Shown here: positions 1 through 23,872 of the stretch, piece after piece
Position numbering within the stretch: position 1 is the stretch's first letter
Layout: each line of letters opens with the position of its first letter
IMG/VR virus record: IMGVR_UViG_3300047550_002510
Span: 1-23,872 of that record
DNA: 23,872 nucleotides
Strand: one strand, 5' to 3'
DNA from: a virus
The notes under the pieces: generated by a model
What the model was told of the DNA's origin: nothing
Database searches by the model: none
The model's input: the letters and a program-made list of their open reading frames with translations, nothing else
Program-made: the position numbers and the translations under genes

Positions 1-318
1 GAAGAAAGTTTTTACTTTACCAATATGGCGCCACAATATCCAGGACTCAATCGGGGTCAATGGAAAAACTTGGAAGAATGGACACGCATTCTTGCGGTAG
101 AAAACGACTCGGTAATTGTCAAAGCGGGTTGTGTGGGCGTTCGTCAACAAATTAATCGTGTGGCCGTTCCTACACATTGTTGGAAGGTCATCAAAGTTCG
201 TGATCAAGTAGAAGCATATGTATTTCCAAATGTGCCCGAACGCAGTCAATCGTTCGAAATGCACAAGGTTCCGTTAGACAGCGTACAAAGATTAACAGGG
301 TTTCGTTTCAATCGTTAA
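1..318 (+). CDS. hypothetical protein, probably 5'-truncated by the window
   Basis: The reading frame is open from base 1. The first ATG (25) has no ribosome binding site, so the true start probably lies before the window. From that ATG there are 97 residues, with no signal peptide or membrane segment. The C-terminal half alternates beta-prone and charged stretches. I do not recognise the family. It lies 16 nt upstream of the endolysin gene and is probably co-transcribed with it. Confidence 0.6.
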   Translation, partial: EESFYFTNMAPQYPGLNRGQWKNLEEWTRILAVENDSVIVKAGCVGVRQQINRVAVPTHCWKVIKVRDQVEAYVFPNVPERSQSFEMHKVPLDSVQRLTGFRFNR

Positions 319-334
319 CTTATTGGAGTAGTCT

Positions 335-934
335 ATGGACATCAACAAATTGAAGGGACATATTCCCGATGCAGTACTTGCACAAATTCCAGAAGTAATG
401 GAAAAGTTTCAAATAAACACCCCACTTCGTCTTTGTCATTTCCTCGCACAATGTGGACACGAAAGTGGAAACTTTAAGTTAGTCAATGAAAACTTGAATT
501 ACGGTGCAAAAGGATTAATGAGTATTTTCAAAAAGTATTTCCCAACCGATGTAAAGGCAAAAGACTATGAACGCAAACCAGAAAAAATTGCAAATCTTGT
601 GTATGGTGGTCGTATGGGAAATGGCCCTGAAGCAAGTGGTGAAGGGTTCAAGTATCGTGGTCGAGGATATATTCAACTAACTGGCAAGGACAACTACGCA
701 GCATTTGATAAGGTAGTTACAGAAAACATCCTTGAAACACCAGACCTTGTAGCAACCAAGTATCCATTACTCTCTGCCGCATGGTTCTGGAATTCACGCA
801 AGCTCAATGAATTAGCAGACAAGGGGGCAACCGATGCAGAAGTCACATCAATTACCAAAAAGGTAAACGGTGGAACAATTGGATTAGAAGATAGAATTAA
901 ACACTTCAAAGAATTTCACGCATTATTAAAGTAA
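335..934 (+). CDS. GH19 chitinase-like endolysin
   Basis: Lytic glycosidase of the GH19 family, used by many phages to cut the peptidoglycan sugar backbone at lysis. It has 199 residues, as expected for a single catalytic domain with no wall-binding module. The first catalytic Glu is in GHESG (E43). The family signature GRGYIQLTGKDNY spans about residues 109-121, with a second acidic residue upstream (GEG, E103). The start is set by GGAG at 325-328, six bases before ATG. There is no signal peptide, so it should need a holin or another export route. It ends directly at a hairpin that is both a terminator and a promoter for the amidase gene downstream. Confidence 0.9.
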   Translation: MDINKLKGHIPDAVLAQIPEVMEKFQINTPLRLCHFLAQCGHESGNFKLVNENLNYGAKGLMSIFKKYFPTDVKAKDYERKPEKIANLVYGGRMGNGPEASGEGFKYRGRGYIQLTGKDNYAAFDKVVTENILETPDLVATKYPLLSAAWFWNSRKLNELADKGATDAEVTSITKKVNGGTIGLEDRIKHFKEFHALLK

Positions 935-961
935 TTGTTTTTTAACAACTATATATTAAAG

Positions 962-990
962 TGGGGGTTGACAAAATCAACTCCCATTTT
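962..990 (+). terminator. intrinsic terminator whose stem carries a -35 box
   Basis: Ten-bp stem 962-971/977-986 (one G.U pair), five-base loop and a run of T from 987. It follows the endolysin stop by 28 nt. TTGACA (968-973) lies in the 5' arm and loop, so terminator and promoter share DNA. Confidence 0.7.
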
Positions 991-996
991 TATTAT
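968..996 (+). promoter_or_regulatory. sigma70-type promoter for the amidase gene
   Basis: TTGACA at 968-973, 17-bp spacer, TATTAT at 991-996. The predicted start is near 1003, just before the amidase ribosome binding site. The spacer includes the 3' arm of the terminator hairpin. Confidence 0.75.
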
Positions 997-1015
997 ACAT
1001 TATGGAGGGATGCGT

Positions 1016-1558
1016 ATGAAACACTTATTGATGTTATTGGTAATAGGAATTTTATTACCGACACCAACGGTTTCACAAGCTGCAAAGAAACCTTTCCGTA
1101 TTATTCAGATGCCAATACAGTTACGGCGAAATGAATTACGAGATACCACACTAAATTATATCGTAATTCATAACGACGGTGCAAATATGTCGGCGTCACA
1201 AACTCGAAATGTGTTACGCAGACGACGATTAGCGTATCATTATTTTATTGATAGACAAGGTAAAGTATATGAATATGTCAATCCACGACTTCGTGCACCA
1301 CATGCAGGTGTAACATTTGCAGAGGGAATGTGGAAGTGGAACGATTTCAGTATCGGTATTTGTTTACAAGGTATGAACGGATTAATCTATACCGACTTAC
1401 AATATGAAGGATTACAATCATTAATAACACATTTAGACAGTCAATACACTTTGCAACCAAAAATATATACGCATTCTGAAATTGCGTTTCCGTGGGGACG
1501 TAAAGATGATCCTGGTTCGACGTTTGATGTAAATAAAATTACAATTGATACTATTTAA
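1016..1558 (+). CDS. exported N-acetylmuramoyl-L-alanine amidase (Amidase_2)
   Basis: Zinc amidase that cleaves the lactyl-peptide bond of peptidoglycan. Of 180 residues, the first ~23 form a Sec-type signal peptide (KH, a hydrophobic run, then SQAA), so it can reach the periplasm without a holin. Zinc ligands: H52 (VIHND), H153 (THSE) and an Asp in GRKDDPG (164/165). The start was chosen at 1016 because GGAGGG (1004-1009) sits six bases upstream; ATG 1010 is possible. The open frame back to 935 is untranslated leader. A second wall hydrolase next to the GH19 enzyme suggests a two-enzyme lysis cassette, or processing of the wall during assembly. Confidence 0.88.
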   Translation: MKHLLMLLVIGILLPTPTVSQAAKKPFRIIQMPIQLRRNELRDTTLNYIVIHNDGANMSASQTRNVLRRRRLAYHYFIDRQGKVYEYVNPRLRAPHAGVTFAEGMWKWNDFSIGICLQGMNGLIYTDLQYEGLQSLITHLDSQYTLQPKIYTHSEIAFPWGRKDDPGSTFDVNKITIDTI

Positions 1559-1559
1559 T

Positions 1560-1829
1560 ATGATATTAAAATTGAAAGAAGCATCTATACTATTCTTTGT
1601 TCAGATATTAATGTATTCCATTTGGTGCATTAACTTCCGCGCGGTCGCAGATGCTCACTATCACACCGCCGCATTGAGTGACTTTCTTATTGCATCTATG
1701 AACTTCTTCGTCATTAAGAAGATTGCTCACGGACAAGATAATATTCACCAATGGGCAGGATATGCGTTGGGATCTGTAGTAGGGAGTTATGTTGGTATTT
1801 GGATTTCAACAACGTTTTTAGGAAGTTAA
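1560..1829 (+). CDS. small polytopic membrane protein
   Basis: Has 89 residues with hydrophobic segments at about residues 8-25, 42-56 and 65-85, and a His-containing polar link (DAHYHTA). It starts two bases after the amidase stop. Size and position beside two lytic enzymes would fit a holin, but I see no diagnostic holin family motif, so this is inference. No strong ribosome binding site is visible, so translation may be coupled to the amidase gene. Confidence 0.6.
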   Translation: MILKLKEASILFFVQILMYSIWCINFRAVADAHYHTAALSDFLIASMNFFVIKKIAHGQDNIHQWAGYALGSVVGSYVGIWISTTFLGS

Positions 1830-1834
1830 TAGTT

Positions 1835-2200
1835 ATGAAAAATAAAATTTTTGTGTTTGGAAGTAATTTAGCAGGCAGACATAGCAAAGGAACGGCACTC
1901 ACTGCTTTTCAAAAGTACGGCGCAGTATATGGACAGGGTTCTGGATTACAAGGAACTAGTTATGCTATTCCTGTTATGGATGAAGAATTAAAATCACTTC
2001 CATTAAACAGAATTCAACGGTATATTGATACGTTTATTAAGTTTGCACGATTGAATCCTGAAATGGTATTTGAAGTAACCAGAGTTGGTTGCATACTTAA
2101 TGGATACGAGGATAAAGACATTGCACCTATGTTTGCCGATGCGCCAAGAAATTGTATACTACCCGCGGGATGGAGATCATATGCCCTTACGACAAACTAA
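1835..2200 (+). CDS. A1S_2505-family phage protein
   Basis: Has 121 residues. The pattern FVFGSNLAGRHSKGTA, then a conserved GQGSGLQG...YAIPV block, a VTRVGC segment and a terminal APRNCILP matches a widespread phage family annotated as A1S_2505-like non-structural protein. Its biochemical role is unknown. The glycine-rich loops recall macro-domain-like nucleotide binding (inference). ATG at 1835 follows a weak GGAAG. The 3' end overlaps the next gene by 20 nt. Confidence 0.75.
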   Translation: MKNKIFVFGSNLAGRHSKGTALTAFQKYGAVYGQGSGLQGTSYAIPVMDEELKSLPLNRIQRYIDTFIKFARLNPEMVFEVTRVGCILNGYEDKDIAPMFADAPRNCILPAGWRSYALTTN

Positions 2201-2474
2201 AGAATTTTTGTCAATAAAACCCATTACGTTATCAGATACCGATGAACATAAAATACATAAAAGAAAGTGGTGGGCAATCCTAATTCTGATTTTTGGTGGA
2301 ATAATGTTAGCAGGAAAATTACCAGTTCCGTATTCATTTGCATACGCATTATTACTTCTCGGTCACCTCGGCATGTTACATACGTTTTATGATAAACGTG
2401 ATGTTCCAATGATGGTTGTTAATGGTGTATGGGTTTTTGTTGATTTACTTGGAATGTATAGATGGTTTAATTAA
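2181..2474 (+). CDS. small membrane protein
   Basis: Has 97 residues: a charged cytoplasmic-type N-terminus, then hydrophobic segments at about 28-44, 50-62 and 76-92. GGAGA six bases before ATG 2181 fixes the start inside the upstream gene, suggesting translational coupling. I do not recognise the family. It is the last gene before the tRNA array. Confidence 0.65.
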   Translation: MPLRQTKEFLSIKPITLSDTDEHKIHKRKWWAILILIFGGIMLAGKLPVPYSFAYALLLLGHLGMLHTFYDKRDVPMMVVNGVWVFVDLLGMYRWFN

Positions 2475-2508
2475 TATTTAAATAAATAATACATTATATT
2501 AATGGGGG

Positions 2509-2537
2509 TTGACAAACTTCATTGTTTGTTGTATTAT
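2509..2537 (+). promoter_or_regulatory. sigma70-type promoter at the head of the tRNA array
   Basis: TTGACA 2509-2514, 17-bp spacer, TATTAT 2532-2537. The predicted start (about 2544-2547) coincides with the 5' arm of the stem of the small RNA at 2547-2608. Confidence 0.75.
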
Positions 2538-2546
2538 TCAAATGTT

Positions 2547-2608
2547 GGTGAGTGGTTATAGCCGGTAACGGATTGGGTTAACCAGAATGTGAAAGTGCGC
2601 CACTCACC
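2547..2608 (+). ncRNA. candidate 62-nt structured RNA closed by a 9-bp stem
   Basis: A perfect 9-bp stem (GGTGAGTGG 2547-2555 with CCACTCACC 2600-2608) encloses 44 nt. These include CCG-GTAA-CGG, a hairpin with a GNRA-type loop, and a TTGG/CCAG mini-stem. It is tRNA-sized and starts where the promoter predicts, but has no T-arm consensus and no anticodon arm, so it is not an ordinary tRNA. A small RNA or a degenerate tRNA-like element are both possible. Confidence 0.45.
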
Positions 2609-2616
2609 GACGCGGC

Positions 2617-2645
2617 TTGACAAAATAGAAACAATATAGTAAAAT
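2617..2645 (+). promoter_or_regulatory. sigma70-type promoter before tRNA-Glu
   Basis: TTGACA 2617-2622, 17-bp spacer, TAAAAT 2640-2645. The predicted start is about two bases before the mature tRNA-Glu 5' end. Confidence 0.65.
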
Positions 2646-2653
2646 TAGTATCT

Positions 2654-2725
2654 GCCGCGTTCGTCTATCGGTTAGGACATAGCCCTTTCAAGGCTAGAAG
2701 GCGGGTTCGATTCCCGCACGCGGTA
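2654..2725 (+). tRNA. tRNA-Glu(TTC)
   Basis: Acceptor GCCGCGT/ACGCGGT (G1.U72 wobble), anticodon arm TAGCC-CTTTCAA-GGCTA with anticodon TTC, T-arm GCGGG-TTCGATT-CCCGC. No encoded CCA. Confidence 0.92.
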
Positions 2726-2733
2726 TGTATCAT

Positions 2734-2804
2734 TGCCCTCTCGTTCAATGGCAGGACTGCGGACTTTGGATCCGCTAATCGTGGTTCGAATCCACGGGGG
2801 GCAA
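2734..2804 (+). tRNA. tRNA-Gln(TTG)
   Basis: Acceptor TGCCCTC/GGGGGCA with one T.G pair, anticodon stem GCGGA/TCCGC, loop CTTTGGA giving anticodon TTG, T-arm CGTGG-TTCGAAT-CCACG. No encoded CCA. Confidence 0.92.
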
Positions 2805-2807
2805 CTT

Positions 2808-2838
2808 GGTTAGGGAAATACCCTAATCATATTTTCGA
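2808..2838 (+). terminator. weak terminator-like hairpin after tRNA-Gln
   Basis: GGTTAGGG (2808-2815) pairs with CCCTAATC (2821-2828) around a five-base loop and is followed by an AT-rich stretch with TTTT. The T-run is short, so it may be a processing hairpin instead. Confidence 0.4.
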
Positions 2839-2861
2839 AAATTCTTTTTATGGAGTACTTT

Positions 2862-3038
2862 ATGTACAAGCTTTTCGTTGTCTTTGCTGTTGCTGGTCTT
2901 ACCGCTTGTGGTTCGTCCGCCTCGTCTGACGCGGCCACTACGACCGATTCTTCGGCTGTTGTCATCACGGCTACCCCTGATACGACTCATGCGGATTCGT
3001 CGGTTCACGCACCGGCTGCTGACTCGCTCGCTAAGTAA
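2862..3038 (+). CDS. small lipoprotein
   Basis: Has 58 residues: a short signal peptide with lipobox LTAC, so lipidation is expected at C16, followed by a low-complexity tail of Ala, Ser, Thr and Asp (disordered). Start 2862 was chosen over ATG 2850 because GGAG (2852-2855) lies six bases upstream of it. It could be an outer-membrane spanin partner or a superinfection-exclusion lipoprotein. No inner-membrane spanin is seen alongside, so the role is open. The stop codon abuts the hammerhead ribozyme. Confidence 0.7.
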   Translation: MYKLFVVFAVAGLTACGSSASSDAATTTDSSAVVITATPDTTHADSSVHAPAADSLAK

Positions 3039-3146
3039 GCAATACTGACGAGCCCTTAATGGGCGAAAGGTTTCCCACGGCGAATCTAGAGCATAGGGAA
3101 ATTAAAATGGGGTACACTCTTGAACGCCGTCCCCAACCTCTATTGC
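3039..3146 (+). ncRNA. hammerhead ribozyme (type I topology)
   Basis: All conserved core positions are present: CTGACGA (CUGANGA) at 3045-3051; stem II GCCC/GGGC (3052-3055/3061-3064, loop TTAAT); GAAA at 3065-3068; cleavage triplet CTC at 3138-3140. Stem I GCAATA/TATTGC (3039-3044/3141-3146) is perfect. Stem III pairs AGGTT with AACCT (3068-3072/3135-3139). After a 4x4 internal loop it continues as ACGGCG/CGCCGT (3077-3082/3125-3130), capped by 42 nt. Predicted self-cleavage falls between 3140 and 3141. AAGT (3033-3036) and ACTT (3153-3156) could extend stem I and provide the internal loop that normally contacts loop II. It starts one base after the lipoprotein stop and would separate that mRNA from the tRNA transcript. 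Confidence 0.85.
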
Positions 3147-3344
3147 AAGGCGACTTCCCTGTAATCGTATGTACCGGAATTAGTCTAATCAACGATGGTA
3201 AATGGTAAGCGCACCAGACTCGTTGACCCATCCGATAGAATCATTTTCCGATGTTTCAATTCACGGGTGATAATAAAATAAATTAGACAATATCGGGGGA
3301 GTTACGGTTGTCCCCATAGGAGTGGCCACTTCAACAACCCTAAC
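3147..3344 (+). ncRNA. structured non-coding leader between ribozyme and tRNA-Gly
   Basis: About 200 nt with no credible ORF. It contains complementary pairs: TCAACGA/TCGTTGA (3189-3195/3220-3226), CCGATA/TATCGG (3232-3237/3291-3296), GTCTAAT/ATTAGAC (3183-3189/3282-3288) and GGTTGT/ACAACC (3306-3311/3334-3339), the last enclosing the palindrome AGTGGCCACT. The first and third pairs share base 3189 and may compete. This would be the 5' part of the ribozyme's downstream cleavage product. Function is unknown. Confidence 0.4.
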
Positions 3345-3415
3345 GCGGTTCTAGTGTAATAGCTAGCACGGTTGGCTTCCAGCTAACAGGTCCGGTGCAA
3401 CTCCGTGGAACCGCT
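3345..3415 (+). tRNA. tRNA-Gly(TCC) with atypical T-arm
   Basis: Perfect acceptor GCGGTTC/GAACCGC, anticodon loop CTTCCAG (TCC), U73 as in Gly tRNAs. The T-arm is abnormal: loop TGCAACT lacks the usual TTCG start and the T-stem has a C.T mismatch. It may be degenerate, since a second, normal Gly(TCC) lies at 8355. Confidence 0.7.
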
Positions 3416-3426
3416 CTTGTAACAAC

Positions 3427-3508
3427 GCATTCGTGGCGGAATTGGCAGACGCACCAGATTTAGGCTCTGGCACCGAAAGGTGTGTGGGTTCGACTCCCTC
3501 CGAATGCA
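3427..3508 (+). tRNA. tRNA-Leu(TAG)
   Basis: Class II tRNA. Acceptor GCATTCG/CGAATGC, anticodon arm CCAGA-TTTAGGC-TCTGG (TAG), long variable arm, A73. Confidence 0.93.
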
Positions 3509-3513
3509 TGGGC

Positions 3514-3542
3514 TTGACAAGTTACACATAATTGGTTATGTT
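3514..3542 (+). promoter_or_regulatory. sigma70-type promoter for the large structured RNA
   Basis: TTGACA 3514-3519, 17-bp spacer, TATGTT 3537-3542 (weak -10). The predicted start is near 3549. Confidence 0.55.
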
Positions 3543-3548
3543 GAAGGT

Positions 3549-4003
3549 GTTGTTGGAAATCCGGCGTGACGATGATTCATTTAATAATAATTCCGTCACG
3601 AATCGGTTAGCAATCTTCGATGATTGCTGTAAACGAGGCACGGCACTCGGGGTAAAAGTCCTCCTTGAACCGTAGTTGTATCCATCGTGTCCTAACCTAC
3701 GATGTAAAAAACGACCTTCGGGTAAGATGTTAGGGCGGTCACATACCGTAATTATGTGCGGGCTTAGCGCCGAGACAAGGCTAAGAAGGGTGGTTCTCTT
3801 GTTAGCGGCATATGGGCCGACTATCTGAAACAACTGGTGTATCGGTGGGTACATCACTAATCTGAATTCGGTTAGTAAATAGTAGGCGTGATACACCTAC
3901 TACCACATCTCCACAGTTGCATTAATGTCAACGTGGGGAATCCTCCTTGTGGTTGTTGGTGCGCTGTACCCCCGAAGCGCGTTATAAATCTCGGGGGTTT
4001 TTT
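3549..4003 (+). ncRNA. large structured RNA (~455 nt) of unknown class in the tRNA array
   Basis: A non-coding unit between its own promoter and a strong terminator. Visible helices: 3565-3571/3594-3600, 3609-3615/3622-3628, 3683-3688/3699-3704, 3691-3696/3729-3734 (crossing the previous one, so a pseudoknot), 3714-3716/3721-3723 with a TTCG loop, 3740-3745/3753-3758, 3763-3768/3780-3785, 3806-3809/3816-3819, 3836-3843/3890-3897, 3881-3886/3896-3901 and 3911-3919/3929-3936. No plus-strand ORF is present. Size, pseudoknots and tRNA neighbours resemble the ornate phage RNAs GOLLD and ROOL. I cannot confirm membership, and it may be a new class. Confidence 0.65.
3969..4003 (+). terminator. intrinsic terminator of the large structured RNA
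   Basis: CCCCCGA (3969-3975) pairs with TCGGGGG (3991-3997), followed by six T ending one base before tRNA-Lys. GCGC pairs (3961-3964/3977-3980) cross the stem, so an alternative pseudoknotted fold could let transcription into the tRNAs. Confidence 0.8.
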
Positions 4004-4077
4004 GCTCCTATAGTGTCAACGGTTAGCACAAGAGACTTTTAATCTCTACAGTCTTGGTTCGAATCCAAGTGGGAGCA
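4004..4077 (+). tRNA. tRNA-Lys(TTT)
   Basis: Acceptor GCTCCTA/TGGGAGC, anticodon arm AGAGA-CTTTTAA-TCTCT (TTT), T-arm CTTGG-TTCGAAT-CCAAG, A73. Its 5' end touches the T-run of the preceding terminator. Confidence 0.92.
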
Positions 4078-4081
4078 TTAT

Positions 4082-4155
4082 CCGCCGATGGCCAAATGGT
4101 GAAGGCAGCGGTCTTATATACCGAAGATGTGCAGGTTCAAGTCCTGCTCGGCGGA
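4082..4155 (+). tRNA. tRNA-Ile(TAT)
   Basis: Acceptor CCGCCGA/TCGGCGG, A73, T-arm GCAGG-TTCAAGT-CCTGC. Anticodon loop CTTATAT gives TAT (reads AUA). The outer anticodon-stem pair is a G.A mismatch. Confidence 0.75.
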
Positions 4156-4159
4156 CTTC

Positions 4160-4233
4160 GGGCCGTTAGCTCAGTCGGTTAGAGCACGCGACTCATAATC
4201 GTGCGGTCCTGGGTTCAAGTCCCAGACGGCCCA
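4160..4233 (+). tRNA. tRNA with CAT anticodon (Ile2 or elongator Met)
   Basis: Acceptor GGGCCGT/ACGGCCC, anticodon arm CGCGA-CTCATAA-TCGTG (CAT), A73. The CGACTCATAATCG core resembles bacterial lysidine-modified tRNA-Ile2, but Met cannot be excluded. Confidence 0.85.
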
Positions 4234-4242
4234 TTGTTGTAC

Positions 4243-4325
4243 GCCCTGGTGGTGGAATGGTATACACAGCAGACTTAAAATCTGCCGGCCTTACGGCCTT
4301 GCGAGTTCGAGTCTCGCCCTGGGCA
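4243..4325 (+). tRNA. tRNA-Leu(TAA)
   Basis: Class II. Anticodon arm GCAGA-CTTAAAA-TCTGC (TAA); variable stem GGCC/GGCC. Acceptor GCCCTGG/CCTGGGC has a T.T mismatch at pair 5-68. Confidence 0.9.
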
Positions 4326-4344
4326 TCACACTACTTATATTAGC

Positions 4345-4427
4345 GCTGGTGTAGCAAAGTGGCCAACTGCCCTTGATTTGTAATCAAGTCTCGAAAGAGT
4401 TCGTGGGTTCGAATCCCACCGCCAGCT
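4345..4427 (+). tRNA. tRNA-Thr(TGT) on a class II scaffold
   Basis: Acceptor GCTGGTG/CGCCAGC, T-arm GTGGG-TTCGAAT-CCCAC, U73. Anticodon arm CTTGA-TTTGTAA-TCAAG gives TGT. The three-bp D-stem and a long variable arm with a TCTC-GAAA-GAG hairpin are class II features, unexpected for Thr. A Tyr (GTA) reading would need a shifted, unpaired stem. Confidence 0.75.
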
Positions 4428-4450
4428 CTTTAACCTTAATGGAGTTAGTT

Positions 4451-4543
4451 ATGCCACATCCAAAAAAGTGCGGAAAGGGTCGTCGTAAGGTCGGCTCAAA
4501 GAAACGTAGAAATCGTTGGAAGAATAGAAAGCGTAAATTCTAA
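4451..4543 (+). CDS. 30-residue highly basic micro-protein
   Basis: GGAG at 4441-4444 precedes ATG 4451. The 30 residues include 16 Lys/Arg spread over the whole length (…KKCGKGRRKVGSKKRR…), with a single Cys and Trp. Such composition suggests nucleic-acid binding, for example an RNA chaperone or condensing peptide, or a ribosomal-protein-like fragment. I do not recognise a family. It sits between tRNA-Thr and another micro-gene in the tRNA transcript. Confidence 0.55.
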   Translation: MPHPKKCGKGRRKVGSKKRRNRWKNRKRKF

Positions 4544-4556
4544 AACAGAGATATAT

Positions 4557-4670
4557 ATGATTTCGTACTTGGTTATAGCAATTAGTTGCATAGCGATGAT
4601 GATATTTTCTGTTGCAGCCGTTTATCTTGCCACGGAAGAAAAAGAAGAACGCTATAGAAATAGAGATTGA
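4557..4670 (+). CDS. 37-residue single-pass membrane peptide
   Basis: ATG 4557 follows AGAG. Residues 3-27 are hydrophobic, and the C-terminus is charged (EEKEERYRNRD). It starts 13 nt after the basic micro-protein and stops six bases before tRNA-Gly. Function unknown. Confidence 0.5.
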   Translation: MISYLVIAISCIAMMIFSVAAVYLATEEKEERYRNRD

Positions 4671-4676
4671 GTGGTT

Positions 4677-4748
4677 GCGAGAGTAGCTCAGCGGTAGAGT
4701 CCGTGCTTGCCAAGCACGTTGTCGTGGGTTCGAATCCCATCTCTCGCT
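4677..4748 (+). tRNA. tRNA-Gly(GCC)
   Basis: Acceptor GCGAGAG/CTCTCGC, anticodon arm CGTGC-TTGCCAA-GCACG (GCC), U73. Confidence 0.93.
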
Positions 4749-4765
4749 TTTAATTGGAGAACGTT

Positions 4766-4882
4766 ATGAAAGTAATAGGAATATTAGTATTGCTTACGGT
4801 ATTTGTATCTTATAGATGGGCAAAAGGTATTGAAACTATGAAAAACCTTCATCCCGACTATAAAGGTGAAGATTTTCCGTGA
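4766..4882 (+). CDS. 38-residue membrane-anchored peptide
   Basis: GGAG about eight bases before ATG 4766. Hydrophobic residues 3-15, then a polar tail ending GEDFP. Its TGA overlaps the GTG of the next gene (GTGA), a hallmark of coupled translation. Function unknown. Confidence 0.5.
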   Translation: MKVIGILVLLTVFVSYRWAKGIETMKNLHPDYKGEDFP

Positions 4883-4974
4883 TATACGCAGTTAGTGGAT
4901 TTTTATTTATTGCGATAATAATTGGAATGGCAACATTCTATATCGCACAATTTTTAGAGAAAGGAGATTTCTAA
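4879..4974 (+). CDS. 31-residue membrane peptide, GTG start
   Basis: Starts with GTG overlapping the upstream stop and ends in TAATG overlapping the next start. Nearly the whole peptide is one hydrophobic helix (residues 4-24). It is kept as real because it sits exactly in the overlapping chain. Function unknown. Confidence 0.45.
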   Translation: MIYAVSGFLFIAIIIGMATFYIAQFLEKGDF

Positions 4975-5111
4975 TGTGTGGATGTGGCCGTAGTCCCCGT
5001 GAAGATGGAAAGTGTGTTGGGTTTCATAAGTTGACGGAAGAAGTGTGGGAAGATACGAAGTCTGCCTTAATCGAAAGTTACAAGAGACTTCAAGAAGAAA
5101 CCAAAGAATAA
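4974..5111 (+). CDS. 45-residue Cys/His-rich protein, CDGSH-like motif
   Basis: A strong AAAGGAG (about 4960-4966) precedes ATG 4974. The N-terminus, MCGCGRSPREDGKCVGFHKL, has a C-x-C...C-x3-H array close to the 3Cys-1His pattern of CDGSH [2Fe-2S] proteins (CxC-x2-S...xCDGxH), but with Val-Gly-Phe in place of Asp-Gly-Ser and one extra residue in the link. The rest is an amphipathic acidic/basic helix. Zinc binding is the alternative. Confidence 0.6.
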   Translation: MCGCGRSPREDGKCVGFHKLTEEVWEDTKSALIESYKRLQEETKE

Positions 5112-5141
5112 TCATTCATAATAAATGAATAAAATTTAGAC

Positions 5142-5170
5142 TTGACTTATGTTATCAAACTAGTTATATT
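5142..5170 (+). promoter_or_regulatory. sigma70-type promoter before tRNA-Ala, with inverted repeat
   Basis: TTGACT 5142-5147, 17-bp spacer, TATATT 5165-5170. A perfect 9-bp inverted repeat (5151-5159/5183-5191) straddles the -10 and the start site, as an operator would. Confidence 0.7.
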
Positions 5171-5203
5171 TAACATTGGTTATTTGATAACAGAAAGTCT
5201 TTT

Positions 5204-5276
5204 GGGCCTGTAGCTCAGCTGGGAGAGCGCCTGATTTGCATTCAGGAGGTCATCGGTTCGATCCCGTTCAGGTCCA
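5204..5276 (+). tRNA. tRNA-Ala(TGC)
   Basis: Acceptor GGGCCTG/CAGGTCC (one G.T), anticodon arm CCTGA-TTTGCAT-TCAGG (TGC). The T-stem has one T.T mismatch. Confidence 0.9.
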
Positions 5277-5280
5277 CTTT

Positions 5281-5315
5281 GGGGAATGTATCGTTGCGAT
5301 ATGTTCCCCGTTTTC
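5281..5315 (+). terminator. terminator-like hairpin between tRNA-Ala and tRNA-Phe
   Basis: Thirteen-bp stem 5281-5293/5297-5309 (two G.T pairs) with a three-base loop, followed by GTTTTC. It may act as a partial terminator or as a processing signal, since tRNA-Phe starts 14 nt after it. Confidence 0.5.
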
Positions 5316-5323
5316 ATCATTAT

Positions 5324-5396
5324 GCCAAGATAGCTCAGTTGGTAGAGCGCAGCCCTGAAGAGGCTGGCGTCGGGGGTTCGACTCCCTCTCTTGGCA
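5324..5396 (+). tRNA. tRNA-Phe(GAA)
   Basis: Acceptor GCCAAGA/TCTTGGC, anticodon arm CAGCC-CTGAAGA-GGCTG (GAA), A73. Confidence 0.93.
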
Positions 5397-5411
5397 TCAA
5401 TCGGAGAAAGT

Positions 5412-5771
5412 ATGAGGTTCTTAACAAGAAAGTTAGTACAACCCGGCGATTTAAATGCAAACGGTACACTATTTGGTGGTCGGTGTTTAGCGTGGGTAGA
5501 CGAAGAAGCGGCAATCTACGCGGCAATAGAAACACGACATAAACGTGTAGTCACCAAAAGTATGTCAGCAATTAATTTTGCAGCGCCGGCCCGTCAAGGT
5601 GATGTAGTGGAAATCGGTATCGCACTGAAACGTGTGGGTAAAACGTCTATTACGTTAGAAGTACAAGTTCGTGATTTGACAACGCAACGTGTTATTGTTA
5701 ACATAGATGAGATGGTATTTGTGTGCGTTGACGAAAACGGAAAACCAGTTCGTCATAGTTTAGGTAGTTAG
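5412..5771 (+). CDS. acyl-CoA thioesterase, hotdog fold (YciA-like)
   Basis: Hydrolyses acyl-CoA thioesters in the cytoplasm. The 119 residues match a single hotdog domain. The motif LNANGTLFGGRCLAWVDEEA (residues 14-33) is the family's helix-capping and catalytic segment, with Asp30 as the probable catalytic residue. A later VEIGIALKRVGKTS strand also matches. Start ATG 5412 is set by GGAG at 5403-5406; the open frame upstream is tRNA-Phe. It is an unusual phage cargo gene, isolated between tRNA-Phe and tRNA-Asn. It might alter host lipid or CoA metabolism, or have been captured with the tRNAs (inference). Confidence 0.88.
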   Translation: MRFLTRKLVQPGDLNANGTLFGGRCLAWVDEEAAIYAAIETRHKRVVTKSMSAINFAAPARQGDVVEIGIALKRVGKTSITLEVQVRDLTTQRVIVNIDEMVFVCVDENGKPVRHSLGS

Positions 5772-5777
5772 TTATAT

Positions 5778-5851
5778 TCCCCGATAGCTCAGTCGGTTAG
5801 AGCATCTGACTGTTAATCAGAGGGTCGTAGGTTCGAATCCTACTCGGGGAG
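5778..5851 (+). tRNA. tRNA-Asn(GTT)
   Basis: Acceptor TCCCCGA/TCGGGGA, anticodon arm TCTGA-CTGTTAA-TCAGA (GTT), G73. Confidence 0.93.
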
Positions 5852-5859
5852 CTTTTATT

Positions 5860-5943
5860 GGGCGGGTGGCCGAGGGGCTGAAGGCATGGGTCTGCAAAAC
5901 CTTTGGAGAAATCCCATCGCAGGTTCGAATCCTGTCTCGCCCT
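5860..5943 (+). tRNA. tRNA-Cys(GCA) on a class II scaffold
   Basis: Acceptor GGGCGGG/CTCGCCC, U73 (the Cys identity base), anticodon loop CTGCAAA giving GCA. The D-arm GTGGCCGAGGGGCTGAAGGC and long variable arm are Ser-like, and the anticodon stem has only four pairs. It looks like a Ser-type body with Cys identity elements. Confidence 0.75.
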
Positions 5944-5946
5944 TAT

Positions 5947-6018
5947 AGGTCTATGGTGTAATTGGCAGCACAGCGCTCTCCAAAAGCTCTGGTCAGGGTT
6001 CGAGTCCTTGTAGGCCTG
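5947..6018 (+). tRNA. tRNA-Trp(CCA)
   Basis: Acceptor AGGTCTA/TAGGCCT, anticodon loop CTCCAAA (CCA), G73. The anticodon stem has one C.T mismatch. Confidence 0.88.
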
Positions 6019-6020
6019 TT

Positions 6021-6094
6021 GGAGTCGTGGCGCAACTGGTTAGCGCACCGCACTGTCACTGCGGGGGTTGCGGGTTCAAGTCCCGTCGATTCCG
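6021..6094 (+). tRNA. tRNA-Asp(GTC)
   Basis: Acceptor GGAGTCG/CGATTCC, anticodon arm CCGCA-CTGTCAC-TGCGG (GTC), G73. Confidence 0.93.
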
Positions 6095-6108
6095 TTACAA
6101 CTAGAAAT

Positions 6109-6184
6109 GGCACGGTGGTCTGAACTGGTTGAGGCACCGCTCTCATAAGGCGGGATTATGTGGGTTCGAGTCCCACCCGTGCTA
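6109..6184 (+). tRNA. tRNA with CAT anticodon (probably elongator Met)
   Basis: Acceptor GGCACGG/CCGTGCT (G1.U72), anticodon arm CCGCT-CTCATAA-GGCGG (CAT), A73. The GGG/CCC anticodon stem of initiators is absent. Confidence 0.85.
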
Positions 6185-6204
6185 CTGACATTCACGGAGG
6201 ACAT

Positions 6205-6396
6205 ATGTATTATATCACATACAACGGCGTAGTTACACCACATCCGTATCGTACACGAGAAGAAGCAGTTCGTGAATTAAACAATACGTTTGTTGATTTA
6301 GAATTAAATGAACATGATGTTGCGTTTTGGCCAAGTGTGTCGGCACGCGGAAATACTAGAATTGAAATTTGTAAGTATGACGGAGAAGTAGAATAA
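6205..6396 (+). CDS. hypothetical protein, 63 aa
   Basis: A strong GGAGG (6196-6200) fixes ATG 6205. A short beta-rich protein beginning MYYITYNGVV, with a helix TREEAVRELNNTF and a final strand (RIEICKYDGEVE). No recognised family. Flanked by a CAT-anticodon tRNA and tRNA-Tyr; stops five bases before the latter. Confidence 0.7.
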   Translation: MYYITYNGVVTPHPYRTREEAVRELNNTFVDLELNEHDVAFWPSVSARGNTRIEICKYDGEVE

Positions 6397-6401
6397 TAGT
6401 A

Positions 6402-6483
6402 GGGAGTATCGCATAGCGGCAATTGCTGTTGACTGTAAATCAACTGCCTAACGGCTTCGGAGGTTCGAGTCCTTCTACTCCCA
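6402..6483 (+). tRNA. tRNA-Tyr(GTA)
   Basis: Class II. Acceptor GGGAGTA/TACTCCC, anticodon arm GTTGA-CTGTAAA-TCAAC (GTA), long variable arm, A73. Confidence 0.92.
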
Positions 6484-6505
6484 TAAAATGTAAGGATAAT
6501 AAAGT

Positions 6506-7138
6506 ATGAATATAGGAATTAATTTAGCCGGAATTAGTTTACACTATAGAAATAGAGATTGGAAAAGAACTAAAGAAAGTATCACCCAACAAATTATAAA
6601 TTGTTGGGAACCTCATAATGTTATGATATACACAACAACATATGATAGCATTCCGTCTCCAAATGAATTAAACGAATTATTACACTCTTATAAACCTAAA
6701 AAACATAAATTTTTAGGATTTCAAGACCAACGATTAACGTACAAACAAAGTTTAGAACTTATGTTAGGTGAAGAATTGGATTTCATCATCAGTACACGAT
6801 TTGATATTATATTCAATTCACCATTAAGTTCTTACAATATTAAATTTGATAAATTTAATTTTCTATTTAAAGAAGGAAACGGTTATTGGGAAAAGGATAA
6901 GTTTACGTGCGACAATTTATTTTGTTTCCCAGCAAAATATTTACAAGCAACTATAGATAGTATAAATGAGTTTTATGTTAATCCATATAGAGAATGTTGT
7001 TCGGACTTACACCCATTATACAGATATATTGTCCCAAAAATAGGTGAAGAAAACACGCATTTTATTTTTGACGAAATACATTTAAGTGGTACTGGAGCAG
7101 TGGGTAATCCGTATTATAAACTTGATAGATATGATTGA
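6506..7138 (+). CDS. putative glycosyltransferase-like protein
   Basis: Has 210 residues and a very AT-rich gene. The N-terminus (NLAGISLHYRNRDW) and a central ISTRFDIIFNSPL segment resemble the acidic metal-binding region of GT-A-like glycosyltransferases found in phage and capsule loci. A late FDEIHLSGTG segment and four Cys are also present. I cannot name a family. A sugar-transfer role is inference from these motifs only. ATG 6506 is preceded by AAGGATAA. Confidence 0.4.
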   Translation: MNIGINLAGISLHYRNRDWKRTKESITQQIINCWEPHNVMIYTTTYDSIPSPNELNELLHSYKPKKHKFLGFQDQRLTYKQSLELMLGEELDFIISTRFDIIFNSPLSSYNIKFDKFNFLFKEGNGYWEKDKFTCDNLFCFPAKYLQATIDSINEFYVNPYRECCSDLHPLYRYIVPKIGEENTHFIFDEIHLSGTGAVGNPYYKLDRYD

Positions 7139-7140
7139 AA

Positions 7141-7213
7141 GCATCCATAGCTCAATTGGCAGAGCATGTGACTCTTAATCACCAGGTTCTAGGTTCGATT
7201 CCTAGTGGATGCA
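7141..7213 (+). tRNA. tRNA-Lys(CTT)
   Basis: Acceptor GCATCCA/TGGATGC, anticodon arm GTGA-CTCTTAA-TCAC (CTT), A73. Starts two bases after the preceding CDS. Confidence 0.92.
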
Positions 7214-7216
7214 TAC

Positions 7217-7290
7217 AGGCGCGTAGCTCAGGTGGTTAGAGCGCTGCTCTGATAAAGCAGAGGTCGATGGTTCAACTCCATCCGTGCCTA
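7217..7290 (+). tRNA. tRNA-Ile(GAT)
   Basis: Acceptor AGGCGCG/CGTGCCT, anticodon arm CTGCT-CTGATAA-AGCAG (GAT), A73. Confidence 0.92.
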
Positions 7291-7293
7291 TTT

Positions 7294-7367
7294 GCTCTTG
7301 TGGCGCAATTGGATAGCGCAGCTGATTTCTACTCAGCGGGTTGGGGGTTCGAGTCCCTCCAAGAGCG
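7294..7367 (+). tRNA. tRNA-Arg(TCT)
   Basis: Acceptor GCTCTTG/CAAGAGC, anticodon arm GCTGA-TTTCTAC-TCAGC (TCT), G73. Confidence 0.92.
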
Positions 7368-7368
7368 T

Positions 7369-7521
7369 ATGACAATACTTAAATGCAAAAACTGTGGGGA
7401 AACCCAAAACGTACATACTAACTATGCGTATCATTTACCTGATACGCCTGTAGAAAGTATTTTGTGTAACGAGTGTGGGGAAATTACAGAAGTTGATGGC
7501 GATTGTAGCTCAATCGGCTAG
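7369..7521 (+). CDS. 50-residue zinc-ribbon protein overlapping tRNA-His
   Basis: Two CxxC knuckles (CKNC at residues 6-9, CNEC at about 33-36) separated by about 23 residues form a zinc-ribbon. ATG 7369 lies two bases after tRNA-Arg, with no clear ribosome binding site, so initiation may depend on tRNA processing. The last eight codons and the TAG stop lie inside the 5' half of tRNA-His: the same DNA is read as protein and as tRNA. Confidence 0.55.
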   Translation: MTILKCKNCGETQNVHTNYAYHLPDTPVESILCNECGEITEVDGDCSSIG

Positions 7522-7572
7522 AGCATCGGATTGTGGTTCCGAGGGTTGCGGGTTCGATCCCCGTCATTCGCC
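7498..7572 (+). tRNA. tRNA-His(GTG)
   Basis: Encoded G-1 (7498) opposite C73, as required for His. Acceptor GCGATTG/CATTCGC with one T.T mismatch, anticodon arm TCGGA-TTGTGGT-TCCGA (GTG). Confidence 0.9.
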
Positions 7573-7613
7573 CTAAATGGTTGTGGGTTATGTTAACTAC
7601 AATTGAGATTTAT

Positions 7614-7775
7614 ATGAAACTAGCAATTATAATCATAGCAATGTGGTGCATTGTACTAGAGTTTTTGGTATGGAACGTAGAACAAAAAGATAAAGTTATT
7701 AAAGAAGAACGTAAAAGAGAATTAGAAAGAAAAGCTCGTGAACGTGAAGAGTGGGCTAAACGATATCATCGCTGA
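7614..7775 (+). CDS. membrane-anchored coiled-coil peptide overlapping tRNA-Thr
   Basis: From ATG 7614, 53 residues: one membrane helix (residues 2-21), then a highly charged helix rich in Glu, Lys and Arg (KEERKRELERKAREREE), consistent with a coiled coil. ATG 7590 is an alternative start in frame. The TGA stop lies in the first five bases of tRNA-Thr(GGT). The architecture recalls an inner-membrane spanin, but evidence is thin. Confidence 0.5.
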   Translation: MKLAIIIIAMWCIVLEFLVWNVEQKDKVIKEERKRELERKAREREEWAKRYHR

Positions 7776-7843
7776 TATAGCTCAGTTGGTAGAGCACATT
7801 CTTGGTAAGGATGAGGTCACCAGTTCGATCCTGGTTATCAGCT
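7771..7843 (+). tRNA. tRNA-Thr(GGT)
   Basis: Acceptor GCTGATA/TATCAGC, anticodon arm CATTC-TTGGTAA-GGATG (GGT), U73. Confidence 0.92.
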
Positions 7844-7847
7844 CTCT

Positions 7848-7921
7848 GCGTCTGTAGCTCAACTGGATAGAGCATCACACTACGGATGTGAGGGTTATAG
7901 GTTCAAGTCCTTTCAGGCGCG
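7848..7921 (+). tRNA. tRNA-Arg(ACG)
   Basis: Acceptor GCGTCTG/CAGGCGC, anticodon arm TCACA-CTACGGA-TGTGA (ACG; needs A34-to-inosine editing to read CGN), G73. One T.T mismatch in the T-stem. Confidence 0.9.
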
Positions 7922-7923
7922 TC

Positions 7924-7995
7924 GCCTCGATGGTGTAATGGATAGCACGAAACGCTTCGAACGTTTTAGTGGGGGTTCGAGTCCCTCTTGGGGCA
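7924..7995 (+). tRNA. tRNA-Arg(TCG)
   Basis: Acceptor GCCTCGA/TTGGGGC, anticodon arm AAACG-CTTCGAA-CGTTT (TCG), A73. Confidence 0.9.
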
Positions 7996-7996
7996 C

Positions 7997-8025
7997 TTGA
8001 CAACAAAACAGAAATGGTGTATATT
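7997..8025 (+). promoter_or_regulatory. sigma70-type promoter before tRNA-Pro
   Basis: TTGACA 7997-8002, 17-bp spacer, TATATT 8020-8025 followed by TAG. It starts two bases after tRNA-Arg(TCG). Confidence 0.8.
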
Positions 8026-8036
8026 TAGATACATTA

Positions 8037-8109
8037 CGGGGAGTAGCTCAGTTGGTAGAGTGCACGCTTTGGGAGCGTGATGTCGCAGGTTCGAGTCCTG
8101 TCTCCCCGA
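8037..8109 (+). tRNA. tRNA-Pro(TGG)
   Basis: Acceptor CGGGGAG/CTCCCCG, anticodon arm CACGC-TTTGGGA-GCGTG (TGG), A73. Confidence 0.93.
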
Positions 8110-8122
8110 TACGGAGGAAAGT

Positions 8123-8275
8123 ATGAAATTACGATTGATAGCAGAATCATTAAGTGTTGCCGCATTTTTTATCGTCTTACTGGTAATTCTTTACAAACTC
8201 TACGCATCAACTACAGAGTTAAAAAGTTTAGAAGGTGGGGATATTGAAAAGGCAATAAAGACGCAACAGTTTTAA
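8123..8275 (+). CDS. 50-residue single-pass membrane protein
   Basis: GGAGG eight bases before ATG 8123. Basic N-terminus, membrane helix about residues 10-27, then a polar amphipathic tail (TTELKSLEGGDIEKAIKTQQ). It stops five bases before tRNA-Val. Function unknown. Confidence 0.6.
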   Translation: MKLRLIAESLSVAAFFIVLLVILYKLYASTTELKSLEGGDIEKAIKTQQF

Positions 8276-8280
8276 AAGTA

Positions 8281-8353
8281 GGGCGGTTGGCGCAATGGTT
8301 AGCGCACTTCGTTTACACCGAAGGGGTTAGGGGTTCGAGTCCCTTACCGCCCA
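8281..8353 (+). tRNA. tRNA-Val(TAC)
   Basis: Acceptor GGGCGGT/ACCGCCC, anticodon arm CTTCG-TTTACAC-CGAAG (TAC), A73. Confidence 0.93.
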
Positions 8354-8354
8354 T

Positions 8355-8426
8355 GCACGTGTCATATAACGGCTATTATCCTAGCCTTCCAAGCTAGAGA
8401 CGCGGGTTCGACTCCCGCCACGTGCT
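8355..8426 (+). tRNA. tRNA-Gly(TCC), canonical copy
   Basis: Acceptor GCACGTG/CACGTGC, anticodon arm CTAGC-CTTCCAA-GCTAG (TCC), normal T-arm GCGGG-TTCGACT-CCCGC, U73. Confidence 0.92.
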
Positions 8427-8430
8427 CTTT

Positions 8431-8512
8431 GCTCTTGTGGTGGAATGGTATACACGGCAGTCTCAAAAACTGCTTCCCATTGGGATTGTGAGTTCGAGTC
8501 TCACCGAGAGCA
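8431..8512 (+). tRNA. tRNA-Leu(CAA)
   Basis: Class II. Acceptor GCTCTTG/CGAGAGC, anticodon arm GCAGT-CTCAAAA-ACTGC (CAA), long variable arm, A73. Confidence 0.92.
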
Positions 8513-8528
8513 TACAATAGTTTTTCCT

Positions 8529-8613
8529 GGACAGATGGCTGAGTGGCTAAAGGCGCTCGTCTTGAAAACGAGAAATGTGAAAGCATTCGGGGGTTCGAAT
8601 CCCTCTCTGTCCG
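8529..8613 (+). tRNA. tRNA-Ser(TGA)
   Basis: Class II. Acceptor GGACAGA/TCTGTCC, anticodon arm CTCGT-CTTGAAA-ACGAG (TGA), G73. Confidence 0.93.
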
Positions 8614-8639
8614 TTAAATTTTATTTATTGAGACAAGTT

Positions 8640-9242
8640 ATGCACGACACTGCAGAAAAAAATGCAACATTATTTTTTCGCACATATGTTTTGCCCAACA
8701 ATATTGGTAAAATATTAGAGGTTGGAAGTTGTAGTGTGGGTGAACCCGACGAATTTATATTACGACATTTAAAGCCACCACAAATGGAATATGTCGGATT
8801 AGATATTTCTATGGGAAATAATGTAGATGTATTATGGGATACCGAACGCATTCCGTTTGAAAACGATACATTTGACTTCGTAGTAAGTACATCGTGCTTT
8901 GAACACGATGAATTGTTTTGGGTAACGTATTTAGAAATTCTCCGCGTACTGAAACCCAACGGATTGTTTTATATGAATGCTCCATCAAACGGAGTATATC
9001 ATGCGTATCCCGTAGATTGTTGGAGGTTTTATCCAGACGCGGCACATGCATTAGTAAAGTGGGGCAAACGAAATGGTTACAAACACAATGCAGTATTAGA
9101 ACATTATACGCATAATGCGGGCCCTCATAACTGGGCCGATTATGTCGCGGTGTTTATAAAAAATGATATGTATAAAAATGAATATCCGAATAGAATGGTC
9201 ACAGATATCATAGATAATTGCACGAATCCATACTATTTTTAA
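8640..9242 (+). CDS. SAM-dependent methyltransferase, class I
   Basis: Has 200 residues with a Rossmann-type layout: motif I ILEVGSCSVGEPDEF (residues 25-39), a VGLDIS segment ending in the ribose-binding Asp, FDFVVSTSCFEHD (motif IV) and VLKPNGLFYMNAPS (motif VI). This is the Methyltransf_11-like pattern. The target is not evident; small molecules, sugars and cap-like modifications are all possible. ATG 8640 follows GAGACAAG. The open frame back to 8445 runs through tRNA-Leu and tRNA-Ser and is not coding. Confidence 0.82.
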   Translation: MHDTAEKNATLFFRTYVLPNNIGKILEVGSCSVGEPDEFILRHLKPPQMEYVGLDISMGNNVDVLWDTERIPFENDTFDFVVSTSCFEHDELFWVTYLEILRVLKPNGLFYMNAPSNGVYHAYPVDCWRFYPDAAHALVKWGKRNGYKHNAVLEHYTHNAGPHNWADYVAVFIKNDMYKNEYPNRMVTDIIDNCTNPYYF

Positions 9243-9273
9243 AAGGTTACGTTCTCATTTAACGGAGAATGTT

Positions 9274-9546
9274 ATGGCAGCAAAAAATATTGGTGAAACC
9301 TTTTTAGAAAAGTTGAAAGAACAATCCTTCACGATTATTTTACTAGTGGGGATTATGTATTATCAAAATACGTTGTTCACGCAACAGATGAATGAGTATA
9401 AAAAGATGATACAGCAGAAAGAAGAATTAATATTGAAGTTGACCGAAGAAGAACGTATCAGATTGATTGAACGTGAGAAGTATTTGATTGAACAACGCGA
9501 TGGTTTTATTCAAGACCTTCGTGAAGAAATAGGTAGACGGAGATAG
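9274..9546 (+). CDS. membrane-anchored coiled-coil protein
   Basis: Has 90 residues. GGAG about seven bases before ATG 9274. A membrane segment at about residues 18-32 is followed by a long charged helix with heptad character to the C-terminus (EELILKLTEEERIRLIEREK). Spanin-like or tail-tube chaperone-like roles are possible, but no family is recognised. Confidence 0.6.
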   Translation: MAAKNIGETFLEKLKEQSFTIILLVGIMYYQNTLFTQQMNEYKKMIQQKEELILKLTEEERIRLIEREKYLIEQRDGFIQDLREEIGRRR

Positions 9547-9547
9547 T

Positions 9548-9883
9548 ATGCATCCAATAATAAAAAAATATTTAGTTGCGTTTGCTGCAAAAGATTTAGA
9601 CACTCTCGCTGAAGTATATCACGATAATGTAGTGTTATGGGAATGGGGAGAACATATTTTTATGGGAAAACAAAATGTATTAAACGCAAACAAACAATTG
9701 TTTTCTGGTACAGAAAATTTTGGTGTAGTGATTCAGTCCAACGGTAGTGTTACGACCGCGGATGAGGATAGACATATGGTAGAAATGTCAATTCTTTTTG
9801 ACAATAAGATGATTTCGGTTGTAGATGTTATCACCATCTACGAAGATAAAATTTTTTCAATTCAAGCATATAGAGGTTTCTAA
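9548..9883 (+). CDS. NTF2-like / SnoaL-like protein
   Basis: Has 111 residues. The pattern IIKKYLVAFAAKDLDTLAEVYHDNVVLWEW, then alternating strands ending in VVDVITIYEDKIFSIQAYR, is typical of the NTF2-like cone fold used by SnoaL-type cyclases and small ligand-binding proteins. Substrate unknown. It starts two bases after the previous stop, so the pair is probably co-translated. Confidence 0.72.
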   Translation: MHPIIKKYLVAFAAKDLDTLAEVYHDNVVLWEWGEHIFMGKQNVLNANKQLFSGTENFGVVIQSNGSVTTADEDRHMVEMSILFDNKMISVVDVITIYEDKIFSIQAYRGF

Positions 9884-9897
9884 ACAACGAGGTTATT

Positions 9898-10152
9898 ATG
9901 AATTTAGCTCCACAAGACAAGAAAAAGCTCGAAACAGCATTAAAAGATATGAGTACGTCAATGACGCGAGTTGCCGCGGAACGTGACTTACAGAAGAACG
10001 TCATCAACGACATCTGTGAGGAACTGGATTTGAATAAGAAAGTGTTCCGTAAGTTAGCGAAAGTCTATCACAAGCAAAACTTCGCAGACGAAGTGGCAAC
10101 CCATCAAGAGTTTGAATCACTCTATGAAACCGTAACTAAAAATAATATCTAA
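9898..10152 (+). CDS. dsbA: DsbA-like double-stranded DNA-binding protein
   Basis: Has 84 residues resembling T4 DsbA, which binds double-stranded DNA near late promoters and assists late transcription. The C-terminal block matches well in order: an IxDI...EL segment, then KVFRKLAKVYHKQN and ESLYETV, corresponding to T4's KMFNRLLALYHKDN and ELYDAV. ATG 9898 follows a GAGGTT. It supports a T4-like late-transcription apparatus elsewhere in this genome (inference). Confidence 0.78.
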   Translation: MNLAPQDKKKLETALKDMSTSMTRVAAERDLQKNVINDICEELDLNKKVFRKLAKVYHKQNFADEVATHQEFESLYETVTKNNI

Positions 10153-10160
10153 TGTAGTTT

Positions 10161-10245
10161 GGACGGTTGGCTGAGTGGTCTAAAGCAGGAGATTACTAAT
10201 CTCTCGTACTGAAAGGTACCGTGGGTTCGAATCCTACACCGTCCG
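10161..10245 (+). tRNA. tRNA-Ser with unusual ACT anticodon
   Basis: Class II, Ser-type D-arm. Acceptor GGACGGT/ACCGTCC, G73, variable arm GTAC-TGAAAG-GTAC. Anticodon arm GGAGA-TTACTAA-TCTCT gives ACT, where GCT is the near-universal form for AGY codons. Confidence 0.85.
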
Positions 10246-10268
10246 TCATTATTTAAACAGAGCATAGT

Positions 10269-10931
10269 ATGATTTATATTCTTGGTGATTTGCACGGAAA
10301 CTGGTCTGCTCTTAAACGAGTTGCAGCACTAGTTAATTCCGACGATGTAATTATTCAAGTTGGGGATTTCGGAATCTATCCAAGTTGTCTTGATGACTTG
10401 AAAGAATCTTTCCCTGCTGGGTTCCCCTGCAAGGTATTAGTGGTGGACGGAAACCACGAAGATTTCAATATCATTAATCAATGGTCAAAGGATACTCCTA
10501 CAGAATTCCATACGAACTTTTTTTATATGCCCCGTGGATATGTCACCGAAATCAATGGTGAAGTATTTGGATTTCTCGGTGGCGCCGAAAGTGTCGATAA
10601 AGCGTGGAGAACACCTGGATTGGACTGGTTTGCTGAAGAACGGGTGCAAATGGAAGATATCGATACATTGATTTCGAATCTGAATGGTCGCCCGCTCGAT
10701 GTATTGATTACGCACAGTCCCCCCGAATTCGTCAATCGTACTTATTTCCCCAAGTTCAAGGAAGAAGAGTGGAATCTTCCGTTGGGGTGGATTGATGAAT
10801 CAGCGGTTCGTATCAATAAAGCACATTGGGCGGTACGGCCGAAAAAACACTATTGTGGACATATGCATTCCGTCATTACTCACGATGGTATCCGAATCGT
10901 CGATATTAACGAATTCGTTGAACATAAATAG
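10269..10931 (+). CDS. calcineurin-like metallophosphoesterase
   Basis: Has 220 residues. All metal-site motifs of the family are present in order: GDLHG (6-10), GDFG (32-35), GNHE (61-64), an ITHSPPE segment and a final GHMHS. Two-metal phosphoester hydrolysis is expected; substrates in phages include nucleotides, RNA ends and protein phosphates. It lies 23 nt after tRNA-Ser and ends before a terminator/promoter hairpin. Confidence 0.9.
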   Translation: MIYILGDLHGNWSALKRVAALVNSDDVIIQVGDFGIYPSCLDDLKESFPAGFPCKVLVVDGNHEDFNIINQWSKDTPTEFHTNFFYMPRGYVTEINGEVFGFLGGAESVDKAWRTPGLDWFAEERVQMEDIDTLISNLNGRPLDVLITHSPPEFVNRTYFPKFKEEEWNLPLGWIDESAVRINKAHWAVRPKKHYCGHMHSVITHDGIRIVDINEFVEHK

Positions 10932-10965
10932 TTATTAATACATTAATAAGTTATTTTTCCCTCTG

Positions 10966-10996
10966 AAACCACCCCCTTGACTTGGGGGTGGTTTTT
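10966..10996 (+). terminator. strong intrinsic terminator with a -35 box in its loop
   Basis: Perfect 11-bp stem AAACCACCCCC/GGGGGTGGTTT (10966-10976/10984-10994) and a T-run to 10996. The seven-base loop TTGACTT is almost exactly the -35 hexamer of the next promoter. Confidence 0.9.
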
Positions 10997-11005
10997 GGGT
11001 ATATT
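10977..11005 (+). promoter_or_regulatory. sigma70-type promoter for the VWA gene
   Basis: TTGACT 10977-10982 (the terminator loop), 17-bp spacer, TATATT 11000-11005 followed by TAG. Confidence 0.8.
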
Positions 11006-11050
11006 TAGGTATAGTCTGGTAAACTCACTTTTTCAAAGGACACCAATTTT

Positions 11051-13285
11051 ATGTCGAGCCAGCAGAAACATTCGTCTTACTGGATGGATGAAGATTTGTT
11101 TGAGATGGATGAGGAACAGAACATCGCTCCAGAGGAAGCAAATCTTGCTCGTATCACTCGCCTTTCCGCAGCCCGTCGCGCGGTGGCAAACTTTGTAAAC
11201 ATTCTTACGGGTCGTAACGATATTCCCGTACAGTTTTCGTCGGGACAGAATTCCTATACCGATGGTGATGTTGTTGTCATCGCGGCAGACGATAATCCCG
11301 ACAACTTCGATTCGATGGTGGGTCTGGCCCTCCACGAAGGTTCGCACATCCTTCTGACTGATTTTGATTTCATTCGGTCGGTGGCTGAAGTGGACAAGCA
11401 GAATGATGGTTATCCGACGCGGTATGATTCGTCGTGGGGTGACCTGACTGTTGACCCCAAGAGTGGCAAGAGTGTTCTTCACGCCATTGTGCATCCGTCT
11501 TTGTCGGCAATGTTGCCGGACATCGAAGTTGTGATGCAGACGAGTTATAACAATAACTATGTCAACCACAATGCGCAGAAGTATCAGCCGGTTGCCCGTC
11601 GATTCTTCCAAGACATCAAGCTCATTATGAACATTATGGAAGATCGTCGTATCGACCGTTGGGTGTATCGGAACGCGGGCGGGTATCGTCCGTACTATGA
11701 TGCACTCTACAATCGGTATTTCTTCAATGCCGAGGTTCGTAAGAATCTCAAGTGGAATCCCGAGTGGCGGAAGTTGACGGTTGAGAACTACATCAATCAC
11801 CTGCTGTTTTCGATTCATCCCGACTTCAATCCCGATGCGTTGCCGGGTTTGCGGTATCTTGTCGATATGATTGATATTGCTAACATCGATCGTATTGATG
11901 GTAAGAATGACCGCCGTTGGCGTGTTGAGACATCATATGATGCGATGCCGACTCTGTGGAAGGAAGCCAATCTGATTTACGCGTATATCCTTCGGTTTGC
12001 TGCACTTGGTGAGCAAGAGGAGCAGAAGAAGAACCCGCAGGGCGTTCCGCAGGAAGTGATGGACGAACTCAATAAGACTATCTATTCGACAAGTGATTTG
12101 CCGAATCTTGACCACGGCCCGATGGTTCCGCGGGATGTGGACGATGCAGATAAGACAAAGAGTGGTAAGGAGAAGCCGAAGTCTTTCAATGCGAAGCGTG
12201 GTAACAGTGCCGCGGAGAAAGCACGGCAGGTTGTCAATGGTCAGTTGAAGAAGAAGAAAGTGACGAAGGCCGAGAAGAACGCCGTCGATGCACTTGAATC
12301 GGCACAGGCCAAGATGGTTGACATCAAGGGTGATGGTGTTCCCGGCGGGGAGTGTATGGTGACCCGCAAGATGAGTGAGAAGTTGCTCACGCAGGATTGG
12401 TTCATCTTCTCTCGTCGATGGGACTACACCAACAACGCACGCCGTGAAGCGTTTGCGGCGGGGAAGCGGATGGGACAGATTCTTGTTCACCGTCTCCAAG
12501 TGCGTAACGACCCTGTGGTGACGAAGAACACGCGTCTCCCGCAGGGTGGGCTTGACCGCCGACTCCTTGCACAGCTGGGTATGGATATTACTTCTGTATT
12601 CCAAAAGACACGGGTGGATACTTTCAAGCCCGCAATGTTGCACTTGACTCTTGATGCATCGGGTTCAATGAGTGGACGCAAGTGGGACAAGGTGATGACC
12701 GTTGCTACGGCACTTGCGTATGTTGGTTCGAAGATGCGGAACATTGATACCGTGATTAGTATTCGTGGTGGCAATGACATGCCGATTGTTGCAGTGGTGT
12801 ATGACAGTCGGAGAGATCGTTTCGAGAACTGGATGAAGTGGGCTCCGAGGCTGGAGCCGAGCGGTATGACGCCAGAGGGTCTGTGTTTCAAAGCTACGAT
12901 GGAACTCATCACCGAATGTACCGCTACACACGATGTCTACTTCATCAACTTCAGCGATGGTGAACCAGGCTTCACTCTGGACATTCGTACACCAGACAAG
13001 CGTGGCAAACGCCGTGGTCGGAGAACTTATTACGATAGTGACACTTCGTGTAATTATACGGGTGACCTCGCTGTGAAGCATACCCGTAAGATGGTGCAAG
13101 ATATGTTAGACCACGGCGTGAAGGTCTTGTCGTATTTCATTTCGGAGTCTGACCATCGGTATGGCGTGGCGTATTCACTCAAAGCCTTCCGTAAGATGTA
13201 TGGTGAAGATGCCGTAAATGTGAATGTATCGAACGCTACGGAAGTGTTGCGGACTCTCAATAAAAGACTGACCGCACGGGTGTAA
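11051..13285 (+). CDS. VWA-domain protein with HEXXH site (CobT/MoxR-partner type)
   Basis: Has 744 residues. An N-terminal zincin-like motif HEGSH (H95, E96, H99) is followed by IMEDRRID (196-202), the usual second signature of VWA/HEXXH proteins and a possible third metal ligand. A Lys/Ala-rich linker (about 365-425) leads to a C-terminal von Willebrand A domain with a complete MIDAS start DASGSMSG (D535, S537, S539). Related proteins work with MoxR/CobS-type AAA+ ATPases as chaperone or metal-insertion machines, and such an ATPase follows directly. Codon use is GC-richer than in the tRNA region. Function in the phage is unknown; it could remodel a host or virion complex. Confidence 0.85.
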   Translation: MSSQQKHSSYWMDEDLFEMDEEQNIAPEEANLARITRLSAARRAVANFVNILTGRNDIPVQFSSGQNSYTDGDVVVIAADDNPDNFDSMVGLALHEGSHILLTDFDFIRSVAEVDKQNDGYPTRYDSSWGDLTVDPKSGKSVLHAIVHPSLSAMLPDIEVVMQTSYNNNYVNHNAQKYQPVARRFFQDIKLIMNIMEDRRIDRWVYRNAGGYRPYYDALYNRYFFNAEVRKNLKWNPEWRKLTVENYINHLLFSIHPDFNPDALPGLRYLVDMIDIANIDRIDGKNDRRWRVETSYDAMPTLWKEANLIYAYILRFAALGEQEEQKKNPQGVPQEVMDELNKTIYSTSDLPNLDHGPMVPRDVDDADKTKSGKEKPKSFNAKRGNSAAEKARQVVNGQLKKKKVTKAEKNAVDALESAQAKMVDIKGDGVPGGECMVTRKMSEKLLTQDWFIFSRRWDYTNNARREAFAAGKRMGQILVHRLQVRNDPVVTKNTRLPQGGLDRRLLAQLGMDITSVFQKTRVDTFKPAMLHLTLDASGSMSGRKWDKVMTVATALAYVGSKMRNIDTVISIRGGNDMPIVAVVYDSRRDRFENWMKWAPRLEPSGMTPEGLCFKATMELITECTATHDVYFINFSDGEPGFTLDIRTPDKRGKRRGRRTYYDSDTSCNYTGDLAVKHTRKMVQDMLDHGVKVLSYFISESDHRYGVAYSLKAFRKMYGEDAVNVNVSNATEVLRTLNKRLTARV

Positions 13286-13299
13286 TAGAGGGTAAAAGA

Positions 13300-13334
13300 G
13301 GTGTAAGTTGTTGATTTTAAACGATTTACACCCC
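13300..13334 (+). promoter_or_regulatory. promoter-upstream conserved element, copy 1
   Basis: Contains the invariant TAAGTTGTTGATTT. Perfect 7-bp arms GGTGTAA/TTACACC (13300-13306/13326-13332). It ends directly at the -35 box, 15 nt after the VWA stop. Confidence 0.75.
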
Positions 13335-13364
13335 TTGACACCTCCCCCTATATGTAGGTATATT
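13335..13364 (+). promoter_or_regulatory. sigma70-type promoter for the AAA+ gene
   Basis: TTGACA 13335-13340, 18-bp spacer, TATATT 13359-13364 followed by TAG. Confidence 0.75.
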
Positions 13365-13413
13365 TAGAGTATTCCCGAAGTACCCATTTTTCATTCAATA
13401 GGAGATTTACAAA

Positions 13414-14661
13414 GTGGCAAAGACGAAGAAGGTTCGTAAGGTGACGCAGGATGTCGAGAAGGTTGTCGTACTCAAGAACGGCAAGACCATCGACCAGTTT
13501 GGTGAGGTTGTGTCTATCCCGAAGAACAAGATGAAGGTGTTGAAGCAGGGTCACGCCCTTCGTATGGTACATACCAAGACCGGCGGGATGCAGTATCGTA
13601 AGGCCCCGATGTCTCTCTACAATTCACTCGCAAAGACGGCGGTGCCACTTACGCCGGTTGACAATCGCAATGATGAAGGGCACGAGGATGTCGAGCAGTA
13701 TATCCGTGATTCCGTTTCGCTCCGTCCGACTACGCTCATCCTTTCCGATCTCAAGTGGAAGTATCTGATGCGTTCTGTCGTTCGTGGTAAGAACATTATG
13801 ATGACTGGCCCTTCGGGTTGCGGTAAGACTCTCGCGGTACAGAGTGTTGCGAAGGCTCTTGATGGCCGTCCGTTCTTCTACTTCAATCTCGGTGCGACTA
13901 CCGACCCGCGTTCGACGCTTATCGGTAACACGCACTACACGAAGGACAAGGGTACCTTCGTTGCAGACTCTCTGTTCGTTCAGGCGATTCAGACTCCGAA
14001 CGCCATCATTCTAATGGACGAGCTGACCCGTGCTACGCCGGACGCGTGGAACATTCTGATTACCGTACTGGACGAGAACCAGCGGTATCTGCGTATCGAC
14101 GAGAAGCCGGATACGCCGACCGTCAAGGTCGCTAAGGGTGTCACCTTCATCGCTACGGCAAACATCGGTGCAGAGTATACTTCGACCCGTGTGCTTGACC
14201 GCGCAATGCTTGACCGTTTCTCGGCCATCGTAGAGATGGAACCGCTCTCGGTTGAAGATGAGTCGAAGCTTCTCAAGATGACCTATCCGAACCTTGACGG
14301 GCAGACTGTGAAGGCTATTTCGGAAATCGCTGCACATACTCGCACGCAGGTCAAGAGTGATGACCCGAAGGTGACTACTTCGATTTCGTCCCGTCTGACC
14401 GTCGAGATGGCTGGTATCGTTCACGATGGGTTTACTCTCGCTGAAGCGGCTGAAGTCTGTATCTATCCGTTCTTCTCTGATGCGGGTGGTGTGGATAGTG
14501 AGCGTACCTATATGAAGCAGTTGGTGCAGAAGTATCTCCCGACGACCTCGGCGGGTACGGACGCGCCGTGGGTGTCGGGAACGATTGATCCGAACGAGGA
14601 CTTGACGGTGACATTCAGCGGCAATCCGATTGTCAATTCAAACTACGCTACGACAGTTTAA
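13414..14661 (+). CDS. MoxR/CobS-like AAA+ ATPase
   Basis: Has 415 residues, GTG start supported by AGGAG (about 13400-13404). Walker A GPSGCGKT (132-139), Walker B IILMDE (198-203), sensor 1 TAN (248-250) and the DRAMLDRF arginine-finger segment (262-269) are all present. The pattern is that of MoxR/CobS ATPases, which act on partner VWA proteins. The VWA/HEXXH gene immediately upstream is the likely partner. CobS-type genes are common in large phages, where they are not thought to be only cobalamin enzymes. It has its own promoter with the conserved upstream element, so it can be expressed separately from its partner. Confidence 0.88.
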   Translation: MAKTKKVRKVTQDVEKVVVLKNGKTIDQFGEVVSIPKNKMKVLKQGHALRMVHTKTGGMQYRKAPMSLYNSLAKTAVPLTPVDNRNDEGHEDVEQYIRDSVSLRPTTLILSDLKWKYLMRSVVRGKNIMMTGPSGCGKTLAVQSVAKALDGRPFFYFNLGATTDPRSTLIGNTHYTKDKGTFVADSLFVQAIQTPNAIILMDELTRATPDAWNILITVLDENQRYLRIDEKPDTPTVKVAKGVTFIATANIGAEYTSTRVLDRAMLDRFSAIVEMEPLSVEDESKLLKMTYPNLDGQTVKAISEIAAHTRTQVKSDDPKVTTSISSRLTVEMAGIVHDGFTLAEAAEVCIYPFFSDAGGVDSERTYMKQLVQKYLPTTSAGTDAPWVSGTIDPNEDLTVTFSGNPIVNSNYATTV

Positions 14662-14711
14662 TAAACACTATATATAAATACAACCTTTCACAGTACAAGA
14701 GGAACACAGTA

Positions 14712-14897
14712 ATGGGTAAGACGTTCAAAGACCAGCGGAAGTATGACAAGAAACATCGTGACCGTGAGGAAGCGGGAATGAGTCGTGTACCAAAGAAGAA
14801 TCGTGGTGCACGATATGAGGAAGTTATTCCCGAGGACGATGATATGGATCGATACGAATATCTGGATTATGATTACGATGAAGATGACCGTCGATAA
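14712..14897 (+). CDS. small charge-segregated protein
   Basis: Has 61 residues with a basic N-terminal half (KDQRKYDKKHRDRE) and an acidic, Tyr-rich C-terminal half (EDDDMDRYEYLDYDYDEDD), probably disordered. ATG 14712 follows GAGGAAC. Function unknown; it probably shares the AAA+ transcript. Confidence 0.65.
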   Translation: MGKTFKDQRKYDKKHRDREEAGMSRVPKKNRGARYEEVIPEDDDMDRYEYLDYDYDEDDRR

Positions 14898-14924
14898 TCA
14901 CTAACACTTCAAAAGGTCTATACA

Positions 14925-15110
14925 ATGTTTTTTGATATTAATCAGCTCGTCGAAATCGTCAATCATTCCGAACCCAAGTGTAATGGGCAGTTGGGTACAA
15001 TCACCAAGATAGAGGTCGGATATGACGGATACACTCACTTCTATACAGTCATGCTCGAAGATAGTGAACAACTCTGTACCTGCACCGACGATGAATTGAT
15101 GGAAGCATGA
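14925..15110 (+). CDS. small SH3/KOW-like hypothetical protein
   Basis: Has 61 residues. The segment CNGQLGTITKIEVGYDGYTHFYTVMLED looks like a small beta-barrel of SH3 or KOW type (a G-x-x-G-x-I turn, then long strands), ending in a CTCTDDEL tail. That fold assignment is inference. It ends 21 nt before a bidirectional terminator. Confidence 0.6.
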   Translation: MFFDINQLVEIVNHSEPKCNGQLGTITKIEVGYDGYTHFYTVMLEDSEQLCTCTDDELMEA

Positions 15111-15130
15111 ATTTGACTCGGTAAAAAACT

Positions 15131-15165
15131 AACCCCGTACTATTTGATATAGTGCGGGGTTTTGG
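15131..15165. terminator. bidirectional intrinsic terminator
   Basis: Thirteen-bp stem 15131-15143/15149-15161 (one G.T pair) with a five-base loop. T-rich flank on the plus side (TTTTGGTTTT) and A-run on the other (AAAAAACT), so it works for both convergent transcripts. Confidence 0.85.
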
Positions 15166-15167
15166 TT

Positions 15168-15821
15168 TTACTTGGTAAAGATATAATCTTTAAGATGTTG
15201 ATAGACTTGAAAACTAAATAGTCCATCGGACGGATAATGTACACCACCGTCCTCTCGGGATTGTTTCACCTTCAATACCATCAACATCAGTTCTTTATTT
15301 AGTTCTGGGTGCAAGGTTACAAAGTGATGATATATACACAGAGCTATAAACGTGTGTCCACTTGGATATGCAGAATCATATGCATCAGAACGTATGCGAG
15401 GATATAAAGGAATTCCATAATGTGCAGCAGATTGAAATGGTCTGGCGCGGTTGAATTTTATTTTAAGGTAATCAACTATACCTTCATACTTGTCCATAAT
15501 CATCTGCACTTCTTCTGGTGTAGTAGTTACTCCTAACGTGTTAATATATCTTGCCCACACACCACTATGGTCATTTTCAATTTCGTCAATAATCTGTTTA
15601 CGTTCTGGCGTAACTGTTTTACTACGTTCAACTAAATACCATAGTTCTTGTTGTGTAGTTATTTCACACGGTGGGGTCATTTGAAGAAGCGGTAAAAAAT
15701 AACCCGCAGCAATCCATTGATGTAAATTCACATCGGTACGAATACGTTCTATATGTTCCCACGCAGGGTTTCCATATATTAATTTACTTTGGTCTGACAT
15801 CATATTTTTGTACGGGTTCAT
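15168..15821 (-). CDS. PAP2-family phosphatase / haloperoxidase-like protein
   Basis: With ATG at 15821 the protein has 217 residues. All three PAP2 catalytic motifs are intact: K-x6-RP (K120-P128), PSGH (153-156) and SR-x5-H-x3-D (S188-D199). The enzyme forms a phosphohistidine intermediate and removes phosphate from lipids, sugars or nucleotides. There is no clear transmembrane array, so it is closer to soluble acid phosphatases or haloperoxidases. The start is uncertain: GTG 15857, ATG 15836 and ATG 15803 are in frame, none with a good ribosome binding site. It overlaps the 3' end of the upstream minus-strand gene. Confidence 0.85.
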   Translation of the reverse strand: MNPYKNMMSDQSKLIYGNPAWEHIERIRTDVNLHQWIAAGYFLPLLQMTPPCEITTQQELWYLVERSKTVTPERKQIIDEIENDHSGVWARYINTLGVTTTPEEVQMIMDKYEGIVDYLKIKFNRARPFQSAAHYGIPLYPRIRSDAYDSAYPSGHTFIALCIYHHFVTLHPELNKELMLMVLKVKQSREDGGVHYPSDGLFSFQVYQHLKDYIFTK

Positions 15822-16032
15822 TTTTTTGTTTAACATCTTTAGGTTCAGCACGACCACTTTTCGGCCCTTTTATTTTGCCAGCGGCAAAGTCCCGCGCATC
15901 GTTTTCCTCATCAAAATATCGAATGACTTTTGACCGATTCATTCCACCGAATCGACCACTACGTTCAACTGTCCACACATCGCCGGGTTTGTATGTATCC
16001 GATATTTCCAATAAAGAACGTAATAAAATCAT
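15784..16032 (-). CDS. hypothetical protein upstream of the PAP2 gene
   Basis: Has 82 residues from ATG 16032 (an in-frame ATG at 16077 would give 97). A beta-rich N-terminal part (GDVWTVERSGRFGGMNRSKVIRYF, about residues 17-40) is followed by a Lys-rich tail. No recognised family. It overlaps the PAP2 start by 38 nt, indicating one operon. A promoter should lie in the AT-rich stretch 16040-16110, but I cannot assign clear boxes. Confidence 0.6.
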   Translation of the reverse strand: MILLRSLLEISDTYKPGDVWTVERSGRFGGMNRSKVIRYFDEENDARDFAAGKIKGPKSGRAEPKDVKQKNEPVQKYDVRPK

Positions 16033-16137
16033 ATGATGTATTTTTGAAAATTTTGGTGTAAATATAAATATTATCAATATATCAATAAATGTAGTTTAAA
16101 AAATTTCCACCCCTACGAATTAGACCCCTAAAACCTC

Positions 16138-16169
16138 GTAAGTTGTTGATTTATAAGGACTTACACCCC
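16138..16169 (+). promoter_or_regulatory. promoter-upstream conserved element, copy 2
   Basis: Invariant TAAGTTGTTGATTT; 6-bp arms GTAAGT/ACTTAC (16138-16143/16159-16164). No plus-strand gene precedes it, so it is not merely a terminator. Confidence 0.75.
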
Positions 16170-16198
16170 TTGACACTTGACCCCAAATAGTGTATATT
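16170..16198 (+). promoter_or_regulatory. sigma70-type promoter for the 16236-18264 operon
   Basis: TTGACA 16170-16175, 17-bp spacer, TATATT 16193-16198. Confidence 0.8.
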
Positions 16199-16235
16199 TA
16201 AAGTGTCCCCATTCACACCCAACAAGAGGAATCAA

Positions 16236-16625
16236 ATGGCTACCCGCAGTTTCATCGCTAAGTATGACTACATCGCCGAAGAGTACACCGCCATCTATTG
16301 TCATTGGGATGGGTATCCCTCGGGCGTCGGTGCCACGCTTCGTGACCACTACAACACCGACGAGAAGGTGACTACCCTACTGACCTATGGTGACATCTCT
16401 GCGCTCCGTGAGGACATCAACGCCACGAAGGCGGAGTCCTATCAGGTGGTGCAGGGTGACAAGGACGCCGTTGCGGTCACCTTCAAGTACTTCTCCGATA
16501 TGGTGGAGCACTATCGTCGAATCAACTGCGAGTTTGGGTATGTGTGGCACGGTGGACTCTGGGAGTGTTACGACCTCGAGCCGCAGCGGATTGACCTGTA
16601 CGCCAATCATCCGACCAATGTTTAA
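16236..16625 (+). CDS. conserved phage hypothetical protein, 129 aa
   Basis: AGAGGA precedes ATG 16236. The N-terminal block MATRSFIAKY...YTAIYCHWDGYPSGVG and the following LRDHYNTDEKV match a conserved family seen in many phages and some bacteria. No biochemical function is established to my knowledge. The C-terminal part is rich in Trp, Tyr and Cys (YVWHGGLWECYDLE). It is the first gene after an element-bearing promoter. Confidence 0.75.
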   Translation: MATRSFIAKYDYIAEEYTAIYCHWDGYPSGVGATLRDHYNTDEKVTTLLTYGDISALREDINATKAESYQVVQGDKDAVAVTFKYFSDMVEHYRRINCEFGYVWHGGLWECYDLEPQRIDLYANHPTNV

Positions 16626-16670
16626 TTATCACACGCAGTATCACACCCTTTCTACAATGGAGAATAAGTA

Positions 16671-16961
16671 ATGGCTACGCTGAAGTGTATGTTCTGTAAG
16701 ACCCCGCAGAAGGCGGACAAGTCGATTCGTGCCGTCCTCTGTGGCACGTGTACCGCACGGTTGGCGGGTTCCCCCACCCAGATTGGGAAGGCGCCCAAGC
16801 CGAACGTTCCGAAGGTGAAGAAGGTCAAGCGAGTCAAGGTACAGAAGAAGGTCAGCCCGTCCCGTGGGTGGGGTCGTGGGTGGCACTTGAAGAAGAAGTT
16901 TGTGGCGCCTGACGGTGTGACGTATTCCTTCGGGAAGCCCGTTGGGAAGAAGCGGAAGTAA
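16671..16961 (+). CDS. zinc-finger protein with long basic tail
   Basis: Has 96 residues. Two knuckles, CMFC (6-9) and CGTC (24-27), form a small zinc ribbon. A Pro/Lys/Val-rich basic linker (KVKKVKRVKVQKK) and a C-terminal strand pair (KKFVAPDGVTYSFG) follow. A nucleic-acid-binding role is likely from the composition. GGAG eight bases before ATG 16671. Confidence 0.7.
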   Translation: MATLKCMFCKTPQKADKSIRAVLCGTCTARLAGSPTQIGKAPKPNVPKVKKVKRVKVQKKVSPSRGWGRGWHLKKKFVAPDGVTYSFGKPVGKKRK

Positions 16962-16995
16962 TCTCGTATGTTAACTTTTCTCTGGTCTACTCCAA

Positions 16996-17322
16996 ATGAA
17001 GAAGATTTACGTCAAGTCCAGTCTGAACCCCGCACTTTTCAGATACAATGGTATGACCCGAATTGTAGCGGGGACGATTTACGAAGTGAACGGGAAACCG
17101 TGGCCCCATCAGTACGTCGCCGTCGAGGGGATGACCCTCACGTTGAACGATGTGGTGTGGGTGCGTCCCCCCGCACCAAAGCCCGTTAAACCCCTCACCA
17201 AGCAGGTCAAGGGGTCATCGGGCAAGATGTATACATTGACCCGTCAACCGAACGGGAAGTGGATGTGCACGTGTCCCGGCTATCAGTATCGTCGATTTTG
17301 TAAACATACAGGAGCGAAGTAA
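16996..17322 (+). CDS. SWIM zinc-finger protein
   Basis: Has 108 residues. The C-terminus MCTCPGYQYRRFCKH fits the SWIM pattern CxC-xn-CxH, used for DNA or protein binding. The N-terminal half is a predicted beta domain, joined by a Pro/Lys-rich linker (RPPAPKPVKP). ATG 16996 has no obvious ribosome binding site; an in-frame ATG lies at 17050. It overlaps the next gene by TAATG. Confidence 0.72.
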   Translation: MKKIYVKSSLNPALFRYNGMTRIVAGTIYEVNGKPWPHQYVAVEGMTLTLNDVVWVRPPAPKPVKPLTKQVKGSSGKMYTLTRQPNGKWMCTCPGYQYRRFCKHTGAK

Positions 17323-17663
17323 TGGAACTTAATGATATTAAACGTATTGCGAAAGAGATGTCTCACACTATTGAGATTCAATGGGATATGTTGGAGCAAG
17401 ACCCGCAGTATGTCGCCGACTTTGAACAGACACTACGCCGTGCCGCGTTGTTCCTTCCCGACTTGGAGACATTGTATCAGACGATTCAATCGGGCAAGTC
17501 CGTGTTGAGTCCTGACGAGGATACTCCGTTGACGTTTGAACAGAAGGAAGCGTATCTGCATCTTCTGGAAGAAGAGTTACTTGCGGGGTATGAATTGCGG
17601 GAAGTGTGGGAACGATACCAGTTGATTAAATCCATCACGGAGATGACAAAGAATGACGTTTAA
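17322..17663 (+). CDS. hypothetical helical protein
   Basis: Has 113 residues, acidic and almost wholly helical by composition. AGGAG eight bases upstream and TAATG overlap with the SWIM gene; it overlaps the next gene by 11 nt. No family recognised. Confidence 0.7.
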   Translation: MELNDIKRIAKEMSHTIEIQWDMLEQDPQYVADFEQTLRRAALFLPDLETLYQTIQSGKSVLSPDEDTPLTFEQKEAYLHLLEEELLAGYELREVWERYQLIKSITEMTKNDV

Positions 17664-18264
17664 TATTCGACACCAGCGTATTGCCAAGAACATTGCCAAT
17701 ATGGCAGCGGACTTGTGGATGGGTGATAAGTTATCCGAACGGAATGTACGTGCGGGTATCCGTGCGATGTTCGATGAAGTGGTACTGGATAGTGGCGCGT
17801 TTCGCACTTCGGTTTTGTTGAAGAACGCCGTCATTAAGGTACCCCATCACATCGACGCCATCCGTTCGACGATTATGGAATACAAGATGTTCGAGGCAGT
17901 CCGAAAGAATCGAAAGATTGCTATTCACTTTCCTATGTCCGAACTTGTCACGGAGTATGGGATGCCTGTATTGATGCAGGAACGTGTCCCGATGGTCGCT
18001 ACACAGGAAATCAGTAATAGGAATCCACTTGCGAAGGTCAATTATAATAATCCTAACAACGTAGTGCATTCTGCAGTGGAACGTTTTGCCAAACGGCTCG
18101 GACTTGGAGATACGCATTACGGGAATTATGGGTGGAAGGAAAACCGCAAGGGGTTCTATCCCGTCTTTTTCGACTGTGAAGTGTCCCCTAATATGTCCGA
18201 CTATAAACCCGAACAGATAAAAAAGGTAGTTAACAAGGATATTGTCTGGGACTATAAGGTGTAA
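17653..18264 (+). CDS. protein-kinase-like fold protein (putative)
   Basis: Has 203 residues. The order of motifs recalls a minimal kinase fold: NAVIKVP (possible ATP-site Lys), a helix with EYKMFE (possible partner Glu), a hinge-like MPVLMQERVP, then DTHYGNYGW (like the D-x-H-x-x-N catalytic loop) and PVFFDCE (in the position of the DFG Asp). This is inference from motif order; no Gly-rich loop is clear, so it could be an inactive or diverged kinase. The stop codon lies inside conserved element copy 3. Confidence 0.5.
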   Translation: MTFNIRHQRIAKNIANMAADLWMGDKLSERNVRAGIRAMFDEVVLDSGAFRTSVLLKNAVIKVPHHIDAIRSTIMEYKMFEAVRKNRKIAIHFPMSELVTEYGMPVLMQERVPMVATQEISNRNPLAKVNYNNPNNVVHSAVERFAKRLGLGDTHYGNYGWKENRKGFYPVFFDCEVSPNMSDYKPEQIKKVVNKDIVWDYKV

Positions 18265-18293
18265 GTTGTTGATTTTTAAGGAGTTAGACCCCC
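18259..18293 (+). promoter_or_regulatory. promoter-upstream conserved element, copy 3
   Basis: Invariant TAAGTTGTTGATTT, but the right arm is altered (AGTTAGAC) so the palindrome is imperfect, while the 14-mer and the distance to the -35 are kept. Confidence 0.75.
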
Positions 18294-18322
18294 TTGACGT
18301 ATCCTATTAAATAGTGTATATT
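18294..18322 (+). promoter_or_regulatory. sigma70-type promoter for the GP88-like gene operon
   Basis: TTGACG 18294-18299, 17-bp spacer, TATATT 18317-18322 followed by TAG. Confidence 0.8.
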
Positions 18323-18358
18323 TAGTGTATCCCCTTTTCCACAGGAAATCACAAACGT

Positions 18359-19060
18359 ATGAAGTTGCTCACTATCGGTAACACCAAGACTGTCAAGGGC
18401 GAGTCGCTCGGGTATATGACTTTCATCATGCACCTCGCCCCTTCAACCCTTTCGGGTTACAACACTTGTCCGATGGCGTCCGAGGGTTGTGCTTCGGCCT
18501 GTCTCAATACGGCTGGCCGTGGTCGGTTCACCACGATTCAAGAGGCTCGTATCCGTAAGACCAAGTGGTTCTTCGAGAATCGTGAGAACTTTATGGTTCA
18601 GCTTGTGAAGGACATCGAAGCCGCTGAACGCAAGGCGGAACGGGAGGGTATGATTCCCGTCTTTCGTCTGAACGGGACGAGCGATATTCGTTGGGAGACG
18701 ATTCCCGTCACGATTGACGGCGTGACCTATCCCAACATCTTCCTCGCCTTCCCTAATCGCCAGTTCTATGATTATACGAAGCTGACGAACCGAAAGGTCA
18801 AGGCGAGTAACTATCACTTGACCTTCAGCCGTTCGGAGTCAAACGAGATTGATGCACTCCGTATGTTGACCCAGCAGGGTATGAATGTTGCGGTCGTCTT
18901 TGATACGCTTCCCCGTAAGTGGGCTGGTGTAAAGGTCATCGACGGTACCGAGACTGACCTTCGCTTCCTCGATGAGAAGGGTGTCATCGTTGGACTTGTT
19001 GCGAAGGGTAAGGCGAAGAAGGACAATAGTGGGTTCACCGTTCTCCAGAGGGCTTCATAA
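18359..19060 (+). CDS. GP88-like phage protein
   Basis: Has 233 residues. Cys-rich signature CPMASEGCASACLNTAGRGR (37-56; Cys 37, 44, 48) followed by ARIRKTKWFFE matches the phage GP88 family. The three conserved Cys could hold a metal or Fe-S cluster, but no activity is established. A later RLNGTSDIRWE and a LTFSRSESN block are also typical. AGGAAA precedes ATG 18359. First gene after the third element-bearing promoter; ends in TAATG overlap. Confidence 0.75.
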   Translation: MKLLTIGNTKTVKGESLGYMTFIMHLAPSTLSGYNTCPMASEGCASACLNTAGRGRFTTIQEARIRKTKWFFENRENFMVQLVKDIEAAERKAEREGMIPVFRLNGTSDIRWETIPVTIDGVTYPNIFLAFPNRQFYDYTKLTNRKVKASNYHLTFSRSESNEIDALRMLTQQGMNVAVVFDTLPRKWAGVKVIDGTETDLRFLDEKGVIVGLVAKGKAKKDNSGFTVLQRAS

Positions 19061-19257
19061 TGATGCGTAAGAAACTCCCATCCGAGCAGGGCAGACGGCA
19101 GTGGATATACACTGCGTTCAGTAAACACTATTCGTGGAGTACTGTGGTAGTAGGTAGAACGATTCAAGAGGCACGTGGGGCAGGGTATCGTGAGGCAAAA
19201 GCGGTATTCGGTAACCACGCACCTATTCACCGTGATGATGTACGGGAGATGATGTAA
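19060..19257 (+). CDS. hypothetical protein, 65 aa
   Basis: Basic protein sharing one base with the GP88-like stop and overlapping the next start (TAATG). Beta-strand YSWSTVVVGRT followed by a helix EARGAGYREAKAVFG. No family recognised. Confidence 0.65.
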   Translation: MMRKKLPSEQGRRQWIYTAFSKHYSWSTVVVGRTIQEARGAGYREAKAVFGNHAPIHRDDVREMM

Positions 19258-19805
19258 TGAAACCAGACTATGTAAAGTATTATGAGGACACCTTGCAGTT
19301 GGCGTCCTCTTACGCCAAGAAAAAGAAGATGGGGTTCGTGCGTTCCACGATGAAGGATGTGGTCGAGGGGATGCTTGACCTTATCTGGCAGAACGAGATT
19401 GGTGGTGCGTGTAAGAAGAATGACTACGTTGCCTCGACCAGTAAGAGTGGCGCCGTTCTCAAGTTTCAAGTTGACCGCCACTTGTACGTTGACGACAAGC
19501 TCGTTGCGTTGGGTGAGTGTAAGGCATATCTCGACCGTTGCTTTATGGAACGTGCCAGTAGTGACTTTAGCCGTATCAAGAACGGCGTAAAGGAGAAACC
19601 CAAGACGTTCATTCTGGCGCTCGAGGATGCAGTCGGTAAGACGGCGTTTCAGTATTATATGGATGAGGGACACATCGACAACGTGTTCTATCTGTGTGAT
19701 GGGAAACGTTCACCTATCAAACCGATTTGGCGTTCAGAGTTTTACAAGCCCATCAATGAGAAGAAGCTCGACCAATTTATCACTTTCGTTCAAAGGATGA
19801 AGTAA
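19257..19805 (+). CDS. putative PD-(D/E)XK nuclease-like protein
   Basis: Has 182 residues. The segment KFQVDRHLYVDDKLVALGECK (about 69-89) places an Asp before an E-C-K triad, as in the D...(E/D)xK metal site of restriction-endonuclease-like folds; a downstream helix (FMERASSDFSRIK) and Lys/Arg-rich end fit that fold. No named family. Restriction-type, repair or host-DNA degradation roles are possible (inference). Confidence 0.5.
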   Translation: MKPDYVKYYEDTLQLASSYAKKKKMGFVRSTMKDVVEGMLDLIWQNEIGGACKKNDYVASTSKSGAVLKFQVDRHLYVDDKLVALGECKAYLDRCFMERASSDFSRIKNGVKEKPKTFILALEDAVGKTAFQYYMDEGHIDNVFYLCDGKRSPIKPIWRSEFYKPINEKKLDQFITFVQRMK

Positions 19806-20134
19806 TGAGTACCAACTACGATATTCACAACGTGTCGTTTGTCAACTATAGCGATGTCATCGACCACATTGGGTTCGACGAGGATGCAGTCGAGGCTATC
19901 GGTGACTATGGGTTCCCCACGTTCTTCACGGGTGACGCCACCATTCCGTTGTATGACAAGCAGATTATTCTCGACTGTATCATCAATGGATACATCGCGT
20001 ATCTCGACGAGCTGGATGATAACTTGGGTGAACCTTCTCGTAACATTCCCGAACGTGTCTATAGTCCAGCCGAGCTTACGCAGTTGTTTAACGAGGTGGT
20101 CGGGCAGGAAGATTACATCAATATGGGAAAGTAA
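19805..20134 (+). CDS. acidic hypothetical protein, 109 aa
   Basis: TAATG overlap with the nuclease-like gene; AAAGGA upstream. Strongly acidic, with a DEDAVEAIGDYGFPTFFTGD segment, but no recognised motif. An acidic DNA-mimic or partner of the preceding protein is conceivable, without direct evidence. Confidence 0.65.
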   Translation: MSTNYDIHNVSFVNYSDVIDHIGFDEDAVEAIGDYGFPTFFTGDATIPLYDKQIILDCIINGYIAYLDELDDNLGEPSRNIPERVYSPAELTQLFNEVVGQEDYINMGK

Positions 20135-20136
20135 CT

Positions 20137-20322
20137 ATGAACGGCGTTTCTATTGAGGCATATATCAAGTATCAACGTGACCACATTGACAGAGTAGAAC
20201 ATACCGATGAGGATGAACCTACTCCTTATGTAACGCCGTCGGGTGATAGTTGGTATGATAAGCAGTACGAACTATTCACAGAAGAAGAACAACTCAAACT
20301 ACTTTCAATGGAGAATGACTAA
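20137..20322 (+). CDS. acidic hypothetical protein, 61 aa
   Basis: GGGAAAG upstream of ATG 20137. Acidic, Tyr-rich, with a helical end (TEEEQLKLLSMEND). Overlaps the next gene by TAATG. No family recognised. Confidence 0.62.
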   Translation: MNGVSIEAYIKYQRDHIDRVEHTDEDEPTPYVTPSGDSWYDKQYELFTEEEQLKLLSMEND

Positions 20323-20537
20323 TGCGTACTTGCTACAAGTGTAAGAAGAACATCCCACAGTCCCGTCTGGATGTGCTCCCCGATACCCAGACCTGCGTGC
20401 AGTGTAGTGGGGTTCAGAAGTATGTCGGCGCAATGGTGTTCGACCACAAGACGGCACCCCGTCTCGCGTTCGTTCGTCCAGAGAACAAGGAAGCCGTCGA
20501 AGCACTCAAGCGTTTCGTCAACCGAGCACGAAACTAA
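20322..20537 (+). CDS. DksA/TraR-type zinc-finger protein
   Basis: Has 71 residues. CYKCKKNIPQSRLDVLP (4-20) followed by CVQC (25-28 region) reproduces the C4 finger of the DksA/TraR family, which acts through the RNA polymerase secondary channel. The N-terminal coiled coil of DksA is missing, so it resembles short phage TraR-like or finger-only proteins. Transcription control is inferred. Last gene of its operon. Confidence 0.72.
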   Translation: MRTCYKCKKNIPQSRLDVLPDTQTCVQCSGVQKYVGAMVFDHKTAPRLAFVRPENKEAVEALKRFVNRARN

Positions 20538-20572
20538 CGGGAACCCTATTAAATACCAGTTAAAAACAGACC

Positions 20573-20610
20573 TTGACAAACAACAAAATACCTATTAGTT
20601 TTATAATAGG
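20573..20610 (+). promoter_or_regulatory. probable promoter with inverted repeat before the AT-hook gene
   Basis: TTGACA at 20573-20578; TATAAT at 20602-20607 is 23 bp away, longer than normal. The TATAAT lies in an inverted repeat CCTATTA/TAATAGG (20591-20597/20604-20610), and another CCTATTA sits at 20545. An activator-dependent promoter is one reading. Confidence 0.45.
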
Positions 20611-20648
20611 TTCTAAACACTAAACACTTTTAAACAGAGAGAACTTTT

Positions 20649-21023
20649 ATGGAACACGCTATCAAGTTTGTGGAACTCACCAACGATTTCATCAACACCC
20701 TTCTTAAGACGCACAAGAGCGTCACCCGCCTGGACGGCCGCCGATTCGACCGTATCCAGTGCGATGACACCGTGCGGTTCTTCATTGACCGTAATAGTTG
20801 GGAAATCTTCGGTGCCAAGTCCAGCTTCCAGTATAATCCCCGCCGAGTGTATGGCACCCTCGACGTTACGAACCAGTACGATTGGTCGGGTATCCTTCCC
20901 AAGCCGATGTCGGGTTCGTCCGCTGAACGGATTCACAACGAACGTGAGGCGGCTATCGTCAAGAATTACAAGCCCCGTGGCCGTCCCCGTAAGGTGAAGT
21001 CGGCCAAGACGGTGACCAAGTAA
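20649..21023 (+). CDS. AT-hook-bearing hypothetical protein
   Basis: Has 124 residues. The C-terminal tail KPRGRPRKVK contains the AT-hook core RGRP, which binds the minor groove of AT-rich DNA. The preceding ~100 residues form a mixed domain (TVRFFIDRNSWEIFG, VYGTLDVTNQYDW) without a recognised family. A DNA-binding structural or regulatory protein is inferred. AGAGAG lies upstream of ATG 20649. Confidence 0.7.
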   Translation: MEHAIKFVELTNDFINTLLKTHKSVTRLDGRRFDRIQCDDTVRFFIDRNSWEIFGAKSSFQYNPRRVYGTLDVTNQYDWSGILPKPMSGSSAERIHNEREAAIVKNYKPRGRPRKVKSAKTVTK

Positions 21024-21028
21024 TCCCT

Positions 21029-21295
21029 ATGTTAAACACCCTATTCGGTTCTACCCCCACGAAAAACCCGCAGGAGACAATGATGGACGACCAGATTCCG
21101 TTGGATGACCTCCCCGAGATGCCGGATGTGAACCAGGGCGGCTATGCAATCAATCTTATCGTGGCAGTCAAAGACCACGCACCGCCCCGTATCGACAACA
21201 TCGAAAAGGAAGTGGCAGAGATGCAGAATCGAATAAAGGAGCTAGAAACCGAACGGGCTCTCTTAATCAAACTCTTACAAGTGGTTACCGAGTAA
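21029..21295 (+). CDS. coiled-coil hypothetical protein
   Basis: Up to 88 residues from ATG 21029; ATGs at 21080/21083 are preceded by GGAG and may be the true start. The C-terminal 40 residues form a heptad-rich helix (IEKEVAEMQNRIKELETERA). TAATG overlap with the next gene. Confidence 0.6.
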   Translation: MLNTLFGSTPTKNPQETMMDDQIPLDDLPEMPDVNQGGYAINLIVAVKDHAPPRIDNIEKEVAEMQNRIKELETERALLIKLLQVVTE

Positions 21296-21519
21296 TGCAT
21301 ACATCACAGCATACTACTACTAAATGGACACCACAATTCATTCTATTAGTTATCGGTATCGTAGTGGTCGTCCTCTTTACGACAGCCTATGCAGTAATGG
21401 TCGTCTGGAACCTTGTCCTTCCCGACTTGTTCCACACCCCACGCATCACGTTCTGGCAGGCATTCGGACTTACCCTTCTGTCCCACCTACTGATGCCCGC
21501 ACGGTTTTCCAGTAAGTAA
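21295..21519 (+). CDS. small two-helix membrane protein
   Basis: Has 74 residues with membrane helices at about 15-36 and 53-67. Translation is coupled to the coiled-coil gene through TAATG. No family recognised; a coiled-coil plus membrane pair could form a small inner-membrane complex. Confidence 0.6.
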   Translation: MHTSQHTTTKWTPQFILLVIGIVVVVLFTTAYAVMVVWNLVLPDLFHTPRITFWQAFGLTLLSHLLMPARFSSK

Positions 21520-21525
21520 TCGTCT

Positions 21526-21562
21526 ATCCTCTGTTCATTCTAAATGGGCAGAGGATATTCGT
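21526..21562 (+). terminator. terminator-like hairpin closing the operon
   Basis: ATCCTCTG (21526-21533) pairs with CAGAGGAT (21549-21556), followed by ATTCGTTT. The T-run is weak, but the position, seven bases after the last stop, fits. Confidence 0.6.
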
Positions 21563-21586
21563 TTATGGGAAAGGTGTCTATAATAA

Positions 21587-21681
21587 AGTTTATAATAAAA
21601 GTCGGTATAGAGAAACATTGAGTTTATAATAAAAGTCGGTATAGAGAAACATTGAGTTTATAATAAAAGTCGCTATAGGGA
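21587..21681 (+). repeat. 34-bp tandem repeat, 2.8 copies
   Basis: Units at 21587-21620 and 21621-21654 are identical; a third, partial and slightly changed unit covers 21655-21680. Each has TTTATAATAAAAG, then GTCGGTATAG. AT-rich tandem units in a gene-free region suit an origin, a regulator array or repeated -10 boxes. Confidence 0.9.
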
Positions 21682-22013
21682 AAAAAATTGGGCTCGAGAT
21701 GCAAACCAGCCCCCCGTCCCCTCCCCCATTGCGCAATTGCTCCAGTTCCGTGAAACTCCCTCATCACTTCCCCATCACTTTCATCGTGACGTTCGTGGTG
21801 ACGTTCGTGGTGTGGGGGAGGGGTATCGTGTCACGGGGAACGTGACGTTTCCGATATGGGTGTCACGGGGAACGTGACGTTGGGGAATATTAGAAAATGA
21901 GAAAGACGGGACTCCCGAGGGGGGTTAGTATCAGTAGGGTACTAAATCGAAGAAATGTGATATTTTACCCGAATAGACCCCGAAAGGGGGTGGGGTACCG
22001 TAGGGGGGTAGGG
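21682..22013. other. gene-free region with GTGACGTT iteron-like repeats
   Basis: No convincing ORF. A 12-bp unit GTGACGTTCGTG is duplicated in tandem (21786-21809). A 22-bp unit starting GTGTCACGGGG occurs at 21828-21849 and 21860-21881, 32 bp apart, each containing the inverted pair GTCACG/CGTGAC. CGTGACGTT recurs at 21785, 21841 and 21873. G-runs and a CCCC-GAAA-GGGG hairpin (around 21977-21990) follow. A candidate replication origin or protein-binding array. Confidence 0.55.
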
Positions 22014-22048
22014 GTGTAAGTTGTTGATTTATAAGGACTTACGACCCC
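22014..22048 (+). promoter_or_regulatory. promoter-upstream conserved element, copy 4
   Basis: Invariant TAAGTTGTTGATTT; arms GTAAG/CTTAC intact. It ends at the -35 box of the structured-RNA promoter, with no coding gene on either side. Confidence 0.75.
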
Positions 22049-22077
22049 TTGACTTTGGGGTGGAAATTAGTTATTAT
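22049..22077 (+). promoter_or_regulatory. sigma70-type promoter for the second structured RNA
   Basis: TTGACT 22049-22054, 17-bp spacer, TATTAT 22072-22077 followed by TAG. The predicted start is near 22084. Confidence 0.75.
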
Positions 22078-22083
22078 TAGGGG

Positions 22084-22489
22084 TAAGTGGGAGGAATGCC
22101 AAAACCTCTCCCGTCTGACCCCCTCGGTTGGACGGCTGATTGACAACTGAACGACGAAACACGACAGACCTTCACGGATGACCCATTCCCGTGTCTCTGT
22201 CGATGACGTAAACGTATGAAATCAAACGGGTTCTGGGGACTCCCGATATTCAAAGTCCCCGCCCACAATTTGGTGGGGGTCGGTCTGATCAAAGAAAGAC
22301 GAAACGATACCCCTTCGGGAGAGGAAACCCGTAGAAACCTACGCGACTCATCGACAACCAACCTTACGGCGGTGAGTCAAAGACAGAAAGGTAGGTAGTA
22401 AAGACCCCGCCTACGCAACTTGGCTAAACAAGAGGGTACAGTCCGTGGCAGACCACTGCAGGGGTCACCTACTAAAACGGTGACATTCT
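22084..22489 (+). ncRNA. second large structured RNA (~405 nt) leading into tRNA-Glu
   Basis: No credible ORF but many helices: GGGGACT/AGTCCCC (22235-22241/22254-22260), CCCAC/GTGGG (22262-22266/22273-22277), GTAG-AAAC-CTAC (22331-22342), GACTCA/TGAGTC (22345-22350/22373-22378), GTAGG/CCTAC (22391-22395/22410-22414), GCAG-ACCA-CTGC (22448-22459) and GTCACC/GGTGAC (22464-22469/22479-22484). The last ends six bases before tRNA-Glu. The transcript starts at an element-bearing promoter. It shows no obvious sequence similarity to the 3549-4003 RNA. RNase P and tmRNA hallmarks are not visible. Class unknown. Confidence 0.6.
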
Positions 22490-22562
22490 GGCCCTATCGT
22501 CTATCGGTATAGGACGCGACCCTTTCAAGGTCGAGAGACGGGTTCGATTCCCGTTAGGGCTA
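22490..22562 (+). tRNA. tRNA-Glu(TTC), isolated second copy
   Basis: Acceptor GGCCCTA/TAGGGCT (G1.U72), anticodon arm CGACC-CTTTCAA-GGTCG (TTC), T-arm ACGGG-TTCGATT-CCCGT, A73. About 12 kb from the main array, at the 3' end of a structured RNA. Confidence 0.92.
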
Positions 22563-22600
22563 CTCACCACACGATACACCAACAACACAAGGACAACACA

Positions 22601-22849
22601 ATGGCTAAGGTTCGTAAGTTCAACTACAAGATTGTGGTCGAGGTTCCCCGTGACCTTCGTACCCGTAACTCGACTGATGTGACGGTAGACACCTTCACGC
22701 AGTTCATTTACGACCGCAAGAACAAGGAGTCCGCCCTTCGTAAGTTCGGTTCCGTTGAGAACCTTCGATACCTTCGTGGGCAGGGGTTCAGTCTGACCCG
22801 TTCGGAGTTCAAGAAGTTCCGTAACAAGTTCGCCATCGAGCGAGTCTAA
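22601..22849 (+). CDS. basic hypothetical protein, 82 aa
   Basis: AAGGACAACACA precedes ATG 22601. Strand-rich N-terminus (KFNYKIVVEVPRDL), then a basic helical part with SALRKFGSVENLRYLRGQGFSLTRSEFKKF. RNA or DNA binding is possible from charge only. Probably read from the structured-RNA/tRNA promoter. Confidence 0.68.
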   Translation: MAKVRKFNYKIVVEVPRDLRTRNSTDVTVDTFTQFIYDRKNKESALRKFGSVENLRYLRGQGFSLTRSEFKKFRNKFAIERV

Positions 22850-22866
22850 TCACCAAAGGAAACACA

Positions 22867-23064
22867 ATGAGTATGACAAAGCTGTATAATGTATTGAAGG
22901 TGTCGGAAGGTGGGATTGGACAGCAGTTCGCAGTGTACCTCGCACGGGAAGCCGGGGCTGACAAGGTTCGTCCCTCGACCTCTCCCTACATCGGTCAGAC
23001 CGCGATTCTCGTCACCGCGACGAAGCGGGTTCACAACAAGATTTCCAAAAGCCTCTACAACTAA
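22867..23064 (+). CDS. hypothetical protein, 65 aa
   Basis: AAAGGA before ATG 22867 (second ATG at 22873). Small alpha/beta protein with a GGIGQQFAVYLARE segment. No family recognised. Confidence 0.65.
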   Translation: MSMTKLYNVLKVSEGGIGQQFAVYLAREAGADKVRPSTSPYIGQTAILVTATKRVHNKISKSLYN

Positions 23065-23069
23065 ACACA

Positions 23070-23240
23070 ATGAGTAAGACAATCGACATCACTCCTACTT
23101 GGCAGGGTATCCTCCCCACCCTACTCACCCTCCTCAAGTCCGACAATCCCAAGACCCGTGAGCTTGCAGAGGGTGAGATGTATCGGATGGCTCGGTCGGC
23201 TGATAGGATGATTGCTCACCTCAACTCTATGGAAAAGTAA
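23070..23240 (+). CDS. 56-residue hypothetical protein
   Basis: ATG 23070 lies five bases after the previous stop. The pattern ITPTWQGILPTLLTLLKS, then a helical GEMYRMARSADRM end, resembles a small phage family of unknown function found in many large phages. No signal peptide. Confidence 0.65.
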   Translation: MSKTIDITPTWQGILPTLLTLLKSDNPKTRELAEGEMYRMARSADRMIAHLNSMEK

Positions 23241-23241
23241 A

Positions 23242-23565
23242 ATGTTCACCGCTCCAAATGGTATGAACCTCACCAAGTCGGTTCACAATCCCAACTCCCG
23301 TTTCTCCCGTGTGATGGAATATCTCACGAAGAACGGGCCCTCCACGAAGCGACAGATTCTTCGTGATGTGTTCGGCGCCGAAGCGTACCCGTTTCGTCTG
23401 ACTTCCGGCACGATTCTCCCCAATGGAAAGCGTCCTCGGGTTGTGTCGATGGGATGGGGTTCGTATGTGTTCACCCTCGGTGTCAAGTATGGGTATCTCA
23501 AGAAGCTTCGTCGATATGACACGACCTTCTGGATGGTCAACCCTTCAATCATTTCAACCAAGTAA
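23242..23565 (+). CDS. winged-helix-like hypothetical protein
   Basis: Has 107 residues from ATG 23242, one base after the previous stop. SRVMEYLTKNGPSTKRQILRDVFG (about 21-44) reads as a winged-helix DNA-binding start (helix, turn, recognition helix); the later YGYLKKLRRYDTTFWMVN would be the wing. Transcriptional role inferred. Confidence 0.6.
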   Translation: MFTAPNGMNLTKSVHNPNSRFSRVMEYLTKNGPSTKRQILRDVFGAEAYPFRLTSGTILPNGKRPRVVSMGWGSYVFTLGVKYGYLKKLRRYDTTFWMVNPSIISTK

Positions 23566-23569
23566 GAAA

Positions 23570-23719
23570 ATGTCAATTCACATTGTGACTCTACATCTGC
23601 ACGGTGCTCCAGAGGTTCTGGGAGTGTTCGACTCCATCGGTAAGGCTGATGCCTTCGCCGCGACTCTCCCCAAGTCTGACCAAGTAAACATCAGTATCGA
23701 CACCTTTCAAGTAAACTAA
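23570..23719 (+). CDS. 49-residue hypothetical protein
   Basis: ATG 23570, four bases after the previous stop. Beta-alpha-beta mini-protein (IHIVTLHLHGAPEVLGVF, then a helix and the strand VNISIDTFQV). No family recognised. Confidence 0.6.
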   Translation: MSIHIVTLHLHGAPEVLGVFDSIGKADAFAATLPKSDQVNISIDTFQVN

Positions 23720-23720
23720 A

Positions 23721-23872
23721 ATGAGTAAGATTCGTGACGAGTTCAAGTTCCTCAACCTTCTCCGTGAGAGCGGTGCCACCAATATGTACGGTGCCACGCC
23801 GTACCTTATGGACGCCTACAACATCGGTCGCCGTGAGGCGAGTAAGATTCTGATGGAGTGGATGCAGTGGGC
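23721..23872 (+). CDS. hypothetical protein, truncated at window end
   Basis: ATG 23721 one base after the previous stop; 50 codons are visible and the frame is open at the end of the window. Helical N-terminus (KIRDEFKFLNLLRESG), then NIGRREASKILMEWMQW. It resembles small phage helical proteins, no family named. Confidence 0.6.
   Translation, partial: MSKIRDEFKFLNLLRESGATNMYGATPYLMDAYNIGRREASKILMEWMQW

Follow-up and report, generated by a model that had tools for sequence, protein, structure and literature searches.

The window, that is, the whole stretch of 23,872 nucleotides of viral DNA that was analyzed (IMG/VR record IMGVR_UViG_3300047550_002510), contains a tRNA cluster in which a small lipoprotein gene and a hammerhead ribozyme motif lie between tRNA-Gln and tRNA-Gly. 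The genes and signals of this part of the cluster are as follows:

2509..2537, plus strand: sigma-70-like promoter TTGACA-17-TATTAT (consensus match), upstream of the first tRNAs
2617..2645, plus strand: second promoter-like sequence TTGACA-17-TAAAAT (consensus match), just before tRNA-Glu
2653..2726, plus strand: tRNA-Glu(TTC)
2734..2805, plus strand: tRNA-Gln(TTG)
2850..3038, plus strand: small lipoprotein ORF, 62 aa, lipobox LTAC, stop codon TAA at 3036-3038, weak phrog_542 match
3147..3344, plus strand: downstream RNA, from the cleavage site to the tRNA-Gly-like gene (comparison with L161)
3345..3416, plus strand: tRNA-Gly(TCC) with noncanonical D and T loops
3427..3508, plus strand: tRNA-Leu(TAG)

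The total of promoter-like matches in the region, including those at 2509 and 2617, was not above chance. In the related record L161, a perfect TTGACA-17-TATAAT is located at the place matching the promoter at 2509..2537. A terminator-like hairpin lies at 2807-2829 and might place the first tRNAs and the lipoprotein on separate transcripts; hairpins of this kind were no more numerous than chance predicts.

Several other features of such clusters were recorded. The tRNA-Gly(TCC)-like gene at 3345-3416 has the T loop TGCAACT and, at 39.6 bits, scores lowest of all tRNAs in the window; its homologues in L161 (3049-3119) and L173 (2250-2320), with G for U before the anticodon (CGTCCAG), were not called as tRNAs; it could be a tRNA that serves some function other than translation. 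Small lipoprotein-like genes were found in the tRNA clusters of many related phages, namely, L141, L142, L146-L151, L154, and L155, some ending right before a tRNA. Between tRNA-Leu and tRNA-Lys, at about 3545-4010, lies a probable noncoding RNA of about 450 nt with about 72% identity in L126/L161, a promoter-like TTGACA-17-TATGTT at 3514-3542, a GC-rich hairpin with a T run near 3973-4005, and no Rfam match. An acyl-CoA thioesterase gene of the cluster (5391-5771) shares 80-96% protein identity with many environmental phage contigs and has relatives in the jumbo phages XacN1 and RAS14. A group I intron match (55.8 bits) was located inside the phage tRNA cluster of L169 (5959-6149, minus strand), and a tmRNA gene (tag GNYTLALAA or GNTQLALAA), not found in the window, a few kilobases upstream of the cluster in the related phages L127, L130, and L133.

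Direct reading of positions 3039-3146 on the plus strand revealed a complete type I hammerhead, with stem I starting at the base directly after the lipoprotein stop codon. Its elements are the following:

3039..3044, plus strand: stem I, 5' strand GCAATA (direct reading; covaries in alignment A3)
3045..3051, plus strand: catalytic core CTGACGA, C3 to A9 (direct reading)
3052..3064, plus strand: stem II, GCCC 3052-3055 paired with GGGC 3061-3064, loop TTAAT (direct reading)
3065..3068, plus strand: core GAAA, i.e., G12, A13, A14, and A15.1 (direct reading)
3068..3072, plus strand: stem III, 5' strand AGGTT (direct reading)
3071..3135, plus strand: structured domain inside stem III (folding and comparison with L161)
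3135..3139, plus strand: stem III, 3' strand AACCT, U16.1 being 3139 (direct reading)
3140..3141, plus strand: predicted cleavage after C17, H17 being C3140 (direct reading and established hammerhead numbering)
3141..3146, plus strand: stem I, 3' strand TATTGC, the first bases of the predicted 5'-OH product (direct reading)

The core agrees at 3045-3051, 3065-3068, 3139, and 3140 with the hammerhead consensus C3 U4 G5 A6 N7 G8 A9, G12 A13 A14, A15.1-U16.1, and H17, as given in PMC3088659. Three helices surround it, of 6 bp (I), 4 bp (II), and 5 bp (III), in the type I order I-core-II-GAAA-III-H17-I', with stem I open and stems II and III closed. Beyond stem III, ACGGCG 3077-3082 pairs additionally with CGCCGT 3125-3130. 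The initial annotation had given the same core, CTC triplet, stem lengths, and further 6-bp helix, and all of these, with their coordinates, held on direct reading. The loop TTAAT and the flanks AG...CAA match a pattern recurrent in phage type I hammerheads, a candidate stem I/loop II contact. An extension of stem I by TCGC 3028-3031 and GCGA 3150-3153 was dropped, as it is not kept in L161.

The descriptor scan of the window yielded this single match. When one strand of 400 first-order (dinucleotide) resampled windows was scanned, no motif of equal quality appeared (0/400), and 2 matches across the set equalled it in total number of pairs. A 3' strand alone, defined as the A-U pair with three more pairs of stem III, H17, and six pairs of stem I within 150 nt, occurred by chance in 0.22% of trials.

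A covariance model, R1, was built from 16 hammerheads of other phages, none a member of the window's family, and scored the window at 37 bits (E 1.5e-7, 46.8 kb searched). Its alignment placed the 3' strand at the substrate-like TCTAGAGCA (3085), 55 nt short of the true one, because the 70-nt insert exceeds the short stem III of the model. The score therefore supports the 5' half only, namely, the core, stem II, and GAAA, and the true 3' strand is assigned on the basis of the homologues and the chance estimate of 0.22%. Within stem III, at 3085-3096, lies TCTAGAGCATAG, a sequence similar to the true substrate strand TCTATTGCAAGG and mostly preserved in L161.

The search with Rfam hammerhead models proposed in the initial annotation was run and gave no hammerhead in the window at gathering thresholds; the best match was Hammerhead_3 (RF00008) with a score of 13.9 bits (E 2.7), where gathering requires 48.5. 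This was an unfair test. On 14 other phage loci, 11 of them with textbook hammerheads, Rfam reported no hammerhead either, and because it misses every canonical control tested (11/11), its silence is uninformative for phage type I hammerheads. Model R1 found no match in phages XacN1, RAS14, Mel-JY01, and LR756508, model searches of the 166-kb and 164-kb relatives found no second hammerhead, and among other tRNA-rich relatives, many of whose records are fragments, none was found except in L166. BLAST of 2500-4500 and 3030-3240 against phage records returned tRNA or chance matches only, without the element. The homologue search by the neighboring 1829-2200 protein and the pattern search of bacterial and archaeal genomes gave no match, and a pattern derived from the downstream RNA retrieved two already-known homologues and one chance match (L167).

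The same element, with 90% identity, is carried by L161 and by the 166.6-kb contig L126/L162; across the 370 aligned nt these two records do not differ, and they are treated as a single lineage. The core of L161 is intact, as in the window, with a change solely at the free position N7, while stem II shows a compensatory change from C-G to G-C and 4 bp of stem III are kept. A divergent version was found in L166/L169 and in L173 (163.9-kb contig), where a homologous lipoprotein gene ends one or two bases before the hammerhead starts and stem III is of other sequence but still paired. Lipoprotein homologues thus precede the hammerhead in both L161/L126 and L166/L173, and the order of lipoprotein gene, stop codon, hammerhead, RNA, and tRNA-Gly-like gene is kept in the window, L161, and L173. 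The two tRNAs ahead of the lipoprotein gene, tRNA-Glu and tRNA-Gln, also belong to this shared arrangement. Across the window, L161/L162, L166, and L173, all 14 of 14 pairs of stems I to III are retained, five of them with changes on both sides; in a slid-partner control, pairing fell to 29-43% of cells. The set comprises only four sequences, and two of them, L166 and L173, are closely related; the independent events are therefore fewer than the changed cells. Identity with the homologues reached 85-90% in the hammerhead block, compared to 69-74% in neighboring coding blocks, and was 85% for the block 3029-3420 against L161. Motif, conservation, and place were in this way established by sequence and comparison. 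Core position 13 is a pyrimidine in two relatives, C in L166 (GCAA) and U in L173 (GTAA), versus GAAA. Most core changes reduce or abolish hammerhead activity and some natural variants work (PMC3088659); judged from this substitution, the elements of L166 and L173 may be slow or inactive.

The initial annotation described stem III correctly as 5 bp plus a 6-bp helix, missing the conserved structured domain inside it as well as the homologues. The helices of this domain are TTTCCC 3071-3076/GGGAAA 3096-3101, ACGGCG 3077-3082/CGCCGT 3125-3130, and TGGGG 3108-3112/CCCCA 3131-3135. TTTCCC/GGGAAA and CGGCG/CGCCG are common to the window and L161, as is the third helix, TGGGG/CCCCA in the window, with a G-C to A-T change. 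When nested, the first and last are compatible and the middle one is not, so the helices represent alternatives or a kissing pair. The span of stem III is 72 nt, compared to a median of 16 nt, and a span of at least 60 nt occurs in 1 of 116 type I hammerheads among the matches listed. The minimum-energy fold of the window contains TTTCCC/GGGAAA and no stem III, at -32.0 kcal/mol versus -29.4 kcal/mol for the hammerhead fold, a gap of 2.6 kcal/mol in which tertiary contacts are not counted. For L161, folding at minimum energy gives the hammerhead, its CGGCG stem extended. The 8-bp stem III of L173 bears another multi-helix domain, and the minimum-energy fold of that sequence has the three hammerhead stems. 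The insert sequences of the window/L161 and L166/L173 subgroups are unrelated yet both form multiple helices, and the domain is therefore conserved as a feature, not as a sequence. It probably stabilizes the 3' end of the mRNA or tunes the ribozyme.

Downstream of the predicted cleavage site, 3150-3240 is about as highly conserved as the ribozyme, with the helix CAACGA/TCGTTG changed to CAATGA/TCATTG in L161. A tmRNA, an RNase P RNA, and a group I intron were considered by eye for 3036-3345, and Rfam supported none of them.

Phage hammerheads have been described before, and their function is unknown (PMC3088659; review PMC6155905). The element was set against a degenerate pattern scan of IMG/VR with at least 120 stretches, a pattern-defined sample and no census. 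The descriptor scan of the listed stretches counted at least 116-118 type I and at least 46 type III hammerheads, often several per contig. Contigs L036, L072, L022, L045, and L082 each have three to seven type I hammerheads between successive genes. Flanks AG...CAA and the loop TNAAT recur in many phage type I members among the matches listed. The sixteen type I members from which model R1 was made contained 62 double-changed pair cells versus 17 in shuffles, a strong covariation that is expected, since the selecting descriptor demands the pairs. Among the matches listed, 30% of type I members (35 of 116) begin no more than 3 nt from the stop of an ORF of at least 80 codons, compared to 1.2% of random positions. 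A start beside a stop codon, which the initial annotation had regarded as unusual, is therefore normal for phage type I hammerheads. Its companion claim, that the tRNA setting is unusual, agrees with most of the sampled loci among the matches listed, which are without tRNA, and has to be qualified, since a type I hammerhead also lies close to tRNA genes in no fewer than four other phage contigs (L003, L008, L083, and L115). There, 4-45 nt separate the hammerhead from the 3' end of a tRNA encoded upstream on the same strand, and the ribozyme possibly cuts tRNA trailers from downstream RNA. The class and the stop-codon placement of the window's hammerhead are ordinary, whereas its tRNA-operon setting and large stem III domain are unusual.

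Taken as a whole, 3039-3146 encodes a genuine hammerhead that is very probably active. That it merely resembles a hammerhead by chance is so improbable as to be negligible: such motifs do arise in large data, and two equal-pair matches appeared in 400 shuffles, but related phages have the same placement, with 14 of 14 pairs kept, five of them compensatory, and the motif shows 90% identity across its length plus an independent model match. The homologues refute chance resemblance in practice, and the initial annotation, which had judged a chance origin very unlikely, was right in this. A decayed, inactive hammerhead-like structure kept for another use, e.g., as a 3' stabilizer of the lipoprotein mRNA, is unlikely. 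The C or U at position 13 in L166/L173, where the stems are kept by paired changes, and the absence of stem III from the best fold of the window would fit such decay; however, the cores of the window and L161 are intact, with only the free N7 varying, and intact-core hammerheads of other phages have matching flanks and a matching loop II. Rather doubtful, too, is a sensor function of the stem III domain, in which GGTTTCCC/GGGAAATT pairing would disrupt stem III and a ligand, a protein, or translation of the lipoprotein would shift the balance. An insert of this size, conserved and multi-helical (72 nt versus a median of 16, one of 116 at 60 nt or more among the matches listed), competing folds within 2.6 kcal/mol in the window, and a different but likewise multi-helix insert in L173 are consistent with it. 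Against it, the insert sequence is unrelated between the subgroups, unlike an aptamer, the Rfam riboswitch search of the window gave no match at E up to 10, and the active fold is already the best in L161. Its strongest form, a natural allosteric hammerhead in which an infection signal toggles between GGTTTCCC/GGGAAATT and the active fold and so gates the release of mRNA and noncoding RNA from the tRNA operon, is a model to which we give very little weight.

Likely, on the evidence of the sequence, is a type I hammerhead that operates within a phage tRNA operon and cleaves itself between 3140 and 3141, yielding the lipoprotein mRNA and an RNA of about 200 nt with tRNAs. The following account of cotranscription, of cleavage in the cell, and of what becomes of each product is inferred. 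A single transcript would comprise tRNA-Glu, tRNA-Gln, the lipoprotein mRNA, the hammerhead, the structured RNA of about 200 nt, tRNA-Gly, and tRNA-Leu; the ribozyme would fold during transcription and then cut between 3140 and 3141. The upstream product would be the lipoprotein mRNA, with the folded ribozyme body retained as a 3' tail that runs 102 nt past the stop codon and terminates in a 2',3'-cyclic phosphate. The downstream product would begin with a 5'-OH at 3141 and contain the structured RNA and the following tRNAs. The separation of the lipoprotein mRNA from the downstream RNA and tRNAs by this cut, predicted in the initial annotation, is supported by the complete motif and the conserved pairs. 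RNase P, which processes tRNA 5' ends, can free the tRNAs alone, so the ribozyme more likely serves the mRNA 3' end or the 200-nt RNA than the tRNAs. In the related records L141 and L147, which have no hammerhead, no more than about 35 nt separate the lipoprotein stop codon from a tRNA, and judging by these, RNase P could part mRNA and tRNA without a hammerhead. A real hammerhead might instead serve to define precisely the 5' end of a structured phage noncoding RNA of about 200 nt (3141-3344), with RNase P making its 3' end at the tRNA-Gly-like gene and the separation of the mRNA incidental, a possibility we hold tentatively. It is suggested by the conservation of 3150-3240, comparable to that of the ribozyme and with paired changes, by the almost direct step from lipoprotein stop to tRNA in the hammerhead-less L141 and L147, and by the distance of 204 nt from the cleavage site to the following tRNA, which is too great for the cut to form a tRNA end. 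The downstream sequence differs in L173/L166, however, and most members of the sampled class among the matches listed lie between two protein genes without structured downstream RNA.

The hammerhead family of the window has a fixed place in a defined transcript, beside a stop codon, a structured RNA, and tRNAs, so its products can be named and measured. The location of about a third of the sampled type I hammerheads (among the matches listed) at a stop codon supports a general role for them in severing the genes of polycistronic phage RNAs from one another. As natural experiments, the large stem III domain and the variants at position 13 can show how much change the core and the arms tolerate.

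Among known systems, Rfam Hammerhead_3 (RF00008), the only Rfam match, aligns with the core and stem II of the window and differs in its type III topology, wrong for a type I element. Theta ribozymes, HDV-like and located within 5 nt of phage tRNA 3' ends (PMC10879173), are likewise a small self-cleaving ribozyme class in phage tRNA clusters that probably processes tRNA-containing transcripts. They form a nested double pseudoknot, in contrast to the hammerhead fold of the window, whose predicted cleavage lies 336 nt behind the preceding tRNA (3' end at 2805) and 204 nt before the next one and involves no suppressor tRNA. With this fold and a predicted cleavage at 3140, far from the tRNA 3' end at 2805, an identity as a theta ribozyme was rejected. 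The literature search, whose coverage did not extend to many subscription papers and preprints, found no paper on hammerheads in phage tRNA clusters. The hammerheads of L003, L008, L083, and L115 share the proximity to same-strand tRNA genes but lie 4-45 nt behind the tRNA 3' end with a short stem III, and no lipoprotein gene was seen between. With the type I hammerheads of phages and prophages (Perreault et al. 2011, PMC3088659; PMC6155905), the element has the core, the three stems, the open stem I, and the intergenic placement in common, and its loop II and stem I flanks are those of many IMG/VR phage examples. It differs from them in the 70-nt multi-helix stem III domain, in its place behind a lipoprotein gene in a tRNA operon, and, according to the model search of the 166-kb relative, in being present as a single copy, whereas other phages often have several. 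Unusual here are that 70-nt domain, the conserved order of lipoprotein gene, hammerhead, RNA, and tRNA, and the pyrimidine at core position 13 in two relatives.

Follow-up and report, generated by a model that had tools for sequence, protein, structure and literature searches.

By sequence and structure comparison, the tRNA array of a virus fragment in IMG/VR contains a new family among the large structured RNAs of phage tRNA islands, a kind already known. The fragment, analysed over its whole 23,872 bases (the window), carries 32 tRNA genes, and the RNA, named F here, occupies ~455 nt of it without coding for a protein. F is very likely a real, so far undescribed working RNA. A homologue at the same place in a second phage lineage, a pattern of compensatory changes between the two and a folding energy below that of shuffled sequences bear on this reading.

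Genomic setting and limits of the F unit

The proteins of the window include an endolysin and an amidase, and Microcystis phage Mel-JY01 is the closest named phage as measured by two proteins (53-60% identity). An Rfam search of the whole window returned tRNAs only. F lies inside the array between tRNA-Leu(UAG) and tRNA-Lys(UUU), and since both of these flanking tRNAs are complete an intron was ruled out.

Related phages were traced through a thioesterase-like gene of the array, which gave 42 loci whose source records were then searched for F. A homologue was found once, on a 166.6-kb contig (L065; 73% local identity, E 3e-48) where the gene order Leu(UAG)-F-Lys(UUU)-Ile-Met gives it the same place as in the window, and another contig carries a copy identical to that of L065. 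A blastn search of 50,697 phage records gave no match, a covariance model of a 143-column core recovered the known homologue only from 50 phage records and ~200 loci, scans of IMG/VR with exact and gapped patterns led to no new lineage, and 84,980 scanned genomes of bacteria and archaea added no F. Apart from that same phage, the pattern-scan matches that we examined were coding-looking DNA without tRNAs; none of the scan matches run through the covariance model was supported, and the best of them (L208, E=0.019) was judged to be a chance match. Within the collections searched F is by this count rare, with two lineages, and relatives retain the same tRNAs while lacking it.

The thioesterase-like protein used for the tracing (phrog_18230, 5412-5771, within the array) shows 80-96% identity over dozens of phages, and the tRNA order is heavily shuffled among these phages. 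The array also encodes a very basic 30-aa peptide (MPHPKKCGKGRRKVGSKKRRNRWKNRKRKF, 4452-4543) whose DNA is conserved in L014 (93%) and in L007/L008.

The initial annotation described a promoter-to-terminator unit of about 455 nt, and both of its ends were located (Table 1). The putative promoter starts just past tRNA-Leu(UAG) and matches the consensus at 10 of 12 positions (TTGACA 3514-3519, a 17-nt spacer, TATGTT 3537-3542); its L065 counterpart, TTGACA-17-TAAGTT, has the same −35 box and spacer and a weaker −10 box. At the other end ACCCCCGA (3968-3975) pairs with TCGGGGGT (3991-3998) ahead of TTTTTT (3998-4003), a terminator that a simple scanner overlooked because its loop is 15 nt long. 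The terminator stem of L065 has another sequence in the same arrangement. In both phages the T-run ends no more than one base from the 5′ end of tRNA-Lys. Given established tRNA processing, a terminated transcript and a read-through transcript cut by RNase P should therefore have nearly identical 3′ ends. These elements suggest that F is probably a transcription unit of its own.

The claim that F contains no ORF also held, in that none longer than 50 aa is found on its + strand. A 124-aa antisense frame is open in F of the window and closed in L065, where the longest antisense stop-free run is 64 codons, which rules out an antisense gene; by this comparison a conserved ORF is absent from F. 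An anti-Shine-Dalgarno decoy was rejected as well: CCUCCUU occurs twice in F of the window and, by eye, is absent from that of L065.

Table 1. Positions of F, its helices, its flanking elements and other array RNAs (window coordinates unless another record is named)
Feature	Position	Strand	Remarks
Structured non-coding RNA F, whole unit	3549..4003	+	Folding z, same-place homologue in L065, covariation
Sigma-70-like promoter, TTGACA-17-TATGTT	3514..3542	+	L065 has the same −35 box and spacing
P1 (3565-3571/3594-3600)	3565..3600	+	Stem identical in L065
P2a (3603-3605/3634-3636) and P2 (3609-3615/3622-3628)	3603..3636	+	One compensatory pair each
Candidate P3 (GAGG 3635-3638/CCUC 3660-3663) and P4 (ACGG 3640-3643/CCGU 3670-3673)	3635..3673	+	Enclose invariant GGGGUAAAAGUCCUC
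Pseudoknot, P5 (3683-3688/3699-3704) x PK1 (3691-3696/3729-3734)	3683..3734	+	PK1 one compensatory pair; P5 unchanged
P6, UUCG hairpin inside the pseudoknot region	3714-3723	+	Unchanged
P7 (3740-3745/3753-3758)	3740..3758	+	3 of 6 pairs compensatory
P8 (3763-3768/3780-3785)	3763..3785	+	4 of 6 pairs compensatory; also in blind scan
P9 (3786-3790/3796-3800) and P10 (3806-3809/3816-3819)	3786..3819	+	P9 one-sided change; P10 unchanged
P11 (3836-3841/3850-3855)	3836..3855	+	One-sided change, better pairing in L065
P12 (3856-3862/3870-3876)	3856..3876	+	Loop UGAAUUC; 5 compensatory pairs, 1 not kept
P13 (3880-3886/3896-3902)	3880..3902	+	Invariant loop CGUGAUACA; 2 compensatory pairs; also in blind scan
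P14 hairpin (approximate limits)	3909..3940	+	Same place in L065; by eye from the alignment, outside the pair count
P15 (3961-3965/3976-3980), P16 (3968-3975/3991-3998), T-run (3998-4003)	3961..4003	+	H-type pseudoknot and terminator
tRNA-Lys(UUU)	4003..4078	+	ARAGORN; adjoins the 3′ end of F; same junction in L065
Array RNA family A	L065 2858-3041		Pairs changed on both sides
Array RNA family B	L020 726-924		Pairs changed on both sides
Array RNA family C	L014 3520-3753		Pairs changed on both sides
Array RNA family D	L010 11612-11833		Pairs changed on both sides
Array RNA E (candidate)	3031-3344 (core 3067-3139); L065 3419-3733; L095 9780-9861; L087 4688-4772		

Covariation and pseudoknots

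Where at least eleven helices had been claimed, we counted 17 in both homologues, in addition to P14, which was drawn by eye. Between the window and L065, the two sequences that this count covers, 18 of the 91 pairs in the 17 hand-drawn helices (P14 excluded) are compensatory, 67 are unchanged, 4 are changed on one side and 2 are broken. The compensatory changes lie mostly in P7, P8, P12 and P13, with one each in PK1 and P16, while P15 is unchanged. P3 and P4 are the weakest helices; P4 contains one broken pair, and in the window P2a and P3 cannot both be complete because they share two bases. Homologues with no covariation in the helices had been named as grounds for giving up the structure, and the 18 compensatory changes against 2 broken pairs favour it instead. 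Such changes in predicted helices are the mark of a structured non-coding RNA.

Full covariation statistics are not possible with two distinct F sequences, and since a hand-drawn structure may be biased, we added two blind controls. A mechanical scan of a sequence-only alignment found five stems with at least two compensatory pairs; column shuffling gave 0.57 such stems on average, and 0 of 500 shuffles reached five. Pairs predicted from L065 alone contained 16 compensatory changes, with a maximum of 15 over 2000 randomisations, and those predicted from the window alone contained 11, with a randomisation maximum of 10. The folding energies compared with dinucleotide shuffles gave z values of −2.94 for F of the window and −3.16 for that of L065. 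RNAalifold overfits covariation on two sequences and was left out of the evidence. F is, on these comparisons, almost certainly a real conserved structured RNA.

The pseudoknot formed by P5 and PK1 is present exactly as the initial annotation had drawn it, and the strands of PK1 read CCUAAC/GUUAGG in one homologue and CUUAAC/GUUAAG in the other, a compensatory change. A second pseudoknot, which had been thought possible at 3836-3901, fared less well. Its strands are indeed complementary (GGUGUAU 3836-3842 with AUACACC 3891-3897), but the pairing is unchanged in L065 and would compete with P11, the better hairpin, so that it is unproven: 3836-3842 also supplies the 5′ strand of P11, and a change of the partner strand from UACAUC to UACACC improves P11 in L065. 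By the same comparison the stronger second pseudoknot is one at the 3′ end, of the H type, in which GCGCU (3961-3965) pairs with AGCGC (3976-3980) and crosses the terminator stem, whose strands also read ACCCCCGA/UCGGGGGU. The second stem of this pseudoknot is thus the terminator, and the arrangement is kept in the window and in L065.

Known families and other RNAs of the arrays

Stable RNAs other than tRNAs come from the tRNA cluster of phage T4, a setting like that of F, and these RNAs (C and D) are much shorter than F. None of the Rfam 15 covariance models, GOLLD and ROOL included, matched F at the gathering threshold or at E≤5. GOLLD and ROOL had been put first for this check, and because F failed the sequence-structure tests for both we filed it as a separate family. 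The earlier suggestion of a new class stands for the sequence and structure of F, in two lineages, and does not extend to a demonstrated new function. Taking GOLLD and ROOL as the only RNAs to compare with was too narrow, as phages ICP1 and K also make abundant large non-coding RNAs, which have been likened to ROOL and GOLLD (PMC7567579, PMC9241854).

ROOL (Rumen-Originating, Ornate, Large) and GOLLD occur in phages and prophages, in many cases close to tRNA islands; they assemble into cages of 8 and 14 copies and have no known function (PMC12286853). F resembles ROOL, a large non-coding RNA with several pseudoknots (PMC12286853), in its location in the array and in having more than one pseudoknot (PK1 and the one at the 3′ end), but its ~455 nt compare with 659 nt for the cryo-EM ROOL, and its helices are others. 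It shares with GOLLD the phage setting near tRNAs; GOLLD copies are joined by palindromic kissing loops (PMC12286853). Many GOLLD members exceed 800 nt, however, and F has a sequence and fold of its own. OLE is likewise a large structured RNA and dimerizes with a palindromic loop contact (PMC12286853), but it comes from extremophile bacteria rather than phages and its Rfam model does not match F. The RNAs of ICP1 and Staphylococcus phage K also contain no coding sequence, and those of phage K lie near tRNA genes (PMC7567579, PMC9241854); unlike F, they are known as abundant transcripts, and F had no blastn match in the phage collection.

In related phages, at least four other RNA families (A-D) occupy gaps of the tRNA arrays, with 7-11 pairs changed on both sides, compared with 0-3 in slid controls. 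A fifth, candidate family, E, is less certain than these four, with just 2 such pairs. Its core is common to four phages and looks pseudoknotted, and in L095 its terminal T-run adjoins the next tRNA, as in F. The likeness of E to a hammerhead (3030-3150, CUGACGAG...CGAAA) is superficial, with no Rfam match. One member of each of the families A-D and the window's copy of E were scanned against Rfam with no credible match, and profile searches between F and the other array families gave no cross-match. F is the largest of the array RNAs A-F. Elsewhere in the array, a promoter-like site (TTGACA-17-TATTAT, 2509-2537) is followed by a perfect 9-bp stem (GGTGAGTGG/CCACTCACC, 2547-2555/2600-2608); this is perhaps another small array RNA, for which a search found no homologue.

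Possible modes of action

Our best explanation, offered tentatively, is that F is a stand-alone phage RNA that acts in trans and self-associates through the loop of P12. It would be a phage-encoded structured RNA, neither mRNA nor tRNA; comparison shows that two phage lineages conserve its fold, including an internal pseudoknot that covaries and a 3′ end that is pseudoknotted in both. Its own promoter would drive transcription, the Lys-Ile-Met tRNAs downstream would be made along with it, and either the terminator or, where transcription reads through, RNase P cleavage at the adjoining tRNA-Lys would set its 3′ end. That F acts in trans as an RNA rather than as a leader is likely. Least certain are the last steps, in which copies of F might associate through the P12 loop, as do the ornate RNA-only assemblies OLE, ROOL and GOLLD, and might build a particle or scaffold of RNA in the infected cell. 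Though a separate family, F may work like GOLLD and ROOL.

Self-association is proposed mainly because the palindrome GAAUUC (3864-3869) is kept in the P12 loop of both homologues on a rewritten stem, and OLE and GOLLD self-associate through palindromic kissing loops (PMC12286853). It is the sole 6-nt palindrome at a matching place in both F RNAs, and we found by eye no conserved intramolecular partner for it. Against this, GAATTC also occurs elsewhere in the window, about as often as expected. Kept unchanged in the two sequences and not switched to another palindrome, the loop is not evidence of pairing by itself, and we regard the self-association that it hints at as possible. We would be doubtful of the wider claim that F represents a new, self-assembling class of phage RNA with a GAAUUC kissing loop and two pseudoknots at its base, and is the largest of a wider, uncatalogued set of structured RNAs swapped in and out of the tRNA arrays of one phage clade.

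It is also somewhat plausible that a stand-alone, monomeric F forms a particle with protein or acts as a host-factor decoy. The covariation argues for such an RNA as it does for a stand-alone F in general, a partner could bind at long invariant single-stranded stretches such as GGGGUAAAAGUCCUC and the loop of P13, CGUGAUACA, and large RNAs are not always oligomers, as shown by raiA, a monomer, and by HEARO, which needs its protein to be ordered (PMC12286853). However, the neighbourhood of F names no partner protein, and a monomer leaves the GAAUUC loop on its rewritten stem unexplained.

A cis-acting leader or attenuator, in which folding of the upstream RNA would switch the terminator and so control read-through into tRNA-Lys-Ile-Met, is unlikely. 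F is the physical leader of the tRNA operon, and in both phages its terminator stands directly before the tRNAs with no space for a further promoter. In place of the terminator stem, its strand CCCCGA (3970-3975) could pair with UCGGGG (3647-3652), and L065 has a shorter version of this possible antiterminator (CGGGG with UCCCG). Yet this pairing is short and does not covary between the two sequences, 455 nt with so many helices is long for an attenuator, T-box and other riboswitch models of Rfam do not match, and the relatives without F have the same tRNAs. That F is non-functional, a chance structure or the remnant of an opposite-strand protein gene as its two lineages and the 124-aa frame open in the window might suggest, is very improbable in view of compensatory changes above every control and the closure of that frame in L065.

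Among the large phage RNAs found near tRNA islands, GOLLD and ROOL are RNA-only cages, none with a known function. F would add to these a shorter new family with a second homologue in hand, in which transcription and assembly are directly testable. The several covarying RNA families in the arrays of its relatives suggest that the tRNA arrays of phages hold a wealth of structured RNAs, for the most part still unread.

Follow-up and report, generated by a model that had tools for sequence, protein, structure and literature searches.

What is the 406-nt stretch without genes that lies between a promoter and a solitary tRNA gene in this phage, and what might it do? The window (the whole stretch of DNA analysed) is a virus record of 23,872 bases with 32 tRNA genes. 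The leader considered here (22084-22489) runs from a sigma70-like promoter (TTGACT-17-TATTAT, 22049-22077, + strand) to a lone tRNA-Glu(UUC) gene (22490-22563, +). An inverted-repeat element (GTAAG...CTTAC, 22013-22053, +) ends at the -35 box. It recurs in the window at three other promoters (13300, 16135 and 18258), and a TTGAC box adjoins every copy. In the related phage G001 an equivalent inverted repeat stands ahead of five promoters (61241, 65071, 67439, and 75623 and 78003 on the minus strand). In both phages the spacing upstream of the -35 box is near-constant, and the inverted repeat is likely to be the binding site of one regulator. The 60-aa and 94-aa ORFs listed within 22084-22489 are not credible because their stretch is mostly absent from relatives. 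An earlier sequence-only reading had described about 405 gene-free nucleotides behind a promoter with a conserved upstream element and ending just ahead of tRNA-Glu, and on all three points it was right. The operon that follows the leader looks early, judging from its small genes and the sigma70-like promoter. Further upstream, the window carries three tandem 34-bp repeats (21587-21688, beginning TTTATAATAAAAGTCGGTATAGAG) that faintly resemble single-subunit RNA polymerase promoters or origin iterons, adjoined at 21786-21881 by a 22-bp sequence that occurs twice in identical form (GTGTCACGGGGAACGTGACGTT) and by related repeats, GTGACGTT. No copy of any of these repeats was found in G001.

Related loci were identified in IMG/VR: L004 in the 166.6-kb G001, L003 in G002 and L034 in the 93.9-kb G003. 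The first two were found by searching with the 82-aa protein encoded just after the tRNA, and L034 by a search that started from a 744-aa protein encoded in that region. L003 is a near-duplicate of L004 (99.8% identical over the 12.2 kb compared). The order promoter, RNA, tRNA-Glu and 82-aa gene is the same in the window and in L004, L003 and L034. The entire promoter is kept in L004, and its -10 part is visible in L034, whose contig ends there. The leader measures 134 nt in L004, about 125-130 nt in L034 and 406 nt in the window. Window positions 22065-22212 match L034 at 72% (E 4e-14). By sequence L004 matches the window in short blocks only, and it was recovered with a covariance model that combines the window and L034 (23 bits, E 0.0007 over 223 kb). 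The 744-aa protein (window 11051-13285) has a weak CobT-type VWA match, is encoded near an AAA ATPase gene (13414-14661) and is rare among GenBank phages (2 records).

The conserved portion of the leader is a structured RNA element of ~130 nt (22084-22212, +), with homologues at L034:20205-20329(-) and L004:5754-5878 (covariance-model matches of 136 and 23 bits). In all three phages it starts within a few nucleotides of the predicted transcription start. The element consists of five helices arranged in three hairpins. The first hairpin (P1, 22089-22110, +) has a 6-bp stem, whose letters differ yet pair in all three phages, and a 10-nt loop, AAUGCCAAAA (loop consensus NAYGCCAAAA). The second (P2, 22111-22135, +) is variable in length, with 10 bp in the window and 8 bp in L034, and is closed by CC/GG. 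It is followed by a conserved unpaired linker, CUGAUUGANAACUGA (22136-22150, +), in which CUGAUUGANAAC is identical in the three phages except at position N; the last three letters are CGA in L004. The third hairpin (P3, 22154-22209, +) comprises a base helix, a 9-bp helix, a CCUU/UC internal loop, an upper helix and the loop AUGACCCAUUC. Five of its pairs are compensatory relative to L034, and the two-part hairpin with its AUG..CAUUC loop is present in L004 too. The stems of both P1 and P3 also pair in L004, with other letters, when written out by hand. The letters that are kept are mainly unpaired (the GCCAAAA loop, the CUGAUUGANAAC linker and the loop AUG(2-3 nt)CAUUC), and the variable letters lie in the stems. 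In L004 the GCCAAAA loop is carried not by the first hairpin but by the one adjoining the linker, and the 5' half of the element has therefore been rearranged.

Could such a fold arise by chance from a G+C-rich spacer with no RNA function? The single-sequence z-scores are modest (-1.8 to -2.7) and would fit this explanation; of 100 shuffled versions, 99 fold less well than the whole 406 nt (z -2.7). The first 129 nt folded alone give three hairpins, however, and the same three are found in L034. In the two-sequence alignment of the window and L034, nine base pairs have changed on both sides and 95% of cells are paired, versus 83% in shuffles; none of 500 shuffles matches either the pairing percentage or the count of both-side changes. 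When the partner is slid by 1-3 columns, pairing falls to 30-43%, in a test that is small (two sequences) and whose structure, taken from one of them, favours the unslid version in pairing percentage. With compensatory changes and conserved loops in three phages, chance folding is disfavoured for 22084-22212, and for the leader as a whole it is a very remote explanation; for the 3' 277 nt alone it may still apply. The element is a real, conserved structured RNA, limited to approximately 22084-22212. The sequence-only reading had proposed a structured RNA of 405 nt with at least seven helices, a claim to be judged by covariation among homologues. Compensatory changes are indeed present in the first ~130 nt, where five helices are supported. 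The claim does not extend to the last 277 nt: over half of the proposed length is single-sequence prediction, and the leaders of the relatives are only ~125-134 nt long.

These 277 nt (22213-22489, +), which separate the conserved element from the tRNA, are specific to the window and have no counterpart in L004 or L034; about ten nucleotides or fewer fill this position in the relatives. They fold weakly better than shuffles (z -1.8), and the helices drawn in them are unsupported predictions. The second-best covariance-model match of the window (9.9 bits) falls here, at 22226-22335 (+), and corresponds to the P1-P2-linker part of the element. Its E-value is 0.17 window-wide and 0.0021 for the insert alone. 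This match suggests a degenerate tandem copy of the element, although aligning the letters by themselves gives no significant similarity (p 0.14).

No Rfam 15 covariance model matches the leader above its gathering cut-off, the tRNA giving the only matches, and GenBank phages searched for leader homologues likewise match at the tRNA only. A first pattern scan of IMG/VR returned the known loci together with matches that have neither tRNA nor hairpin and were taken as chance, and a stricter scan returned the known loci only. A P3-to-tRNA pattern scan of the same database gave one chance match, without a tRNA. Scanning genomes for the motif yielded nothing convincing by the model (best E 0.17); many of the matches have one recurrent sequence in common, which reads as coding. 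The covariance model finds no match in the distant relatives Microcystis phage Mel-JY01, LR756508 and Flavobacterium phage immuto, and no strong copy beyond the first in either the window or G001. The covariance-model search suggested by the sequence-only reading gave no family from Rfam, while the model built from homologues did recover L004. The element is new, in that neither Rfam 15 nor the phage records searched contain a match. Three specific candidates were rejected. Kissing of the P1 loop with the P3 loop (GGAAUG/CAUUCC) can be drawn for the window alone and is not preserved in L034. A hammerhead-like core fails in that CUGAUUGA is one base too long and is without a GAAA partner in L034. 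An attenuator or a riboswitch with a terminator finds no terminator-like site ahead of the tRNA.

A further gene-free RNA of the window, of ~455 nt at 3549-4003, was compared with the leader. The tRNA array of G001 contains its homologue at the equivalent position (L026:9025-9464), 21 of its 100 predicted pairs are kept through both-side changes relative to that homologue, and it has no match in Rfam or GenBank phages. Like the leader, it has its own promoter (a promoter-like site at 3514-3542), lies directly upstream of a tRNA and is conserved with covariation. The leader had been thought to repeat, with a different sequence, the structured RNA and tRNA layout of 3549-4077. The sequences do differ, with no similarity to 3549-4003 found by blastn of the leader against the window, and both are conserved RNAs placed ahead of a tRNA. 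However, in both the window and G001 the 3549-4003 RNA ends in a stem followed by six U, abutting tRNA-Lys, whereas the leader is without such a terminator-like feature. This stem is missing from the output of the terminator scan, whose upper limit for loop length is exceeded here. If the predicted terminator works, the 3549-4003 RNA is not fused to tRNA-Lys. The likeness between the two layouts is superficial only.

In pattern scans of the + strand, nothing resembling a terminator turned up from the transcription start to the tRNA, either in the window or in L004. The layout, alike in the relatives, implies that leader and tRNA-Glu are co-transcribed. The primary transcript should therefore hold both, and RNase P, which cleaves tRNA precursors at the tRNA 5' end, would be expected to cut at 22489/22490. 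The conservation of loops on variable stems suggests a protein partner. A transcript of this kind would begin with the three-hairpin RNA, followed by tRNA-Glu and then a run of small genes. A probable RNase P cut at the 5' end of the tRNA would then turn the leader into a non-coding RNA of its own, with a fixed 3' end. The likeliest role of its conserved loops and linker would be to bind a protein, from either host or phage, and the stems would serve as interchangeable scaffolding. We favour this reading, in which the leader of an early-looking operon supplies an RNase P-released, protein-binding RNA that contains the ~130-nt element, but tentatively, as its chances appear somewhat less than even. 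Release by RNase P is plausible; that the RNA is then stable by itself, binds protein and acts in trans is what we infer from the layout and the pattern of conservation. The occurrence of the same element in the same place in three phages favours such a released RNA. Against it, there are three loci only, two of which belong to phages that hardly differ elsewhere, and leader length varies threefold.

Alternatively, the structure could be passive, shielding the 5' end or keeping the pre-tRNA open to RNase P without any specific partner. Stems that vary freely and a length ranging from ~125 to 406 nt are in keeping with this, but the loops and linker are kept better than a passive structure requires, and the other lone tRNA of G001, a tRNA-Lys, has no leader of this kind. 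We consider a passive leader unlikely. The lone tRNA-Glu is itself a paralogue that differs from the tRNA-Glu of the array (2653): 73 of its 74 positions are identical to L004, as compared with 57 of 76 aligned columns for the array copy. Each phage encodes tRNA-Glu(UUC) twice, first in the array and again as a lone gene (2653 and 22490 in the window; 47719 and 67635 in G001), and the two genes are distinct and separately conserved. The lone tRNA-Lys(UUU) of G001 is likewise a second copy, and this phage also encodes a tmRNA (L025:18242-18582 (-), RF00023, 143 bits) with the predicted tag GNYNLALAA.

The promoter-proximal position of the element would suit a role in the nascent transcript equally well. 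The put RNA of phage HK022, ~70 nt with two stem-loops, occurs at both early promoters, putL lying just downstream of one of them (PMC9378689). By analogy, the leader might act in cis to modify RNA polymerase during transcription, such that leader, tRNA and operon are read through. In each of the three phages the element does begin within a few nucleotides of the predicted start, its first features are two adjacent hairpins, and it heads a run of small genes. On the other hand, it has three hairpins and no sequence match to put was found. Where put is present at both early operon starts, only one of the four window promoters with the shared upstream element has the leader element, and neither the window nor G001 has a second strong copy. 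There is also no Rfam match, and no downstream terminator is known to need antitermination. Such action on RNA polymerase is the main rival to the released RNA, but a doubtful one.

The first gene after the tRNA (22601-22849, +) encodes a basic protein of 82 aa (pI 10.5-10.6), 79% and 62% identical to its homologues, with no match in Pfam, PHROGs, NCBIfam or PDB sequences and no significant structural match to its fold. The leader could conceivably be the binding site of this protein, in autoregulation or in an N/nut-like system. From the end of the 82-aa gene onward G001 and L034 are 99.9-100% identical, while leader, tRNA and 82-aa gene differ together (~12-48% per 50-column block), as a cognate pair would. 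It looks like the cassette was replaced by recombination, although chimeric assembly is possible, as contig G003 ends right where the sequences differ. However, the window leader has its nearest counterpart in L034, and the window tRNA and ORF have theirs in L004. Leader and ORF therefore need not travel together, which argues against tight pairing, and no fold is recognised for the protein; a cognate pair seems improbable.

Another tRNA-linked phage RNA is the 'RNA C/D' of T4. GOLLD and ROOL are phage non-coding RNAs often found near tRNA genes, and many GOLLD members exceed 800 nt (PMC12286853). They are distinct, large RNAs, and no Rfam model matches the leader element. In Escherichia coli, 3'ETS-leuZ is a 53-nt 3' trailer that is cut out of a tRNA precursor by RNases and acts in trans as a sponge for sRNAs (PMC8166272). 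The released leader would resemble it in being cut from a tRNA precursor by tRNA-maturing enzymes and then acting alone, but it is a structured 5' leader with conserved loops, and of phage origin. Structured non-coding RNAs linked to phage tRNAs, the kind proposed here, have precedents in GOLLD and ROOL (PMC12286853) and in pre-tRNA spacers (PMC8166272). A broader proposal, which we regard as quite unlikely, is that the element represents a new family of early phage RNAs, processed from pre-tRNA by the RNase P of the host, modular and protein-binding, exchanged among nearly identical phages together with tRNA-Glu and the basic protein, and in some lineages growing by tandem duplication.

That phages so nearly identical carry unlike versions of leader, tRNA and gene hints that diversity is being selected for here. 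Should the leader be freed and functional, a tRNA would serve the phage in making the 3' end of a non-coding RNA, and two RNAs would be obtained cheaply from one transcript. This would also bear on why a second tRNA-Glu(UUC) is kept outside the array.
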